Source: Burkholderiales bacterium RIFCSPHIGHO2_01_FULL_63_240 (lineage in GTDB: Bacteria > Pseudomonadota > Gammaproteobacteria > Burkholderiales > Burkholderiaceae_C). From it: a stretch of 64,000 bases of DNA. The stretch lies in assembly GCA_001770725.1 (NCBI GenBank), contig MERU01000006.1:310001-374000 (forward strand). The letters run 5' to 3'. Below the pieces are notes generated by a model. That model saw only the letters and a list, made by a program, of their open reading frames with translations, did not search any database and was not told the DNA's origin. Positions 1 through 64,000 of the stretch are shown here, one piece after another; positions within the stretch are counted from its first letter, which is position 1, and each line of letters begins with the position of its first letter. The position numbers were made by a program, and so were the translations under genes.

Positions 1-3
1 CAT
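1..3 (-). CDS. Possible start codon of a gene leaving the left edge
   Basis: The first three bases read CAT, an ATG on the minus strand. It lies about 23 bases downstream of the transcription start expected from the promoter at 32-60, so a gene probably begins here and runs off the window to the left. The ribosome site before it (GAAG about 10 bases upstream) is weak. Nothing of the product can be seen. The operators suggest it is repressed by a TetR-family protein. Confidence 0.35.
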
Positions 4-16
4 GGACTGGTCTTCG

Positions 17-133
17 AATTACCGTTGGGTAATTCTATGCGGATGGCACGTGCACCACAAGTGGATGGTTACCGATCGGTAAGTTATCTGGGTGATCGAG
101 GGTGTGGTGAAAGTTAATTACCGGTCGGTAATT
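17..133. promoter_or_regulatory. Three copies of a TetR-type operator
   Basis: Three related inverted repeats occur at 17-34 (AATTACCGTTGGGTAATT), 69-82 (TTACCGATCGGTAA, perfect) and 116-133 (AATTACCGGTCGGTAATT). Their centres are 50 and 49 bases apart, close to five helical turns, so bound dimers would face the same side of the DNA. The consensus TTACCG-N2-CGGTAA is typical of TetR-family repressors. The first copy covers the -10 region of the leftward promoter; the second sits just upstream of its -35. The cognate regulator is not identified. Confidence 0.6.
32..60 (-). promoter_or_regulatory. Sigma-70-like promoter firing left
   Basis: On the minus strand TTGTGG (-35, positions 60-55) is followed after exactly 17 bases by TAGAAT (-10, positions 37-32). 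The -10 box overlaps the first of three palindromic operators, so a repressor bound there would block initiation. It would drive the gene starting at position 3. Prediction from sequence only. Confidence 0.5.
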
Positions 134-143
134 TTTTGCTGCC

Positions 144-758
144 TCAACGCTGTCCTGGCGATTTGAAACGGGTCCGCGCATCGGCCGCCTGCTGGCGCCA
201 CTCGCAACCGATCGCATGGTCGTTGACCAGTCCCATGGCCTGCATGAAGGCGAACACGGTGGTGGGCCCCACGAACTTCCATCCCCTGCGTTTGAGCTCT
301 TTCGACAGGGCAATGGACTCGGGCGTGGTGGAGGCGGTCTGGGGTTCGGGCAGATCTTGACCGCGTGGCTCGAAAGCCCAGAAGAAGGCCGCGAGCGAGC
401 CGGCCTCGGCCACCAGTTCCTGGGCCCGCGCGGCGTTGTGGATGACGGCTTCGATCTTGCCTCGGTGGCGCACGATGCCCGGGTCTTGAAGCAGGCTGGC
501 CACGTCGGCTTCGCTGAAGCGCGCGATTCGCCGGAAGTCGAAGCCGGCAAAGGCCTGGCGAAAGCCTTCGCGCTTGTTCAAGATCGTGCGCCAGCTCAGG
601 CCGGACTGGAAACCTTCGAGGCAGATCTTCTCGAACAGCCGCGTGTCATCGGCCACCGGGAAGCCCCATTCCCGGTCGTGATAAGGCAGGAACTCGGGCA
701 CGCCTGCACACCAGCGGCACCTCACCTGGCCATCGGGGCCGGTGAACAGGGGGCTCAT
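144..758 (-). CDS. tag: DNA-3-methyladenine glycosylase I
   Basis: This 204-residue protein excises 3-methyladenine from alkylated DNA, starting base-excision repair in the cytoplasm. It has the Tag-type N-terminal zinc site (CRWC near residue 15), the conserved block YHDREWG around residues 27-33, FEKICLEGFQSGLSW around 43-57, and the C-terminal zinc-binding part (VNDHAIGCEWR). The length fits the family (about 190-200). The open frame extends further upstream, but the ATG at 758 is right because it overlaps the preceding gene's stop as ATGA and the extension lies inside that gene. It is cotranscribed with the YciI-like gene. Confidence 0.93.
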   Translation of the reverse strand: MSPLFTGPDGQVRCRWCAGVPEFLPYHDREWGFPVADDTRLFEKICLEGFQSGLSWRTILNKREGFRQAFAGFDFRRIARFSEADVASLLQDPGIVRHRGKIEAVIHNAARAQELVAEAGSLAAFFWAFEPRGQDLPEPQTASTTPESIALSKELKRRGWKFVGPTTVFAFMQAMGLVNDHAIGCEWRQQAADARTRFKSPGQR

Positions 759-1051
759 GCGCCCATCCCCAACGGGCCCGCCAGGGCCGCATGGGCGTTC
801 GTGATGGTGGCCTCGATCACCTCGGCGTGCACGACTGCGTGCTTGACGAAAGGGTCGTCGGCCAGGCGCTGCTGCAGGGTGGGCAGGTCGGGGCCCTGCG
901 CCAGGATGCAACCACCTTGTCGCTCGGCCAGGCTGCCCGAGGCCAGGAACACGCCGTCGTCGAAGCCCTTCTGGAGCCATGCCTTGTGGGCCTGCATCCA
1001 CTCGGCGGCACGCGAGCGTTGATCTGCAAACTTCAGCAGCACGATGAACAT
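755..1051 (-). CDS. YciI-like protein
   Basis: A 98-residue protein of the YciI/YCII fold (ferredoxin-like alpha-beta dimer). It opens with MFIVLLKFAD and carries the family pattern of a GGCILAQGP strand and a DDPFVKHAVVHAEV segment containing the conserved Asp-Pro and His. Substrates of most YciI proteins are unknown; dehydrochlorinase-like chemistry is known for a few. Its stop overlaps the tag start by four bases (ATGA), implying translational coupling. The TetR gene ends one base beyond its start, on the same strand, so the three genes may form one transcript. Confidence 0.85.
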   Translation of the reverse strand: MFIVLLKFADQRSRAAEWMQAHKAWLQKGFDDGVFLASGSLAERQGGCILAQGPDLPTLQQRLADDPFVKHAVVHAEVIEATITNAHAALAGPLGMGA

Positions 1052-1052
1052 G

Positions 1053-1643
1053 TCAGCCTCCCTGGCTGGTCTGGGGCGCGGTGTTGGTGTCGTGCAGCCA
1101 TTTCAGCAGCAGCTCGACTTCCTGGTGGATGAAGCCTTCGTCATCGAACGCATGTGCCAGGGTGGCGATGCCTTGGCTGCGGGCCAGCAGGTGCATGGCC
1201 AGCGTGTCGGCCTGATGGCCACGGCCCAGTTCGGTGAACTGGCGGGCCAGCCATTCGCGAAAAAGCGTGAACAGCTGATTGGCGTGGGGCAGCGCTGGGT
1301 GTTCGAGCTTGGCCAGCTCGGTGCACAGGGTGCCCACGGGGCAGCCATGTTGGCGGATCTTGGTGCCGTTCATCACCAGCATGTGGATGAAGCGGCCGAT
1401 GCGGGCAACCGGGTTGGGTGCTTCGGTGGCCCAGCCGTCGAGCATGGCCTGCGTGCGTTGCCGACGCAGCTCGATGACCGCCTCGAGGATGTCGTCCTTG
1501 GCCTTGAAATGGTGATAGAAGTTGCCGCGCGAGAGGCCCACCCTTGCGGCGATGTCGGCGAAGGATGTGTGTTCGTAGCCGCGCTCGTAGAAGAGCTGGT
1601 CGGCGAGTTCGACGATGCGGTTGCGGGTGCCGAGGGAGCCCAT
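1053..1643 (-). CDS. TetR/AcrR-family repressor
   Basis: A 196-residue regulator. Residues 8-55 form the TetR helix-turn-helix (ADQLFYERGYEHTSFADIA, then VGLSRGNFYHHFKAKDDIL). The C-terminal ligand domain is typical in size and has a TetR_C-like segment with CPVGTLCTEL near residue 100. The start is the ATG at 1643; its 5' region holds two perfect palindromes placed over its own promoter, which points to autorepression. Tag and the YciI-like gene lie immediately downstream on the same strand and could be under the same control. The inducer cannot be inferred. Confidence 0.88.
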   Translation of the reverse strand: MGSLGTRNRIVELADQLFYERGYEHTSFADIAARVGLSRGNFYHHFKAKDDILEAVIELRRQRTQAMLDGWATEAPNPVARIGRFIHMLVMNGTKIRQHGCPVGTLCTELAKLEHPALPHANQLFTLFREWLARQFTELGRGHQADTLAMHLLARSQGIATLAHAFDDEGFIHQEVELLLKWLHDTNTAPQTSQGG

Positions 1644-1662
1644 GCCAAGCCTGAATGCGGTC

Positions 1663-1704
1663 AGGACAATTGTCCTAAGTGAGAACTTAGGACAATTGTC
1701 CTAA
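1663..1704. promoter_or_regulatory. Twin operator palindromes of the TetR gene
   Basis: Two perfect palindromes share the core AGGACAATTGTCCT: 1663-1676 (14 bases) and 1687-1704 (TTAGGACAATTGTCCTAA, 18 bases). Their centres are 26 bases apart. One lies between -35 and -10, the other at the expected start site, the classical layout for autorepression by a TetR-family protein. Binding by the adjacent gene product is inferred. Confidence 0.75.
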
Positions 1705-1713
1705 AGGTGTCAA
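1684..1713 (-). promoter_or_regulatory. Promoter of the TetR gene
   Basis: On the minus strand a perfect TTGACA (-35, 1713-1708) is followed after 18 bases by TAAGTT (-10, 1689-1684). The spacer is filled by the upstream operator palindrome. Transcription would start near 1677, inside the second operator. Confidence 0.5.
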
Positions 1714-1742
1714 GCAGGTGGCCGACTCAGTTGGCCGACCGG

Positions 1743-3914
1743 TCACATCTGCAGGCTGAGCTGCACGAAGATCGAGCGCCCCGCCATGGGCAGGTCGCCA
1801 GGGATCAGCACCGGGATGACTTCGCCGGGCGAATACAGGCTGGGCTCTTCGACCTTGGCGTCGAACAGGTTGCGCACCGAGGTGCGGAACTCCCACCCCG
1901 AAGACGAACGCGGCGAGCGCAGGGTCAGGTCCATCGTGGTCTGGTCGCGCACCGGCTCGCGGGTGTCGCCGGGCGGGCGGCGGCGGCCTGCCACGTGGTT
2001 GACCTGGCCGCTCCACTGCCAGCCGCTGTCCCAGCGCCAGTCGGCGCGGCCATACAGGTGGTGCCGGGGCGCATAGCCCGCATCTTTGCCACTGGTCTCG
2101 TCGATGGAGCGCTGATACGCGTAATTGCCCGACAGGCTCACGGCGTGGCTCAGGTCGTGGCGCGCTTCGAGCTCGAAGCCGCGGCCGTTCTGCTCGCCCG
2201 TGTTCTGGAACACCTGCGGGCTGCCTGTGGGCGCGATGATGTCGCGCATGCCGTAGCGGAACAGGCTGAGCTGCAGCAGGGTGTCGCTGCGCGCCTGCCA
2301 CGAGAAGGCCAGCTCGGTGGTCTGGATGGTTTCGGGCTTGAGGTCGGGGTTGCCGCGCAACACCGGGTTGTTGATGCTGTAGAGCTCCATGAAGGCCGGA
2401 GCGCGGAAGGCCCGGCCATGCAGCAGCTTGGTGGTCAAGTCCAGGCTCGTGTCCCAGACCAGGGCCACACGCGGGTTGGTGGTCGAGCCGACGTCGGAGT
2501 AGCGGTCGTGGCGCACGCCGGTGGTGAGCGTCCAGTCCCGCAGGAAGTTCCATTCGTCTTGCAGGATGAGGTGGTCGACCTTGCGGCGGTGGGGCTTGAG
2601 GAAGGAGTCGTCGACCGAGACCTCGACGACCGAGCCGTCCCCCAGCGGGGTGGGGGGGGCGCTCAGCGACAGCACGAAGTTCTTGTATTCCCGGGTGCGG
2701 TACAGGTTGAGGTCTTCGTGGCCCAGGCCGATGCTCACCGTGTGGTCGGACCAGCCATCGTAAGTGGCCATCACGGTGCCGCGCCACTGGCGCTCCCAGG
2801 TGTTGGGCGAGCCGCGCATGCCGTTGGGAAAGTTGCCGCCCCAGGCGCCTGCCGGGTACAGCAGCAGCGGGTCGTGCTGGGCCGTGAAGTACAGGCCGCT
2901 GAGGTGGGCCTGCAGGCGCCAGTCGGGACTCAAGGGCAGGTCGTCGAGCGCGAAGCTGAAGTAGCTGCGCTGCGTGCGGCCTTTGCTGGACGGGTCGAGC
3001 GAGCTGGCGGTGCCGCCGCCCAGGCCGACCTGGTCGCGGCCGAGGTGGCCCAGGCGGACCTGGGCGTGGCCCCACTTCAGGCTGAGCTGGCCATCGAGCA
3101 TGCGGTTGCCCATGCGCACCGAACCGGGTGCCAGGCTGGCGCGGCTGCCATAGCCTGCGTCGTACTGTGTCTGGGCGTCGGCGGCGATGGTGGGGTCGTC
3201 GCCGTCGGTCTGGGCGTGCTGCAGGTAGGCGGCCACCTCCCAGGGGCCCCATTGCCCGCCGTGCAGGGCCCAGGCGCTGCGGGCCTGGAAGCTGCCCACG
3301 CGCGCACCGACTTCGGTGCCCTGGATGTCCTTGGCGTCCTTGGTGACCAGGTTGATGACGCCGGAGTAGGCGTCGGCGCCATACATGGCCGAGCCGGGCC
3401 CACGGATGACCTCGACGCGGGCGATGTTCTCCAGCGGCATGCCGGCCCAGCCGTTGCCCCGGTTGCCGATGAACAGCATCGTCAGCGGCATGCCGTCGAG
3501 CAGGATCAGGGTCTGCGGGTTGAACTGGCCGTAGATGCCGCGGATCAGGTAGAGCGGGTTGTAGGCCTGCACGTTGCGGCTGACGTGCACGCCGGGCACG
3601 GTTTCCATCACCTCGTCGAGGTCGGTGGCGCCGATGCGGGAGATGTCTTCGGCGGTGACGACGCTGGCCACCGCCGGTGCGCGGCGCAGCGGTTGCGAGC
3701 GGCCGGTGGCGATGCTGACCTCGGGGCTTTGCATGACGACGCGGTCACCGAGCGAGGCGGCGAGCTCGTCTTCATCTCGGCCGGCCTGGGCCGTGGCGTG
3801 CGAGGCGAGCAGCAGGGTGAGCAGCGGCGAGCCGATCAGCAGGCATGCCCGCGCAATGGTTGAGACGCAGGGGCGCTGCAACTCAGAGCGTGGGCGATGC
3901 GTGCGATGACTCAT
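1743..3914 (-). CDS. TonB-dependent outer-membrane receptor
   Basis: A 723-residue receptor with a hydrophobic signal segment ending near residue 44 (HATAQA). The plug spans roughly residues 75-200, with SVVTAEDISRIGATDLDEV, a PGVHV turn, ILLDGMPL and the conserved IARVEVIRGPGSAMYGADA. The beta-barrel follows to the C-terminus, including NPDLKPE and FELEARHDL. It ends in Met rather than the usual aromatic residue. The start overlaps the stop of the hybrid kinase gene (ATGA), so it is the last gene of a sensor-receptor unit. The substrate is not visible; the ABC_sub_bind partner hints at a small organic ligand. It could be named as a siderophore or vitamin receptor, but nothing shows that. Confidence 0.92.
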   Translation of the reverse strand: MSHRTHRPRSELQRPCVSTIARACLLIGSPLLTLLLASHATAQAGRDEDELAASLGDRVVMQSPEVSIATGRSQPLRRAPAVASVVTAEDISRIGATDLDEVMETVPGVHVSRNVQAYNPLYLIRGIYGQFNPQTLILLDGMPLTMLFIGNRGNGWAGMPLENIARVEVIRGPGSAMYGADAYSGVINLVTKDAKDIQGTEVGARVGSFQARSAWALHGGQWGPWEVAAYLQHAQTDGDDPTIAADAQTQYDAGYGSRASLAPGSVRMGNRMLDGQLSLKWGHAQVRLGHLGRDQVGLGGGTASSLDPSSKGRTQRSYFSFALDDLPLSPDWRLQAHLSGLYFTAQHDPLLLYPAGAWGGNFPNGMRGSPNTWERQWRGTVMATYDGWSDHTVSIGLGHEDLNLYRTREYKNFVLSLSAPPTPLGDGSVVEVSVDDSFLKPHRRKVDHLILQDEWNFLRDWTLTTGVRHDRYSDVGSTTNPRVALVWDTSLDLTTKLLHGRAFRAPAFMELYSINNPVLRGNPDLKPETIQTTELAFSWQARSDTLLQLSLFRYGMRDIIAPTGSPQVFQNTGEQNGRGFELEARHDLSHAVSLSGNYAYQRSIDETSGKDAGYAPRHHLYGRADWRWDSGWQWSGQVNHVAGRRRPPGDTREPVRDQTTMDLTLRSPRSSSGWEFRTSVRNLFDAKVEEPSLYSPGEVIPVLIPGDLPMAGRSIFVQLSLQM

Positions 3915-6007
3915 GAGTTCTCTCCGGTCGGCGGCTGGGCTGGCGTGGGTGGTGGTCCGCCATCGGTCTCGCGGACCCAGTTCAGCCCCAGGGTCTGGCC
4001 GATCAGGTCGAGCAGCTCCTGGCGGTCGAAGGGCTTGGCCAGGAAGGCATTGGCACCCGACTGCTGGGCGTCCTGGCGGTGCTGCGCCGAGGCGTTGGCG
4101 GTCAGCGCGATCACGGCGATGTCCTGCGTGCCGGGCGTGTTGCGCAGCAGTCGGGTGGCAGCCAGGCCATCGAGCACGGGCATCGCCAGGTCCATGAGGA
4201 CGAGGTCGGGTGGACAGCGCTGGGCCAGTTGCACGGCTTCCTGACCGTCGGCCGCCTCGAGGGTGTCAAAGCCCAGCGGGCGCAGCATTTCGAGCAGCAG
4301 CTGGCGGTTGGTGGTGACGTCGTCGACCACCAGGACCAGCTTGCGCGGCCCGTCGTAGCCGATGATGAGTCGCGCCTGGGCGGCGGCGATCGTTTCGGCG
4401 TGAACCACGGGCAGGTTGAGGTCGAACCAGAAGCAGCTGCCTTCGCCTTCGCGGCTGTCGAGGTGGATGTCGCCGCCCATCAGGCGCACCAGCTGGCGGC
4501 TGATGGCCAGGCCCAGGCCGGTGCCCTGGGCGCGGCTGCGCGAGTCGCCCGCTTGCTCGAAGGGCTCGAAGATGCGCTCGCGGTCGGCCTCGCGCACACC
4601 CGGGCCGCTGTCGCGCACCGAAAAGCGCAGCGTCACCTGTTCGCCCACGCGTGTGCCCGGCACCGCCTCGATGTCGAGGCTGACCTGGCCGACCTGGGTG
4701 AATTTCAGTGCGTTGCCCAGGAGGTTGATGAGGACCTGGCGCAGGCGTTGGTCATCGACCAGCACGCCGTCGGGCACCGTGTCGGCGCAGCGGGTGAGCA
4801 GGCTGATGTCCTTTTGCTGCGCCTTGATGCCCAGCACGTTGTGGAGCTGCTGGGCCAGCTGGCGGGGTTGCACGGGCACCGGGTTGAGCGCCGTGTGGCC
4901 CGACTCGATGCGCGAGAGGTCCAGGATGTCGATGATCAGGCGCAGCAGCAGGCCGCCACTGTCGTGCACGGTCTGCACGATGTGGCGCTGACGCTCGTTG
5001 AGCTCGCGGTCCATCTGCAGGATCTGCGCATAGCCCAGGATGGCGTTGAGCGGGGTGCGCAGCTCGTGGCTCATGCGCGCGAGGAAGTCGGTCTTGGCCT
5101 GGCTGGCCACCTCGGCGCGCTCCTTGGCGGCCTGCAGCTCGAGCGTGCGCTCGCGCACCAGGGCCGAGAGGTTGAGCTGGTGGCGCTGCAGCTCGTCGCC
5201 CCGCTCCTGCAGGGCCGAGATCATGCGGTTGAAGGCGGTGGCCATGCGCTGCACGTCCTGCGGGCCTTGCACCAGGGTGCGCACCTCGGACTCGCCGCGT
5301 TCGGCGCGGAACATGGCCTGCGACAGCGATTGCAACGGGCGGCTCAGGCGTTGGCTCAGCCAGCGCAGCATGCCCAGGAACAGCACCGAGATCAGCAGCG
5401 AGGTGCCGACGTTGACCAGGAAGATGTTGGTGACGGTGTGCGCCAGCGTGGCCTTGCTGAGCACGACGGTGACCTGGCCCAGCCGTTCGGCCACGGCAGG
5501 CTCGACGTCGAAGGGCGTGCTGCGCGGCTCCGACCAGACGGGTGCGACCACGTACCAGGCGTGGTCGTCTTCGGCGGCGAGCTGTGGTGCGCGGTCCGCA
5601 CCTGGGGTGACCGAGGGCAGCTCCAGGGTCACGAAGCCGGTGCTGCCCTGCGAGGCCAGCAGCTTGTTGTCGGCGGTGCGCACCTCGATGCGCAGCACGT
5701 CGGGGAAGGCCAGGGTGGCCGTCATGGCCTCGCGCACGTTGTCCGCTGAGCCCGACAGCAGGGCCAGGCGGCTCTGCGCGGCCAGGCTGCTGGCGACCTG
5801 AAGGCTCTGGTCGAGCTGCTGGTTGCGGACCTGGTGGCTGGCTTGCCAGGCGCTGGCCAGCGAGGACAGCAAGGTCATGCTCAGCACGCCGACGGCGACG
5901 ACCACGGAGAGCTGCTGCTGGAAGGTCAGGCGCTCGGCCCATCGGGTGATGGGACGCACGAGCAAGGGGATGCGAACCGCTGTCATCTCATTGCTCCGGC
6001 AGGACAA
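3911..6007 (-). CDS. Hybrid sensor histidine kinase/response regulator
   Basis: A 698-residue inner-membrane kinase. Transmembrane helices near residues 33-55 and 195-216 flank a periplasmic sensor of about 140 residues. HAMP (about 215-270), a short coiled coil, HisKA with MSHELRTPLN (phospho-His near 314), and an HATPase domain with GLGLAISRQL follow. A C-terminal receiver from about residue 575 has VLVVDD, LVLMDLAMP (phospho-Asp) and the conserved Lys in AKPFD. No output domain follows, so phosphate probably passes onward or the receiver acts as a sink. It overlaps the upstream substrate-binding gene by 20 bases and the TonB receptor by 4, indicating tight coupling. The periplasmic partner probably feeds it the signal. 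Confidence 0.93.
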   Translation of the reverse strand: MSCRSNEMTAVRIPLLVRPITRWAERLTFQQQLSVVVAVGVLSMTLLSSLASAWQASHQVRNQQLDQSLQVASSLAAQSRLALLSGSADNVREAMTATLAFPDVLRIEVRTADNKLLASQGSTGFVTLELPSVTPGADRAPQLAAEDDHAWYVVAPVWSEPRSTPFDVEPAVAERLGQVTVVLSKATLAHTVTNIFLVNVGTSLLISVLFLGMLRWLSQRLSRPLQSLSQAMFRAERGESEVRTLVQGPQDVQRMATAFNRMISALQERGDELQRHQLNLSALVRERTLELQAAKERAEVASQAKTDFLARMSHELRTPLNAILGYAQILQMDRELNERQRHIVQTVHDSGGLLLRLIIDILDLSRIESGHTALNPVPVQPRQLAQQLHNVLGIKAQQKDISLLTRCADTVPDGVLVDDQRLRQVLINLLGNALKFTQVGQVSLDIEAVPGTRVGEQVTLRFSVRDSGPGVREADRERIFEPFEQAGDSRSRAQGTGLGLAISRQLVRLMGGDIHLDSREGEGSCFWFDLNLPVVHAETIAAAQARLIIGYDGPRKLVLVVDDVTTNRQLLLEMLRPLGFDTLEAADGQEAVQLAQRCPPDLVLMDLAMPVLDGLAATRLLRNTPGTQDIAVIALTANASAQHRQDAQQSGANAFLAKPFDRQELLDLIGQTLGLNWVRETDGGPPPTPAQPPTGENS

Positions 6008-6977
6008 GGTGGATGGGCTGGGCCGAACCTTCGAGGTCGAGTCCCAGGTGGCGTGCGGTGCGCACGTTGACGGCGGTCAGCACCTGACGCAGGGCCTGCA
6101 GCCCACGCGGTGGTGGCGCACCGCTCGACAGCGCCGACACCGCTGTGGTGCCCAGGTGGCGGCCGAGTTCGAGGTTGTCCGGGTAAAGCGCGAACAACGC
6201 GCCGCGCCGCACGTGCGCGACGTTGCTGGAGAACACGGGCAGGCCCTCGTCCCAGGCCGTGCGCAGCAGCCATGGCAGCACCACCGATTCGTCGACGGCG
6301 GTGGCGTCCTGGGGCAGCCACAGCGCGTCGCGCCGCACATTGAGCTGCCCCACCAGTTCCTGGTAGCGCTTGAGCGAGCCCTTGAGGTCGTCGCTTTCGA
6401 ACGCCAGCAGCTCCAGCCCGCTCTGGCGGGCGGCCTCACGCGCCAGCCGGATCAGCCAGTCGTTCTGGCGCGGGTTGTAGACGACGATGACGCGGCGCGC
6501 CTGCGGCACGAATGCCTTGAGTCGCGTGAACAGGATCTGCGGGTCGGGCGCGAGGCTGACCACGGTGCTGGACTGGCCTTCGCTCTCGGGCACGGACAGC
6601 ACGCCCGCGGCGATGACGGGCAGCCGGGTGTCGAATGCCGTGACGGCCTTCAGGCCGCTGCGACCCAGTGCGATCACGGCCCGCACGTGGCGGTTGCGCA
6701 GCTCTTCCGACAGGGATTCGGGGGCGGCCTCGCCGGCCAGGGGCAGGCGGACGATGCGCCCACTCGCGCGCTCTTCGATGCCTCGCACGATGGCGGCAAA
6801 CGCGCTGCGGTAGGGCTCGCCGATCTGGGGGTAGACCACGCCGATGAGGGCGCGGCCATCGTCATCGGCGGCCCAGCTGGTGGCGTGGGAGACGGCCATG
6901 CCCAGCAGGCCGCAGTGCGCCAGCTTGATCAGCTCCCGGCGTGTCAGCCTGGAGCGAATCGGACATGTTCCAGACAA
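5988..6977 (-). CDS. ABC_sub_bind-type periplasmic binding protein
   Basis: A 329-residue protein of the PF04392 family (solute-binding, related to TrpX). The N-terminus carries a twin-arginine-like export signal (TRRELIKLA followed by a hydrophobic run, cleavage near SWAA). The core shows LIGVVYPQIGEPYRSAF, RAVIALGRSGLKAV and RRVIVVYNPRQNDW, matching the two-lobe fold. No permease or ATPase lies nearby, so it more likely serves as a ligand sensor for the hybrid kinase whose gene it overlaps by 20 bases. The ligand is unknown. The ATG at 6977 is preceded by a 96-base gap to the DoxX gene, which probably holds the promoter for the three-gene unit. Confidence 0.85.
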   Translation of the reverse strand: MSGTCPIRSRLTRRELIKLAHCGLLGMAVSHATSWAADDDGRALIGVVYPQIGEPYRSAFAAIVRGIEERASGRIVRLPLAGEAAPESLSEELRNRHVRAVIALGRSGLKAVTAFDTRLPVIAAGVLSVPESEGQSSTVVSLAPDPQILFTRLKAFVPQARRVIVVYNPRQNDWLIRLAREAARQSGLELLAFESDDLKGSLKRYQELVGQLNVRRDALWLPQDATAVDESVVLPWLLRTAWDEGLPVFSSNVAHVRRGALFALYPDNLELGRHLGTTAVSALSSGAPPPRGLQALRQVLTAVNVRTARHLGLDLEGSAQPIHLVLPEQ

Positions 6978-7073
6978 GTCTCACCCCCGTGTGGCGGGCC
7001 CAGGCTTGCCCGATCGCCCCCATGCATACCCGGGGGTTGGCGAGGATGGTAGCGGATGCTTGCCTGCTGTGGA

Positions 7074-7595
7074 TCAAGGGTGTGTCTGGATTGCCGGGAG
7101 GGTGTCGTGGCTTTGCCTCACCAGGCGCCTGCCCAGCCAGGCGTCCAGCGACAGACGGCCCATGCCCTGCAGGAGGAGGGCCAGGATCATCAGCCCCAGC
7201 ATCAGCGGCACCTTGAAGCCCTGGCCGGCGTCGGACTCGATCTGGTTCCAGCCGGCCCAGCCCAGGTCGAAGTGCACCGTGTAGACGGCCACCCAGGTGA
7301 TGAACAGCAGGCCCAGCGCCGCCAGCCGGCCCGCCAGGCCCAGCGCCAGGGCCAGCCCGAAAGCCACTTCGCCGAACCCGGCGGCAGCCCAGTTGAGGTC
7401 GGGGCCCAGCCAGGCCAGCACGGCAGGGAAGTCGAGCCCCGCGAACCACTCGGGGGCGGTGAGCCCGGCCGAGAGCTTCATCCAGCCGGCCTGCACGAAC
7501 TCCTGGGCCACGAACAGCCGCAGCGCCAGCAGGCCCCAGCCGTCGGTGTGCTCACGTGTTTTGCACGCGATCGAGGTAAGCGAGGAACTCATCAT
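7074..7595 (-). CDS. DoxX-family membrane protein of bufferin-type operon
   Basis: A 173-residue membrane protein with four predicted helices (around residues 20-40, 68-88, 90-115 and 125-145). It has the DoxX pattern: ALRLFVAQEFVQAGWMKL, then GFGEVAFGLALALGL. DoxX proteins are standard partners in MNIO operons (HvfX/BufD position); a role in moving or redox-poising the metallopeptide is inferred. The start ATG at 7595 follows a GGAG six bases upstream and lies 44 bases inside the end of the DUF2063 gene. An ATG three bases later is an alternative. It is the last gene of the operon. Confidence 0.85.
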   Translation of the reverse strand: MMSSSLTSIACKTREHTDGWGLLALRLFVAQEFVQAGWMKLSAGLTAPEWFAGLDFPAVLAWLGPDLNWAAAGFGEVAFGLALALGLAGRLAALGLLFITWVAVYTVHFDLGWAGWNQIESDAGQGFKVPLMLGLMILALLLQGMGRLSLDAWLGRRLVRQSHDTLPAIQTHP

Positions 7596-7830
7596 GGAGG
7601 TCTCCGTAGAAGTGCGAGTCCCAGGCGGACTGGCGCACGAAGTCGGCGATCAGGGCGAGCCAGGCTTCTTCGCCCAGGCTTGCGCGCAGCTCGGGGTGGT
7701 GGGCCTCGATCATCTGGCTGGCACCCAGGTGAACGAGGTGGCGGTACACGCGCATGCCGGCTTCCGTGTGGCCTGTGGGCACCACGTCGCTGCGCCCCCT
7801 CACGTAGTCGTAGAAGTCGGCTTCAGGCAT
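7552..7830 (-). CDS. Short DUF2063 partner protein (BufC/HvfC-like)
   Basis: A 92-residue protein matching the N-terminal DUF2063 domain: GMRVYRHLVHLG, HPELRASLGEEAWLALIADF and HDEFLAYLDRV. In known systems DUF2063 proteins bind the MNIO enzyme and the precursor leader, and are typically 200-270 residues with a second C-terminal domain; here that domain is absent. The ATG at 7830 overlaps the end of the MNIO gene by 31 bases, and its own 3' end overlaps the DoxX gene by 44. There is no in-frame remnant of a longer gene, because the reading frame is used by DoxX in another phase. Assignment is good; the short length is unusual. Confidence 0.8.
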   Translation of the reverse strand: MPEADFYDYVRGRSDVVPTGHTEAGMRVYRHLVHLGASQMIEAHHPELRASLGEEAWLALIADFVRQSAWDSHFYGDLHDEFLAYLDRVQNT

Positions 7831-8585
7831 CGCAGTTCCTGGTTGATGCGGTCGGGGCCGGGCAGGTCGTTGTCCCACTCGAGCAGGATGGCCAGGCCGT
7901 GCGAGGCCTGCAGCCGGCGGGCCATGGCGGCGGTGTCGGGCTCCACCGGCTCGCTGTGGGTGTCGATGTGCAGGCCGAAGCGGGCATCGAACTCGTGGCC
8001 GGCGACGTGCAGGTAGCTCACGCGGCCCAGGTCCACTCGGGCGATGAAGCCGGCTAGATCGAGCCCGCCGTGGTTCTTGTGGTTGACGACGATGTTGTTG
8101 AGGTCGAGCAGGACCTGGCAGTCGGCGCGCTCGGCGACGGCGGCGAGGAAGTCGGCCTCGGGCATGTCGCAGCGGTTGGTGTACCAGGTGCTGTTCTCGA
8201 TGGCGATGCGCCGGCCCAGCACGTCCTGCACATGGCGGATGCGGCCTGCCACGCGGGCGACTTCGGCCGCCGTGAACGGGATGGGAAAGAGGTCGTAGAG
8301 CTGGTGGGCGTCGCCGCTGGTGGCGAGGTGGTCGGACAGGTGCAGCGCACCGATGTCTTCGGCCAGCTCGCGCAGGCTCAGCAGGAAGCCGCGGTCGATG
8401 GGGGCCGGGCCCCCGAGGTTCATGGACACGCCATGCAGGTGAACCGGGCGGCCGGATGCGATCAGCGCGTGCAGCGGAGCGCGCTCGCGTCGGATCCAGT
8501 TCTCGGAGACGACCTCGAAGAAGTCGGCCTCGATGGCCGGCATGTCCCAGTCGGTCATCTCGCGCCGGTAGCCCAGTCCCACCAT
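7800..8585 (-). CDS. MNIO-family (DUF692) peptide-modifying oxygenase, BufB/HvfB-like
   Basis: A 261-residue TIM-barrel enzyme of the multinuclear non-haem iron-dependent oxidase family. Metal-ligand motifs are present in order: FFEVVSENW, HLHGVSMNLG, LHLSDHLA, IENSTWY, LLDLNNIVVN, YLHVAGH and HIDTHSEPV. Family members convert Cys residues in ribosomal peptides to oxazolone-thioamide or 5-thiooxazole groups that bind copper or other metals. It lies between the small Cys-rich exported peptide gene and a DUF2063 gene, the standard context. The ATG at 8585 has AGGA nine bases upstream. The last nine residues (CLKPTSTTT) overlap the downstream gene. The peptide at 8633-8866 is the expected substrate. 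Confidence 0.9.
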   Translation of the reverse strand: MVGLGYRREMTDWDMPAIEADFFEVVSENWIRRERAPLHALIASGRPVHLHGVSMNLGGPAPIDRGFLLSLRELAEDIGALHLSDHLATSGDAHQLYDLFPIPFTAAEVARVAGRIRHVQDVLGRRIAIENSTWYTNRCDMPEADFLAAVAERADCQVLLDLNNIVVNHKNHGGLDLAGFIARVDLGRVSYLHVAGHEFDARFGLHIDTHSEPVEPDTAAMARRLQASHGLAILLEWDNDLPGPDRINQELRCLKPTSTTT

Positions 8586-8632
8586 GGTGGCGTGTCCTTT
8601 CAGTGCTGTTCAGTGTGCGGCACCAGCCGGTT

Positions 8633-8866
8633 TCACTTCTTCGAGCAGGAAGCGTCCTTCTTGGAGCAGGACGATTCCTTCTTGCCGCAGGAGGCTTCCT
8701 TCTTGCCGTCCTTGCCAGCTTCGTCCTTCTTGCCGCAGCTGTGTTCCTTGCCGCTGGTTTCCTTCTTGCCGCAGGAGCCGGCGCCGCACTTGGCGTCCTT
8801 TTCACCGGCCCAGGCGGTGGTGGCGATGACGGAGGCGGCGAGGGCGGCGATGGTCTTGATGTTCAT
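8633..8866 (-). CDS. Cys/Lys-rich exported peptide, probable MNIO substrate (BufA/HvfA-like)
   Basis: A 77-residue protein with a Sec signal peptide (MNIKTIAALAASVIATTAWA, about 20 residues). The mature part is almost entirely K, E, D, G, S and six cysteines: CGAGSCGKK, then HSCGKK, ASCGKK, SSCSKK, ASCSKK. This repeated S-C-(G/S)-K-K unit resembles the EGKCG-type repeats of HvfA and bufferin precursors but is Lys-rich and lacks that exact motif. It lies 47 bases before the MNIO gene on the same strand, so it is most likely the precursor that is modified on its Cys and exported to the periplasm to hold metal. The modification and the metal are inferred. Confidence 0.82.
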   Translation of the reverse strand: MNIKTIAALAASVIATTAWAGEKDAKCGAGSCGKKETSGKEHSCGKKDEAGKDGKKEASCGKKESSCSKKDASCSKK

Positions 8867-9118
8867 GATGGGATCCTTGCTTTGAAAAGTGAGGTGGATG
8901 TGATGTCAAAGGGCGGCACGGGTGTGCACGTTGCATATGTCGCCGCAAATCGGCCAACCTGACAAATGAATGTGTAACAGTCGGAATCGTCGCTTCTTCA
9001 GCTCAAACCAACGCACGTGAATGGGACGAACTGCCGGGGTCTTATGCCGCCTTATCCCGCTTGCTGGCAGGTGGGGTCAAAGCGGACAATGGGGTCCCCA
9101 CCTTGAACACCTCAGCGC
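8867..9118. promoter_or_regulatory. Divergent control region between precursor peptide and HDOD genes
   Basis: A 252-base gap between divergent genes, more AT-rich than its flanks. It must hold the promoter of the metallopeptide operon and of the HDOD-GAF gene. Near the HDOD start, GGTGGGG (9070-9076) and CCCCACC (9096-9102) could pair as a leader hairpin; no Shine-Dalgarno is obvious before 9119. I could not assign -35/-10 boxes or a metal-responsive operator with confidence. Confidence 0.4.
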
Positions 9119-10735
9119 ATGAGTTCCACCCCCGCTGACCAGGACGGCGCCACCGTCGACGCCGACGTCACGCTGGCCTACCTCCTGCGCCGCATGCGCA
9201 GCAAGAGCGACTTCCCGGCGCTGTCGGCCTCGGTGGCGCGGGTGCAGGCCTTGTCCGAGTCGGAAACCGACAGCCTGCAGGCCCTGTGTGACGAGATCCT
9301 CAAGGACGTGGCCCTGACGCAGAAGCTGCTGCGGGTGGTCAACACCGCCCATTACCGCCGCGCAGGCAGCGACCCCATCAGCACCATCTCGCGCGCTGTC
9401 AGCCTGATCGGCGTGGGCGGTGTGCGCAACCTGGCGCTGTCGCTGATGCTGCTGGACCACATGCAGGACCAGGGGCACGCCCACCAGCTCAAGCAGGCCT
9501 TCTTGCACACCGTGATGGCGGGCACCCTGGCCAGCGAACTGGCCGTCAACCCGCGCGAAGCCGAAGAGGTCTTCGTGGGGGCCTTGTTCAGGCGCCTGGG
9601 CTGGTTGCTGGTGGCTTTTTACCTGCCCGAAGACGCAGAGCAGATCCGCCAGCGTGGTGGCGAGCCGGGCCTGGCCACCGCCTCGGACAGCGCCCGCATC
9701 GTCCAGCAGGTGCTGGGCGTGGACCTGGAGGCCCTGGCCGACCACGTGGGCCGCGAATGGGGTCTGCCGGCGTCGCTGCTGGCGTGCATGCGCTCGCCCG
9801 GCGAAGCCGTGCCCTCGCATTCGCTGGCCGGCCACCCCAGCCGCGTGCACTGGCTGGCCAGCTTGGCCCAATCGGCCTCTGACGCCATGCTGCACACCGA
9901 ACCGGCTCACCTGGGCGATGCGCTGCGCAAGCTGCAGCGTCGCTACCAGACCGCGCTTGGCCTGGAGGGTGAAGTGCTGCAGGAGGCCGCCGGGCGCTCG
10001 CGCCAGCGCCTGACCGACCTCACGCGCGCGCTCAGCCTGTCGGTGCCCGCGGCCTCGCCTGCCGAGCGCCTGCTTGACCTGTACTACGTCGACGCGCCCA
10101 ACGACGGCCAGGACGCCGATGCCACCCCGGGCGAGCTCGCCGACGAGGTCGAGCTCAGCGCCCTGAACCAGGTGGCCGTGGACCCGGTGATGAACCGCGA
10201 AGCCATCCTCACCCACGGCATCCAGGACATCACCAACACCCTGGTCGAGTCGTTCAAGCTCCAGACCGTGCTGAACATGGTGCTGGAGACCATCTGGCGT
10301 GGCCTGGGCGCCCGCCGCATCATCTTCTGCCTGCGCGACGCCAAGACCAACGAGCTGGTGGGCCGGCTGGGGCTGGGCGAAGGCGCCGACGCGCTCAAGG
10401 CGGCCTTTCACATCAGCCTGAACGTGCAGCCCGGCCAACAGCCCGACCTGTTCGCCGCCGTGTGCCACCGCAACGTCGACACCCTGATCGCCGACGCCAG
10501 CGTGGCGGCCGTGGTGCGCCTGCTGCCCGGCTGGTTCCAGACCCACGTCAAGGCGCCCACCTTCCTGGTGCTGCCGCTGTGGATGAAGCGGCCCAACCAG
10601 CCCGATGTGGTCCTGGGCATGATCTACGTCGATCAGGCAGACGCGGGCAGCCTGGTGCTGGACGAGCGCACCCTTTCGCTGCTGCGCACGCTGCGCAACC
10701 AGGTCATCATGGCCTTCAAGCAGACGGCGGGCTGA
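9119..10735 (+). CDS. HDOD-GAF domain signalling protein
   Basis: A 538-residue cytoplasmic protein. Residues about 25-230 form an HDOD domain (FPALSASVARVQALS, ILKDVALTQKLLRVVNTAHY, ISRAVSLIGVGGVRNLALS), a degenerate HD domain found in signalling proteins that usually lacks phosphohydrolase residues. Residues about 355-535 look like a GAF domain (NREAILTHGIQDITNTL, FLVLPLWMK, LGMIYVDQ, LSLLRTLRNQVIMAF). No DNA-binding or cyclic-di-GMP domain is present. Partners are unknown. It is divergent from the metallopeptide operon and 44 bases upstream of trmL. The ATG at 9119 lacks a clear ribosome site. Confidence 0.85.
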   Translation: MSSTPADQDGATVDADVTLAYLLRRMRSKSDFPALSASVARVQALSESETDSLQALCDEILKDVALTQKLLRVVNTAHYRRAGSDPISTISRAVSLIGVGGVRNLALSLMLLDHMQDQGHAHQLKQAFLHTVMAGTLASELAVNPREAEEVFVGALFRRLGWLLVAFYLPEDAEQIRQRGGEPGLATASDSARIVQQVLGVDLEALADHVGREWGLPASLLACMRSPGEAVPSHSLAGHPSRVHWLASLAQSASDAMLHTEPAHLGDALRKLQRRYQTALGLEGEVLQEAAGRSRQRLTDLTRALSLSVPAASPAERLLDLYYVDAPNDGQDADATPGELADEVELSALNQVAVDPVMNREAILTHGIQDITNTLVESFKLQTVLNMVLETIWRGLGARRIIFCLRDAKTNELVGRLGLGEGADALKAAFHISLNVQPGQQPDLFAAVCHRNVDTLIADASVAAVVRLLPGWFQTHVKAPTFLVLPLWMKRPNQPDVVLGMIYVDQADAGSLVLDERTLSLLRTLRNQVIMAFKQTAG

Positions 10736-10779
10736 GGCGGGGTGTGAGCCGGCACGGGGCAGGGCTATCATCGCGCCCC

Positions 10780-11250
10780 ATGTTCCGCATCGTCCTGGTC
10801 CACCCCGAGATCCCGCCCAACACCGGCAACGTCATTCGGCTGGCGGCCAACACCGGCTGCGAGCTGCACCTCATCGAGCCGCTGGGCTTTTCGATGGACG
10901 ACAAGCTGCTGCGCCGCGCGGGGCTCGATTACCACGAGCACGCCGAGGTCCAGCGCCACGCCAGCTGGCAGGCCTTCCTCGATGCGATGCAGCCCGATCC
11001 TTCGAGGCTTTTCGCCTTCACCACACGCGGCAGCCGGCCGTTCGGCGAGGTGACCTGGCAGGCGGGTGACTGGCTGGTCTTCGGCTGCGAGACCTCTGGC
11101 CTGCCACCTGAGTTGCGCGAGACCTTCGCCTTGCCGCAGCGCGTGCGCCTGCCCATGCGGGCCGATCAGCGCAGCCTCAACCTGAGCAACGCGGTGGCGG
11201 TGGCGGTGTTCGAGGCCTGGCGCCAGAACGGCTACGCAGGCGGGGCCTGA
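10780..11250 (+). CDS. trmL: tRNA (cytidine/uridine-34-2'-O)-methyltransferase
   Basis: A 156-residue SPOUT methyltransferase that methylates the wobble ribose of tRNA-Leu isoacceptors using S-adenosylmethionine. The knotted-fold motifs are clear: HPEIPPNTGNVIRL at the N-terminus, HLIEPLGF, WLVFGCETSGLP and the C-terminal RSLNLSNAVAVAVFEAWRQ. The length is typical (about 155). The open frame continues upstream into the HDOD gene, but the ATG at 10780 gives the conserved MFRIVLVHPEIP start. It ends 20 bases from the convergent gpsA stop. Confidence 0.96.
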   Translation: MFRIVLVHPEIPPNTGNVIRLAANTGCELHLIEPLGFSMDDKLLRRAGLDYHEHAEVQRHASWQAFLDAMQPDPSRLFAFTTRGSRPFGEVTWQAGDWLVFGCETSGLPPELRETFALPQRVRLPMRADQRSLNLSNAVAVAVFEAWRQNGYAGGA

Positions 11251-11269
11251 TCGGCCTCGACTTCGGGGC

Positions 11270-12265
11270 TCAGCCCTCTGCCTTGGCCTCGCGGCGCATC
11301 AGCGCGCCCACGGCCTCGGCCGGGCCCATGCGGCCTTCCAGCACGGCCACCACGGCCTCGGTGATGGGCATGCTCACGCCCAGCGCCTGCGCGCGCTGCC
11401 ACACGGTCGGCGCGGTGTAGACGCCTTCGGCGACGTGACCCAGCTCGTGCAGGATCTGCGGCAGCGGTTTGCCCGTGGCCAGTTGCAGCCCGACGTTGCG
11501 GTTGCGCGAGAGGCTGCCGGTGGCGGTCAGCACCAGGTCACCCAGGCCCGACAGGCCCATGAAGGTGTCGGCGCGCGCGCCCAGGGCCACGCCCAGGCGG
11601 GTCATCTCGGCCAGGCCACGCGTGATGAGGGCTGCGCGGGCGTTCAGGCCCAGCTCCAGCCCGTCGGCGATGCCCGTGGCGATCGCCAGCACGTTCTTGA
11701 CCGCGCCGCCGACCTCGACGCCCACCGGGTCGGGCGAGGTGTAGACGCGCAGCGAATCGGAGTGGAAGGTGCGCACGGCCAGCTCGCCCAGCGAAGCGTC
11801 GGGGCTGGCGGCGACCAGCGCGGTCGGTCGGCCGATGGCCACCTCGTGCGCGAAGCTCGGACCGGAGAGCACCCCCGTGCGCGCCTGCGGGCTCACCGCC
11901 CGCGCGATTTCATGCCCCAGCCGACCGGTGCCCTTTTCGAAGCCCTTGCACAGCCACAGCGCTGCCGCATCCGCAGGCAGGCGCTGCAGCACCTCGGCCA
12001 GCGCCGCCATGGGCGTGCCGATGATGATGAGGCCTTGTTGCGAATGCGCGTGCGCCACGGCCTGAGCGAAATCGGCCGTGACCTGCAGGGCATCAGGGAA
12101 GGGGGCGTCGGGCAGGTAGCGCGCGTTGCGGCGCGCTTGCTGCATCTCGGCCGCCTGGGCGGCGTCGCGGGCCCACAGGTGCACCGGCACGCCTTGGCGC
12201 GCTGCGCTGATGGCCAGCGCGGTGCCCCAGGCGCCGGCCCCCAGGACCGTGATCGGTGGGGTCAT
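11270..12265 (-). CDS. gpsA: Glycerol-3-phosphate dehydrogenase [NAD(P)+]
   Basis: A 331-residue cytoplasmic enzyme that reduces dihydroxyacetone phosphate to sn-glycerol-3-phosphate for phospholipid synthesis. The N-terminal Rossmann motif [10 protein letters not shown], the FEKGTGRL and [10 protein letters not shown] blocks, and the catalytic-domain signature [19 protein letters not shown] with the conserved Lys are all present. It lies four bases downstream of secB on the same strand, a conserved betaproteobacterial pair. Confidence 0.97.
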
Positions 12266-12269
12266 CCGC

Positions 12270-12719
12270 TCAGGCGTTGGCCTGCTGGGCAGCGGCTTGC
12301 TGCAGCTGCGATTCGTACATGGCCTGGAAGTTGACTTCGGTCAGGTGCACGGCCGGGAAGCCGGTGCGGTTGAGCGTGTCGGCCACGGTGGCGCGCAGGT
12401 AGGGGTAGACGATCTGCGGGCAGGCGATGGCGATGATCGGCTGCAGTTGCTCTTGCGGGATGTTGCGGATCTCGAAGAGGCCGGCCTGCTTGGCTTCGAC
12501 CAGGAACAGCACCTTGTCGTTGACCTTGGCGGTCACGGTGGCGGTGACGGAGACTTCGTAGATGCCTTCGACCACGGGTTCGGCGTGCAGGTTCAGTTGC
12601 ACGTCGATCTGGGGCTGGCCTTGCTCCAGCAGGATCTGCGGGGCGTTGGGCAGCTCCAGGGACAGGTCCTTGAGGTAGATGCGCTGGATGGCAAAGCTGG
12701 GCTGGGCTTGTTCGCTCAT
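12270..12719 (-). CDS. secB: Protein-export chaperone SecB
   Basis: A 149-residue chaperone that keeps preproteins unfolded and delivers them to SecA. It has the family N-terminal segment [19 protein letters not shown], the [11 protein letters not shown] block and a conserved [16 protein letters not shown] near the C-terminus. The ATG at 12719 gives the usual acidic start. It precedes gpsA by four bases. In many relatives grxC and the rhodanese gene lie directly upstream; here a DUF1304 gene and a TetR gene intervene. Confidence 0.97.
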
Positions 12720-12889
12720 GTCGATTCCTTGGTGTGTTCGGTGGGCCCTTGCGGTGCACGTTGCACGTTTCGGCGGGCCTGTCTCCGGTGCCGGCGATTA
12801 TGGCGCAGGCCGATGACAGCCCTGTCACAGGGCTGAGGGGGTGGGAGAACCCCTGGGCGGGATCCGGAGCGGGCCTGCTCGGCCTCTTC

Positions 12890-13252
12890 TCAGAGCAGCG
12901 TGAGCGCCAGGGCGATGGCCGCAGGCAGCGCCTGAATCAGCAAGATGCGCCAGCTGGCCGTGGCACCGCCGAAGACGCCGGCCACCACCACACAGCCAAG
13001 GAAGAACACCCGGATGTCGGTGCCCGCTGCACCCAGCCAGCAGCCCCAGGCCAGACCCGCTGCCAGGAAGCCGTTGTAGAGCCCCTGGTTGGCCGCCAGC
13101 ACCTTGGTGGATTCGGCGAACTCGCGCGTCAGGCCAAAGGTCTTGCGGCCTGCCGGCTTGGTCCACAGGAACATTTCCAGGACCAGGAAGCCGATGTGCT
13201 GCAGGGCGACGAAGGCGCTGAGGCCCAGGGCAAGGGTGGCAAGCGTCGACAT
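12890..13252 (-). CDS. DUF1304 membrane protein
   Basis: A 120-residue integral membrane protein of the DUF1304 (YqhA/YwfN-like) family with four predicted helices. Recognisable blocks are FVALQHIGFLVLEMFLW, the conserved NQGLYNGFLAAGL and the C-terminal QALPAAIALAL. Function is unknown. The open frame runs 26 codons further upstream, but that part covers the divergent promoter; the ATG at 13252 is the natural start. It is divergent from a TetR-family gene 80 bases away, so that regulator probably controls it. Confidence 0.85.
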   Translation of the reverse strand: MSTLATLALGLSAFVALQHIGFLVLEMFLWTKPAGRKTFGLTREFAESTKVLAANQGLYNGFLAAGLAWGCWLGAAGTDIRVFFLGCVVVAGVFGGATASWRILLIQALPAAIALALTLL

Positions 13253-13266
13253 GTTGGGTGAAAGCG

Positions 13267-13308
13267 TTGATATTTTTTGACTGTATGGTATAAAAATAGC
13301 CGAGTCAA
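13267..13308. promoter_or_regulatory. Promoter/operator between DUF1304 and TetR genes
   Basis: For the plus strand, TTGATA (13267-13272), a 16-base spacer and TATAAA (13289-13294) form a good sigma-70 promoter for the TetR gene. An inverted repeat TTGACT (13277-13282) / AGTCAA (13303-13308) straddles the -10 box and could be the operator. The segment is markedly AT-rich compared with its surroundings. Confidence 0.5.
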
Positions 13309-13332
13309 CGATTTTTTGGCGGGTTGGCAAGC

Positions 13333-13950
13333 ATGGCAGTCAGGCCGCGGGGGCGTCCCCGTCACTACGATCCTGAGCACGTGATGCAGCAGGTGCTGCA
13401 GACTTTCTGGCGGCAGGGCTACGCCGACACGTCGGTGGACGAGCTGTGCGAGGCGGCCGGCCTGAACAAGGCCAGCCTCTACGCGGGCTTTGGCGACAAG
13501 GCCCAGCTTTACCGCCTGGCCCTGGGCGCCTACCTGACCCAGGCGGGGCAGGCCATGTCGTCTGCCTTGTTCGAGCCCGGTGTGGCACTGGGGCCCAGCC
13601 TTCACAGGCTGTTGGCACACACGGCCGTGGCCTACCGGGCCGGGCGAGGGTGCTTCATGGTGTCCACGGCCGCCATGGTGGCTTGGCAGGACGAGGCGGT
13701 GCGCGAAGCGATGAATCAGGCGCTCGCCGGCCAGTCGCGGTTGCTGGCAAGGCGCTTTCGTCAGGCGCGCGCCGAAGCCGAGTTGGCCTGCGCTGTCAGC
13801 GATGAAGTCTTGGCGGGGCTGGTGGCGGCCACGCTGCACTCGATGTCGCTGAGGGCTCGCGCCGGGATGCCCGAAGCGGCATTGCTGCAGTGGGCCCAGG
13901 CCGAAATCGACGGTTTGCTGGCGCTTGCCAGCGCACAGCGTTCCGCTTGA
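13333..13950 (+). CDS. TetR-family regulator
   Basis: A 205-residue repressor-type protein. It begins with the basic arm AVRPRGRPRHYDP, followed by the helix-turn-helix (TFWRQGYADTSVDELCEAAGLNKASLYAGFGDK), a form often seen in regulators of small-molecule stress genes. The C-terminal part resembles TetR_C domains with a GCFMVSTAAMVAW segment. I chose the ATG at 13333; a TTG nine bases earlier is possible. It is divergent from the DUF1304 gene, its most likely target, and runs toward grxC. Confidence 0.88.
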   Translation: MAVRPRGRPRHYDPEHVMQQVLQTFWRQGYADTSVDELCEAAGLNKASLYAGFGDKAQLYRLALGAYLTQAGQAMSSALFEPGVALGPSLHRLLAHTAVAYRAGRGCFMVSTAAMVAWQDEAVREAMNQALAGQSRLLARRFRQARAEAELACAVSDEVLAGLVAATLHSMSLRARAGMPEAALLQWAQAEIDGLLALASAQRSA

Positions 13951-13964
13951 CCTGGTTGCAGTGA

Positions 13965-14228
13965 TCAGGCCTGGCCGGCCAGCAAGGGCAGCAGGCCGCC
14001 GCGCTGGTCGAGCGCGATCAGGTCGTCGCAGCCGCCCACGTGCGTCTCACCGATGAAGATCTGCGGCACCGTGCGCCGGCCGGTGATGGCCATCATGTGG
14101 TCGCGCTGGGCCGGGTCCTGGTCGATGCGGATTTCATCGATGGCCTCGACCCCGCGTTGCTTGAGCAGCATCTTGGCCCGCTGGCAGAAGGGGCAGACCT
14201 GCGTGGTGTACATCTTGACGGCTTGCAT
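13965..14228 (-). CDS. grxC: Glutaredoxin 3
   Basis: An 87-residue dithiol glutaredoxin that reduces disulfides and glutathione mixed disulfides. The active site CPFC is at residues 12-15, the cis-proline loop is RRTVPQIFI and the glutathione-binding HVGGCDDL follows. The ATG at 14228 gives the expected short start before the first strand. It follows the rhodanese gene on the same strand. Confidence 0.96.
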   Translation of the reverse strand: MQAVKMYTTQVCPFCQRAKMLLKQRGVEAIDEIRIDQDPAQRDHMMAITGRRTVPQIFIGETHVGGCDDLIALDQRGGLLPLLAGQA

Positions 14229-14351
14229 GGTGCTCGGTGGTGCTCGTGGGTGCTGGGGCAGCGAAACAACGCGATTGTCCCGCCAGAGCGATGCCCGCCT
14301 GGCGTGTGGGGACTAGCGTGAAGGCGCCACGAAAGGTGCCACGAAAGGCGT

Positions 14352-14774
14352 TCAGGCCTTCTCGGTTTTCTCGATCGGCAGGTTGGCTTCGCGCCAGGCC
14401 TTGAGGCCACCGGCCAGCGGCTGAACGTTCTCGTGGCCCAGCTTCTTGAGCTCGGCGGCGGCCTTGGCGGCGCGCTGGCCGCTGGCGCACACCACGATCA
14501 GCGGCAGCTTCTTGTTGCCTGGCAGGCCCTTGGCGGTGCCCAGCTCGGTCAGGGGGATGTGCTTGGCGCCTGCCACGTGGCCAGCGGCGAACTCCTCGGC
14601 GGTGCACACGTCGATGACGACGGCCTTCTCGCGGTTGATGAGCTGCACGGCGGCGGCGGGGGTGACGCCGCCGGTGCCGGCTTGCTGGAGCTGCTGCCAC
14701 AGCAGGACGCCGCCCGAAGTGGCTGCGGCCAGGATCCAGATCCAGTTGTCGGCGAGGAAGCTCGTGGAGGTCAT
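14352..14774 (-). CDS. Membrane-anchored rhodanese-like protein
   Basis: A 140-residue protein with one N-terminal transmembrane helix (WIWILAAATSGGVLLW) and a rhodanese domain from about residue 38. The active-site loop is CASGQRA, with Cys in the sulfur-accepting position, and the ends of the domain are VIDVCTAEEFAAGHV and GGLKAWREANLP. It may carry persulfide sulfur or act in thiol redox control; the substrate is unknown. It sits upstream of grxC and divergent from gpmA, a conserved betaproteobacterial arrangement. Confidence 0.9.
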   Translation of the reverse strand: MTSTSFLADNWIWILAAATSGGVLLWQQLQQAGTGGVTPAAAVQLINREKAVVIDVCTAEEFAAGHVAGAKHIPLTELGTAKGLPGNKKLPLIVVCASGQRAAKAAAELKKLGHENVQPLAGGLKAWREANLPIEKTEKA

Positions 14775-14865
14775 GCGGAGGGTGCTTTCGCGTGAAGAAA
14801 CGTCAGGGGCCAGGGGACCCGATGCGCGGGGGCGCAGGAGCCATCTTTGGAAACGGGCGCGATTT

Positions 14866-14887
14866 TATAATCGAGGGCTGAGCCCTC
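14866..14887 (+). promoter_or_regulatory. gpmA promoter (-10) and leader hairpin
   Basis: TATAAT at 14866-14871 is a perfect -10 box about 40 bases before the gpmA start; the -35 region is poor. Just after it, GAGGGCT-G-AGCCCTC (14873-14887) is an inverted repeat at the expected start of the transcript. Confidence 0.45.
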
Positions 14888-14911
14888 ATTTGAACCCACC
14901 GAGACCCGACC

Positions 14912-15655
14912 ATGTACAAGCTCGTGCTGATCCGCCACGGCGAATCGACCTGGAACCTGGAAAACCGCTTCACCGGCTGGACCGACGTGGAGCTCACGCC
15001 CACCGGCGTGTCGCAGGCCATGTCGGCCGGCAAGCTGCTCAAGGCCGAAGGCTACGAGTTCGACGTCGCCTACACCTCGGTGCTCAAGCGCGCCATCCAC
15101 ACCCTGAACTACGCCCTCGACGAGATGGACCGCACCTGGCTGCCCGTCGTCAAGGACTGGCGCCTCAACGAGCGCCACTACGGCGGCCTGCAGGGCCTGA
15201 ACAAGGCCGACATGGCCAAGCAGTACGGCGACGAGCAGGTGCTGATCTGGCGCCGCAGCTACGACACCCCGCCGCCTGCCCTGGAGGCCACCGACCCGCG
15301 CGGTCAGCGCCAGGACCTGCGCTACGCCAAGCTCAAGCCCGAGCAGGTGCCCCTGACCGAGTGCCTCAAGGACACCGTCGCCCGCGTCGTGCCCTACTGG
15401 ACCGAGGTGCTGGCCCCGGCCATCAAGAGCGGCCAGCGCATCGTCATCGCCGCGCACGGCAACTCGATCCGCGCCCTGGTCAAGTACCTGGACAACATCG
15501 GCGACAACGACATCGTCAGCCTCAACATCCCCAACGGCATCCCGCTGGTGTACGAGCTCGACGCTGACCTCAAGCCCATCAAGCACTACTACCTGGGCGA
15601 CGCCGAAGCCGCTGCAGCCGCCGCGGCGGCCGTGGCCAAGCAGGGCAAGGCCTGA
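14912..15655 (+). CDS. gpmA: 2,3-bisphosphoglycerate-dependent phosphoglycerate mutase
   Basis: A 247-residue glycolytic and gluconeogenic enzyme interconverting 3- and 2-phosphoglycerate. The phosphohistidine motif [10 protein letters not shown] opens the protein, with [13 protein letters not shown], the conserved [12 protein letters not shown], and the second catalytic His in [15 protein letters not shown]. The length matches the family. The C-terminus is an Ala-rich tail. Its stop directly abuts the stop of the convergent nuclease-like gene (TGATCA). Confidence 0.98.
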
Positions 15656-16690
15656 TCAGGGCTTGAGCGCCCAGATCACCGGGCAGTGGTCTGACAGCTG
15701 GCGACCTCGGTCGTCGGCATCGAACGACAGGCGCGCAAAGCGCCTGTCGCCGTTTCGGGCCGCCAGTTTCTGGTCGATGAGGATGTCGTCGATGTACTGG
15801 CGGTGCTGGTCGTCGGCGTCGCAGGCCTGGTAGCGCTGGCCCTCGGTGGCGCGCATCAGGCTGGCGCCGCGCGGCACGTCGTCGCTCCAGGCCTGCACGA
15901 CGTTGAGCGGTGCGGCCTCGTCGGGGCCGGCGGGGTGGCGGGCGTCCTTGTCGAGGTGGCGGTTGAAGTCGCCGAGCAGGGCGAAGGCCGTGCCCTCGCG
16001 CACGCGCTGGTCGATCCAGGCTTCGACCACGGGCACCTGCTGGCGCAGGCGCGAGCACGGCTCGAAGCGGCGGTCGAGCTTGCCGGTGAAGCAGCCGCTT
16101 TTCAGGTGCACGGCCAGCAGTCGCACCTCGCGCGGCGTGCCGGGCCACAGGGTGACGTCGGCGCCGGCGCGCGTGCCGCCATCGATGTCGAGCGCGGCCA
16201 GGTCGCCGTTGCAGCGAAAGGGCACGCCCTCGCGGATGGCAAAGCCCACCTTCTGCGGGTGCGCCCGGCGGGTGAAGCAGTCGAGCCGCCAGCCCTGGCG
16301 AAAGACCTGCCTCGCGGCCTCGGGGCCATCGACTTCCTGCAGGGCCACGGCATCGACCTGGTGGGTGCCGTGCAGGGCCTGGGCGCTGCGGGCCAGGGCG
16401 TCGAGGTCAGCCTGGGTGCGCGAGGGCGGTGGTGTGCGACCGGGTGTGCAAGGCAGGGCCCGGTCCTGGCTGCGCGGTTGCTGGCTGGTGCAGCGCGCGG
16501 CCAGGCGGTCGTGCTCGGCGGGCAGCATCAGCCATTCCAGGTTCCAGGTGGCCAGGGTGACGCCACCACCAGCGGCAGGCGCACCGATGCCAAGGCGTTC
16601 CAGCCAGCCTGCATGGGCGTTGGGTGTGGCCGCCAAGGCGGCCGCAGCGAAGAGGGGGAGGGCCCGTACAGCAGCCAGCAGGCGGCGCAC
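15656..16690 (-). CDS. Exported endonuclease/exonuclease/phosphatase-fold protein
   Basis: A 344-residue protein with a signal peptide (cleavage near AHA, residue 28). The EEP fold is shown by TLATWNLEWL, VDAVALQEVDG, LLGDFNRHLD with the catalytic Asp-Asn, and the terminal SDHCPVIW. Such proteins hydrolyse phosphodiester bonds in DNA, lipids or inositol phosphates; the substrate here is not evident, though a periplasmic or secreted nuclease is plausible. Several extra Cys may form disulfides. It follows the PfkB gene by six bases on the same strand. Confidence 0.85.
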   Translation of the reverse strand: MRRLLAAVRALPLFAAAALAATPNAHAGWLERLGIGAPAAGGGVTLATWNLEWLMLPAEHDRLAARCTSQQPRSQDRALPCTPGRTPPPSRTQADLDALARSAQALHGTHQVDAVALQEVDGPEAARQVFRQGWRLDCFTRRAHPQKVGFAIREGVPFRCNGDLAALDIDGGTRAGADVTLWPGTPREVRLLAVHLKSGCFTGKLDRRFEPCSRLRQQVPVVEAWIDQRVREGTAFALLGDFNRHLDKDARHPAGPDEAAPLNVVQAWSDDVPRGASLMRATEGQRYQACDADDQHRQYIDDILIDQKLAARNGDRRFARLSFDADDRGRQLSDHCPVIWALKP

Positions 16691-16696
16691 GCGTGC

Positions 16697-17605
16697 TCAG
16701 GCGCCCAGCGCGGCGCGGTCGAGCGTGTAGTTCTGCGGGCCGGCCACGGCGATCTTGATGGCACCGATGCGGTTGGCCAGCGTCACCGACTTGACCAGGT
16801 CCCAGCCCAGCGACAGGCCGTGCAGCAGGCCGCCACGGAAGGCGTCGCCACAGCCGGTGGGGTCGACCACGGCGGCGGCCTTGACGCCGGGCACGTGGGT
16901 CTTTTCACCTGCGATGTAGACGTTGCAGCCGTCGGCGCCCAGGGTCTCGATCAGGCCCTTGAGGTGCGATGCCTTCGAGATCTCGGCCAGGCTCTGGCCC
17001 GTGCGGTCGGCCAGCATCTTGGCTTCGTAGTCGTTGACGGCCACCCAGGTGGCTTGCGAGACGAAGCGCTTGAGGTCTTCGCCGTCGAACATGGGCAGGC
17101 CCTGGCCCGGGTCGAAGACGAAGGGGATCTTGGCCGCCTGCAACTGGGCGGCGTGCTGGATCATGGCGTCGCGGCCATCGGGGGCCACGATGGCCAGCTT
17201 GATGGACGGATCGGCCTTGATTTCCAGGCGATGGGCCTGGCCCATGGCGCCGGGGTGGAAGGCGGTGATCTGGTTGTTGTCCTGGTCCGTGATGATGATG
17301 GCCTGGGCGGTGTAGTCGTCTTCCACCGTCAGCACGTGCTGCAGGTTCAGGCCCTGCTGCTCGAGGTGGTTGCGGTAGAGGGCGCCGTCCTTGCCGAGGG
17401 TGGCCATGATCAGCGGCTCGCCACCGAGCTGCTTGAGGCTGTAGGCGATGTTGCCCGCGCAGCCACCGAACTCCTTGCGCATGGAGGGCACGAGGAAGGA
17501 CACGTTGAGGATGTGCACCTGCTCGGGCAGGATCTGCTGGGCGAAGCGGCCCGGGAAGTTGGTGATGGTGTCGAAGGCCAGGGAGCCACAGATGAGCACG
17601 GACAT
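16697..17605 (-). CDS. PfkB-family carbohydrate kinase
   Basis: A 302-residue ribokinase-fold kinase. It carries the N-terminal PfkB signature GGCAGNIAYSLKQLGG and the C-terminal DPTGCGDAFRGGLLHG, with the catalytic Asp in GCGD (the more usual form is GAGD). The sequence resembles the adenosine-kinase-like branch common in Burkholderiales; the substrate (adenosine or a sugar) is not proven. It lies between the DUF3426 and nuclease-like genes, all on the minus strand. Confidence 0.9.
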   Translation of the reverse strand: MSVLICGSLAFDTITNFPGRFAQQILPEQVHILNVSFLVPSMRKEFGGCAGNIAYSLKQLGGEPLIMATLGKDGALYRNHLEQQGLNLQHVLTVEDDYTAQAIIITDQDNNQITAFHPGAMGQAHRLEIKADPSIKLAIVAPDGRDAMIQHAAQLQAAKIPFVFDPGQGLPMFDGEDLKRFVSQATWVAVNDYEAKMLADRTGQSLAEISKASHLKGLIETLGADGCNVYIAGEKTHVPGVKAAAVVDPTGCGDAFRGGLLHGLSLGWDLVKSVTLANRIGAIKIAVAGPQNYTLDRAALGA

Positions 17606-17632
17606 GGGGGTGTTGCTTTCAGCGATGGACGC

Positions 17633-19213
17633 TCAAGGGTAGAAGAGTTCGGCCGTGTAGCCAGCCGGTGCCAGGTCGTCCAGGCGCAGCGACCATTGCA
17701 GCTGCGTGCTTTCGCCGGCCGGGACGGCCTCGGGCACGGACAGCAGGGGCATGCCTTCGCCCTTGGCGACCTGGGCGTCACGCGGCGCGAAGGCGCGGCG
17801 GGCGATCACGGCGCCGCGGTCGTCGGTGAGGGTCAGGTCGATGTGAGGCCAGGCCAGCTCGACGCTTGAGCGGCTGTTGACGGCCACGGTCAGGCGGTAG
17901 CGGTTGGGGCCTTCGGAGGCCGTGCGCACGAGCGTGGCGCTGTCGACCTGCAGGGCATCGAGGCGCATGGGCGGCTTGATCTGGCAGCCCACCTGCGCGC
18001 ACCAGGCGTTGAGCAGCGGGCGCGTGGACGGGTGGTGCGCGGCGACCCAGTCGCGGAAGTGGTGGCCGAGTTGCACCGCCAAACCAAGGGTGAGCAGCAG
18101 GGCGAGCAGCCCCATCGCGGCCTGCACCGCGGGCAGGCGCCAGAAGGCCTTGCGTTGGGCGCGGCGCACGAATTCGGGGGCCTGCGAGGCCGGGTCGCGG
18201 CCGCGCGTGCCGGAGCGGCCCTTGCGCTGACTGGGAGGCTGCACGGCCTGTTCTGGCACGTAACCCGGGTCGGGGTGGCGCAGCAGCGGGGTTTCCGAGG
18301 CCGGGTCGGTCGCCAGGCTCGCGCCGCCAACTTTGGCGCCCTCTGCAGGCAGGCTGGGTCCGTCCTCGGGCTGAGCCGGATCCGTCTGAGCCAGGGCGGC
18401 TGCAGGCAGCGACGACATCGGCGGGGGCTCGGTCAACGGGGCCGGCACGCTGTCCTGGTAGCGCGCCCACTCCTGTTCGGCGTCCAGGTCGCTGGGGAAC
18501 TGGGCGTCGGCGAATTCGGGGCCGCGTTCGCGGCGGCGCACGGGCCGCACGCTGTCGCGAGAGGGCAGCAGGTAGCGCGACTCCAGGGCATCGGCCTCGT
18601 CGGTGCTGGGCACGTCCTCGGGCGGGTCTTCCAGCCAGGGACGGGGCTCGTCGGCGATGCGCAGGTGGTTGGCGGCGGACGACGGCAAGGGCGTCGGGTC
18701 GGACAGGTCGACCGAGGTGTCGAGGTCGAAGTCGGTGGCCGCCGGGCGGGCGGCTGGTGCCGAAGCAGCGGGAGCGCCGAAGGCGAGGTCGGCAGAGGTC
18801 AGCTGGGTGTGGGCGCTGAGCGGCGTGGGCGCAGGCGACGACGGTGCGCGCACGGCCGCAGGCGGCGGTGTCAGACCGGACGGTTGCGTTCGGGACCAGC
18901 TCGGCGGTGGGGTGGGCGTCGAGGCAGGAGGCGACGCCATGGGCCTGGCCGGCGCTTGCGCGGGCGGCGGTGTCGAGGGCCCTTGCTGCACTTGCGGCGC
19001 TTGAGGCGGCGGGGCGAACGGTTGCGCAGGCGAAGGCACCGCTGGCACCTGCCGCGGCGGGGGCGCCTCGGTGTCGAGGTCGAACAGCGCGGGCAGGGCG
19101 TTGAAGACCTCGTGGCAGCGGCCGCAACGCACCCAGCCTTCGGAGACCTTCAATTGGTCTTGCACGACCTTGAAGATCGTGCCGCAGTGGGTGCAACGGG
19201 TGGCCAGGCTCAT
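17633..19213 (-). CDS. Zinc-ribbon/DUF3426 membrane protein
   Basis: A 526-residue protein. Residues 5-40 are an MJ0042-type zinc ribbon (CTHCGTIFKV and CGRCHEVFNA). A long Pro/Ala/Ser-rich, probably disordered region follows to about residue 350, then one transmembrane helix (GLLALLLTLGLAVQLG) and the DUF3426 beta-sandwich domain to the end. The family is conserved next to prmA in betaproteobacteria; its role is unknown. It follows prmA on the same strand with a gap of about 50 bases. Confidence 0.88.
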   Translation of the reverse strand: MSLATRCTHCGTIFKVVQDQLKVSEGWVRCGRCHEVFNALPALFDLDTEAPPPRQVPAVPSPAQPFAPPPQAPQVQQGPSTPPPAQAPARPMASPPASTPTPPPSWSRTQPSGLTPPPAAVRAPSSPAPTPLSAHTQLTSADLAFGAPAASAPAARPAATDFDLDTSVDLSDPTPLPSSAANHLRIADEPRPWLEDPPEDVPSTDEADALESRYLLPSRDSVRPVRRRERGPEFADAQFPSDLDAEQEWARYQDSVPAPLTEPPPMSSLPAAALAQTDPAQPEDGPSLPAEGAKVGGASLATDPASETPLLRHPDPGYVPEQAVQPPSQRKGRSGTRGRDPASQAPEFVRRAQRKAFWRLPAVQAAMGLLALLLTLGLAVQLGHHFRDWVAAHHPSTRPLLNAWCAQVGCQIKPPMRLDALQVDSATLVRTASEGPNRYRLTVAVNSRSSVELAWPHIDLTLTDDRGAVIARRAFAPRDAQVAKGEGMPLLSVPEAVPAGESTQLQWSLRLDDLAPAGYTAELFYP

Positions 19214-19263
19214 AGCCCGCCTTTATGCCATTTTTTCAAGGGAAAACCGCGTTGGGGCAGTGT

Positions 19264-20205
19264 TCATCCCACCCGCTTTTGGGCGGTCATCAGGATCCAG
19301 CCGTCTTCCTCGTTGGCGACCTGCAACTGCAGGCCCACTTCGGCGTAGGCGTCCTTGAGTTCCTGCTCCTGACGCGCCAGGATGCCGGCGAGCACCAGGT
19401 GGCCGCCCGCGGCGACGTGGCCGGCCAGCAGCGGCGAGAGCATCTTCAGCGGCGTGGCCAGGATGTTGGCCAGCACCAGCGGGTAGGCGCCACGCGCCTC
19501 GCCCACCAGGTCAGGCAGGCCCGCGCGGATGGGCACCTGGCCGGTGGCCGCCTTGAGGTGAGCCAGGTTGGCTTCGGCATTGGCCACGGTGGCCTCGACC
19601 GCCGCCGGGTCGATGTCGACCGCGTCGATGCGGCCGGAGCCGAACAGCGCCGCGCCGATGGCCAGGATGCCCGAGCCGCAGCCGTAGTCCAGCACGCTCT
19701 GACCTGCGAAAGCGCTGGCGTTCTGAGCGATCCACTTCAGGCACATGCGCGTGGTCGGGTGCGTGCCGGTGCCGAAGGCCAGGCCCGGGTCCAGGCGCAT
19801 GACCGTCTTGGCCGCGGCGGGCACCTCGTGCCAGGTCGGCACGATGAAAAAGCTCTCGGTGATGGGCACGGGCTGGAACTGCGACTGCGTCAGGCGCACC
19901 CAGTCCTGCTCGTCCACGGGCTGGATGCCCTGGACGTGGATGTCCTCGGCCCAGTCTTGCGCCAGGATCAGCGTGGCGGCTTCGAGGGCCTCGGCTTCGC
20001 TGGCGAACAGGCTCTTGATGGTCGAGCGCTGCCAGGCTTCGCGTGGCACCGGCATGCCCGGCTCACCCCACAAGGCTTCTTCGTGTTCCGTGTCCGCGTC
20101 GGCGTCTTCGACGGACACGGACAGGGCCTCGATCTCCATGAGCGCATCGCTCAGGTTGTCGACTTCGGCTTCCTTGGCCAGCAGGGTGAGTTCGTACAGG
20201 GGCAT
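19264..20205 (-). CDS. prmA: Ribosomal protein L11 methyltransferase
   Basis: A 313-residue S-adenosylmethionine-dependent enzyme that trimethylates ribosomal protein L11. Motif I is LDYGCGSGILAIGA, motif II AVDIDPAAVE, and the amino-methyltransferase signature is LVLANILATPL. The N-terminal substrate-recognition domain (residues 1-90) is present with the usual acidic stretch. It lies 17 bases after accC. Confidence 0.96.
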   Translation of the reverse strand: MPLYELTLLAKEAEVDNLSDALMEIEALSVSVEDADADTEHEEALWGEPGMPVPREAWQRSTIKSLFASEAEALEAATLILAQDWAEDIHVQGIQPVDEQDWVRLTQSQFQPVPITESFFIVPTWHEVPAAAKTVMRLDPGLAFGTGTHPTTRMCLKWIAQNASAFAGQSVLDYGCGSGILAIGAALFGSGRIDAVDIDPAAVEATVANAEANLAHLKAATGQVPIRAGLPDLVGEARGAYPLVLANILATPLKMLSPLLAGHVAAGGHLVLAGILARQEQELKDAYAEVGLQLQVANEEDGWILMTAQKRVG

Positions 20206-20222
20206 GTCGGGCGCCTTGGGGC

Positions 20223-21572
20223 TCAGCGCTTGCGCGCGGCCATCCAGCTTTCGAGGTAGTGGATGTCGGTGCCGCCTTCGACGAACTTGGCGTCGACCAT
20301 CAGCTCGCGGTGCAGCGGGATGTTGGTCTGGATGCCTTCGACGACGGTCTCGGACAGGGCGGTTCGCATGCGGGCCAGGGCCTGCTCGCGGGTGTCGCCG
20401 TGCACGATGATCTTGCCGATCATGGAGTCGTAGTTGGGCGGCACGAAGTAGTTGGTGTAGACGTGCGAGTCAACGCGCACGCCAGGCCCACCCGGTGCAT
20501 GCCAGGTCGTGATGCGGCCGGGCGAGGGGATGAACTTGACCGGGTCTTCGGCGTTGATGCGGCACTCGATGGAGTGGCCGCGCATCTCGATCTGGCGTTG
20601 CGTGAAGGGCAGCTTCTCGCCGGCGGCCACGCGGATCTGCATCTGCACGATGTCGATGCCGCTGACCAGCTCGGTCACCGGGTGCTCCACCTGCACGCGG
20701 GTGTTCATCTCGATGAAATAGAACTCGCCGTTCTCGTACAGGAACTCGAAGGTGCCCGCGCCGCGGTAGCCGATCTTCTTGCAGGCGGCGGCGCAGCGCT
20801 CGCCCACCTTTTCGATCAGGCGACGGGGGATGCCGGGGGCCGGCGCTTCTTCGATGATCTTCTGGTGGCGGCGCTGCATGGAGCAGTCGCGCTCACCCAG
20901 CCAGACCGCATTTTTGTGCTGGTCGGCCATGATCTGGATCTCGATGTGGCGCGGGTGCTCCAGGAACTTTTCCATGTAGACCTGCGGGTTGCCGAATGCG
21001 GCAGCGGCCTCGCTTTTGGTGGTCTGCACGGCGTGGATCAGCGCGGCCTCGGTGTGCACGACGCGCATGCCACGACCGCCGCCGCCGCCAGCGGCCTTGA
21101 TGATGACCGGGTAGCCGACGCTGCGGGCGATCTTGATGATCTCCTTCGGGTCGTCGGGCAGGGCGCCTTCGGAGCCGGGAACGCAAGGCACGCCGGACTT
21201 GATCATGGCCTGCTTGGCCGAGACCTTGTCGCCCATGATGCGGATGGACTCGGGCGTCGGGCCGATGAAGGTGAAGCCCGATTGCTCCACGCGCTCGGCG
21301 AAGTCGGCGTTCTCGGACAGGAAGCCGTAGCCGGGGTGGATGGCCTCGGCATCGGTGACTTCGGCGGCCGAGATGATGGCCGGCATGTGCAGGTAGCTCT
21401 GCGCCGAGGGGGCCGGGCCGATGCACACGGCCTCGTCGGCGAGCTTGACGTACTTGGCGTCGCGGTCGGCTTCGGAGTAGACGACCACCGACTGGATGCC
21501 CATCTCGCGGCAGGCGCGCTGGATGCGCAAGGCGATTTCGCCGCGGTTGGCGATCAGGATCTTCTTGAACAT
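20223..21572 (-). CDS. accC: Acetyl-CoA carboxylase, biotin carboxylase subunit
   Basis: A 449-residue ATP-grasp enzyme that carboxylates biotin on BCCP, the first step of fatty-acid synthesis. It begins [17 protein letters not shown], has the glycine-rich ATP loop [26 protein letters not shown] with catalytic residues and [16 protein letters not shown]. The length is typical. It follows accB by 11 bases. Confidence 0.98.
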
Positions 21573-21583
21573 GAAGACCCCCT

Positions 21584-22039
21584 TTATTCGATGACGAACA
21601 GGGGCTGACCGTATTCAACGGGCTGGCCGTTGTCGACCAGGATCTTGGTGATGGTGCCGTCCTGGTCTGCCTCGATCTCGTTCATGATCTTCATGGCTTC
21701 GATGATGCAGACGGCCTGGCCGGCCTTGACCTGATCGCCGACTTCGGCGAAGGCCTTGGCGCCGGGGCTGGAGGCGCGGTAGAAGGTGCCGACCATCGGC
21801 GACTTGACCACGTGACCGGTTTCGACCGGTGCTTCGGCCACGGCGGGCGCAGCGGCGGCGGGGGCTGCGACGGCTGCGGGAGCGGCCACGGCGGGGGCGG
21901 CGGCCACGGTGTGCATGACGACGGGCGCGGCGCCGGCCTTGACGATGCGAACCTTGCCGTCGGCTTCGGTGATTTCGAGTTCAGACACGTTCGACTCGGA
22001 CACGAGGTCGATCAGGGTCTTGAGTTTGCGCAGGTCCAT
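21584..22039 (-). CDS. accB: Biotin carboxyl carrier protein of acetyl-CoA carboxylase
   Basis: A 151-residue carrier. The N-terminal [18 protein letters not shown] block is the family start, followed by an Ala/Pro-rich linker (about residues 45-75) and the biotinyl domain with [12 protein letters not shown], where the Lys is biotinylated. The frame continues 55 codons upstream without a stop, but the ATG at 22039 gives the conserved beginning. It leads the accB-accC-prmA run. Confidence 0.97.
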
Positions 22040-22115
22040 GGATGTTCTCCAGCGAGGTCGTCGAGCGGGTGGCGCTCGGGGTGGGCGGCAGGCGCGGCGT
22101 TCCGGGTGGGAAGGC

Positions 22116-22586
22116 TCAGCTGCCGGATGCGGTGGGGGCCGTCGGTGGCGGGGCACCGAGGCGGTCGAGGGCGGCGTCCAGCGCGAGTCGGTAGCCCGCC
22201 GCACCCAGCCCCAGGATCACGCCTTCGGCGAGGTCCGAGAAGTAGGAGTGGTGGCGGAAGGCTTCGCGCCGGTGGATGTTCGAGAGGTGCACCTCGATGA
22301 AGGGCAGCGCCACGCCGGCGAAGGCGTCGCGCAGGGCCACGCTGGTGTGCGTGAACCCGCCCGGGTTGATGATCACGAAGGTGGTGCCGTCCGTGCGGGC
22401 GGCCTGCACCCGGTCGATGAGGGCGCCTTCGTGGTTGCTCTGGAATGCCGTCAGGGCCGCGCCGCGGCGGGTGGCGTGGGCGCTCAGATCCGAGTTGATC
22501 TGCTCCAGCGTGGTGGACCCGTAGACCTGCGGTTCACGGGTGCCCAGCAGGTTCAGGTTCGGGCCATGGAGGACGAGGATGTGCAT
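22116..22586 (-). CDS. aroQ: 3-dehydroquinate dehydratase, type II
   Basis: A 156-residue enzyme of the shikimate pathway. It has the type II motifs [13 protein letters not shown] with the catalytic Tyr in [29 protein letters not shown] and [17 protein letters not shown], with the catalytic His. The last dozen residues ([11 protein letters not shown]) are a nonconserved tail. It begins the aroQ-accB-accC-prmA gene order found across betaproteobacteria. Confidence 0.97.
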
Positions 22587-22729
22587 GCGTCACCGGGTGT
22601 TTGGGGGGTGTCTCATCTGACAACGAGACTCGCAAGATCACCCGAGAAAATGAACGTAGCGAGATTTTACCTGCAATAGCCCGAAATTCTCGGTTTTTGC
22701 CGGAAATGTTTCGGGTTGTTCCGGACGCC

Positions 22730-23407
22730 TCAGGCGGGGCCCATGGCGCGGGCCCAGGCGGCGAGCTCGTCGAAGTGGGTGGCGCCCATCTTGCGGTGGC
22801 GGATGCGGCCCTGGGCGTCGATCAGCACCGTGAAGGGCAGGCCACCGGCCGTGTTGCCCAGCGTCTGGGCCAGCTCGGTGCCGCCGAAGCCGGCCAGCGC
22901 GACCCCGAATCCTACCTTCACTTTGGTCAGGAATTCCTTGACCGGGGTCGGGCCGTCGATCGCCAGGCCCACGACCTGCCAGCCCGCGGCGGAGAACTCG
23001 CGGCGGAAACGGTCCAGCTCGGGCATCTCCTTGACGCAGGGGGGACACCAGGTCGCCCAGAAGTTCAGCAGCAGCGGCTTGCCCTGCAGGCCGGCCCAGT
23101 TGAAGGGCGTGCCTTCCGGCGTGTCGAAGTGCACGTCCCAGAAGCCGGCGGGCAGGGGGTCACCTGCGGCGACGTTGGGGTCGTTGGCAGATGAGGTGCT
23201 GCGGGGCGACGTGGGCGAAGCCCCTGCTGCGGCCTCGGTGGCGGCGTGGCGCTGCCAGCCCCACCAGGCCCCTGCGCCCGCAGCGGCCAGACCCGCGGTG
23301 CCGAAAAGGGCGGCGCGCCGGCTCAGGCCGCGTTGGGGGTGGAGCGGGTGCCCGGGCTCGGGCGCGTGCTCGGTGGGCAGGGGGTGTTCGGACAAACGTC
23401 GGGGCAT
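22730..23407 (-). CDS. TlpA-like membrane-anchored thioredoxin
   Basis: A 225-residue protein with an N-terminal signal anchor (RRAALFGTAGLAAAGAGAWW) and a periplasmic thioredoxin-fold domain from about residue 80. The active site WCPPC lies within LLNFWATWCPPCVKEMPEL, and the cis-Pro loop is GGLPFTVLID. TlpA proteins reduce disulfides, for example in cytochrome maturation or on copper chaperones; the partner is not visible here. It follows the uncharacterised gene at 23423 on the same strand. Confidence 0.9.
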   Translation of the reverse strand: MPRRLSEHPLPTEHAPEPGHPLHPQRGLSRRAALFGTAGLAAAGAGAWWGWQRHAATEAAAGASPTSPRSTSSANDPNVAAGDPLPAGFWDVHFDTPEGTPFNWAGLQGKPLLLNFWATWCPPCVKEMPELDRFRREFSAAGWQVVGLAIDGPTPVKEFLTKVKVGFGVALAGFGGTELAQTLGNTAGGLPFTVLIDAQGRIRHRKMGATHFDELAAWARAMGPA

Positions 23408-23422
23408 GGGGTGGGGTGGGGG

Positions 23423-24010
23423 TCAGGTGTCGGCCAGCAGGCGGCGCAGGGCGGCGAGGTCGCCGCGTTCAGAGCGGCCGCGGGCATCGGGCTTGAGGGC
23501 GCCGCGCAGGTCGTCGGCGTCCAGGATGGTCAGGTGCAGGCCGATGGGCTCGCCCAGGGCCTCGCAGTTCACGGTCAGGCTCAGTCGGTCGACCGGCGTG
23601 CCGCGCGGGCCGGGAGCGCTGGAGACATCGTAGTCCACGCCTTTGCTCAGCAACTGGATTTCTGCGGATTTGCTGTCGTCGCAGTAGAGCTGCAGGTGGA
23701 TGTCGCTCAGGCGGGTGGCGGTGCCGCGCCAGACGGCGCCGCTCAGGTGGGGGCGGAATTCGGCCAGGCGCTGCATCCAGACAGCGGCGAGCTCGCGCAG
23801 GGCGCGCAGCTCGGTGGGCTGGGTGTCGGCGCAAAAAACGCTCAGGTACTCGAAAACCGCCTCCTCGAGTTCGTCGTTGCCTGGCAGCTCGGCGCGCGTG
23901 GGCAGGCCGAGCTGCTTGACGGCGCGGCGCTTGGCCGGGCCGTACTCAAGGCCCTCTTCGACGACGATGCGCGCCGCGGTGGCGGCGATCTCCTGGGTGA
24001 GCGGGTTCAT
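23423..24010 (-). CDS. Conserved protein of unknown function
   Basis: A 195-residue soluble protein with no signal or membrane segment. It has a helical N-terminus (ARIVVEEGLEYGPAKRRAVKQLG), an acidic middle (ELEEAVFEYLSVFCAD) and mixed alpha-beta content with IHLQLYCDDSKSAEIQLLSKGVDYDV. I do not recognise a domain; the first part resembles the N-terminal segment of small Burkholderiales proteins often found beside tlpA-like genes. Coding is supported by intact length, codon usage and a 15-base gap to the next gene on the strand. Confidence 0.7.
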   Translation of the reverse strand: MNPLTQEIAATAARIVVEEGLEYGPAKRRAVKQLGLPTRAELPGNDELEEAVFEYLSVFCADTQPTELRALRELAAVWMQRLAEFRPHLSGAVWRGTATRLSDIHLQLYCDDSKSAEIQLLSKGVDYDVSSAPGPRGTPVDRLSLTVNCEALGEPIGLHLTILDADDLRGALKPDARGRSERGDLAALRRLLADT

Positions 24011-24040
24011 GGTTCGCGGATTCTGCTTGAATCCGCTGAT

Positions 24041-26275
24041 TCATGCGGCTTCGATCCAGACCGGCACGGCGCTGAAGGCCGCATTGGCGGAAATGCGATC
24101 GGTCTGGCGGTCGTCGGTCAGGTCGTTGATGCTGGCGCCGGGGTGGGCGCGGGCCACCTGCAGTTGCACGCCTTCGCGGTCGTGGCCCCAGCCGTGGGGC
24201 AGGCTGACCACGCCCGAGCGGATGTCCGGCGTGACGTGCACCGGCACCTGGATGCGGCCGGTGCGCGAGGCCACCGTCACGGTCTGGCCATCCCGCAGGG
24301 CGTGGCGTTGCGCGTCTTCGGGGTGGATCCACAGCGTGCAGCGCGCCTTGCCCGAGACCAGGCGTTCGCTGTTGTGCATCCAGGAGTTGTTGCTGCGCAC
24401 CTCGCGCCGGCCGATGAGCTTGAGGGCCGGGCGGCCTGTGTCGCCCGTGGGCAGCGGGGTGGTGAAGGGGGCGATCAACTGGGGCAGCTCGCGGCGGATG
24501 GCGGCGGGCATCAGGTCGATGCGCTTGCCGCGCGCCTGCAGGGCCTTGCCCAGCGAGGGCTGGAGCGGCCCCAGGTCGATGCCTTCGGGGTGGGCGCGCA
24601 GCCTGGCCATCGTCACGCCGCGTCGAGCCGCGCCCGAGCGACTCAGGCCGATGGCCAGCAGGCGCTGGGGCGACAGGCGCTTCATCAGGGCGCGCGAGAG
24701 CAGGCCCGTCAGGCGCGAGCGCACGCCACCGCGTTCCAGCGACCAGGCGCGGCGGGCGTAGCGCTGGGCCAGCTCGCCGTAGATCTCCCAGTCGTGCAGT
24801 GCATCGGGTGCGCGCTGCACGATGGCCTCGCTGTAGCGGGCCACGTTGCGCACGGCCAGGTGCAGGAAGACCAGGTCGTAGTGATCGTGCTCGACGAAGC
24901 AGGTCGGCGGCAGGATGACGTCGGCGTGGTGCGTGGTCTCGTTGACGTAGAAGTCGACGGAGACCATGAAGTCGAGCTGGGTCAGGGCCTCGTCGAGCTG
25001 GCGGCCATTGGGCGTGGACAGCACCGGGTTGCCGGCCGAGGTCACCAGGGCGCGGATCTGGCCCTTGCCGGGCGTGAGCATCTCTTCGGCCATGACGGAC
25101 ACCGGCAGCTCGCCGCTGAACTCGGGCGCGCCGCGCACCCGGCTGCGCCATGCGTCGAGGTGGCCGGGGCCCATCAGCTTCATCTGGATGAGGTTGAGCG
25201 CGGGGCTGGTGAGCAGGGCGCCGCCTTCGCGGTCGATGTTGCCGGTCAGCAGGTTGATGACCTGGATGGCCCATTGGCAGACCACGCCGTGGGCCTGGGT
25301 GGACACGCCCATGCGACCGTAGGCCACGCCGCCGCCCTGGCTTGAAGCGGCGGTCAGTTCGCGCGCGATGCGCCGTGTGGTGGCCGCGTCGATGCCGGTG
25401 TGGGCCGCCGTGGCCTCGGGGCTGAAGGGGGCGACCGCGTCGCGCACGGCCTTGACCTGGTCGAGCAGGGGCTCGAGCGCACCTGGTTGCGTGAGCTCTT
25501 CGCCAAACAGGGTGTGGACGAGGCTGAGCAGCCAGGCCGCGTCGCTGCCCGGGTCGATGGCCAGGTGCTCGTCGGCGATCGCCGCGGTTTCGGTGCGGCG
25601 CGGGTCAACCACGACCAGCTTGCCGCCACGCGCCTTGAGCGCCTTGAAGCGGGCGCGCACATCGGGCACGGTCATGAGGCTGCCGTTGGAGGCCAGCGGG
25701 TTGCCGCCCAGCACCAGCATGTACATGGTGCGGTCGATGTCGGGGATGGGGATGGCGAGCTGGTGGCCATACAGCCAGTGCGCGACCACGTGGTGCGGCA
25801 GTTGGTCGGCCGAGGTGGCCGAGAAGCGCGCGCGGGTCTTCAGCTGGCTGAAAAAAAGGTGGCCGTGGGTGATGTTGCCCCAGTTGTGCACGTTGGGGTT
25901 GCCCTGGTAGACGGCCACGGCGTTGGCGCCGTGCTGTTCGCGCACCTTGACCAGGCCCTCGACGACCATGTCAAAGGCCTGCTCCCATCCGATGGGCTCC
26001 CAGCGGGTGACGCCGCCCTCGACCACGCGGCGCACGGGCTGGCGCAGCCGGTCGGGGTCTTCGTGCAGGTCCTTGAGCGCGACGGCCTTGGGGCAGATGT
26101 GGCCACGCGAGAGCGGGTCGGCGTCGTTGCCCTTGACGCTGATGATGCGTGCCTGCGGGCCGTCGCCCTGAACCTGGAAGGTCAGGCCGCAGATGGCCTC
26201 GCAGAGGTTGCACACGCCATGTTGCGTGCGGATGGGTGCGTCGGCAGCCGGCGCGTGGGAGTGGGCATGGGCCAT
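24041..26275 (-). CDS. Molybdopterin oxidoreductase (DMSO-reductase superfamily)
   Basis: A 744-residue catalytic-subunit-like protein. The N-terminus binds a [4Fe-4S] cluster (CNLCEAICGL, then HICPKA), followed by bis-MGD binding blocks (VLGGNPLASNGS, KLVVVDPRRTETA, LVTSAGNPVLSTPNG) and the C-terminal dinucleotide-binding domain (SNNSWMHNSERL, GVVSLPHGWGH). No twin-arginine signal is seen, so it is probably cytoplasmic. At the position where formate dehydrogenases carry Cys or Sec, it reads SADQLPHH, with no Cys. No partner electron-transfer or membrane subunit is adjacent. The substrate is unknown. Confidence 0.9.
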   Translation of the reverse strand: MAHAHSHAPAADAPIRTQHGVCNLCEAICGLTFQVQGDGPQARIISVKGNDADPLSRGHICPKAVALKDLHEDPDRLRQPVRRVVEGGVTRWEPIGWEQAFDMVVEGLVKVREQHGANAVAVYQGNPNVHNWGNITHGHLFFSQLKTRARFSATSADQLPHHVVAHWLYGHQLAIPIPDIDRTMYMLVLGGNPLASNGSLMTVPDVRARFKALKARGGKLVVVDPRRTETAAIADEHLAIDPGSDAAWLLSLVHTLFGEELTQPGALEPLLDQVKAVRDAVAPFSPEATAAHTGIDAATTRRIARELTAASSQGGGVAYGRMGVSTQAHGVVCQWAIQVINLLTGNIDREGGALLTSPALNLIQMKLMGPGHLDAWRSRVRGAPEFSGELPVSVMAEEMLTPGKGQIRALVTSAGNPVLSTPNGRQLDEALTQLDFMVSVDFYVNETTHHADVILPPTCFVEHDHYDLVFLHLAVRNVARYSEAIVQRAPDALHDWEIYGELAQRYARRAWSLERGGVRSRLTGLLSRALMKRLSPQRLLAIGLSRSGAARRGVTMARLRAHPEGIDLGPLQPSLGKALQARGKRIDLMPAAIRRELPQLIAPFTTPLPTGDTGRPALKLIGRREVRSNNSWMHNSERLVSGKARCTLWIHPEDAQRHALRDGQTVTVASRTGRIQVPVHVTPDIRSGVVSLPHGWGHDREGVQLQVARAHPGASINDLTDDRQTDRISANAAFSAVPVWIEAA

Positions 26276-26365
26276 GAGGCGTCCTCGTGGTGGGGTGACC
26301 CACGATCATGCCAGCTTGCGCCTGGCTGCGTATCATGGGGGTTCACCCTGATTTCACCCGAGCCC

Positions 26366-26605
26366 ATGCCCATGCAGTTGCAGCCCAAACACGTTCAGCC
26401 TGTCGTCATGGCGGGCATCATGGCCTTCATCATGACGGCCTTCATCACCTGGCTGAACCTGGGGTGGCGGCCAGACTTTGTTCGCCTGTGGGTGCGGGCC
26501 TTTGTGGTCGCGTGGCCGGTGGCATCGCTGGCGGCCTTCGTGGCCTCGCCGATCGCGCCGAAGATCACGCAGGCGATCCTGAGGCGGGTGAATTCGCCGC
26601 GCTGA
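26366..26605 (+). CDS. DUF2798 small membrane protein
   Basis: A 79-residue protein with two transmembrane helices (VVMAGIMAFIMTAFITWLN and AFVVAWPVASLAAFVASPIA), the DUF2798 pattern with a short RPDFVRLWVR connector. Function is unknown. ATG codons at 26366 and 26372 are both possible. The last 41 bases overlap the convergent gene ending at 26565. Confidence 0.82.
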   Translation: MPMQLQPKHVQPVVMAGIMAFIMTAFITWLNLGWRPDFVRLWVRAFVVAWPVASLAAFVASPIAPKITQAILRRVNSPR

Positions 26606-27167
26606 GTTCGCTGGCAAGGTCGGCTCCGGTCTCGGTGGTGACGCCGGCTGCAGGGGGGGCTTCCGCCTGGGGGGCGTTCTCCTCGGGTGACGCCGCCCGA
26701 GGTGGCTGACGCGCCAGCCATTGCGCCAGCAGGGGCAAGGCGACCACGGCCGCCTGGGACGTCAGCCAGGGCAGCCCCGTCGAGATCCCCCAGCGCAGCA
26801 GGCGTTGCCTCTGCGACATGGCCAGGCCGCCGGCGAGCAGGCCGGCCAGCACACACAGCCACGGGTGGCGATCGGTCCAGCCCAGCAGGGCTTGGGGGGC
26901 TGCACCGGCGCCGTTGACCGACCCGGATCCCTGGGCGTCGCCCGAGGTGGCGTCTTCGGGCCACAGGCGCGCCGAGAGCTCGGCGGCCAGCCATTCGCTC
27001 AGCGCGGTGTTCAGCGGGCTGCCCAGGGACAGGTTGCCAGCCTGCGTGTGGGCCTGGTCGCCATCGGACGCGGCCTGGCTGTTGGCGCAGCGCACCAGCC
27101 AGGCCGCACGCGTGCGCTCGAGCCGCATCAGGGCTTCGCCCCGCAGGGATTCGGGGGTGGGCTTCAT
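26565..27167 (-). CDS. Hypothetical protein, membrane-linked
   Basis: A 200-residue protein without a recognised domain. A single hydrophobic segment (WLCVLAGLLAGGLAMS) lies near residue 110 and a second (AAVVALPLLAQWLA) near 145; the last 45 residues are Pro/Ala/Glu-rich. The ATG at 27167 overlaps the stop of the holin-like gene as ATGA, which fixes the start and places it last in a four-gene envelope operon. Its 3' end overlaps the DUF2798 gene on the other strand by 41 bases. Confidence 0.7.
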   Translation of the reverse strand: MKPTPESLRGEALMRLERTRAAWLVRCANSQAASDGDQAHTQAGNLSLGSPLNTALSEWLAAELSARLWPEDATSGDAQGSGSVNGAGAAPQALLGWTDRHPWLCVLAGLLAGGLAMSQRQRLLRWGISTGLPWLTSQAAVVALPLLAQWLARQPPRAASPEENAPQAEAPPAAGVTTETGADLASELSAANSPASGSPA

Positions 27168-27565
27168 GGGGTGTCCTCTCGCGCGGGCATCAGCCAGCCG
27201 GCGTCGAGTTGCCATTGCCTGGTGAGGTGTTGCATCGGCTCGGGCAGCGGGCTGCGCCAGCGCGCGAGCAGGCAGGCCAGGCCCGCCAGCGTGGTCAAAG
27301 CGGCCGGCGTGCCGAGCGCCAGCCATTGCGTGGCGCTCAGCGGGGTGGACGTCAGCGCAGGCACCAGCGCCCAGGCCATCAGCATCAGCCCCAGGAAGCC
27401 CACGCTCAGCCCTGCGCACAGCAAGGCCCCGGCCAGCAGCAAGGCCCGCCGCCGCCAAGCCTGCATCAGCAGCATGAGCTCGACCTGAGCGAGCTCACCA
27501 TAGGAGCGCAGGTGGTCGAGCGCCGCCTCGGGCTGGCGCAGCACGGCGTTGAGCAGGTTCTGCAT
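27164..27565 (-). CDS. Holin-like (YqjE-type) membrane protein
   Basis: A 133-residue protein with two clear transmembrane hairpins (LLLAGALLCAGLSVGFLGLMLMAWAL and WLALGTPAALTTLAGLACLLA) after a helical N-terminus (YGELAQVELMLLMQAWRR). It matches the phage_holin_3_6/YqjE family, which in most bacteria is chromosomal and not phage derived. YqjE sits with YqjD-type proteins in E. coli, as here. It lies between a DUF883-like gene and a hypothetical gene that overlaps its stop by four bases. Confidence 0.78.
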   Translation of the reverse strand: MQNLLNAVLRQPEAALDHLRSYGELAQVELMLLMQAWRRRALLLAGALLCAGLSVGFLGLMLMAWALVPALTSTPLSATQWLALGTPAALTTLAGLACLLARWRSPLPEPMQHLTRQWQLDAGWLMPAREDTP

Positions 27566-27591
27566 GGCGGGGCCTGGTGGCGCGCGCGGGC

Positions 27592-27993
27592 TCAGCGGCC
27601 CGATTGACCAGATTGCCGGCGGTGTGCCATGTGGCTGGCGATGAGGGCCACGGCCGCGCCAGCGGCCACCGCGATCAGCACCGACTTGAGCGGGTCGCGG
27701 CGGATGCGGTCGGCCGTGTGGTCGGCTGCCTGGCGAGCCTTGTCAACGGCCATGGCGCTGGTGGCCCGGGCCAGGTCGCTGCCCTTGGCGCCGAGGTTCT
27801 TCACGCGGTCGATGGCCAGGTCGACCAAGCCTGGTGCCTGGCGAGCCAGGTCCTGGGCGCCGTTCTGCACCGATGTCACGGCCTGGTCGGCGGCGTCGTG
27901 CGCCTGGTCCATGGCATGGCCGGCGGCATCGGCCAGGCGGTCGATTTGTCGGCTGGCGACGCGGCTGAGTTCTTGGGTGGTGTGGCGGCTCAT
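27592..27993 (-). CDS. DUF883-like (YqjD/ElaB-type) membrane-anchored protein
   Basis: A 133-residue protein. An amphipathic helical part rich in Ala, Asp and Gln (DRLADAAGHAMDQAHDAADQAV) is followed by IRRDPLKSVLIAVAAGAAVALIASHMAHRR, the C-terminal helix pattern with the R-R/D-P-x-K-S motif typical of DUF883. In E. coli YqjD and ElaB bind ribosomes and the inner membrane in stationary phase; that role is inferred here by similarity only. It follows the DUF1328 gene by 28 bases. Confidence 0.78.
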   Translation of the reverse strand: MSRHTTQELSRVASRQIDRLADAAGHAMDQAHDAADQAVTSVQNGAQDLARQAPGLVDLAIDRVKNLGAKGSDLARATSAMAVDKARQAADHTADRIRRDPLKSVLIAVAAGAAVALIASHMAHRRQSGQSGR

Positions 27994-28021
27994 GGTGGGC
28001 TCCTGTCAACGGGTTGGAAGG

Positions 28022-28183
28022 TCAGCCTCGCAGCAGGTTCACGAGGAACGATGCGATGGCCATCACCAGGAACACCACGAACAGGATCTTGCCGATGCTC
28101 GCGGCGCCGGACGCGATGCCTCCGAAGCCGAACACGGCGGCGATGAGGGCGATGACGAAAAAAACAACGGCGTAGTGCAGCAT
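28022..28183 (-). CDS. DUF1328 small membrane protein (YtjA-like)
   Basis: A 53-residue hydrophobic protein beginning [20 protein letters not shown], then [15 protein letters not shown] and a second helix ending NLLRG. This is the entire DUF1328 family pattern (two helices and the GFGGIA turn). Function is unknown; relatives are induced by stress in several proteobacteria. It is the first gene of the run DUF1328, DUF883-like, holin-like, hypothetical. A dyad shared with other nearby genes lies about 130 bases upstream. Confidence 0.9.
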
Positions 28184-28312
28184 GGCGGGCTCCTGTGGTG
28201 GTGGTGCCTGGGCGCCACCCGTTTGGTGGCGTTGGGTTCACTTTAGGAGCCGGCGGGCGGCCGGTGTGACGGTGCAGGGCCTGTTCGCGCGTCGGTGGTC
28301 AGGAGGCGCTTT

Positions 28313-28330
28313 TGTCGGACAGGGCCTACA
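28313..28330. promoter_or_regulatory. Dyad TGTCGGAC-N2-GGCCTACA
   Basis: An imperfect inverted repeat upstream of the DUF1328 operon and overlapping the last codons of the kinase gene. Read on the minus strand it is TGTAGGCC-N2-GTCCGACA, the same pattern as 30846-30863 and 32509-32526. It is a candidate response-regulator site. Confidence 0.45.
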
Positions 28331-29720
28331 CGCTGCCTTGCGCGTCGGCGCAGGCCGCGCTCAACAGAGGGAGCCGGGCCACGATGCAGGTGCCCTGGCC
28401 GGGCGCGGACGTCAGCGATAGCTCGCCGCCCGAGGCCTCGACGCGAAATCGCATGCCGCGCAGACCATGTCGCCCCAGCCTGGAGGTGTCCGGGTCGAAG
28501 CCGATGCCGTCGTCCTCGATGCTGGCCACGGCCTGCTGGCCCTGCGCGATCAGGCGCACGCGCAGGTGGCGGGCCTGGGCGTACTTGAGGGCGTTGGTGA
28601 TCGCCTCCTGCACCACGCGGTAGACCGTGAGCTGGTCGTCGGCGGAGAGTTCGACCGCCTGCAGGTCCTGCTCGATCTGCAGGCCGCTGACCTTGCCGGT
28701 GTCGTGCAGCAGGGCTTCGAGCGAGGCGGCCAGGCCCAGGGTGCGCAACGAGGACGGGCACAGGTCTTCGATGATCCGCCGCTTCAGCGCGATGCCCTGG
28801 TTGAGTGCGTCGGTCAGGTGGCTGACCTTGGGCAGCATCTCGGGCATGTTCTGCTGGATGCGCGGGCGCAGCACGGCCACGTCGAGCTTGGCCGTGGTCA
28901 GCAGGGCACCGAGCTCGTCGTGCAGGTCGCGGGCCAGGCGCGCGCGCTCGTCTTCGCGAGCGGTCTGCAGGTGGCGAGCGAGGTCGCGCAGGTCGCTGGT
29001 GCGGCGTTCCACCTCCTGCTCCAGGCGGCCTTTCTCGTGCATCAGGGCCTTGCGCTGGGCCTCGCGCTCGAGCATGAGCTGGCGGCCCTGGCGGATGAGC
29101 AGCACGAGGATCAGCAGGCTGAGCACCGTCATCGCGGCGATGCCGATGCGGCCGAGCAGCAGCAGGTCATGGATCTCCAGCAGCCCTTCGGCGATCAACT
29201 GGTTGCGGTGCGCCATGTTGGCGTCGAAGGCCTGGCGCATGCGCTGCATGATCTCGCGGCCGATGCCGCTGCGCACCATGTCGAGCGCGGCCTCGCGGTT
29301 GCCGCTGTCGTGACGGCGCAGCACCTCTTGCATCTCGGCGAGCTTTTCCTCGAAGATCAGGTCCATCTTCATCTGCATGGGCGGCAGGCTGCGTTCGCCG
29401 CTGTCGTGGTCGAGGGCATGGATCTCGCGCAGGGCCACGCGCACGTCGTTGCTGGCGCGCACATAGGGCTCGAGGTAATCCTGGCCACCCACCATGAGGT
29501 AGCCCCGCTTGCCCGATTCGGCATCGGTGATGCGCTGCATCGCGTAGGTCAGCGAGAGCCGGGCCTTGCCCATCTTGGCCAGCGTGCTGAGCCGGTCGCT
29601 CTGGCTTTGGTAGGCCATCTCGGTGATGAAGAGCATGAAGGCAGCGGCCAGCGTCGCGGCGCCGATGCGCCACATGTCCCCATGCGCACCCAGGAAGAGT
29701 CGTGAAAGTCTCGAGTTCAT
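28326..29720 (-). CDS. CHASE3-type sensor histidine kinase (HisKA_3)
   Basis: A 464-residue kinase. An N-terminal transmembrane helix (residues 18-36) and a second near 190-210 flank an extracytoplasmic CHASE3 domain (AMQRITDAESGKRGYLMVG). A coiled coil leads to the HisKA_3 dimerisation domain with ARLARDLHDELGALLTTAKLD (phospho-His in the DLHDE motif), and the HATPase domain contains VVQEAITNALKYAQA and GHRGLRGMRFRVE-like ATP-lid residues (HGLRGMRFRVEA). It is of the NarX/DegS type that pairs with LuxR-family regulators; the divergent gene 42 bases away encodes one. Confidence 0.93.
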   Translation of the reverse strand: MNSRLSRLFLGAHGDMWRIGAATLAAAFMLFITEMAYQSQSDRLSTLAKMGKARLSLTYAMQRITDAESGKRGYLMVGGQDYLEPYVRASNDVRVALREIHALDHDSGERSLPPMQMKMDLIFEEKLAEMQEVLRRHDSGNREAALDMVRSGIGREIMQRMRQAFDANMAHRNQLIAEGLLEIHDLLLLGRIGIAAMTVLSLLILVLLIRQGRQLMLEREAQRKALMHEKGRLEQEVERRTSDLRDLARHLQTAREDERARLARDLHDELGALLTTAKLDVAVLRPRIQQNMPEMLPKVSHLTDALNQGIALKRRIIEDLCPSSLRTLGLAASLEALLHDTGKVSGLQIEQDLQAVELSADDQLTVYRVVQEAITNALKYAQARHLRVRLIAQGQQAVASIEDDGIGFDPDTSRLGRHGLRGMRFRVEASGGELSLTSAPGQGTCIVARLPLLSAACADAQGSV

Positions 29721-29762
29721 GGCCTAGACTGGTTGTTCAGCAAGACATCGGAAGACACACGG

Positions 29763-30395
29763 ATGATCCGAATCGGTTTGGTGGATGACCACATCATCGT
29801 GCGGGCGGGGCTCAAGCAGTACCTGGGCGAACAGGTCGACCTGCGCGTCACGGGTGAGGCCGGCAATGGCAAGGAGGCGCTCGATCTGGCACGCAGCGGC
29901 GAGGTCGATGTGCTGGTGATGGACCTGTCCATGCCCGACGAAAGCGGCGTCGATGCCCTGTCGGCCATCAAGGCCCGTTTCCCCGAGTTGCCCGTGCTCA
30001 TCCTCAGCGGCTACCCCGAGCAGCACTATGCCACCCACCTGCTCAAGCAGGGCGCGAGCGGCTACCTCAACAAGGAGTGCGACCCGGGCGAGATCATCAA
30101 CGCCATCCGCACGGTGTACCGCGGTCGCAAGTACATCACCGCCGGGGTGGCCGAGATGCTCGCCAGCGGCCTGTCGGCGCCGGCCGAGAAGCAGCCCCAC
30201 GAGCTGTTGTCCGAGCGCGAGTTCCAGGTCTTCCTGCGGCTGGCCAAGGGCGAAACGGTGGGCGCCATGGCCGACAGCCTGTCCCTGAGCGTCAAGACGG
30301 TGAGCACCTACCGCACCCGGGTGATGGAGAAGCTGGGGCTGTCCACCAACAGCGAGCTGACCTATTACGCGCTCAAGAACGGCCTGATCCAATGA
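29763..30395 (+). CDS. LuxR/NarL-family response regulator
   Basis: A 210-residue regulator. The receiver (residues 1-120) has IGLVDDHIIVRAGL, the phospho-Asp in LVMDLSMPDESGVDAL and Lys in GASGYLNKE. The C-terminal HTH_LUXR is LSEREFQVFLRLAKGETV with SLSVKTVSTYRTRVMEKLG. The ATG at 29763 is preferred over a TTG 30 bases earlier because it gives the standard receiver start. It is divergent from its probable kinase. The recurring dyad in this neighbourhood is a candidate for its binding site. Confidence 0.94.
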   Translation: MIRIGLVDDHIIVRAGLKQYLGEQVDLRVTGEAGNGKEALDLARSGEVDVLVMDLSMPDESGVDALSAIKARFPELPVLILSGYPEQHYATHLLKQGASGYLNKECDPGEIINAIRTVYRGRKYITAGVAEMLASGLSAPAEKQPHELLSEREFQVFLRLAKGETVGAMADSLSLSVKTVSTYRTRVMEKLGLSTNSELTYYALKNGLIQ

Positions 30396-30409
30396 CCATT
30401 GCCGCCTGC

Positions 30410-30811
30410 TCAGGCGGCCCTCGTCGATGAGGCGAGTTCACTGCAATAGGCGATGAGGTCTTCCAGCTCGCTGGACTTGTCGAACACGCGGTCGGCGTCC
30501 AGGGCAAGGCAGCGCTGGCGGATGGCGTCGGTGGCGTAGTTGGTCAGCACCACCCTGCGGGCCTGGGATGCGTGGCGTCGTGCCGCGACCAGCACGTTCA
30601 GACCGATGCCGGTCTTGAGGAACACGTCGATGATCATCAGGTCGCAGCCGGATGGGTGGTTGCGGATCCACTCCGTGGCGCTGTCTTCGTCGACGGCCGT
30701 GCCGACCACCTGAAGCGGCAGCACTTGTTCGAGTGTGTCCGTCAGGTTGCGCAGGATGAGCGGGCTGTCTTCGACGATGAAACAGCGCAGGGGTGGTGAT
30801 GTGCTGGGCAT
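30410..30811 (-). CDS. Single-domain response regulator
   Basis: A 133-residue stand-alone receiver: LRCFIVEDSPLILRNL with the acidic pair, DLMIIDVFLKTGIGLNVL with the phospho-Asp, VVLTNYATDAIR and the Lys in VFDKSSELEDLI. No output domain is present, so it may relay phosphate or act through protein contact. The ATG at 30811 is preferred; the open frame upstream continues across the dyad at 30846-30863. It is convergent with the LuxR-type gene, and the BON gene lies upstream on the same strand. Confidence 0.88.
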   Translation of the reverse strand: MPSTSPPLRCFIVEDSPLILRNLTDTLEQVLPLQVVGTAVDEDSATEWIRNHPSGCDLMIIDVFLKTGIGLNVLVAARRHASQARRVVLTNYATDAIRQRCLALDADRVFDKSSELEDLIAYCSELASSTRAA

Positions 30812-30845
30812 GTTACCGATTGAATCGGAAACGCAACGGCGCGCG

Positions 30846-30863
30846 TGTAGGACTTGTCCGACA
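30846..30863. promoter_or_regulatory. Dyad TGTAGGAC-TT-GTCCGACA
   Basis: An 18-base near-perfect inverted repeat (one mismatched pair) 35 bases upstream of the stand-alone receiver gene, in the gap after the BON gene. It is the best copy of a motif repeated at 28313-28330 and 32509-32526, with half sites at 31330-31360 and 32457-32497. It could bind the neighbouring LuxR-type regulator. Confidence 0.55.
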
Positions 30864-30922
30864 GGCGCGCCGTGCGAACCACCCGATTTCACCGGGTGGG
30901 AATGGGGCGGGTGATCAGGGGA

Positions 30923-31240
30923 TCAACCGCGCACTTCCAGCGAGTTCTTCACGGCGCGCACACCCTTGACCTGATGGGCCAGCTCTTGAGCGCGGGTCTT
31001 CTCGGCGCTGGTCTTGGCAAAGCCCGAGAGGATCACTTCGCCATTGAGCGTTTCCACGCTGATGGCCGAGGCGTCGACGGACTTGTCTTCGACGAACTTG
31101 GCCTTGACCTTGGCGGTGATGGTCGCGTCGTCGATGTACTCGCCCACCGTGGACTGATCGCGGGTGACGGCGCAGCCGGGCAGGGCGGTCAGCGATGCGG
31201 CGGCGGTCACGGCGGCGATGAGCATTTTGTTGAATCGCAT
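30923..31240 (-). CDS. BON-domain lipoprotein (OsmY-like)
   Basis: A 105-residue exported protein with a lipoprotein signal (TAAASLTALPGC, lipobox LPGC with Cys near residue 23). One BON domain follows: DDATITAKVKAKFVED, then VETLNGEVILSGFAKTSAEKTRAQELAHQVKGV, with the conserved glycines. BON domains bind phospholipid surfaces; OsmY relatives protect the envelope during osmotic stress. The ATG at 31240 has a good ribosome site (GGAG). Two half copies of the local dyad lie about 90-120 bases upstream. Confidence 0.92.
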   Translation of the reverse strand: MRFNKMLIAAVTAAASLTALPGCAVTRDQSTVGEYIDDATITAKVKAKFVEDKSVDASAISVETLNGEVILSGFAKTSAEKTRAQELAHQVKGVRAVKNSLEVRG

Positions 31241-31329
31241 GGAGTTTCTCCTTGATGCCCTCTGGGGCGTTGCGTGAAGGGGCTCGTGGCCCCGGTGAAG
31301 AGATGGTGCGGTGATGGCGTGGCGGGGGG

Positions 31330-31360
31330 TGTCGGACGCCCTCGCGTTGGCGCGTAGGAC
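31330..31360. promoter_or_regulatory. Half-site pair of the TGTAGGAC dyad upstream of BON gene
   Basis: TGTCGGAC at 31330-31337 and GTAGGAC at 31354-31360, both in direct orientation, lie in the gap between the BON gene and the metallopeptidase gene. They match arms of the dyad found at 30846-30863. Weaker than the full copies. Confidence 0.35.
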
Positions 31361-31381
31361 AAGGCCCCATGAGGCCGAAAT

Positions 31382-32404
31382 TCAGCGAGAGCTGGCCTGC
31401 TTGCGCACCAGTTCATGGATGAAGCCCAGCTTGGTGCTCACGCCCGCGTCGATCACGAAGGGATAGACGTCGGGCAGGCCCAGGGCCCGGTTCAGCGCGT
31501 TGCCATGCCGGGCACGGCTCAGCCATTGATCGAGCAAGGCGGGCAGTTCGGTGTGGCGAACCAGGTCGCCAGCCAGCGGGGCCTGGGCCGAGGCGGACTC
31601 GGCCTCTGCCTCGTCGGTGTCGGGCTCGCTCAGGCCGTCGAGCATCAGCAGGTAGTGCGCCCATGTCTCGGCCCAGTCTTCCCAGGGGTGGGCCAGTGCG
31701 TAGCGCGAGATCATGCCGGCCGGCTGCAGGGGGTCCCACGGACGCGGTTGGGCGTGGTGATCGGCCAGTGCCTGTGCGTAGTCTGATCGCTCGTCGCCGA
31801 ACAGGTCGCGAAACCGCGCCAGGCTGGCGGGGTCTTCGTTCATCCACTCGTCCCAGTAGAAGTGGCCGCTTTCGTGACGCAGGTGCCCCAGCACCGTTCG
31901 CTGGACCTCGCCCATGGCGAGCTGTTCATCGAGCCGCCGTCGTGGGTCGGCTTCCTTGATGTTGACGGTGATCAGGCCCTGGGCGTGGCCGGTCATCACA
32001 GGGGGCTGGTCGGGCAGGTCTTCGAGGAAGGCAAAGCGCAGGGGCAGCCGGGTTTCACCGGGCAGGGCGGGCAGGCCGAGCTCGCGCAGGCTCAGCAACA
32101 GGCGGCGTTTGGCCAGCTCCAGCCAGTAGACGGGCTGGTCCACTTCCGGGCGCCCCAGCGCGGGCAGGCAGGTGGTCATGCGGCAGCTCAGGCAGTGCAC
32201 ATGCGGGTCGCCCGCTGACACCAGCCAGTTGCACAAGCCGGTGTCGCGGTGGGCGCAAGGGCGCTCGCCCCGGGCCTCGGCGGCGTCCAGGGGCATGAAG
32301 GCCCATTGTTCGGTCGAGAAGCCCAGGGGGGCTTGGCAGCGCGTGCACCAGTCGTTGCGCAGGTAGGCGGCCTGACCGCAACCGAGGCAGTGGAGTCTGT
32401 TCAT
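31382..32404 (-). CDS. Putative zinc-binding metallopeptidase
   Basis: A 340-residue cytoplasmic protein of the COG4307 type. The N-terminus holds two zinc-ribbon pairs (CLGCGQ, CTRCQ, then CLSC around residue 72), and the middle has an HExxH-type site, RHESGHFYWDEW (near residue 168), followed by a conserved EDWAETWAHYL Glu. The family is uncharacterised; a zinc-dependent protease activity is inferred from the motif. The ATG at 32404 gives the conserved MNRLHCLGCG start. Copies of the local dyad lie just upstream. Confidence 0.85.
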   Translation of the reverse strand: MNRLHCLGCGQAAYLRNDWCTRCQAPLGFSTEQWAFMPLDAAEARGERPCAHRDTGLCNWLVSAGDPHVHCLSCRMTTCLPALGRPEVDQPVYWLELAKRRLLLSLRELGLPALPGETRLPLRFAFLEDLPDQPPVMTGHAQGLITVNIKEADPRRRLDEQLAMGEVQRTVLGHLRHESGHFYWDEWMNEDPASLARFRDLFGDERSDYAQALADHHAQPRPWDPLQPAGMISRYALAHPWEDWAETWAHYLLMLDGLSEPDTDEAEAESASAQAPLAGDLVRHTELPALLDQWLSRARHGNALNRALGLPDVYPFVIDAGVSTKLGFIHELVRKQASSR

Positions 32405-32456
32405 GGTGGGTGTTCTCCTGGCTGAAGACATGCTGCGCGAGGCGCCTGGTTGGGTC

Positions 32457-32526
32457 TGTCGGACCGCACCCCCAGGCGCGTGCGGCGATGTCCGACAGGT
32501 CAGGCGCTTGTAGGACTTGGCTGACA
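32457..32526. promoter_or_regulatory. Cluster of TGTAGGAC-type sites between divergent genes
   Basis: The gap between the metallopeptidase and DUF3185-like genes contains TGTCGGAC (32457-32464), GTCCGACA (32490-32497) and the dyad TGTAGGAC-TT-GGCTGACA (32509-32526). The full copy has two mismatched arms. Together with 28313 and 30846 these suggest common control of surrounding genes. Confidence 0.45.
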
Positions 32527-32616
32527 GGTGGATGCGGTGCCCGCCGGCTGGTCGCAACGTGCGCCCTGGGCAGACTGGAGCGCTTGACACCCAGTTCATA
32601 CCAAGGAGAACAGAAC

Positions 32617-32841
32617 ATGAAGCGAGTTGGCATCATCGTGGGCGCCGTCCTGCTCGTGCTGGGCATCGGGGCCCTGAGCTACGGAGGTTTCAACTACACC
32701 GAAGACCACACGGCCTTGAAGATGGGCCCGTTGCAGGTCGATGTGGAGCAGGACAAGCGCCTGAACGTGCCCGTGTGGGCTGGGGTGGCCCTGACGGCGG
32801 TGGGCGGCGTGCTCGTGCTGGTGGGGGCGACCCGCCGCTGA
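32617..32841 (+). CDS. Small two-helix membrane protein (DUF3185-like)
   Basis: A 74-residue protein with helices at residues 4-22 (GIIVGAVLLVLGIGALSYGG) and 52-70 (VWAGVALTAVGGVLVLVGA) and a short loop between them. It resembles DUF3185 proteins of proteobacteria; function unknown. A strong ribosome site (AAGGAG) precedes the ATG at 32617. It is divergent from the metallopeptidase gene, with a cluster of the shared dyad in the gap. Confidence 0.78.
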   Translation: MKRVGIIVGAVLLVLGIGALSYGGFNYTEDHTALKMGPLQVDVEQDKRLNVPVWAGVALTAVGGVLVLVGATRR

Positions 32842-32883
32842 GGCCGGCGAGGGCGCGTTGCAGTCCCCGGGGGGCGGTGTGCG

Positions 32884-35028
32884 TCAGCGTCGCTGCTCGA
32901 TCTCGTGAGCCGCCTGCGCCCACGCGCGCGCTTCCTGCTCGATTTGTGTCAGGCGGTGCGCCAGCCATGGCGTGGGGTCGCCGTGAGGCGCGGGCAGGCC
33001 CTGCATGGAGCCGGTGTCCAGGACCTCGGGGATGGGCATGTCAGGACTCTTTTCTGGGGGCGGCACGTCGGCGTCCGCCAGGCAAGCCCGCAAGCGCTCG
33101 CGCCCGAGCTGCACGGCCGCCATCGCGGTGGGCGTGTGCAGGTCTTCACGGCGGTGGATGAGCACGATGCGCACCACCGCCAGCAGGCCGATGAGCCGGT
33201 GGCTGCGGATCAGCAGCGCCTCGAGTTGGGGCGACCAACTGCCCGCGTAGCCGGGCTCGCGCGCCGTGCGCTGCAACGCCTGCGCGAGCAACCAGATGGC
33301 GTCGTAGACCTCGCGTCGCGTCTGTGTGCGCTCGGACAGGGGTGACGCGCTTTCCTGCCACTGGAGCACGTGGTGGCCATAGCGGCCCATGGCGTGACGC
33401 AGGTGCCGCACCAGTCCGGGCAGCTGGCCCTTTTCCCACGCGGGCAGCACGTAGCTGAAGCCCCACGCGATGGCCGCGCCGATCAGGGTGTCGGCCAGGC
33501 GCTCGGCGACGTCCTGCCAGACGGGGTGACCGGAGGCCGCAAACAGGTTGGCCTGCACCAGCGCCATCACGGCCGCGGCGGTGGTGGTGACGCGGTAGTC
33601 GCGCACCACGTAGGCGTGGGCCACGGCCATGCTGAGGGCGAGCACGCCGAATCGGGCGGCGAAGCCCGGGTGCAAGGCCAGCAGCGCGAAGCCCAATGCG
33701 CAGCCCACGATGGTGCCCACGATGCGCGCGTCGCGCCGCGCCAGGGTCTGCTCCAGGTTGCCGCGCATCACCACCGCCACCGTGAGCAGCAGCCAGTGGG
33801 GGTGGCTGTGCCAGGGCAGCACCCGGCTGAGCGCCAGGGCGCAGGCCATCGCCAGCGTGGCGCGCAGGGCGTAGCGCAGCGTGGGCGCGCGCCAGTTGAG
33901 CTGGCGGCGCAGCGGCGCCAGCGACCATCCCGTCGGCGAGATCAGCGAGCGCAGGCCTTCGGCTTGCGGGTGCGGGCCGGGCAGGTCGCCCAGCAGCGCC
34001 GTTCGCAAGGCTTCGCCATGCGCGCGCAGGTGGTGGGCGCGCCGGGCCAGCGACTGCAGTGGCCGGTCGTCGTCAGGGGCCAGCAGCACCGGTGGGGCGG
34101 GGGCGTGCGGCACAGGCAGGCCCAGTCGCAGGCACGTCGACCACGTTGCCACCTGGTCGGCCTGCCAGCTCAGGAAGCCTGCCACCTTCAACAGCGCCGA
34201 GCGCGTGGCGGGCGCGGGATGGAGCTCGTCGATGTCGAGCTGGCATGCCAGGATGACGTCGCGCAGGTTGATCACGTGGATCAGGGTGTCGACCTGGCGG
34301 CGGCGCTGCGGGTCGGCCGCCTCGGCGGCGCCATCGTAGATCAGGTCGCGTGCGCTCTGGAACACGTCGGCCAGGGCGGCTTGCTGGCGGATGAGGGCGA
34401 GCAGGTCGCGCTGGGCGGAGCGGCTGGCGTCCGGCGTGGCGCGGTCGCGGGTCCAGGCGGCTTGGGTGCGGACCATGCGCGAGAGGTTGTGCAGGCTGTC
34501 GGCCAGGGCCAGCACACGAAAACGGGGCGCCAGCCAGCGGTTGGTCAGCACCGCCCAGCCGGCCATGGCCACGGCGCCCACCGCCACCCAGGCCACATGG
34601 GCGATTTGCGCAGCAGGCTCGCTGGAGCCGGCTCGCGCGGCCGCCATCTGGAAGATGAGCGTGAGGATCATCGCGAAGCTCTGAGGCAGGCCGCGCTTGC
34701 CCCAGGCGCTCCAGAGCAGGGCCGCGAAGGTCACGCCCAGCACGACGGCCGCCGTGGCCCAGGCCTGGCCGTGTGCCAGGTGCACCAGGGCCGTCACGAG
34801 CGTGACCCCGAGCACCGCGAACAGCATGGCCAGCGCTTTGCCGCGCGGCGGGCAGACGACGTCGGCCACCGAGGTGGCGCCATAGCCGGACGAGGCCGCG
34901 ATGGCGGCGCTGGCGCCCCACGTCGGGAAGATCCCAGCCGTGAGCAGCAACAGGCCCGCGCCGATGGTCAGGCCGTTGAGCAGTGAGGCGGGCAGGCGCC
35001 GCAGGGGCAGGGTCAGGAGCTCGGGCAA
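32884..35028 (-). CDS. FUSC-family (YccS-like) membrane transporter
   Basis: A 714-residue inner-membrane protein. It has two hydrophobic blocks of about six helices (residues 15-165 and 385-520) separated by a cytoplasmic region of about 220 residues, the layout of YccS/FUSC aromatic-acid efflux proteins. Conserved stretches include WHSHPHWLLLTVAVVMRGNLEQTLARRDARIVGT, of which the RD-R-I-V-G-T part is the FUSC signature. Substrate unknown; no membrane-fusion or outer-membrane partner is adjacent. It ends 43 bases from the convergent DUF3185-like gene. Confidence 0.88.
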   Translation of the reverse strand: MPELLTLPLRRLPASLLNGLTIGAGLLLLTAGIFPTWGASAAIAASSGYGATSVADVVCPPRGKALAMLFAVLGVTLVTALVHLAHGQAWATAAVVLGVTFAALLWSAWGKRGLPQSFAMILTLIFQMAAARAGSSEPAAQIAHVAWVAVGAVAMAGWAVLTNRWLAPRFRVLALADSLHNLSRMVRTQAAWTRDRATPDASRSAQRDLLALIRQQAALADVFQSARDLIYDGAAEAADPQRRRQVDTLIHVINLRDVILACQLDIDELHPAPATRSALLKVAGFLSWQADQVATWSTCLRLGLPVPHAPAPPVLLAPDDDRPLQSLARRAHHLRAHGEALRTALLGDLPGPHPQAEGLRSLISPTGWSLAPLRRQLNWRAPTLRYALRATLAMACALALSRVLPWHSHPHWLLLTVAVVMRGNLEQTLARRDARIVGTIVGCALGFALLALHPGFAARFGVLALSMAVAHAYVVRDYRVTTTAAAVMALVQANLFAASGHPVWQDVAERLADTLIGAAIAWGFSYVLPAWEKGQLPGLVRHLRHAMGRYGHHVLQWQESASPLSERTQTRREVYDAIWLLAQALQRTAREPGYAGSWSPQLEALLIRSHRLIGLLAVVRIVLIHRREDLHTPTAMAAVQLGRERLRACLADADVPPPEKSPDMPIPEVLDTGSMQGLPAPHGDPTPWLAHRLTQIEQEARAWAQAAHEIEQRR

Positions 35029-35083
35029 GGTTCGGACCTCGGGTCTGCGCAGGGCCGGCCGGTGACGCTTCTTGCCGCCTTTG

Positions 35084-36276
35084 TCAGACCTGGGGTCGGC
35101 GGACGCGGGTGAGGCTCGCGAAGCAGCCTTTCAATTTCCGGGTGCCAGCGTCGGTCATGTTCATGCAGGGCTGCTCGACGAGTCGGAAAGCGAGCCATGC
35201 CAGCACGATGAGGGGCGGCGTCAGCACCATCAAGCAGGCCCAGTGTTGCCAGGCTGTGAACAACGTTGCTTCGCTGCGGCCGATGACGAATGTCAGGGTA
35301 GCGTACAGCAACAAGCCGTGCAGCAGGTACACGCCATAAGCGAGCTCGCCCAGCGAGCGGGAGGCGCGCGACACAAGGACGCCGAAAAGGGTGTTGCCGG
35401 CGGCGATCAGGGTGAACGCGACGGTCAACGCGATCATCGGGCGCCACTCACGGACCTGATGCGTTGTCAGCAGGGCCAGCCCGATCGCCGCCGCGACGCA
35501 TATCGAACCCAAGGGTTTGTTGGCCAGGCGCGTGACGAAAGATTTCTGGCAGAGCCAGGCGGACAGCCCCCCGGCCGCGAAGGCCCTCAACATCCAGGGG
35601 TCCTTGTGATGGGCCCAGATGGCCCATGCCGCCAGGAAAGTCGCGCCAGCCATCCACCAGGTCACGTTGCGCCTGAGCAGCAGGGCCAGGCTGGGCAACA
35701 GCAGGTAGAACATCCATTCCAGCGGCAGCGACCAGGTCACGTCCGAGGTCATCCGGGTGCTTTCGATGCCGTTGATGTTCACGGCACCTCCGATGGTGAA
35801 AAAGAGCCAGTGCAGCAATGCGCGCGCGAGCTCGGGCAGGCTGCTTCGCAGCGTCCATTCGGAGAGCACCCCGCACATCACGAGAACGCCCAGCACGGCA
35901 AGCAGGTACAGCGGTGTCAACCTGAGCACCCGTGAGACGTAAAGCCGGGTCCAGTCGATCGGCTTGTCGCGCGCAGCCAGCAGCTTGCCCACGAACAGGA
36001 AGGCGGTGATCATGAAGAACAATGTCACGCTGGCCTGCCCCAACTGGTTGAACAGTTTGGAGGCCGGGGCCTCCCAGCGTCCCGTCCTCAGGTAAGCGTG
36101 CCAGATCACGCCGTGATGCAGGAAGACGGCCAGGGCCAAGTGGCCCCGAAGTCCGTCGATGCTGGCGTGGCGGCCTGACTTTGGCAGCTCCTGGATGCGA
36201 CCGAATCGGTTCAGTGCCTCGATGGTGAGCCAGGCCAGCAGCCAGGGCCCGATCAACCAGGCTGGGTGCTGTTCGC

Positions 36277-36280
<4 letters not shown>
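35084..36280 (-). CDS. Acyltransferase-3 family membrane protein
   Basis: A 398-residue integral membrane O-acyltransferase (OafA/YrhL type, acyltransferase domain only, about ten helices). Near the N-terminus it has [20 protein letters not shown], with the conserved Arg and paired His of the active site, and [18 protein letters not shown]. Family members acetylate or acylate sugars of polysaccharides or lipids. The start ATG overlaps the lysS stop (ATGA), which couples translation to lysS, but the polysaccharide genes across the divergent promoter are the more likely functional partners. Confidence 0.88.
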
Positions 36281-37803
<1,523 letters not shown>

Positions 37804-37880
37804 GGCGTCGGGGTGATCTTGACGGGGCGGGCGGATGCCGAACCCGACATTGTATGAAACCCTGGGCGACAATGCCGGCC

Positions 37881-39299
37881 ATGTCCGACTCCTTGCCCCC
37901 CCGGTTTCCGGCCCCCGCATCTGCCCCGGCGCCCGCTGCCTCCGGCTGGCGCGGGCGCCTGCAGCAGGTGATGGCGAACGTGCCTCGGGCCGCCCTGGGC
38001 AACCTGCTGGCCAAGCTGGCCATCGTCGGCCTGGGCCTGGCGATCACGGTGCTGGTGGCGCGCATGGGCCCGAAGGTGCAGGGCGCATTTGCGCTGTTCG
38101 TGGCCGTGGAGTCCGGTCTGCTGACCCTGTTCTCGGGACTGGGACTGTGGCTGGCGCGGCAGATGTCGCGCCAGGTGGGCAGCGAGGCCTGGCGATCGCT
38201 GCCGATGCTGGTGGGCGTGCTTCGCGCGGCCGTGGTGCTGGGTGCGCTGGCCGCGGTCGGCCTGTCGCTGGTGTCGTGGCAGGCCACGGCCTTGCCCTAT
38301 TCGCAGCTGTGGCTGCTGGCCCTGGCGGCGCCTTTTTTGTTGCTGGTGCCCACGGCCACCGGGCTGTGGCTGGGTGAAGGCCGCATGTGGCCCATCAACC
38401 TGGCCCAGGTGGCCGCGCCGGCGGTGGTGCTGGCAGGGCTGCTGGGCGCGGGCTGGCTCACGGCCGATTACGTCGGGCGCGCGCCGGTGGTCGTGATGGT
38501 GCTGATCGCGTGGGTCAGTGGCAAGGCGCTGGTGGCGCTGCTGACGGCGCTGGCCGCCTTGCGTCACGCCAGCCAGCGCGACGAAGGCCACGAGGCCAAC
38601 GAAGCTTTCGCGGGCCGGGTGGGCGTCACCTGGCTGCCATCCCCGAGCTGGCGCAGCGAGTGGCGCTTCGTGGCCACCATTGGCGTGACCAACGTCATCA
38701 GCCTGCTGAACTACCGCGCTTCGCTGTTCCTGGTCGAGCGCTTTCATGGGCTGGAAACCGTGGGCACCTACTCGGTGGCCGTGACGGTGGCCGAGCTGCT
38801 GTGGCTGCTGTCTTCTTCGGTGACGGTGTCGGTGTATGCCCGCATCGGGCACCCCGACCGCGCCGTCGCCGCCGGCATGGCGGTGCACGCGGTGCGCGTC
38901 AACGTGTTGGCCACGCTGGTGGCCGCGCCCCTGCTGCTGATGGGTGCCTGGTGGGCGCTGCCGCAGGTGCTGGGCGAGGCCTACCAGGCCTCGCTGCTGC
39001 CGCTGGCGGCGCTGCTGCCGGGGGTGGCGGCCTACGCGGCGGCGTCCAGCCTGTCGGCTTTCTACACCAACCACCTGGGGCGGCCGCAGCTCTCGGGCGC
39101 CATCGCCGGGTTGTCGTTGCTCATCAGCTTCGGTCTGGGGCTGTGGTGGGTGCCGACGGCGGGTGCGGTGGGCGCTGCGCTGGCGTCGAGCGCGGGCTAC
39201 ATCGGCGCCATCGGGGTGGCATACGGGGTGTTCCTGCGCCACGCGGGTCTGCCGCTGAGCGCGCTCTGGCGCGGCGTGCCGACCCGGGCGGCTGTCTGA
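37881..39299 (+). CDS. Polysaccharide flippase (MATE/Wzx-like)
   Basis: A 472-residue membrane protein with about 12-14 helices, similar to lipid-linked oligosaccharide flippases (Polysacc_synt). Recognisable parts are [23 protein letters not shown] at the start, [23 protein letters not shown] and [19 protein letters not shown]. It probably turns lipid-linked repeat units to the periplasmic face. Three ATGs compete (37854, 37872, 37881); I prefer 37881. It heads the rightward polysaccharide operon, 77 bases from the lysS start. Confidence 0.88.
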
Positions 39300-39318
39300 T
39301 CAGGGAGAATGCGGACCC

Positions 39319-39981
39319 ATGTCGGTTCTGATCCAGAAACTCAAAGCCCCCCTGGTGCGCGCCTTCGCGGCGTTCACCGGGCCGCGCATGGTGTACGGCT
39401 GGTCGAACCCGGATGGCAGCTGGTGCGCCAGCACGCGGGTCAGCACGCACACCTGCCTGGAGGGCCGGGAAGGCCTGGTCCTGCAGGACCACGTCTTCGT
39501 CGGCCATTTCAACCGACTGGATGGCTCCAACGGCCTGCTGATCGAAGAAGGCGTGCAGGTCACCAACTACGTGTCCATCCTCAGCCACTCCAGCCACCGC
39601 TCGGTGAGGGTCATGGGGCGGCGCTACCTGGGTGACCCGCAACCGGTGGGCTACATCCGCAAGGCCACGCGCGTCGGCGCCTACAGCTTCATCGGCCCGC
39701 ACAGCGTGGTCGCGCCTGGCACGCAGATCGGCAAGGGTGTGATCGTGCAGGCCTACAGTTTTGTCTCCGGCGTGGTGCCGGACTTCGCCATCGTCGGCCC
39801 CGAGGCCCACGGCAAGCCCGCCACGGTGCTGGGCGACACGCGCGAGCTCGACCGCGCCTTGCTGCAGCGCCACCCCGAACTGCACGCCATCTACGCTCAG
39901 TGGGCCGGCAAGGACCACCTGCGCCGCGCGCTCGAGGGCCAGGTGGCGCAGGGCGACGAGAACCGGTCCATTTCCGCATGA
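39319..39981 (+). CDS. Left-handed beta-helix acyltransferase
   Basis: A 220-residue hexapeptide-repeat protein (LbH fold). Repeats such as EGREGLVLQDHVFVG, VGAYSFIGPHSVVAPGTQIGKGVIV and AIVGPEAHGKPATVLG are visible, typical of the serine/sugar O-acetyltransferase group. It probably adds an acetyl or other acyl group to a sugar of the polysaccharide. It follows the flippase by 20 bases and overlaps the GT4 gene (ATGA). Confidence 0.85.
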   Translation: MSVLIQKLKAPLVRAFAAFTGPRMVYGWSNPDGSWCASTRVSTHTCLEGREGLVLQDHVFVGHFNRLDGSNGLLIEEGVQVTNYVSILSHSSHRSVRVMGRRYLGDPQPVGYIRKATRVGAYSFIGPHSVVAPGTQIGKGVIVQAYSFVSGVVPDFAIVGPEAHGKPATVLGDTRELDRALLQRHPELHAIYAQWAGKDHLRRALEGQVAQGDENRSISA

Positions 39982-41105
39982 ACGCCTGCCCGACCCGCAT
40001 CCTCTTTTTTGCCGACGCGGCCAGCGTGCACACGCGCCGCTGGGTGCAGGCCGTGGCCGACCGGGGCGGCGAAGCCGTGGTCATCACCCGCCAGCCGGCC
40101 GAGGTGCCCGGTGCGAAAGAGGTCATCGCCATCCGACCGGGTGCTGACAAGCTGGGCTGGTTCGCCGCTTTGCCCGAGGTGCGCCGCGTGGCCGGCGAAG
40201 TCATGGCGCGTTTTCAGCCGACCCTGGTGCACGGCCACTACGTGACCTCGTACGGGCTGTGGGCGGCGGCCTGTGGCCTGGCGCTGCCAAAGGTGCTGAC
40301 CGCCTGGGGCAGCGACATCCTCGTCACGCCGCGACAAAGCCGCCTGATGCGGCTGGTCGTGGCCTGGTCGCTGCGCCGCGCCGACCTCATCACCGCCGAC
40401 TCGATGGACATGATCGACGAGATCGCTCAGTACCACCCGTCGGCGCCTTGCCACCAGATCCTGTGGGGTGCGGACACCGACCTGTTCACGCCGCTGGACG
40501 CAGCCCACAAGCCCGCCAGCTTCGACGTCGTCAGCCTGCGCAGCTGGGAGCCGAACTACAACATCGACGTGATCGTCAACGCCTTCGCGCGCTTCGTGGC
40601 CGAGCGGCCCGACGCCGCCGCGCGCCTGCACCTGTTGGGCGGCGGCAGCCTGCAGGGCGACATCGAGCAGCAGGTCAAGCACCTGGGCCTGGTCGACCAG
40701 GTGGTCTTGCACGGTCGCGTGGGCGACCGCGCCATGGTCGATGCCATCCAGCAAAGCCGCGTGTCGGTGTCGGTGCCCACCTCCGACGCGACCTCGGTGT
40801 CGGTGCTCGAATCGATGGCCTGTGGCCTGCCCATCGTCGCCTCCGACCTGCCGGCCAACCGCCAGTGGATCGACGACCAAGGCGGCTGCATCGTGCCTGT
40901 GCGCGACGCCCAGGCGCTGACGCAGGCCCTGCTGCGCCTGCACGACCACCCCGAGCAGACGGCTCAGATGGGGCCGCACAACCGCGAGCGCATCGAGCGC
41001 GATGCTTCACGGCGTGGACAGATGGACGCCATGTGGCGCCATTATCAGAAGCTGCTGAACTGTGGCGGCCTGCGCCTGCAGCGCAAACGTGCGGTCAGCG
41101 GCTGA
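39978..41105 (+). CDS. Glycosyltransferase family 4
   Basis: A 375-residue GT-B enzyme. The N-terminal acceptor domain begins RILFFADAASVHTRRWVQAV; the C-terminal donor-binding half has LHLLGGGSLQGDIEQ, the conserved VSVPTSDATSVSVLESMACGLPIVASD (EX7E-type) and NRERIERDASR. Such enzymes transfer a sugar from a nucleotide donor onto the lipid-linked acceptor. The start codon overlaps the preceding stop as ATGA. Confidence 0.92.
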   Translation: MNACPTRILFFADAASVHTRRWVQAVADRGGEAVVITRQPAEVPGAKEVIAIRPGADKLGWFAALPEVRRVAGEVMARFQPTLVHGHYVTSYGLWAAACGLALPKVLTAWGSDILVTPRQSRLMRLVVAWSLRRADLITADSMDMIDEIAQYHPSAPCHQILWGADTDLFTPLDAAHKPASFDVVSLRSWEPNYNIDVIVNAFARFVAERPDAAARLHLLGGGSLQGDIEQQVKHLGLVDQVVLHGRVGDRAMVDAIQQSRVSVSVPTSDATSVSVLESMACGLPIVASDLPANRQWIDDQGGCIVPVRDAQALTQALLRLHDHPEQTAQMGPHNRERIERDASRRGQMDAMWRHYQKLLNCGGLRLQRKRAVSG

Positions 41106-41114
41106 AAGGCACCC

Positions 41115-42251
41115 ATGAGCACCGTCAGCACAGACAAGCCCGAGACGTCCCGGTGCGTTTCCGTCATCGTGCCTTGCCGCAACGAGGTCGAGCACATCGT
41201 GCCGTTCTGCCAGAGCGTGGCCGCACAGCAGTTGCCTGAAGGCTGGACGCTGGAGGTGTGGATCGCCGATGGCATGAGCAACGACGGCACGCGCGAGCGG
41301 CTGTCCGCTTTCTGTGACGGTGTCAGCGAAGGTGCCAAGCGCTTCGTGATGATCGACAACCCCGGTCGAATCGTCTCGACCGGGCTGAATCGCTGCATCG
41401 AACACGCCACGGGCGAGTTCATCGTGCGCCTGGACGTGCACACCGTCTACGCCGAGGACTACATCGCGCAATGCCTGGCCGCGTGGCAGGCCACCGGCGC
41501 CGACAACGTGGGAGGTCCCTGGCGAGCGCAAGGCGAAGAAGGCCCGCGTGGCCGGGTGCAGCGCGCCGTGGCCGCGGCCTTCCAGTCGAAGTGGGTGTCG
41601 GGTGGCGCGCTCTCGCGTGACCTGTCCTACAACGGCGAGGCCGACACCGTCTACCTGGGCGCCTGGCCGCGCGCCACCTTCGAGCGTTTCGGCGTTTTCG
41701 ACGAAAACCTGGTGCGCAACCAGGACGACGAACACAACCTGCGCATCCACCTGGGTGGCGGGCGGATCTGGCAGTCGTCCTCGATCCGGTCGGTCTACTT
41801 CCCGCGCAGCAGCAAGGGCGACGTCTTTCGGCAGTACCGTCAGTATGGCTACTGGAAGCCCTTCGTGATGAAGAAGCACGGCCAGGCTGCCGCGCTGCGC
41901 CACCTTGTCCCTGGCCTGTTCGTGACCGCGTTGCTGCTGTGCGTGCTGATGATGACTGCGGGCGCAGCCGTGGCCCTGCTGATCGAGCCCGGGCAGAATT
42001 ACCGGCTGGGTGCGCTGTGGGTGTCCGCCCTCGGCGCCGCCGGCCTGCTGTGCCTGGCGCTGCTGTACGGATCTGCCATGCTGGCCGTGAGTTGGCGCAT
42101 CGCTGGCGTTGCGGGGCGCGACCTCTTTTGGCACCTTCCCGATGTCATCGCGGCCTACCACTTCGGCTATGGGCTGGGCTCGCTGAGCGGCTGGTTCGAT
42201 GCCCTGGTGCGTGGCAAGCCCGACCCTGCGTTTGGCCGCCTGACCCGCTGA
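41115..42251 (+). CDS. Glycosyltransferase family 2 with membrane helices
   Basis: A 378-residue enzyme. The GT-A domain has [23 protein letters not shown] and [13 protein letters not shown] (DxD-like), followed by [15 protein letters not shown], the ED/Q-type acid. Two or three transmembrane helices follow at about residues 275-345. It is similar to membrane GT2 enzymes of exopolysaccharide loci (succinoglycan-like). It lies 9 bases after the GT4 gene. Confidence 0.92.
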
Positions 42252-42294
42252 CCCGCTTTGGCCCATCTCCCCTTCACCTCATCGCGCCTTGCCC

Positions 42295-43473
42295 ATGAGC
42301 ACTGACAACAAGCCTGCCTTCCTGCCCTTTGCCCTGCCCGAAATCGGCGAAGAAGAAATCGCCGAAGTCGTGGACACGCTGCGATCGGGCTGGGTCACCA
42401 CTGGTCCCAAGGCGCGTCAATTTGAAGAGGCCTTCGGGGCCTTCCTGGGTGAGCCAGGCCTGCACTGCATCGCCGTCAACTCGGCCACCGCGGGGCTGCA
42501 CCTGGCGCTCGAAGCGCTGGGCATCGGCCCGGGTGACGAAGTCATCACGACCACGCACACCTTCACGGCCACGGCCGAGGTCGTGCGCTACCTGGGTGCC
42601 GACGTGAAGCTGGTGGACATCGACCCGGCCACGCTCAACATCGACCTGGTCCAGCTCGAAGCGGCCATCACGCCAAAAACGAAGGCCATCATGCCGGTGC
42701 ACTACGCCGGCCTGGCCGTGGACATGGACGCGGTGCAGGCCATCGCGCGCCAGCATGGCGTCAAGGTGGTCGAAGACGCGGCCCACGCCCTGCCCACCAC
42801 CTGGCGCGGCAAGCTCATCGGCCTGCACGACAGCGACGCCATCGTCTTCAGCTTCTACGCCAACAAGACGATGACGACGGGCGAAGGCGGCATGCTGGTC
42901 ACACGCAGCGCAGAGCTCGCGGCGCGCGCCAAGGTCATGCGCCTGCATGGCATCAACCGCGATGCCTTCGATCGCTTCACCGCCAAGGTGCCAAGCTGGT
43001 ACTACGAGATCGTGGCGCCCGGCTTCAAGTACAACCTGACCGACATCGCAGCAAGCCTGGGCCTGCACCAGTTGCAGCGCATCGAGGGCTTTCAGCACAA
43101 GCGTGAGCACCTGGCCGAGCGCTTCGACGCGGCGCTGGCCGATCTGCCGCTGGTGCTGCCGCCGCGGCCCTTGCACGAGGGCGATCGCCATTCCTGGCAC
43201 CTCTACGTGGTGCGCCTGAAGGACGACGCCGGCATCACGCGCGACCAGCTCATCGACCAGCTCTTTGCAGACGGCATCGGCGTGAGCGTGCACTACATCC
43301 CGTTGCACCTGCACCCCTACTGGCGCGACCGCTATGGCTTGAAAGCCGAGCAGTTCCCGCACAGCCAGCTGGCGTACGAGCGCATGGTGAGCCTGCCGCT
43401 GTACACGCGAATGTCGGATGCCGACGTGGATCGCGTGGTGGCTTCGGTGCGCAAGGCTTTCGGCCGCGCTTGA
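42295..43473 (+). CDS. DegT/DnrJ/EryC1-family sugar aminotransferase
   Basis: A 392-residue pyridoxal-phosphate enzyme. It has [40 protein letters not shown], the [15 protein letters not shown] Asp and the Schiff-base Lys in [19 protein letters not shown]. These make amino sugars such as 4-amino-4,6-dideoxyhexoses for surface glycans. The ATG at 42295 is used; a TTG six bases earlier is less likely. The matching dehydratase is not in this locus. Confidence 0.93.
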
Positions 43474-43497
43474 TCGGCGACCGCCTCTGCGCTCTCC

Positions 43498-44094
43498 ATG
43501 GTCAAACGCCTTTTCGACCTGCTGCTGTCTTGCATTGGCCTGCTGCTGCTGGCGCCGTTGCTGCTGCTGATCGCCCTGCTGATCAAACTCGACTCACCGG
43601 GGCCGGTGATGTTCCGCCAGGAGCGCGTGGGCCGCTTCGGCAAGCCGTTTCGCATCCACAAGTTCCGCACCATGCGCCACGAGCCGGCGGGGCAGGGCCT
43701 GCAGATCACGGTGGGGGCCGATCGGCGCATCACGCGCGTGGGCGGCTTCCTGCGCGCTTCCAAGCTCGACGAGTTGCCGCAACTGCTTGATGTGTGGCTG
43801 GGCGACATGAGCCTGGTCGGCCCACGCCCTGAGGTGCCTCGCTACGTGGCGCACTACCCGGCCGAGCTGCGCGAGAAGGTGCTGTCGGTGCGTCCAGGCA
43901 TCACCGACATCGCCTCCATCGAGTACCGCGACGAGAGCGCCGTGCTGGCCAGGGCGGCCGATCCGGAGCACGCCTATGTGCACGAGGTGCTGCCGCACAA
44001 GCTGGCGCTGGCGGCGCGTTATGTGGAGCGTTCGTCGCTGTGGTTGGACGTGTGGCTCATCTGGCGCACGGTGGTGGCCATCGTGCGCCGCTGA
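43498..44094 (+). CDS. PglC-type sugar phosphate transferase
   Basis: A 198-residue small monotopic phosphoglycosyl transferase. One N-terminal membrane helix (LLLSCIGLLLLAPLLLLIALL) leads into the catalytic domain with SPGPVMFRQERVGRFGKPF, IHKFRTMRH, the SKLDELPQLLDVWLGDMSLVGPRPE active-site region and RPGITD. It starts glycan synthesis by placing the first sugar phosphate on undecaprenyl phosphate. It is last in the operon and ends in a hairpin shared with the convergent PEP-CTERM gene. Confidence 0.93.
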   Translation: MVKRLFDLLLSCIGLLLLAPLLLLIALLIKLDSPGPVMFRQERVGRFGKPFRIHKFRTMRHEPAGQGLQITVGADRRITRVGGFLRASKLDELPQLLDVWLGDMSLVGPRPEVPRYVAHYPAELREKVLSVRPGITDIASIEYRDESAVLARAADPEHAYVHEVLPHKLALAARYVERSSLWLDVWLIWRTVVAIVRR

Positions 44095-44111
44095 GCCCTT
44101 GAGGGCTCAGC
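44090..44111. terminator. Hairpin between convergent genes
   Basis: GCTGAGCCC (44090-44098) and GGGCTCAGC (44103-44111) form a perfect nine-base stem with a four-base loop; it starts inside the stop codon of the transferase gene. There is no T-run, so it may be a weak bidirectional terminator. Confidence 0.5.
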
Positions 44112-44136
44112 GATCTGCTGGGTAGGCTGGACCGAG

Positions 44137-44949
44137 TCAGGCGCTCAGTCGACGGCGAGCCAGTCCGATGCCTGCGAGGCCGATGAGCATCAGGGCCCAG
44201 GTGGACGCTTCGGGCACGGCCGTGACGCTCATCTTCCCAAGGCCGCCGACCGCATCCATGGTGACTTTGCCGAGCGGCGTGAGTTGAAACGATTGGTCCC
44301 AAAGCGTGCGACCTTGTTCCGTGAACTGCAGGTTGCTCAAAACAGGGTGAGCAGAAAGCGACTCGAGGTTGGCCATGCAGTGCGGCCGACCAGGCAGGCA
44401 GGTCAAGATGGGCGTGAAGGCGGTTTCGGCGAGGACGAATGCCGGGGCATCGAAGCTGAAAATGGCCGTCTCGGTGCTTGCGGAGCCGTTGACCTTTGCG
44501 AACACCTGTTTGCCCAAGTGGTCGATGCGCAGATCAGACAGCGTCATCGAGCCAGTGCCCTGGGTCAGCGCCGAGCCGGCTCCGGTCAGTGTGATGTCGC
44601 CACGCAGCTGTTCGCTGATCACGTTGAGGCTGCCATCGACAGCAGAGTGCTCCATGGTCAGGCTGACCAGGGAGAAATCCTGCAACACCGCCGTTGGCCG
44701 GCCGCGGTCCAGGGTGATCGTGGGTTGGGGATTGCCTGAGGGGGTGATGCCAAGCGCGCTCGCGGCGCCCACGAGGTTGGGGGACCAACTCCAGCGAACC
44801 GATGTGGCGGAGAAGGTGGGCGTCAGGTCATGGGGGGGAGGCGCTTCGGCGATGTGATCGATGCCGTAGGCGGTGATCGTGGCGGCGAATGCCGACGAAG
44901 AAGCGCTGACGCAAAGCGCCAGCACGCAGGTTTGCCAAGTACGAGGCAT
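44137..44949 (-). CDS. PEP-CTERM sorted exported protein
   Basis: A 270-residue secreted protein. An N-terminal signal peptide (cleavage after SSAFA, near residue 22) precedes a beta-rich body with no known domain. The C-terminus is a classic PEP-CTERM: VPEASTWALMLIGLAGIGLARRR, with the recognition triplet PEA, a hydrophobic helix and basic residues. Exosortase cleaves such proteins, usually linked to exopolysaccharide or floc formation. It ends against the polysaccharide operon, which supports that link; no exosortase is in the window. The ATG at 44949 is used. Confidence 0.9.
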   Translation of the reverse strand: MPRTWQTCVLALCVSASSSAFAATITAYGIDHIAEAPPPHDLTPTFSATSVRWSWSPNLVGAASALGITPSGNPQPTITLDRGRPTAVLQDFSLVSLTMEHSAVDGSLNVISEQLRGDITLTGAGSALTQGTGSMTLSDLRIDHLGKQVFAKVNGSASTETAIFSFDAPAFVLAETAFTPILTCLPGRPHCMANLESLSAHPVLSNLQFTEQGRTLWDQSFQLTPLGKVTMDAVGGLGKMSVTAVPEASTWALMLIGLAGIGLARRRLSA

Positions 44950-45818
44950 GGTTTCTCTCCTGATTTTGGTGTGGTGCGGATGTGCCGCAGTTTGTTTATC
45001 TCGGAGGACCTCGTTGGGGTCAATCGGGCCTTCCCTGGTTTGGCACGGCTTGTTCCCGCGGCTTGTTTCTGATCGTGCATTCCTGATCGTGCATTCCTGG
45101 GCGTGGATCAGTGCTTCTTCATGTGCCGAGGACAGAGAAGAGAAAGGCCCCCGTTTGGAGATCTTCGGGCGCGGGTCGACCATTTCGGACCCTGAGGACA
45201 TCAGGGTGCCTTGCAAGCCGGAACGAACCGGCTTCAGGCTTGTCTCCGCTTTGCCGCCAGGAAGTGTCGCGTCACCGGTGGCTTCGGTGTGGGTCCAGAA
45301 CCGTGCATTTGTCGAGCCCCGAATCCGTGGGGGCTCACCACGGTTGCGAAAGCAGTTTTGGTGCCGTGAACTGAACGACAGCGCGATGATCTTCGTGTCA
45401 TTGATGACGGCATTGAACGGGTATCCGATGCATCGCTGATGCCCCGTCCGTGGCTGTGACGCTGGGGAGTCGACCGTTCGGTTTGATGACATAGAGCATC
45501 TGCACGAATGTGGGTGAAGATGTGATCACCGCCTGAGAAGGTGCGACGATCTTCGGCCCAGTCGTCGCCGTGGACGTGATGACCACTGGCACCGCCAGCG
45601 CGGCTTGAGCGACAAATGCCGGGGCAAAGCCTGACCGCCCTTTGATTCAAAGGTTCTTCATGAAAACTCCGTGTGTTCATGGTGGTTGATCGCAAGCCGC
45701 CTGACGGAGGTTTGCGCGATCCTTCATTGGAACAGCGGAGGTCGTGTCAATGACCCTGAGGGGACGTTGCCGTGGCCTGTTGGGCGCTCTCTTGTTGATC
45801 AGGCGCACGAGGCCACAT
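44950..45818. other. Long stretch without a convincing gene
   Basis: About 870 bases between the PEP-CTERM and MarR genes. Open frames here have unusual composition (many R, H, S and T) and no family pattern. Base composition is less GC-biased at third codon positions than in the neighbours. One degraded exported-protein frame is possible at 45398-45661. The segment just upstream of 44949 must carry the PEP-CTERM promoter; I could not place it. Confidence 0.5.
45398..45661 (-). pseudogene. Possible remnant of a secreted-protein gene
   Basis: Reading from an ATG at 45661 gives MKNL followed by a stop at codon 5. The same frame then continues as IKGRSGFAPAFVAQAALAVP, like the end of a signal peptide, and as Thr/Val-rich sequence to a stop at 45398. 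If a TGA replaced a sense codon, the frame would encode a secreted protein of about 87 residues. No homology is visible, so the call is weak. Confidence 0.25.
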
Positions 45819-46286
45819 CTAGGCCGAACGTTCCCCGATGAGCATGAGCCATTCGCGCAACTGGCTTTGCTCGTCAGGGGCCAGGCTTTGCGCCATGCGC
45901 TCGTCATGCAACTGCACGGCTGCGGTGATGGCCGCCAGATCGGCCTGCCCCTTCTTCGTGAGCGCCAGGCTGAACGCACGGCGGTCTTCCGGCACCGGAT
46001 GCCGCTGCATGTAGCCCAGCTCTTCGAGCGCATCGACAAGGATCACGGCGCCAGAGCGTGCGATGCCCATCACCTTGGCCAGTTGCGTCAGCTTCAGGCC
46101 CGGGTTGTGCGACACGATGACCATGGCCGAGAAGCGCGGAGGCGTGATGCCCCACTGAGACAGCGACGCCACGAAGTCCTCGTAAAGGCGGATCTGTGCG
46201 CGGCGCACAGCGTAGCCGAGCAGGGTGTCAAGCACGCCATAGTCGATGCCAGGGACGCGTGGAACGAAAGGATCCGTTTCTTGCAT
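45819..46286 (-). CDS. MarR-family regulator
   Basis: A 155-residue winged-helix regulator. The DNA-binding part spans residues about 45-110: ITPPRFSAMVIVSHNPGLKLTQLAKVMGIARSGAVILVDALEELGYMQRHPVPEDRRAFSLALTKKG is the family pattern, of which PEDRRAFSLALTKKG is the wing. Effector and targets are unknown. It sits 69 bases downstream of sdaA on the same strand. Confidence 0.9.
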   Translation of the reverse strand: MQETDPFVPRVPGIDYGVLDTLLGYAVRRAQIRLYEDFVASLSQWGITPPRFSAMVIVSHNPGLKLTQLAKVMGIARSGAVILVDALEELGYMQRHPVPEDRRAFSLALTKKGQADLAAITAAVQLHDERMAQSLAPDEQSQLREWLMLIGERSA

Positions 46287-46355
46287 GAGGTCCAGTCTAG
46301 GAGCGAGGCCATCACCTGTGTGACATCCGCGGTGACAGTTGGGGCCACATTGTCG

Positions 46356-47753
46356 TCAGCAGGCCACGATGTTGACGGCCAGGCCGCCCAGCGATGTCTC
46401 TTTGTAGCGGTTTTGCATGTCGGCGCCGGTCTGCTTCATCGTCAGGATGGCCTGGTCCAGGCTGACTCGATGTCGCCCGTCGCCCAGCAATGCCAGGCGA
46501 GCAGCGTGGATGGCCTGCACCGCCCCCACCGCGTTGCGCTCGATGCAGGGGATCTGCACCAGCCCGCCCACTGGGTCGCAGGTCAGGCCGAGGTGGTGCT
46601 CCAGGCCGATCTCGGCGGCGTTCTCGACCTGCTCGGGTGTGCCGCCCATGACCGCACACAGGCCGGCCGCGGCCATGGCACAGGCCACTCCCACCTCGCC
46701 CTGGCAGCCGACTTCTGCGCCAGAGATGGAAGCGTTTTCCTTGCACAGCAGGCCGATGGCCGCGGCCGTGAGCAAGAAGTCTTCCATGCGTTGCTCGGTG
46801 GCACCGGGCAGGTGGTGCATGGCGTGGTGCAGCACCGCGGGCACGATGCCGGCCGCGCCATTGGTGGGAGCGGTGACCACGCGCCCACCGGATGCGTTCT
46901 CCTCGTTCACGGCGAGGGCCCACAGCGTGACCCAGTCCATTTGCTGCAGCGGGTCGGTGGCGCCTTGCGCACCCAGCAGCCGTTGGTGGACTTGAGGGGC
47001 GCGGCGCTTGACCTTGAAGCCGCCAGGCAGCTCGTCGGGCTGCCTCTCATCGATGCCGCAGCCTCGTCGAACGCAGGCCTGCATCGCTTGCCAGATGGTT
47101 CGCAGGCCCTCGCACGTGGCCTGGTCACTGCGCCAATGGGTCTCGTTGCGGCGCATCAGGGTGGCGATGCTCAGGCGGTGCTGCTCGCACAGCGTGAGCA
47201 GCTCGGCCGCGCAGTGGAAGGGCAGGGGCAGCGCATCGGGACCGGGGGCGATGCCTGCCTGGCGGTCGGGGTGCTCGGCCACGTCCTGCGACACGACGAA
47301 GCCACCGCCGACCGAATACCAGGCCTCGTCGAGCAGCACCTTCCCCGATGCATCGGTGGCCGTCAACGTCATCGCATTGGGATGAAAGGGCAGGCTGCGC
47401 CGGCCATCGAGCAGGAGGTCGTGATCGGGGTTGAAGTGCGCTTCGTGTTCGCCCAGGATGGCCAGCCGGTGGGTGTCGTGCACGGCCTGCAGCCAGCCAG
47501 GGATGGCATCGATCTGAACCGAGTCGGGCTCGTGCCCCATCAGCCCGAGCTGCACGGCGCGGTCGCTGCCGTGTCCCTTGCCGGTGGCGCCCAGCGAGCC
47601 CAGCAGCTCGCAGCGCACCCGCGCCACGCGTGTCAGCAGGCCCTCGCGCTGCAGTCTGAGCGCGAAGAGGCGGGCGGCCCGCATCGGCCCCACGGTGTGG
47701 GAACTCGAGGGGCCGATGCCCACCTTGAAGAGGTCGAACACCGAGATGGCCAT
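46356..47753 (-). CDS. sdaA: L-serine ammonia-lyase, iron-sulfur type
   Basis: A 465-residue single-chain L-serine dehydratase turning serine into pyruvate and ammonia. The beta domain starts [21 protein letters not shown]; the alpha domain has [35 protein letters not shown] with the cluster-binding cysteines, and the C-terminal [20 protein letters not shown], whose last Cys is the family's tail residue. The ATG at 47753 gives the conserved start. The 5' gap contains nothing else recognisable. Confidence 0.97.
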
Positions 47754-48033
47754 GGTTTGCTCCCGATGGCTTGATCGTCGCACTTGCGGCTGGGGTGGCA
47801 ACGGGGGCAGACCCTGAGGCCCTTTGGGTGACTGTGAAATAGGGCTCGGGGGGTGTTGGCTCTTTTGGGGTGTGGTGCCACGGTTGAGCAACGGTCAGGG
47901 GGCGAGGGGTGCCTGCTCCGGCCCTGCGCGGGGCATCCCCGAGCGCGCTCACCATCACCCCGCCCATCGAGCCACGCACCAGCCGTCGCACGAACCCCAC
48001 CCAAAATCAACCCGCCCCAACACCAGGCACGAC
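47754..48033. other. Gene-free gap upstream of sdaA
   Basis: About 280 bases between the sdaA start and the terminator of the PF10118 gene. It must hold the sdaA promoter, but I see no convincing -35/-10 pair or operator. Short frames here are shadows of GC-rich sequence. Confidence 0.4.
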
Positions 48034-48070
48034 AAAAAAGGCCGCCCCGCTGCGAACAGCGAAGGCGGCC
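48034..48070 (-). terminator. Rho-independent terminator of the PF10118 gene
   Basis: On the minus strand GGCCGCC (48070-48064) pairs with GGCGGCC (48046-48040), with an inner pairing CGCTG/CAGCG, followed by six T (48039-48034). It lies 37 bases beyond the PF10118 stop codon. Confidence 0.85.
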
Positions 48071-48106
48071 AACACGATGCACTCAAGAGTGAGAGGGTGA
48101 CGCGGC

Positions 48107-48988
48107 TCAGTAGGCAGCCTGAAAGAGTGCGTCCCCGGCCTTCATGGGATTGCCGGTTTCTTCAAAGGCCTTGATCCACACCGGGTAGCTGTGGATGACC
48201 TGGTGCTGCCAGGGGTGGAAGCCAGGGCGGTAGTAGTCCAGGAGCTTGAAAGTGTTGCGCGCGAAGATGCCCTTGGGGCCATACACCCACCACGAACCCT
48301 TGAGGCACAGCCACAGGCGCTTGGGCAGCGAGATCTTGTCGTCCTTCATCAGCCGGTTGGTCAGGCGCATGCTGTCGACCACGACCTTGTAGAGCGCGTG
48401 GGTCATGGCGGCGCAGCGCATGACGTAGCCCACCTTGGCCACGTCCTTCATCACGTCGAAGGCCACGGCCTTGTGCTCCATCTCTTCGATGGCGTGCCAG
48501 GCCCACATGGCGCGCACCTTCGCGTCGGCGGGGGCCATCACCTCCTTCGACTCGAACAGCATCTGCGCCATCATGGCCGTGAAGTGCTCGAAGGCGGCGG
48601 TCAGCGCGAGGTTGTACTTGGCGGAGTACTTCCTGGTGTAGTCGTCGAAGAGGGCCTTGGCCTCGGTCAGGATCAGGTCGACGTCGCAGCCCTGCTTGCG
48701 CAGCAGGTCGTTGTAATGCGTGTGGGCGATGCCGTGCTGGCCTTCCTGGCGGATGAAGTTCTTGACGTCCTCGGCCAGCTTCGGGTCGGTGATCAGGTGG
48801 CGAAAGGCCCGCACGCTGGTGATGAAGTAGCGCTCGCCATCGGGGAAGGCGGCTTGCATGCCGTCGAACAGGCGGGTCTTGAAGGCGTCGTTGCCGTACC
48901 ACCAGCGAGGGGTGTTCTCGTCGAGTTCGAAATCGAGCTTTTCGCGGGGAACGATGCTCTCGGGGCCGTTGTGTTTTTGGGGGCTCAT
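48107..48988 (-). CDS. PF10118-family predicted metal-dependent hydrolase
   Basis: A 293-residue protein. Motifs are [16 protein letters not shown] and the helical [18 protein letters not shown], giving E-x2-H and E-x2-E-x2-H ligand sets that resemble a ferritin-like di-metal site. Relatives are annotated as predicted metal-dependent hydrolases; the reaction is unproven. The ATG at 48988 has GGAG seven bases upstream. It is divergent from an SDR gene across two palindromes at 49023-49054, which implies shared repression. Confidence 0.85.
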
Positions 48989-49022
48989 GCTGTCTCCTCG
49001 GCACTGCGAATGGGTGAAGTCT

Positions 49023-49054
49023 AGTAATCGTGAATTACTTGACGTGCACGTCAA
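49023..49054. promoter_or_regulatory. Two abutting palindromes between divergent genes
   Basis: AGTAAT-N5-ATTACT (49023-49039) overlaps by one base the perfect 16-base palindrome TTGACGTGCACGTCAA (49039-49054). They lie 35-66 bases upstream of the PF10118 gene and about 150 bases before the SDR gene. Both look like TetR- or GntR-type operators. The regulator is not in the window. Confidence 0.6.
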
Positions 49055-49201
49055 TGCGACAGATGGGCATCCTGGGCGACACTTGGGGGGTTGAAGCGGC
49101 GTTGACGTGGAACCGCCCCATCGGGTTTACGCCAGCTTTCCGCATCGTGGAGGCGGCCTGTGCTTGCTTCCCACTTGTTTCACCCAGAGCCAAGAGGTCC
49201 C

Positions 49202-50113
49202 ATGAGCGCTCCCGCCACCCCCGAGTCCCCCAACATCCGCCTGGATGGCCGCGTGGCCATCGTCACCGGTGCCGGCGCCGGCCTGGGGCGCACGCACGCC
49301 CTGGCCCTGGCGGCCCGGGGGGCCAGCGTGGTGATCAACGACCTGAACCTGGCGCCGGCCGAGGCCGTGGCCCAAGAGGTGCGTGCCGCGGGTGGCCAGG
49401 CCCTGGCCTGTGCCGGCTCGGTCACCGACGAGGCCGCTGTGCAGGCCATGGTCGAGCAGGCGCTGGCGACCTTCGGGCGCATCGACATCCTGGTCAACAA
49501 CGCCGGCATCCTGCGCGACAAGAGCTTCGCCAAGATGACGCTCGACGACTTCCGCCTGGTGGTCGACGTGCACCTGATGGGCGCCGTCGTCTGCACCAAG
49601 GCCGTGTGGGAGACCATGCGCGCGCAGCAGTTTGGCCGCATCGTGTTCACGACCTCGTCGTCGGGGCTGTTCGGCAACTTCGGCCAGGCCAACTATGGCG
49701 CGGCCAAGATGGCGCTGGTGGGGCTGATGCAGACGCTGGCGCTCGAGGGCGAGAAGGCCAACATCCGCGTCAACTGCCTGGCGCCCACGGCGGCCACGGC
49801 GATGACGCAGGGCATCTTGCCGCCCGAGGTGCTGGCCGTGCTGACGCCCGAGAGCGTGTCGCCGGGCCTGGTCTACCTGGTCAGCGACGAGGCGCCCACG
49901 CGCGCCATCCTCAACGCCGGTGCGGGCGTGTTCGCGGCCTCGCACGTGGGGCTGGGCGCGCCCGTGTTCATCGGTGCGGTGCCCGATGCCGTCGACCGGG
50001 TGGCCGAGGCCTGGCCGCAGATCAGCGACCGGGCGGCCTCGATCGTGCCGCGCAGCGGGCTGGAGCAGTCGATGCGCGAGATCGGGGCCGTGCAGGCGCG
50101 GTCAAAGGGTTGA
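49202..50113 (+). CDS. Short-chain dehydrogenase/reductase
   Basis: A 303-residue NAD(P)-dependent enzyme. Cofactor motif TGAGAGLGRTHALAL, the NNAG motif and catalytic Ser-Tyr-Lys (TSSSGLFGNFGQANYGAAKMAL) are present. The C-terminal 90 residues resemble the extended SDRs of the hydroxysteroid/hydroxyacyl-CoA dehydrogenase type (peroxisomal MFE-2-like). Substrate unknown; lipid or steroid oxidation is plausible. The ATG at 49202 is preferred over the frame-open codons upstream. Its 3' end overlaps the convergent hydrolase gene by 12 bases. Confidence 0.9.
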   Translation: MSAPATPESPNIRLDGRVAIVTGAGAGLGRTHALALAARGASVVINDLNLAPAEAVAQEVRAAGGQALACAGSVTDEAAVQAMVEQALATFGRIDILVNNAGILRDKSFAKMTLDDFRLVVDVHLMGAVVCTKAVWETMRAQQFGRIVFTTSSSGLFGNFGQANYGAAKMALVGLMQTLALEGEKANIRVNCLAPTAATAMTQGILPPEVLAVLTPESVSPGLVYLVSDEAPTRAILNAGAGVFAASHVGLGAPVFIGAVPDAVDRVAEAWPQISDRAASIVPRSGLEQSMREIGAVQARSKG

Positions 50114-50728
50114 GTCGCCCAGCGCGCACAGGCAGGGCTGGTGGCGCAGTTGCTGGCGGATGAGTTCATCGACCTTCTGACGCGCCAGCGGCCAGGGCCC
50201 GAAGCCCGATTCGGTGTTGATGTGGCCGACCTGCCCGAGGTTGCGAAAGCCTGCGCCCCAGGCGTGGGCCCAGTCGCGGGCTCGCTCCAGCGGCATCCAG
50301 GGGTCGTTCTCGCTGCCGATGACGCTCAGGGGCAGGCCCAGCCGGTGGCGGGGCAGTCGCTCTTCGATCTGGAACTTCACGGGGTCGGCGGGCGCCACCA
50401 TCAGGGCCGCGACGATGCGGCCGTGTCGGAGGCCGACACCGGTTGCATCGTCGTGGGCTGAACCTGCGTGGGCTGTGGCCAGGTGGTGAGCCAAGGCCAG
50501 CGTGCCGAAGCTGTGGGCCACGGCCACCCAGTCGGTGTGGGCGCCTTGCCGCTCAAGCGTCTCGGCGATGCGCGTCGACCATGCCGGCAGGCTGGCACGA
50601 TCCCAATCGTCCTGCTGGACGCGAACGGCACCAGCGAACTGGTTCTGCAACCAGGTTTGCCAGTGCGTCGGGCCGCTGTCGCGCAGCCCTGGCACGATCA
50701 GCACGCGCAGGGGAGGGCGGGCCCGCAT
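50102..50728 (-). CDS. RBBP9/YdeN-type alpha/beta hydrolase
   Basis: A 208-residue hydrolase. It has VLIVPGLRDSGPTHWQTWLQ, the nucleophile elbow VAHSFG (Ser within H-S-F), SENDPWMPLERA carrying the acid, and GHINTESGFGPWP carrying the His. The family comprises small serine hydrolases of unclear substrate. It lies four bases downstream of the sulfate-binding protein gene, so it may be co-transcribed with it. Confidence 0.88.
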   Translation of the reverse strand: MRARPPLRVLIVPGLRDSGPTHWQTWLQNQFAGAVRVQQDDWDRASLPAWSTRIAETLERQGAHTDWVAVAHSFGTLALAHHLATAHAGSAHDDATGVGLRHGRIVAALMVAPADPVKFQIEERLPRHRLGLPLSVIGSENDPWMPLERARDWAHAWGAGFRNLGQVGHINTESGFGPWPLARQKVDELIRQQLRHQPCLCALGDSTL

Positions 50729-50732
50729 GGCC

Positions 50733-51749
50733 TCACCTCTTGAGGTAGATCTGGTCGAACACGCCACCGTCCGCGAAGTGCGTCTTCTGGGCCTTGGTCC
50801 AGCCGCCGAAGACGTCATCGATCTTCGCCAGCTCGAGTTTCGGGAACTGCTTGGCGTACTTGGCTGCGGCCTTCGGGTCCGTGGGACGGTAGAAGTTCTT
50901 GCCGGCGATGTCCTGGCCTTCGGCGCTGTAGAGGTACTCGATGTAGGCCTTGGCGACGTCGCGGGTGCCGCGCTTGTCGACGACCTTGTCCACGATGGCC
51001 ACGGGCGGCTCGGCGTAGATCGAGAACTTCGGGTAGACGATGTCGAACTTCTCGGCACCGAACTCCTTGAGCGACAGGTGGGCTTCGTTTTCCCAGGCCA
51101 GCAGCACGTCACCCTGGCCGCGTTCGGCGAAGGTCACGGTCGAGCCTCGGGCGCCGGAGTCCAGCACGGGCACATTCTCGAACAGCTTGCGCACGAAGTC
51201 CTTGGCCTTGTCTTCGGAGCCGGTCTTCTTGAGTTCATGGGCCCAGGCGGCCAGGTAGTTCCAGCGGGCGCCGCCCGAGGTCTTGGGGTTCGGGGTGATG
51301 ACGCCCACGCCCGGCTTGATGAGGTCGGACCAGTCCTTGATCTGCTTGGGGTTGCCCTTGCGGACCAGGAACACGATGGTCGAGGTGTAGGGCGAGCTGT
51401 TGCCCTTGAAGGACTTCTGCCAGTCGGCCTTGAGCAGGCCCTTCTCGGCGATGGCATCGATGTCGTAGGCCAGGGCCAGGGTGACGACGTCGGCTTCCAG
51501 ACCGTCGATCACCGAGCGGGCCTGCTTGCCCGAACCGCCATGCGAAGCCTTGACGGTGACGTTGTCGCCGGTCTTGGCCTTCCAGTGCTTGGCGAAGGCG
51601 GCGTTGTATTCCTGGTAGAGCTCGCGCGTCGGGTCGTACGAAACGTTCAGCAGGGAGATGTCCTTGGCGTGAGCCAGGCCACCGACGGTCAGGGCAGAGG
51701 CAAGGGCCAGGGTGTGAACAGCGCGGCGGGTGAAGGTCTTTTGGGACAT
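50733..51749 (-). CDS. Sulfate/thiosulfate-binding protein
   Basis: A 338-residue periplasmic binding protein for sulfate ABC import (Sbp/CysP type). Signal peptide to about residue 28 (GGLAHA). Conserved parts: [86 protein letters not shown] and [22 protein letters not shown]. It is transcribed away from a paralogue that heads the cysTWA operon, so it presumably shares the same permease. Confidence 0.95.
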
Positions 51750-51969
51750 GGGCTCAGTCTTGTGTGAATGGGATGAGCCGATGCTAGGCAGGTGGCGTTT
51801 CTCACGGAACGAAGGAATGCGCTCAAGCACATGCGTTCTGTGTCGGAACCTTCGCGCGGGGCGAATCCTCGCGCACGGATGTTTTTCGCATAAGAAGCTG
51901 AGCAATGGTCGCTTCTGCGCAAACCGACGACTGCATAGCATCCATCGCATTCCTCAGATGGAGCTTTGC
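51750..51969. promoter_or_regulatory. Divergent promoter region of the two sulfate-binding genes
   Basis: Two candidate promoters each use TAGCAT as -10: rightward TTCTGC-N17-TAGCAT with -10 at 51936-51941, and leftward TTCCGT-N17-TAGCAT with -10 at 51786-51781. The -35 boxes are poor, as expected for activator-dependent promoters. CysB-type control is likely from context, but I cannot define its binding site. An in-frame ATG at 51958 is an alternative start for the rightward gene. Confidence 0.4.
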
Positions 51970-52995
51970 ATGCGTCGCCTTGTCCTGAAAACCACCACCC
52001 TGTTCCTGATCGCCTCCGGCCTGGGGAGCGCGAGCCTGTCCGCACACGCCCAGGTCCGCGACGTCACCTTGCTCAATGTGTCCTACGACGTGACCCGCGA
52101 GTTCTACAAGGACTACAACCAGGCCTTTGCCCGCCACTGGAAGCAGACCACCGGCGAGACCCTGACGCTCAACCAGTCGCATGGCGGCTCCAGCAAGCAG
52201 GCCAACAGCGTGGTCGAAGGCCTGCCGGCCGATGTCATCACCATGAACCAGGCCAGCGACATCGACATCCTGGCCGAGCGGGGCAAGCTCATCCCGGCCG
52301 ACTGGGCCAAGCGCCTGCCCTACAACAGCTCGCCCACCGCCTCGGTCACCGTGATCCTGGTGCGCAAGGGCAACCCCAAGCAGATCAAGGACTGGTCCGA
52401 CCTGGCTCGCCCGGGCGTTTCCGTCGTGATCCCCAACCCCAAGACCTCGGGCAATGGGCGCTATTCCTACCTGGCAGCCTGGGGCTCGGTCATCAAGGCC
52501 GGCGGCAAGCCCGAGCAGGCCCGCGCCCTGGTGCAGAAGATCTTCGCCAACGTGCCGGTGTTCGACGGCGGTGGCCGCGCGGCCACCACCTTCGCCCAGC
52601 GCAACATCGGCGACGCCCTGGCCACCTTCGAGAGCGAGGTGCCGCTGATCCAGAACGAGTTCAAGGGCGACTACCAGGTCGTCTACCCCAAGACGACCAT
52701 CCTGGCCGAGAACCCGGTCAGCATCGTCGACAAGGTGGTCGACAAGAAGGGCACCCGCAAGCAGGCCGAGGCCTACCTGCAGTACCTCTACTCCGACGAA
52801 GGCCAGGCGATCGCCGTCAAGCACAACCTGCGTCCGCGCTCTCCTGCCCTGCTCAAGCAGCACCAGGCCAAGTTCATCGGCGTGCCCACGTTCACCGTGA
52901 ACGAAGTCTTCGGCGGCTGGGGCAAGGTCCAGGCCGAGCACTTCCGCGACGGCGGCATCTATGACCAGATCACCGCAGCCGGTCGCGCCAAGTGA
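51970..52995 (+). CDS. Sulfate-binding protein heading the cysTWA operon
   Basis: A 341-residue paralogue of the divergent binding protein with a signal peptide ending near SAHA. It keeps the same ligand blocks: [69 protein letters not shown] and NPKTSGNGRYSYLAAW, plus FGGWGKVQAEHFRDGG. I used the second ATG (51970), which gives the typical signal start; 51958 would add four residues. It is 23 bases before cysT. Confidence 0.95.
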   Translation: MRRLVLKTTTLFLIASGLGSASLSAHAQVRDVTLLNVSYDVTREFYKDYNQAFARHWKQTTGETLTLNQSHGGSSKQANSVVEGLPADVITMNQASDIDILAERGKLIPADWAKRLPYNSSPTASVTVILVRKGNPKQIKDWSDLARPGVSVVIPNPKTSGNGRYSYLAAWGSVIKAGGKPEQARALVQKIFANVPVFDGGGRAATTFAQRNIGDALATFESEVPLIQNEFKGDYQVVYPKTTILAENPVSIVDKVVDKKGTRKQAEAYLQYLYSDEGQAIAVKHNLRPRSPALLKQHQAKFIGVPTFTVNEVFGGWGKVQAEHFRDGGIYDQITAAGRAK

Positions 52996-53018
52996 CGCCT
53001 GCCTGAACAGAGCCTGAC

Positions 53019-53861
53019 ATGTTGTTATCCAAGACCTTGCTGCGGCGGCACAGCGTGCTGCCCGGCTTCGACCTGGCCCTGGGCCTGACGCTGCTGTACC
53101 TGTGCCTGATCGTGCTGATCCCGCTCAGCGCGGCCTTCCTGCGCACGACGGAGCTCACTTGGCCAGCCTTCGTCGACACCGTGACCTCGCCGCGCGTGGT
53201 GGCCTCGTACAAGCTGACCTTCGGGGCGTCGCTGCTGGCCGCGCTGGTCAACGCCTTCTTCGGCCTGCTGGTGGCCTGGGTGCTGGTGCGCTACGACTTT
53301 TTCGGCCGGCGCATCGTCGACGCCCTGGTGGACCTGCCCTTTGCCCTGCCCACCGCGGTGGCTGGCATCACGCTGACTGGCCTGTACGCCGGCAACGGCT
53401 GGATCGGCCAGTGGCTGGAGCCGCTGGGCATCAAGGTGGCCTTCACGCCGGTGGGCGTGTTCGTGGCCATGACCTTCATCGGACTGCCTTTTGTCGTGCG
53501 CACGGTGCAGCCCATCCTGGAAGACCTGGCTTCGGAGCTGGAAGAAGCCGCCGCCACGCTCGGCGCCAGCCGCTGGCAGAGCTTCACGAAGGTGATCTTT
53601 CCGATCCTCACGCCGGCGCTGCTGACGGGCTTCGCCCTGGCCTTCGCCCGTGCGCTGGGCGAGTACGGCTCGATCATCTTCATCGCCGGCAACATGCCGA
53701 TGATCTCGGAGATCACTCCCCTGCTGATCATCACCAAGCTGGAGCAATACGACTACGCGGGCGCCACCGCCATCGCCGTGGTCATGCTGGTGATGTCCTT
53801 CATCCTGCTGCTGGCCATCAACGCCCTGCAAGCCTGGACGCGCAAGCGCCAGGGCAAGTGA
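53019..53861 (+). CDS. cysT: Sulfate ABC transporter permease CysT
   Basis: A 280-residue inner-membrane permease with six helices. The permease loop [30 protein letters not shown] is the EAA motif that contacts CysA, and the N-terminal [15 protein letters not shown] helix is typical. It forms the channel with CysW. The gap to cysW is 16 bases. Confidence 0.95.
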
Positions 53862-53877
53862 CCAGACGGAGCCCGCC

Positions 53878-54792
53878 ATGACTGCTGTTTCTCAACCGGT
53901 GAACGCGCTGCCTGCATCGCGCACCATCTCCCCACCCGACGTGGCCGGGGCCACCACCGAGCCCGCATGGGTGCGGCGCCTGCTCATCGGCGTGGCGCTG
54001 GTGTTCCTGTCGCTGTTCCTGTTCGTGCCCCTGGTCACCGTGTTCTTCGAGGCCTTCAAGAAGGGCTGGGATGTCTACCTGGCTGCGGTGACCGACCCCG
54101 ATGCCGTCTCGGCCATCTGGCTGACCCTGACGGCCGCGGCCATCGCCGTGCCGCTGAACCTGGTCTTCGGCGTGTCGGCCGCGTGGGCCATCGCCAAGTT
54201 CGACTTCCGTGGCAAGAGCGTGCTGCTCACGCTGATCGACCTGCCGTTCTCGGTCTCGCCCGTGATCGCGGGGCTGATCTACGTGCTGGTCTTCGGTCTG
54301 CAAGGCTGGTGGGGCGAGTGGCTGATCGCCAATGACCACAAGGTGATCTTCGCGGTGCCCGGCATCGTGCTGGCCACCATCTTCGTGACCTTCCCCTTTG
54401 TGGCGCGCGAGCTGATCCCGCTGATGCAGGCCCAGGGCCAGGAGCAGGAAGAGGCCGCCCGCGTGCTGGGCGCCTCGGGCTGGCAGACCTTCTGGAAAGT
54501 GACCCTGCCCAACGTGAAGTGGGGTCTGCTGTACGGCGTGATCCTGTGCAACGCCCGGGCCATGGGCGAGTTCGGCGCCGTCTCGGTGGTGTCGGGGCAC
54601 ATCCGGGGCCAGACCAACACTTTGCCCCTTCACATCGAGATCCTCTACAACGAGTACCAGTTCGCCGCGTCTTTCGCCGTGGCATCCTTGCTGGCCAGCC
54701 TGGCGTTGGTCACCCTGGTGCTGAAATACATCGTCGAGCGCCGTGTCCAGCAGCAGCTGGCCCAGGCCAAAGACACCGGAGTCCCCGCATGA
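53878..54792 (+). CDS. cysW: Sulfate ABC transporter permease CysW
   Basis: A 304-residue permease partner. The EAA-type loop [30 protein letters not shown] and the family segment [35 protein letters not shown] identify CysW. A nonconserved N-terminal extension of about 30 residues precedes the first helix. Its stop overlaps the cysA start (ATGA). Confidence 0.95.
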
Positions 54793-55838
54793 GCATCGAA
54801 GTCAAGAACCTGGTCAAGCGTTTCGGTCAGACGACCGTCTGCGACAACCTCAACCTGCACATCCCTTCCGGCCAACTCGTGGCCCTGTTGGGCCCCTCGG
54901 GCTCGGGCAAGACCTCGCTGCTGCGCATCATCGCGGGCCTGGAAGTGCCCGACGGTGGCGCCGTCTACTTCAATGGCGAAGACACGACCCACGTGGCCGT
55001 GCGCGAGCGCAACGTGGGCTTCGTGTTCCAGCACTACGCGCTGTTCGGCCACATGACCATCTTCGAGAACGTGGCCTTCGGCCTGCGCGTGCGCCCCAAG
55101 GACAGCCGCCCTTCTGAAGAGGCCATCCGATCGAAGGTCACCGAGTTGCTCAAGCTCGTGCAGCTCGACTGGATCGCCGACCGCTACCCGCATCAGCTCT
55201 CCGGTGGCCAGCGTCAGCGCATCGCCCTGGCTCGAGCGCTCGCTGTCGAGCCCAAGGTGCTGCTGCTCGACGAGCCCTTCGGCGCACTCGACGCCAAGGT
55301 CCGAAAAGAGCTGCGTCGCTGGCTGCGCCGCTTGCACGACGAGATGCACATCACCAGCGTGTTCGTGACCCATGACCAGGAAGAGGCCATGGAAGTGGCC
55401 GACCGCATCGTGGTGATGAACCAGGGTCGCATCGAGCAGGAGGGTGCGCCGGACGAGGTCTACGACCACCCCGCCACGCCTTTCGTGTTGCAGTTCCTGG
55501 GCGACGTGAACCTGTTCCATGGCCGCGACCATGCGCCGGGCGCGGTGGGCGAGGGCGCTTCGGCCCAACCCGCCGTGAGCTATGTGCGTCCGCACGAGAT
55601 CCAGGTGCTGGCCCACGCCGAAGAAGGCTCGCTGGCCGCCACCCTGATCGATACGCTGACCGTGGGCCCCAACACGCGCCTGGCCTTCCGCCGCACCGAT
55701 GGCTCGGGCGAGATCGAGGTCGAGCTCAGCCGCGATGAGTACGCGGCCCTGCGCGACTGCGGCGTGCTGCGCGCCGGTCACGACGCGCACCTCAAGCCGC
55801 GCCGCATCCGCCAGTTCGAGTCGGGGGCACGCGCATGA
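54789..55838 (+). CDS. cysA: Sulfate ABC transporter ATP-binding protein
   Basis: A 349-residue ATPase. Walker A is GPSGSGKTS, the Q-loop VFQHYALF, the signature [16 protein letters not shown] and Walker [13 protein letters not shown], followed by the H-loop THD. A TOBE-like C-terminal domain ([13 protein letters not shown]) completes it. It powers the import of sulfate and thiosulfate. Its stop overlaps the regulator gene start by four bases. Confidence 0.97.
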
Positions 55839-56785
55839 ATTTCCAGCAACTGCGTTCCGTTCGCGAAGCGGCGCGACGTGGCTACAACCTCACAGAGGTG
55901 GCCGCGGCCCTGCACACCTCTCAGCCGGGCGTCAGCCGCCAGATCCGCGAGCTGGAAGACGAGTTGGGCGTGGAGTTGTTCCAGCGCGCTGGCAAGCGCC
56001 TGACGGGGCTGACGCCATCCGGCCAGCAACTGCTGCCGGTGATCGAGCGCCTGCTGCGCGAAGCCGAGAACCTGCGCCAGGCCGCGCGCGATTGCGCTTC
56101 GCACGACACGGGCCCGCTCTCGCTGGCGGCCACCCACTCGCAGGCGCGTTATGCGCTGCCATCGGCCGTGCGCGACTTCCGCCTGCGCTTTCCGAAGGTC
56201 ACGCTCAGCCTGCACCAGGGCTCGCCTCGCCAGGTGGCCCAGATGCTGATCGACGGCGAGGCCGACATCGGCATCGCCACCGAAGCACTTGATCAGTACC
56301 CGCAACTGGTCACGCTGCCTTGCTACACCTGGACGCACAGCGTGGTGGTGCCGCCGGGGCACCCGCTGCTCGACGGGCAGCCGCTGACGCTGGAGCGCCT
56401 GGCCAAGTTCCCGCTGATCACCTACGACGGCGGCTTCACTGGCCGCTCGCACATCGACGAGGCTTTCGCGCGGGAGGGGCTGCAGCCGAGCATCGTGCTG
56501 TCCGCCATGGACGCCGACGTGATCAAGACCTATGTCGAGTTGGGCATGGGCGTGGGCGTGGTGGCGTCCATCGCTTTCGACGAAGACCGCGACCGCAACC
56601 TGCGCGCGCTCGACGCCGGCCACCTCTTCAGCGTCAACATGACCCGCCTGGCTTTCCGCCGCGGGGCCTTCCTGCGCGGCTACGTCTACGGGTTCATCGA
56701 GACCTTTGCCTCGCCGTTGACCCGCGAGATCGTGGAGCAGGCCATTGCCAAGGCCACGGCTGAAGAGGACACATCGGCCGCCTGA
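55835..56785 (+). CDS. CysB/Cbl-type LysR regulator
   Basis: A 316-residue LysR regulator. The N-terminal winged helix ([43 protein letters not shown]) and the effector region with [21 protein letters not shown] are characteristic of CysB, which responds to N-acetylserine and sulfate supply. It is translationally coupled to cysA (ATGA), so the activator lies inside the operon it probably regulates. Distinguishing CysB from Cbl needs comparison. Confidence 0.92.
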
Positions 56786-56792
56786 TCGCTGT

Positions 56793-56806
56793 TTGATCCA
56801 CATCAA
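56793..56806. promoter_or_regulatory. FNR/Anr-type box upstream of nifA
   Basis: TTGATCCACATCAA is an exact match to the FNR consensus TTGAT-N4-ATCAA; adding one base on each side keeps the symmetry. It lies eight bases after the LysR gene stop and about 145 bases before the nifA start. It could activate nifA under low oxygen. A short hairpin, GCCTGG/CCAGGC (56838-56855), lies between. Confidence 0.65.
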
Positions 56807-56949
56807 ATGCCGCAGGCGTGGAGCTTGCACGCAGCCTGCCTGGACACCGCCAGGCTTGGCTCGCGTGCACCAGCGTCGATCACAAGTCGCCGCAGATCGG
56901 GGCATCGCGGGGGGTGGTGAACACCCACCCACCACGCGAGGACCGACCC

Positions 56950-58587
56950 ATGGGCAGCACGCACCACGAACGCGCCAGCATCGAGCTGCTGACGATCTAC
57001 CAGGTCAGCAAGATCCTGGGCGGCTCCCTGGACATCCACAAAACGTTCCGAGAGGCCATCAACACGCTGGTCTCGATGATGGGGTGGCGTCGCAGCGCGG
57101 TCGTGCTGTCGTCCGATGATGGCAGCCTGGTGGGCCTGTGCGCCGTGGGCCTGTCCAGCGAGGAATCCCAGCGGCTTCAGTTCGCTCCGGGTGAGGGCAT
57201 CGTCGGTCGGGTGTTCGCCGCAGGTGTGCCCATGGTGGTGCCCGACATCGGCCGCGAGCCGATGTTCCTCAACCGAACGGGTGCAGCAGACCAGTCGCCC
57301 AACGAGACGGTGGCCTACATCGCCACGCCGATCAAGGCCGACCGCCGCATCCTGGGCGTGCTGACCATGGACCGGGTGGTCACGGATCGGACCGGCTCGT
57401 TCGACGAAGATGCGCGGCTGCTGGCCATGGTGGCGAGCCTGCTGGGCCAGAACCTGCTGCTGCACCGGGCTGTGAGCTTCGAGCACGACCGCATGGTCGA
57501 TGAAACCAGGCGCCTGACCAAGGCGCTCAAGCCCGTCTACCAGCTCGACCAGGTCATCGGGCAGTCTGGGCGCATGCAGCAGGTGTTCGCCGAGGTGCAC
57601 CAGGTGGCGCCGGCGCGAACCACCGTGCTGTTGCGCGGCGAAAGCGGCACCGGCAAGGAGGTGATCGCGCGCGCCATCCACAACCTGTCGCCACGCAAGG
57701 ACCAGCCCTTCATCCGCGTCAACTGCGCAGCGCTGACCGAGTCGCTGCTCGAGTCGGAGCTCTTCGGTCACGAGAAGGGGGCCTTCACGGGGGCCATGGG
57801 CACGCGCAAGGGGCGCTTCGAGATGGCCCACGGCGGCACCCTTTTCCTTGACGAGATCGGCGACATCTCCGCCTCTTTTCAAGCCAAGCTGCTGCGGGTG
57901 CTGCAGGAGCGCGAGTTCGAGCGTGTGGGGGGCAGCCAGCCCATCCGCGTGGACGTTCGCCTGGTGCTGGCCACCAACCGCAACCTCGAGAAGATGGTGG
58001 CGTCGGGCGAGTTCCGCGCCGACCTGTACTACCGCATCAACGTGGTCAGTGTCTTCCTGCCACCGCTGCGCGAGCGCCGCGAAGACATCCCGCTGATGGT
58101 CGAGTACTTCCTCAACCGGTTCAACCGCGAGAACCAGCGCCAGATCCGCGTGACGCCGCAGGCGCTGAGGGTGCTGACCTCGTGCTACTGGCCGGGCAAT
58201 GTGCGCGAGCTGGAGAACTGCGTCGAGCGCACGGCCACGATGGCCCTGAGCGAGGCGCTCACCGACCTGAGCTTTCCCTGCCACGACAACCGCTGCCTGA
58301 CGCAGGTGCTCCATCACATCGAACGCGAAGACGCGGTGAGGCCCGCGCGCCCGGTGCGCATCCCCATCGAGGAGGTGCCCATGGGGCGAGGTGCTGAAGA
58401 CTCCCTGGTTGAGCCGGATGCCGCGGCCGTTGAGGGGGACAAGCCCGAGGGCGAGCGCGAACGCCTGATCTGGGCCATGGAGCGTTGTGGCTGGGTGCAG
58501 GCCAAGGCGGCGCGACTGCTCAACATCACCCCCAGGCAGATGGGCTATGCGCTGCAGAAGCATCGCATCGAGGTGCGCAAGTTCTGA
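56950..58587 (+). CDS. nifA: Nif-specific sigma-54 activator NifA
   Basis: A 545-residue enhancer-binding protein that switches on nif promoters. A GAF domain (about residues 20-175) precedes the AAA+ domain, with Walker A GESGTGKE near 230, GAFTGA near 277 and a sigma-54 contact loop. Cysteines at about 412, 424, 444 and 449 fit C-X11-C-X19-C-X4-C exactly, the mark of oxygen-sensitive NifA. The helix-turn-helix is at the C-terminus ([21 protein letters not shown]). The ATG at 56950 gives the typical start; the frame runs further back. Targets likely include nifQ and nifB here. Confidence 0.97.
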
Positions 58588-58605
58588 GGCGCGCGCGACC
58601 CAGCT

Positions 58606-58947
58606 TCACTCCGGCCCGAAACACAGGGCCTGGTCGTCGCAGGTCTCGCAGTGCGGTGACTTGCAGATGAGCACCTGCGCCCGCTCGCAAAGCAGTCGGT
58701 AGAAGAACTTCTTCCAGCGCATGTTGGCGTGGTTGAGCGCCTTCAGGCGAGGGAAGTGCCTTTGCATCAAGCCCTGCAGCTCGTCCCGGCTGCGCAGGCC
58801 CAGGTCTTCCCACAGGTGGTTGGGCTGCATGGCCGCCTGGGCCATGTGGTCGATCAGCCCGGACGGTGGCGGGTCCTGGTCGCAGGCGAACTCACGCAGC
58901 AAGAGCGCGAGGTCGGCGATCTCTTCGTCGAGGCAGGCGGTGTCCAT
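58606..58947 (-). CDS. nifQ: NifQ-like protein, short form
   Basis: A 113-residue protein matching the C-terminal half of NifQ, which supplies molybdenum for the nitrogenase cofactor. The end reads MRWKKFFYRLLCER followed by C-X4-C-X2-C-X5-C (CKSPHCETCDDQALC), the NifQ cluster motif. Known NifQ proteins are about 165-240 residues, so 50 or more N-terminal residues are missing; no frame extends it beyond the ATG at 58947 with NifQ-like sequence. A sigma-54 promoter lies 37 bases upstream. It is convergent with nifA. Confidence 0.85.
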   Translation of the reverse strand: MDTACLDEEIADLALLLREFACDQDPPPSGLIDHMAQAAMQPNHLWEDLGLRSRDELQGLMQRHFPRLKALNHANMRWKKFFYRLLCERAQVLICKSPHCETCDDQALCFGPE

Positions 58948-58983
58948 GGTGGCTCCCTGGTGAAACAAGGGGTGATCGGGCTT

Positions 58984-58999
58984 TGCAGAAGGTGTGCCA
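58984..58999 (-). promoter_or_regulatory. Sigma-54 promoter of nifQ
   Basis: On the minus strand TGGCACACCTTCTGCA carries GG and GC exactly ten bases apart, matching the -24/-12 consensus. Transcription should start near 58973, giving a leader of about 26 bases. The NifA site at 59051-59066 lies about 60 bases upstream. Confidence 0.7.
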
Positions 59000-59050
59000 T
59001 GCGGCGCCAACCTGCAGCGGAGCGCGCGTGCGTGCGGCCGCTGTCGGCTT

Positions 59051-59066
59051 TGTCAGGGTTTCGACA
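59051..59066. promoter_or_regulatory. NifA upstream activator sequence
   Basis: TGTCAGGGTTTCGACA fits TGT-N10-ACA. It lies about 116 bases before the nifB -24 element and about 60 bases from the nifQ -24 element, so one site may serve both divergent promoters. I saw no second full copy in the gap. Confidence 0.65.
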
Positions 59067-59173
59067 GCCCGTCGTCGCGAGGCTGCGACAAACCTCACCA
59101 CATGCGCACGATGAAAACGGTTCAGATGGACTTTTGCCCAGTGTTCATCGGTGTTCCAAGGCGATGAAAGGGG

Positions 59174-59189
59174 TGGCACGGATCTGGCA
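59174..59189 (+). promoter_or_regulatory. Sigma-54 promoter of nifB
   Basis: TGGCACGGATCTGGCA has GG (59175-59176) and GC (59187-59188) ten bases apart, matching the -24/-12 pattern, with a full TGGCACG first block. Transcription would begin near 59200, about 52 bases before the nifB start. Confidence 0.75.
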
Positions 59190-59251
59190 AACCCGGCATC
59201 GGACACACCCCTCACCCGCTGCCACCCCCCACCTCTCGCCGGGAGAAGCCC

Positions 59252-60835
59252 ATGGAACCTTCCTCACTCGCCGCCAAGGCCTTCATCGGGATCGGTCAGA
59301 TCCGACCCCTTGGCGCACCAGCGCCCGCAGCCGATTCGGCTGGCGGATGCGGCACCACCGGCGGCAGCGGCAAGGCCAGCTGCGGCTCATCGGGCGGCCC
59401 CGACGACATGCCCCCGGAGATCTGGGAGAAGGTCAAGAACCACCCCTGCTACTCCGAAGAAGCCCACCACCACTACGCCCGCATGCACGTGGCCGTGGCC
59501 CCGGCCTGCAACATCCAGTGCCACTACTGCAACCGCAAGTACGACTGCTCCAACGAGTCGCGCCCTGGCGTGGTCTCGCAAAAGCTCACGCCCGACCAGG
59601 CCGTCAAGAAGGTGCTGGCCGTGGCCAGCGAGATCCCGCAGATGACGGTGCTGGGCATCGCCGGACCGGGCGACTCGCTTGCCAACCCGGCCAAGACCTT
59701 CGAAACCTTCCGCCGCCTGCAAGAAGAGGCCCCTGACATCAAGCTCTGCCTGTCCACCAACGGCCTGGCTCTGCCCGATTACGTCGACGAGATCTGCCAG
59801 TACAACATCGACCACGTCACCATCACCATCAACATGGTGGACCCTGCCGTGGGCGAGAAGATCTACCCCTGGATCTTCTGGGACCACCGCCGCGTGACCG
59901 GCTACGAAGCCGCCAGGATCCTGCACGAGCGGCAGATGCTGGGCCTGGAGATGCTGACCGCGCGGGGCGTGCTCACCAAGGTCAACTCGGTGCTGATCCC
60001 CGGTGTCAACGACGAGCACCTCATCGAGGTCAACCGCGAGGTCAAGAAGCGCGGGGCCTTCCTGCACAACATCATGCCGCTCATCAGCGAGGCCGAGCAT
60101 GGCACCCACTACGGTTTGACCGGCCAGCGTGGCCCGTCGGCCCAGGAGCTCAAGGCCGTGCAGGACGCCTGCTCGGGCGGCGCCAACCTGATGCGCCATT
60201 GCCGCCAGTGCCGCGCCGACGCGGTGGGCCTGCTCGGTGAAGACCGCAGCGAAGAGTTCACCCTCGACAAGATCGAGGAGATGGAGGTGGTCTACGACCT
60301 CGACAAGCGCCGTGCCTACCAGGACCAGGTCGAGACCGAGCGCCAGGCTCAGCACGCCGCCAAGCAGGAGGCGCTGGCTGCCCAAGGTGAGATCGCCGGT
60401 GTTGATCCGGACATGAAGGTGCTGGTGGCCGTGGCCACCGAAGGCCAGGGCCGCGTCAACCAGCACTTTGGCCACGCCACCGAGTTCCAGATTTTCGAGG
60501 TCTCGGCCGCTCAGGCGCTGTTCGTCGGTCACCGTCGCGTGGACCTTTACTGCCAGGGCGGTTATGGCGAAGACGAGCAACTGCCTTCCATCGTCAACGC
60601 CATCAACGACTGCCACGCGGTGCTGGTCTCCAAGATCGGCGCCTGCCCGCGTGACGAGCTGACGGCGGCCGGCATCGAGCCGGTGGACGCCTACGCCCAC
60701 GAGTTCATCGAGAAGGCCGCCTTGAGCTGGTTCGCTGGCTACCGCGAGCGCGTGCAGCGCGGCGAGATCGCGCACCAGCCCAGGGGCGACGCCTCCATCC
60801 GCCAGGGCGCCTTCACCGCCGAGGCGGCGGCCTGA
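59252..60835 (+). CDS. nifB: FeMo-cofactor core synthase NifB
   Basis: A 527-residue radical-SAM protein making the [8Fe-9S-C] NifB-co. The SAM cluster motif is [15 protein letters not shown] (C-X3-C-X2-C) near residues 85-100; further cluster ligands lie in the C-terminal [10 protein letters not shown] region. The tail from about residue 385 is a NifX-like cofactor-binding domain ([29 protein letters not shown]). The N-terminus has an extra Gly/Ser/Cys-rich stretch ([17 protein letters not shown]). It heads the downstream accessory operon, and its start has GGGAGAA upstream. Confidence 0.97.
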
Positions 60836-60863
60836 CCCATCCCCCCACCACAGGAGAAGCACC

Positions 60864-61058
60864 ATGCCCCTGAAGATCATCGCCTCCACCTGCACGGGCT
60901 GCTCGGCTTGCGAGCCTGAATGCCCGAACGTCGCCATCAGTGAAAAGGGCGGCACGTTCAAGATCGACCCCAACAAGTGCACCGAATGCGAGGGGCAGTT
61001 CGACTCGCCACAGTGTGTGGCGGTCTGCCCGGTCGATGGCTGCATCGTCAAGGTCTGA
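60864..61058 (+). CDS. fdxN: Nif-associated 2[4Fe-4S] ferredoxin
   Basis: A 64-residue ferredoxin. First cluster: C-X2-C-X2-C-X3-C ([11 protein letters not shown]); second: [14 protein letters not shown]3-C, with an eight-residue insertion between the second and third ligands, the form found in nif-linked FdxN and VnfF. It probably donates electrons to NifB chemistry. It lies 28 bases after nifB with a strong ribosome site (AGGAG). Confidence 0.93.
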
Positions 61059-61068
61059 AGGAGAGAAC

Positions 61069-61473
61069 ATGTCCATCGAAATGACGGTGACCCCCGCGGC
61101 CGAACGCTTCATGAAGCGCATGGTCCGCTTCTCCGGCCTGCCTGAGGGTTCGGGCTTTCGCCTGGTGGTGAGCGCCGGCGGTTGCTCGGGCTACAACAGC
61201 GAGTTCTCGGTCGAGGCCCAGCCCCAGGCGGGCGACCAGACCGTGCTGGTGCAGGGCCTGAAGGTCTTCCTGCCTGCCGAGTCGCGCCTGATGCTGCAAG
61301 GCGTGACGGTGGATTTCGCCGACACGCCCACGCAGTCGGGTCTGACCTTCTTCAACCCGAACGCGGGTTCGTGCGCTTGCAGCAGCAGCGAGGGCTCCTC
61401 GGCCAAGGCGCCGGGCGTGGCCTCGGTGTCGCTGGGATCGATCAAGGTGGGCGGGCGCCCGCACGCGCATTGA
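61069..61473 (+). CDS. IscA/HesB-type Fe-S carrier
   Basis: A 134-residue A-type carrier. The domain begins MSIEMTVTPAAERFMKRM and has GFRLVVSAGGCSGYNSEF with the first Cys and the paired NAGSCAC motif near residue 105. The last 30 residues (Ser/Gly-rich, ending GGRPHAH) are an added tail. It probably hands Fe-S clusters to nitrogenase assembly, and lies ten bases after the ferredoxin gene. Confidence 0.92.
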   Translation: MSIEMTVTPAAERFMKRMVRFSGLPEGSGFRLVVSAGGCSGYNSEFSVEAQPQAGDQTVLVQGLKVFLPAESRLMLQGVTVDFADTPTQSGLTFFNPNAGSCACSSSEGSSAKAPGVASVSLGSIKVGGRPHAH

Positions 61474-61508
61474 TCGACCGGACGTCAGCGCCGCAAGTGA
61501 AACACGCC

Positions 61509-62114
61509 ATGCCTGCCACCGCCATCCATGCGAGCCAGGACGACCCCTGGGGCGGCTTCGACGCCGCCGTGCTGGGAGGGGGGCTGTCTCCCGAGGCGCA
61601 GGACCTCATCGCCCGAGCGGGGGCCTGTCGTCAGGACGTGGTGCAGGCCAGTGCGCTGCTCGACGAGGCCGAGGCCCTGGCGCCGGATCACCCGGCGGTG
61701 CTGATCGCGCGCTACCGATTTCACTTCTATGGGCACCGCCTTCAGCAGGCGCGCGCCATCGCCGCCCAGGCCTTGAAGCTGGCCAGGCGGGCCTTGCGCA
61801 GAGAAATGGTGGGCCAGGTCGATGTCTCGCCCTTGCCCAGCGACGAGCAGGTCCGCTTCGACGCGGCCGTGCGCTTTTATCTCTTCAGCCTCAAGGGCCA
61901 TGCCTACCTGTGCCTGCGCCTGGGCGACATCGGCGAAGGCAGGCTGGCGCTCGATGAGCTGCGCCGGCTCGACCCGAACGACCGGCTGGGGGGCAGCCTG
62001 CTGGCCGAGATGCTTCAGCGAGCCGATGCGCGCGGGGCACCTGACGAAGACGAGGACAGCGACGCTCAGCCAGAGCCAGGCCACCCGCATCGCCGAGGAT
62101 GGGGGGCCGCATGA
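61509..62114 (+). CDS. Nif-cluster TPR-like protein
   Basis: A 201-residue soluble protein of helical hairpins: DEAEALAPDHPAVLIARYRFHFYGHRLQQARAIA, then VRFYLFSLKGHAYLCLRLGDIGEGRLALDELRRLDPNDRLG, which looks like tetratricopeptide repeats. The acidic tail ends in Arg-rich RRGWGAA. No enzymatic motif is seen; an assembly or scaffold role in nif maturation is inferred from position. A GTG at 61497 is an alternative start. The stop overlaps the LRV gene start by four bases. Confidence 0.8.
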   Translation: MPATAIHASQDDPWGGFDAAVLGGGLSPEAQDLIARAGACRQDVVQASALLDEAEALAPDHPAVLIARYRFHFYGHRLQQARAIAAQALKLARRALRREMVGQVDVSPLPSDEQVRFDAAVRFYLFSLKGHAYLCLRLGDIGEGRLALDELRRLDPNDRLGGSLLAEMLQRADARGAPDEDEDSDAQPEPGHPHRRGWGAA

Positions 62115-62899
62115 TCGACCCGAAGGACATCGACATCCCGCCGCTGAGCTGGCAAGGCACGCCACTCGATTGCGAACAATGCGTGCACCGGGGCTTGCGA
62201 GCGCGCGACGGCTGCGAGATCGGCCACGCCTGTGTGGAAGACGCCTATGCGCGTCGCATTGACCGCTTCATGCGCTGGCACCCGGAGCTGGCCAACGAGC
62301 TCACCCGCCACCCGCATTTCGAGGTGCGCGCCATCGCGGCCAGGCATGCCGATGTGTTCGCGGTTCAGCGCCTGGCCAACGATCCGGACGAGACCGTTCG
62401 CCTGCAGGTGGCGTTGCGCTTGCCGCCGCACCGCCTGCAGGCCCTGATGCACGACCCCCATCGCGAGGTCAGGTTGCGCGTGGCCCACCGCCTGCCCACC
62501 GAAGCCCTGTCCGATCTCATCGCCGATGCCGACTACGGCGTGCGCCTCGTGGTGGCCCGCCGCCTGCCCCTGGCCTTGCTGAGTCAGCTGGCCGATGACC
62601 CCGATGCGCAAGTGCGTGGCGCGGTGGCCGAGCGGCTGGAGATGCCTGCGCTGTGGCGCCTGGCCACCGACCCCGCCGAATCCGTGCGGCGCGTGGTCGC
62701 CCGGCGTGCACCGACCGGGCTGCTCGGGGCCCTGGCCAGCGACGCGGACCTGCTGGTGCGCTGGGAGGTGGCACAGCGCGCGTGCGTCGATGTGCTGCAT
62801 CGCCTCTCTCAGGACCCGGCTGCGGAGATCCGCGAGCTCGCCCTGCAGCGGCTGCTCGAAGGCGACACCCCGGCTGACGTGGAGGCAAAGCATGGCTGA
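62111..62899 (+). CDS. LRV Fe-S protein (4Fe4S-leucine-rich repeat variant)
   Basis: A 262-residue protein. The N-terminus holds a cluster motif C-X2-C-X10-C-X5-C (CEQCVHRGLRARDGCEIGHAC), followed by eight or so short repeats of the form P-hydrophobic-R-x-A-V-A-x-R-L-P (e.g. VRLQVALRLPPHRLQALMHDP) typical of LRV domains. Known family members occur only near nif genes and carry a [4Fe-4S] cluster; the role is unproven. The ATG at 62111 sits on the preceding stop. Confidence 0.88.
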   Translation: MIDPKDIDIPPLSWQGTPLDCEQCVHRGLRARDGCEIGHACVEDAYARRIDRFMRWHPELANELTRHPHFEVRAIAARHADVFAVQRLANDPDETVRLQVALRLPPHRLQALMHDPHREVRLRVAHRLPTEALSDLIADADYGVRLVVARRLPLALLSQLADDPDAQVRGAVAERLEMPALWRLATDPAESVRRVVARRAPTGLLGALASDADLLVRWEVAQRACVDVLHRLSQDPAAEIRELALQRLLEGDTPADVEAKHG

Positions 62900-63227
62900 C
62901 ATCAACCGCGACGACGACGTCATCGAGATCGCCCACCCGCCGCGCTTTCAGTATGGTGAGCGGGTGGTCAGCCGAACCCTGGTGCGCAACGACGGCACCT
63001 TCAATGGCAAGGACATCGGCGAGGTGCTCGTCAGCAAGGGCGAGATCGGCTACGTGGTCTCCATCGGCACCTTCCTGCAGCAGTTCTACATCTATGCCGT
63101 CGAGTTCAACGACAGCGGCCACCGCGTCGGCATGCGGGCCAAGGAGCTGATGACGCTGGACAACCTGCCCGAAGACATCCTGGCTCAGCTCGGCGAGAAG
63201 GCCGACCGGTTGCAGAGCCTGCGCTGA
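62892..63227 (+). CDS. nifZ: NifZ
   Basis: A 111-residue NifZ, required for maturation of the nitrogenase P-cluster. Typical blocks are PPRFQYGERVVSRTLVRNDGTF, ILVSKGEIGYVVSIGTFLQQFYIYAVEF with the glycine pattern (G-E-I-G-Y-V) and KELMTLDNLPED. The start ATG overlaps the LRV gene by eight bases. Confidence 0.93.
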   Translation: MADINRDDDVIEIAHPPRFQYGERVVSRTLVRNDGTFNGKDIGEVLVSKGEIGYVVSIGTFLQQFYIYAVEFNDSGHRVGMRAKELMTLDNLPEDILAQLGEKADRLQSLR

Positions 63228-63238
63228 AAGGAACCGAG

Positions 63239-63595
63239 ATGGACCACGACACCCCCGCCACCCTCCGGCCCGAGCTGCCCCAGCCGCTTGAACTGCCCCC
63301 AGGCATCGCGCCCGTTGAAGGGCCGGCCTACCAATGGGGCCAGTGCGTGGTCGCGCTCGGCGACCTGGTCAACGATGGCAGCTTCCCGGATGTGCCCGAT
63401 GGCGCCGTGCTGGTCGACGTGGGCAGCGAAGGCGAGGTCGTCCAGGTCGGCGTTCACGAGGCCAGCCAGCTGCCGGTCTACATGGTGGACTTCGCAGGTC
63501 GCGTGGTGGGCTGTGCAGAAGGCGAAATCATGCTGGCGATGGAGCTGCATGACCTGGCCAGGCAAGCCCGGCCTTCGCTGGGAGCGCAGCCGTGA
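63239..63595 (+). CDS. Second NifZ-like protein
   Basis: A 118-residue protein of the NifZ superfamily: YQWGQCVVALGDLVNDGSF, GAVLVDVGSEGEVVQVG and LPVYMVDFAGRVVGCAEGEIML follow the same strand-turn order as the first copy, but it is clearly divergent. Two NifZ-type domains are fused in some species; here they are separate adjacent genes 11 bases apart. Function beyond NifZ-like is inferred. Confidence 0.82.
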   Translation: MDHDTPATLRPELPQPLELPPGIAPVEGPAYQWGQCVVALGDLVNDGSFPDVPDGAVLVDVGSEGEVVQVGVHEASQLPVYMVDFAGRVVGCAEGEIMLAMELHDLARQARPSLGAQP

Positions 63596-63948
63596 TCGCC
63601 ATGTCCAGCCAGTCGGCCCCGCAGGCGCCGCAGCTCGCGAAGGTGCACGACCTCACCGCGCGACGCATCGAGCGCGCGCTGGCCCGCCGCCAGCGCTACC
63701 GGTATGTGCAGCCGGAGGTCCGGGCCCACGAAAGGGGCTGGGTGATCGCCAGCCCCTGCTGTTCCCGCAACGTCGATCCATCGGGGGGCGAGATCCCCAT
63801 CGCTTGGCTGGAGCCCCATGCCGATGGATGGTCCCTGTACCGACGCCACCACGCCGATTCGAGCTGGGTTCTGCACAGTCAGGCGCCATGGTTGGCCGAG
63901 CTGCTTGACATCGTCTGCCGCGACGGGTCGCGGGTCTTCTGGCCTTGA
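63592..63948 (+). CDS. DUF3024 protein
   Basis: A 118-residue small protein with the DUF3024 pattern: RIERALARRQRYRYVQPEVR, GWVIASPCCSRNVD and IPIAWLEPHADGWSLYRRHH. Function is unknown, though it recurs in nif clusters. GTG at 63592 overlaps the preceding stop as GTGA; the ATG at 63601 is possible. A paired Cys (PCCSR) could bind a metal. Confidence 0.75.
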   Translation: MIAMSSQSAPQAPQLAKVHDLTARRIERALARRQRYRYVQPEVRAHERGWVIASPCCSRNVDPSGGEIPIAWLEPHADGWSLYRRHHADSSWVLHSQAPWLAELLDIVCRDGSRVFWP

Positions 63949-63963
63949 TCAGCCTTGCGCGCC

Positions 63964-64000
63964 ATGCTCTACCTCGATCACAACGCCACCACGCCCGTGC
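63964..64000 (+). CDS. nifS: Cysteine desulfurase NifS (start only)
   Basis: The first twelve codons, MLYLDHNATTPV, are the conserved opening of NifS, the pyridoxal-phosphate cysteine desulfurase that provides sulfur for nitrogenase clusters. The gene runs off the right edge. It follows the DUF3024 gene by 15 bases. Confidence 0.85.
   Translation, partial: MLYLDHNATTPV

Follow-up and report, generated by a model that had tools for sequence, protein, structure and literature searches.

A probable captophorin/bufferin-type MNIO operon with an SCxKK-repeat precursor and a DUF2063 partner lacking the RRE half in a Burkholderiales bacterium

Introduction

A four-gene operon in the genome of Burkholderiales bacterium RIFCSPHIGHO2_01_FULL_63_240 raises the question of whether it encodes a modified, exported peptide of an already described class or belongs to a branch of its own. 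The operon is observed in the window, i.e. the whole stretch of 64,000 nucleotides analysed herein (contig MERU01000006.1, positions 310,001 to 374,000), where it runs on the minus strand from 8866 to 7074 in the order precursor, MNIO, DUF2063 protein and DoxX protein. The original prediction had placed an exported 77-residue peptide with six Cys and these three genes at 7074-8866; all of them are present, the three proteins with Pfam matches, and the gene set and domains agree with its assignment to a bufferin/Hvf-type MNIO operon. The features are as follows.

8633..8866, minus strand: 77-aa precursor with six Cys, arranged as KCGAGSCGKK followed by two SCGKK and two SCSKK units; 47 of the 50 related loci have a homologue
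8807..8866, minus strand: signal peptide at the N terminus, covering residues 1-20, with the cleavage site placed by eye after AWA and the signal region aligned with relatives
7800..8585, minus strand: MNIO (PF05114), putative precursor-modifying enzyme, 261 aa, 234.3 bits, clade SH-aLRT 100
7552..7830, minus strand: single-domain DUF2063 partner without RRE, 92 aa, PF09836 51.1 bits
7074..7595, minus strand: DoxX membrane protein, HvfX-like, 173 aa, PF07681 55.5 bits
8938..8964, minus strand: ECF-type promoter TGTCAGG-N15-CGACA, 71 nt upstream of the precursor start
8916..8927, minus strand: short stem GCAC-ACCC-GTGC in the 5' leader, a weak form of the stem found in relatives

In the window, the MNIO and DUF2063 genes overlap by 31 nt and the DUF2063 and DoxX genes by 44 nt. 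The DoxX protein exceeds the Pfam cut-off of 23.6 for PF07681 and scores 76.6 bits against the NCBIfam model for HvfX (NF050144), below the cut-off of 80. Beyond the original prediction, the partner lacks its RRE half, an ECF-type promoter precedes the operon, and a sigma/anti-sigma pair lies elsewhere in the genome.

Related loci and distribution

To collect the 50 related loci, we searched for identical copies of 8-residue segments taken from the window MNIO (GDAHQLYD in 44 loci, HVAGHEFD in 40 and EWDNDLPG in 3), and the set leans to close kin; the Asn after the catalytic Asp was not a recruiting feature. The alignments A1, A2 and A3 take in 39, 38 and 45 of these loci, respectively. In a class-wide MNIO profile search (E<=1e-70), one of 369 genomes was retained, namely the own genome, at most seven first-look candidates being scored per genome, so that misses are possible. 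In the family sample, a subfamily-like enzyme was recognised by reading in 5 of 200 genomes (G000, G137, G086, G057 and the distant G093). In the genus, a strong precursor match (E<=2.1e-10) was observed in 15 of 42 genomes, after dropping the weak matches in G200, G208 and G229 (E 3e-4 to 8e-3) and G241 and G267, which lie outside the genus. Therefore, the distribution of the operon is patchy.

The precursor peptide

A precursor homologue (blastp E<=1e-3) lies upstream of the MNIO in 47 of the 50 related loci, that of L079 being weak (31 bits), and the other three loci (L039, L068 and L082) begin at a contig end. These syntenic homologues rule out the precursor as a chance ORF or a low-complexity artefact. 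The six Cys of the window precursor had been read as repeated S-C-(G/S)-K-K units, and this stands for five of them, whereas the first lies in KCGAG. In the related loci, the Cys motifs start with a pair resembling CGAGxCxKK and go on as [DE]-x-(S/A/G)-C-(S/G/A)-K-K repeats. Among 304 Cys in 47 precursors (counts that leave out L079, the L057 precursor having a broken start), position -3 is D/E in 244, position +1 is S/G/A in 295, and K-K stands at +2/+3 in 242. Lys precedes 46 of the 304 Cys and one of the six in the window, which sets the precursors apart from the Lys-Cys (EGKCG) 5-mer; it directly follows four of the 304 and none in the window, which sets them apart from the Cys-Lys class. 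Judged by these residues, the SCxKK repeat motif is outside both published captophorin classes. No family in Pfam or NCBIfam was matched by the window precursor, and DUF2282, the mark of Buf1, was matched neither by it nor by any of the 46 members scanned. The precursor tails contain about 20-27% Lys (eight precursors).

The MNIO enzyme

The MNIO belongs to the PF05114 superfamily by a wide score (cut-off 25), and its predicted model (pLDDT 90.8) has 3bww as the best PDB fold match (Foldseek E 6.8e-20), the second piece of the 3bww sequence alignment being below significance. It scores 219.7 against HvfB (NF003818; cut-off 360) and 202.9 against BufB (NF050167; cut-off 310); therefore, isofunction with either is not implied. 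A rapid LG+G4 tree, from which L082 was omitted and in which L008 sits on a long branch, unites the related-locus MNIOs in one clade (SH-aLRT 100) that excludes the two EGKCG-type MNIOs sampled, precursor classes being assigned via regular expressions. The prediction of a distinct precursor subclass is thus borne out by this clade, by the motif and by the missing family match.

The site-3 iron ligands of HvfB are N175, D242 and H244 (PMC13419390), and the catalytic base of FonB is D249 (PMC13097082). N163/N164, D208 and H210 align with the former and D238 with the latter, all invariant in 40 of 40 sequences, the mapping of D208, H210 and D238 coming from short motifs and the comparison with FonB being made without its full sequence. 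The residue after the catalytic Asp is Asn in 48 of the 50 loci and His in two, and Trp precedes this Asp in 40 of 40. The FonB variants F250A and F250D still form 5-thiooxazole (PMC13097082); therefore, the site after the catalytic Asp appears to tune selectivity, not chemistry. Motifs with a charged residue directly after Cys are left unprocessed by FonB (PMC13097082); in the window repeats, the +1 residue is small and the +2 residue is charged.

The DUF2063 partner

With 51.1 bits against PF09836 (cut-off 27.2), the partner carries the DUF2063 domain of PME-type 1 partners. In the PME-type 1 partners published so far, a DUF2063 domain is joined to an RRE and the length is mostly 250-260 aa (PMC12452194), whereas the window partner has 92 aa and its match to the NCBIfam HvfC model (NF050145) covers only positions 4-88 of 237. 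The same model was matched by 39 of 39 partner members scanned. The predicted structure consists of five helices (pLDDT 93.0); Foldseek returned 3dee (E 2.1, probability 0.80, 62 columns, rmsd 1.9), as did the sequence search (E 0.48), and because both matches are weak, the domain identity rests on Pfam.

In 49 of the 50 loci, the partner ends 91-102 codons past the residue aligned with the window Met, a length counted from the aligned start and not from a start codon. From the nearest start codon, the partners of 47 loci have 82-101 aa; L076 and L080 have no start codon within 30 nt, and the 53-residue partner of L079 looks broken. A frameshifted long HvfC is ruled out by this shared short end and by the overlap of DoxX with the end of the window partner. 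In the same family, 20 of 25 loci with other-type MNIOs (L009-L033) have a partner-sized downstream ORF of 223-321 aa, as judged by length and not by Pfam; L010, L022, L027 and L030 each consist of one long MNIO ORF, and L016 has no partner-sized ORF. No second HvfC match was found in the own genome at E<=1.

Two roles have been proposed for MNIO partners: the RRE would hold the precursor, and the partner would convert the iron cofactor into the mixed-valent form that is active (PMC13419390). It is quite conceivable, if somewhat short of an even chance, that the present operon is a Sec-exported MNIO RiPP system without any RRE, in which the lone DUF2063 domain would only tune the iron cofactor and the signal peptide or the repeats would be recognised directly. 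If so, nature would here have uncoupled the two functions suggested for HvfC. The DUF2063-alone branch, which extends over several bacterial families, would thereby offer natural proteins for separating the partner roles and a test of the need for an RRE when the substrate has a Sec signal peptide. RREs are short and poorly conserved, and the own genome was searched with the NCBIfam HvfC profile and PF09836 only, so an RRE supplied in trans by a protein diverged beyond detection has to be weighed; the overlap of DUF2063 and DoxX leaves no room for an RRE gene in the window operon, and we consider this supply in trans unlikely.

Promoter, leader and sigma factor

The pattern TGTCAGGWN{12,17}CGACW has two matches in the 4.1 Mb of the own genome, one of which is the window site, and none in the reversed control. 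The promoter (TGTCAGG-N15/16-CGAC) precedes the precursor in all 15 genus genomes with a strong precursor match, some of which may share species with the loci. Of 47 related loci, 32 show the exact form, against a background of 1 match in 594,758 bases; this count is not independent, since the motif was first spotted by eye in the same loci. Among the 15 loci in which it is missing, five, all Methylophilaceae, carry a TGTAACC...CGTA form, and ten (L038, L050, L054, L063, L074, L077, L078, L079, L081 and L083) carry neither. From about 85 matches in the genus, the 15 precursor sites, the own msrP site and ten sites picked by eye were inspected. Five of the 11 inspected non-precursor sites, in five genomes including the own, precede msrP, identified by Pfam in the own genome and G231 and by sequence alone in G215, G226 and G223; msrQ was checked in the own genome only. 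The others precede a Trx-like gene and an AhpC/TSA gene (one genome each) and two other ORFs (618 aa at 208 nt and 374 aa at 18 nt), and two have nothing convincing downstream. Beyond the precursor and msrP sites, 65 further matches occur in the 42 genus genomes, against 41 in the reversed control.

Taken by itself, the leader stem of the window does not reach significance (p=0.324). Summed over 25 of 33 leaders, the stem score is 392, against a shuffled mean of 208.8 and maximum of 284 (0 of 1000 shuffles reached 392), with a search range chosen after the folds had been viewed. The column alignment is too gappy for pair counting, and an Rfam gathering search of window positions 5500-10000 gave no known RNA. 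The stem is an inverted repeat.

A sigma orthologue (49-68% identical) and an HxxxCxxC ORF follow DoxX in 29 of the 50 loci, the queries being 6 of the 13 sigma-70 region-2 proteins of the own genome. In each of these 29 loci, the HxxxCxxC ORF stands after the sigma gene; the full ZAS motif was checked only for the protein of the own genome. The candidate pair of the own genome lies on another contig than the operon; its sigma factor scores 37.9 bits against PF04542 (cut-off 24), and its candidate anti-sigma, C-X25-H-X3-C-X2-C, fits the ZAS pattern C/H-X23-26-H-X3-C-X2-C. In a hand-made cross-table, of 27 loci that have a precursor as well as a neighbouring sigma gene, 26 carry the exact promoter, compared with 6 of 20 without (L068 and L082 have no upstream DNA, L053 and L076 no downstream DNA); of the 15 loci missing the exact promoter, an L127-type sigma gene follows DoxX in L079 alone. 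The pair after DoxX is likely to be the regulator of the operon promoter.

In Caulobacter, sigma-F controls DUF2282/DUF692/DUF2063 genes (Buf1-type) together with YedY (PMC3511200). Control of the SigF/NrsF type was ruled out for the own genome, in which no NrsF was found at E<=0.01; therefore, the Caulobacter parallel is not homologous regulation.

Proposed function

Herein, we propose that the operon product is a RiPP of the captophorin/bufferin type, on a separate branch, which is exported, modified at Cys and probably binds copper; we consider this reading likely. We infer its chemistry, metal, inducer, sigma-promoter match, recognition mode and RRE independence in the following scheme. 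Periplasmic or thiol oxidative stress, by hypochlorite-like oxidants and perhaps copper, would inactivate the small zinc anti-sigma, and the ECF sigma factor thus freed would transcribe the four genes and msrP(Q) from the TGTCAGG/CGAC promoter. The lone DUF2063 domain would activate the MNIO, which in the cytoplasm would turn the Cys of [DE]-x-S-C-(S/G) sites into what are most likely 5-thiooxazoles; since the RRE is missing, the substrate would be held directly by the signal peptide, the conserved opening pair or the K-K repeats. The modified peptide would be exported by Sec and, in the periplasm, would bind copper and/or consume oxidant. In several lineages, ECF control is shared by MNIO peptide operons and genes for methionine-sulfoxide repair, and this recurrence suggests that the natural trigger may be oxidant stress rather than copper alone.

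The locus might instead be an ordinary, otherwise Hvf-like Buf_EGKCG/oxazolin-type captophorin operon, with drifted repeats and a partner that lost a dispensable domain. The EGKCG register persists in the acid at -3 and the small residue at +1, a stretch of FonA (EAKCGEGKCG) is similar to the first pair (DAKCGAGSCG), the four genes are identical in kind, the ECF regulon contains an Msr gene as in Haemophilus, and the -35 element and spacing resemble those of Neisseria sigma-E. However, the separate, fully supported MNIO clade, N or H in place of F after the catalytic Asp, Lys before so few Cys and the score of the window MNIO under the HvfB cut-off make such drift rather doubtful. Oxidant scavenging, not copper, as the chief role of a thiol- and amine-rich sacrificial peptide in an ECF regulon of the hypochlorite type that also includes MsrP, Trx-like and AhpC/TSA proteins appears improbable: plain thiols would need no MNIO, yet the checked catalytic positions are conserved, and the single-genome Trx and AhpC/TSA sites may be chance given the 65 unexplained matches against 41, although the promoter before msrP in five genomes and before these two genes, the HOCl induction of the RpoE2 regulon (PMC7907618) and the Lys-rich tails speak for it.

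The original prediction also held that the modification pattern or the metal may be peculiar to this subclass. A changed pocket could be indicated by Asn at the site that senses the neighbours of Cys, by Trp just ahead of the catalytic Asp and by the separate clade, and Ser before Cys with K-K after it may mean altered chemistry or register; but the catalytic Asp and site-3 ligands are invariant by alignment, and FonB keeps its product with either substitution at F250, so a different Cys (or Ser/Lys) modification and a peptide for another metal are very unlikely. On balance, the conserved catalytic residues, the acid-x-x-Cys-small (EGKCG) register and the Hvf-like gene set and regulon favour the same Cys chemistry within the captophorin/bufferin-type reading preferred here.

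Comparison with known systems

In the literature listings and passages searched, no SCxKK family and no stand-alone DUF2063 partner were found, and adjamnio-3 is a possible earlier listing. The window family may be this little-described 'adjamnio-3' of PMC12452194 (SSN cluster 3): in the main-text description, by which alone they were compared, its precursors have a signal peptide, are predicted to be unstructured and occur with a PME-type 1 partner in a bufferin-like BGC, and its MNIOs form a small cluster of their own, as here.

The bufferins Buf1 (DUF2282) and Buf2 (6/12 Cys, Cys-Lys class) likewise have the A-B-C gene order, DoxX and a Sec signal peptide (PMC12452194). By that description, the present family differs in the missing DUF2282, the rarity of Lys directly after Cys (4/304), the low-complexity repeats and the short partner, and it differs from the Buf1-type control of Caulobacter in its zinc anti-sigma candidate and an own genome without NrsF.

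The regulation parallels that of Neisseria and Haemophilus, likened here by regulon and not by sigma-factor kinship. Neisseria sigma-E/MseR is an ECF sigma with a small zinc anti-sigma (PMC2893595), and H. influenzae RpoE2/HrsE controls msrAB and a doxX/DUF2063/COG3220 cluster under HOCl (PMC7907618). Both pair an ECF sigma with a small zinc anti-sigma, like the candidate pair here, and both regulons join an MNIO gene cluster to methionine sulfoxide reductase, msrAB there and msrPQ here. The -35 element is GTMAGBWTT in Neisseria and GTCAGG(A/T)(A/T)T here, with 12-13 nt from the 9-mer to the CG of the -10 in both; the -10 is CGTCTAAH in Neisseria and CGAC here (PMC2893595).

The Lys-Cys captophorins (oxazolin HvfABCX, fontiphorin FonABC and gonophorin), as described in PMC13097082 and PMC13419390, also have a signal-peptide precursor with Cys repeats, an MNIO and a DUF2063 partner, and DoxX is present in the hvf operon as in the window. 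As a RiPP class, captophorins are marked by 5-thiooxazole on Cys and by an association with copper. In contrast, S/A/G/T stands here before most Cys instead of Lys, with K-K after, Asn replaces Phe after the catalytic Asp, the partner is DUF2063 alone and the MNIO clade is separate. The acid at -3, the small residue at +1 and, by alignment, the catalytic Asp and site-3 ligands are common to those captophorins and the related loci.

Precursor family and operon variant

The operon studied here is predicted to work like a captophorin/bufferin system. Its motif, its enzyme clade, its pocket residue and the architecture of its partner mark it as a separate variant. The gene set of the original prediction (an exported peptide, an MNIO, a DUF2063 protein and a DoxX protein) was present, and Pfam supported all three non-precursor genes, the window proteins scoring well over cut-off:

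8866-8633, minus strand: precursor, 77 aa, first gene of the operon
8585-7800, minus strand: MNIO, Pfam match
7830-7552, minus strand: DUF2063 protein, Pfam match, sharing 31 nt with the MNIO gene
7595-7074, minus strand: DoxX protein, Pfam match

Downstream on the same strand (1743-6977), frames for a substrate-binding protein, a hybrid histidine kinase and a TonB-dependent receptor-like protein were recognized by eye.

Relatives were recruited through exact 8-residue stretches shared with the window MNIO in a collection holding one genome per species. Among the 51 loci obtained, L084 encodes an MNIO of another kind (40% identical), and 50 loci (L034-L083) encode MNIOs with 56-94% identity. 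Judged by record title and tree, these 50 belong to Burkholderiales families, Methylophilaceae, Azonexaceae, Zoogloeaceae, Neisseriaceae and a few Gammaproteobacteria (Oceanospirillaceae, Moraxellaceae and Pseudomonadales); the distribution of the subfamily is patchy. A homologous precursor lies upstream of the MNIO in 47, the other three starting at a contig end, and DoxX occurs in 43, including three partial or weak cases. In a quick maximum-likelihood tree, a branch with SH-aLRT 100 separates 53 window-type MNIOs (49 of the 50 loci, the same-type loci L006-L008 and the window) from 25 other-type MNIOs of the same family. Between the precursor and MNIO genes, four Comamonas loci (L055, L056, L072 and L075, about 2615-2965) carry an extra ORF of ~107 aa whose start is signal-like.

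Profile searches of the window precursor against known families returned no Pfam or NCBIfam match. Among the 46 aligned precursors scanned, at most five matched any one family; the best hit, curli CsgA (E-value 0.0028), was taken as chance. Cysteine flanks were counted in 47 precursors (the window and 46 loci, near-duplicates included, L079 dropped), all of which share an opening pair of the form CGAGxCxKK, with small variants, followed by repeats. At the 304 cysteines, D or E occupies -3 in 244; S, A, G or T occupies -1 in 252, and K in 46; S, G or A occupies +1 in 295, and K in only 4; and K-K, K-R or R-K occupies +2/+3 in 242. Therefore, the precursor family fits neither the Lys-Cys (EGKCG) nor the Cys-Lys class of PMC13097082, but retains the acid-x-x-Cys-small register of EGKCG. 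The proposal of a distinct precursor subclass was supported. The family may be the little-described 'adjamnio-3' group of PMC12452194.

Enzyme pocket and DUF2063 partner

The window MNIO was modelled with a pLDDT of 90.8, and the nearest structure was 3bww, an MNIO 72.4% identical to HvfB (PMC13419390). Residues were mapped by alignment to 3bww and its D-T-H and E-x-D motifs, the correspondences resting partly on a C-terminal piece below significance. By this alignment, N163/N164, D208 and H210 would correspond to the HvfB site-3 ligands N175, D242 and H244; the counterpart of the FonB base D249 would be D238, the FonB sequence itself lying outside the alignment. All are invariant in 40/40 aligned MNIOs. 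The residue after the base (FonB F250, BufB2 D251) touches residues around the cysteine (PMC13097082). This position is N in 48 of the 50 loci and H in two; in the family sample it is F in the two EGKCG-type MNIOs and mostly D, with some A or E, in Cys-Lys-type MNIOs. N was also found in the unclassified other-type locus L010.

The window partner, at 92 aa, aligns to the 237-position HvfC profile over positions 4-88 only and is modelled as a five-helix bundle (pLDDT 93.0) with weak likeness to the DUF2063 half of 3dee. Partners end 91-102 residues past the aligned start in 49/50 loci (L079 looks broken) and measure 82-101 aa from the nearest start codon in 47. A whole-protein search added L006, L007 and L008, whose partners measure 113, 106 and 92 aa when counted from the first in-frame start. 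Of the 25 other-type loci, 20 have a separate downstream ORF of partner size, and there the partner is 223-321 aa long. In PMC12452194, PME-type 1 proteins have a DUF2063-RRE architecture, fall into a narrow size range (mostly 250-260 aa) and are linked to signal-peptide precursors; in PMC13419390, DUF2063 is described as joined to an RRE (RiPP recognition element), either full or partial. The window-type branch is an exception to this pattern. The window protein is the only DUF2063 match in its genome, and a genome-wide search returned no second HvfC-like match.

In L079 (Pelistega indica), the DUF2063 frame is 53 aa long and the precursor is unusual; this copy seems to be decaying or to carry sequencing errors. 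On contig C9 of the window's genome (L131, 1928-2833), PF05114 matches one more protein (301 aa, 55.9 bits), which adjoins ExbB/ExbD/TonB-like frames. Four other-type loci (L010, L022, L027 and L030) have MNIO frames of 560-606 aa, probably natural MNIO-partner fusions resembling the artificial HvfBC fusion of PMC13419390; a DUF2063 match within the frame was seen for L010 only.

Candidate regulon

The sequence TGTCAGG-N15-CGACA precedes the window precursor. Its generalized form, TGTCAGGWN{12,17}CGACW, has two matches in the genome, before this operon and before msrP on contig C10. It lies upstream of the precursor in 15/15 genus genomes with a strong precursor hit (gap 45-124 nt), and upstream of msrP in this and four other genus genomes. 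Excluding these 20 sites, 65 further matches were found in 42 genomes versus 41 in the reversed control, and therefore single matches mean little. One genus genome also has the pattern before a Trx-like gene (L167, 719-1159) and another has it before an AhpC/TSA gene (L169, 735-1642); these may be regulon members or chance matches. Among the related loci, TGTCAGG/CGAC occurs in 32/47 versus one match in 594,758 background bases, and TGTAACC...CGTA in five more (Methylophilaceae) versus none in the same background. An inverted repeat directly follows the -10 (window 8916-8927; leaders of L037-L080), with arms differing between species, and may be an RNA stem or an operator. Taken together over the leaders tested (25 of 33), this stem at the leader start exceeds chance; in the window it is weak.

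Orthologues (49-68% identity) of an ECF sigma factor encoded on C10 (L172) follow DoxX in 29/50 loci, and a small HxxxCxxC-containing ORF comes after every one of them. The ancestral operon therefore probably comprised precursor-MNIO-DUF2063-DoxX-sigma-anti-sigma. In the window's genome this pair lies away from the operon, and its anti-sigma candidate, reading C-X25-H-X3-C-X2-C, matches the ZAS motif as quoted in PMC7907618.

In all 32 motif-bearing loci the 9-mer GTCAGGNNN stands 12-13 nt from the -10; the Neisseria sigma-E consensus, GTMAGBWTT-12/13-CGTCTAAH (PMC2893595), has the same spacing. H. influenzae RpoE2/HrsE is induced by HOCl and controls msrAB and a doxX/DUF2063/COG3220 cluster (PMC7907618). 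In its logic, the candidate window-type regulon closely parallels those of RpoE2/HrsE and Neisseria sigma-E/MseR; Caulobacter sigma-F (PMC3511200) is a looser parallel.
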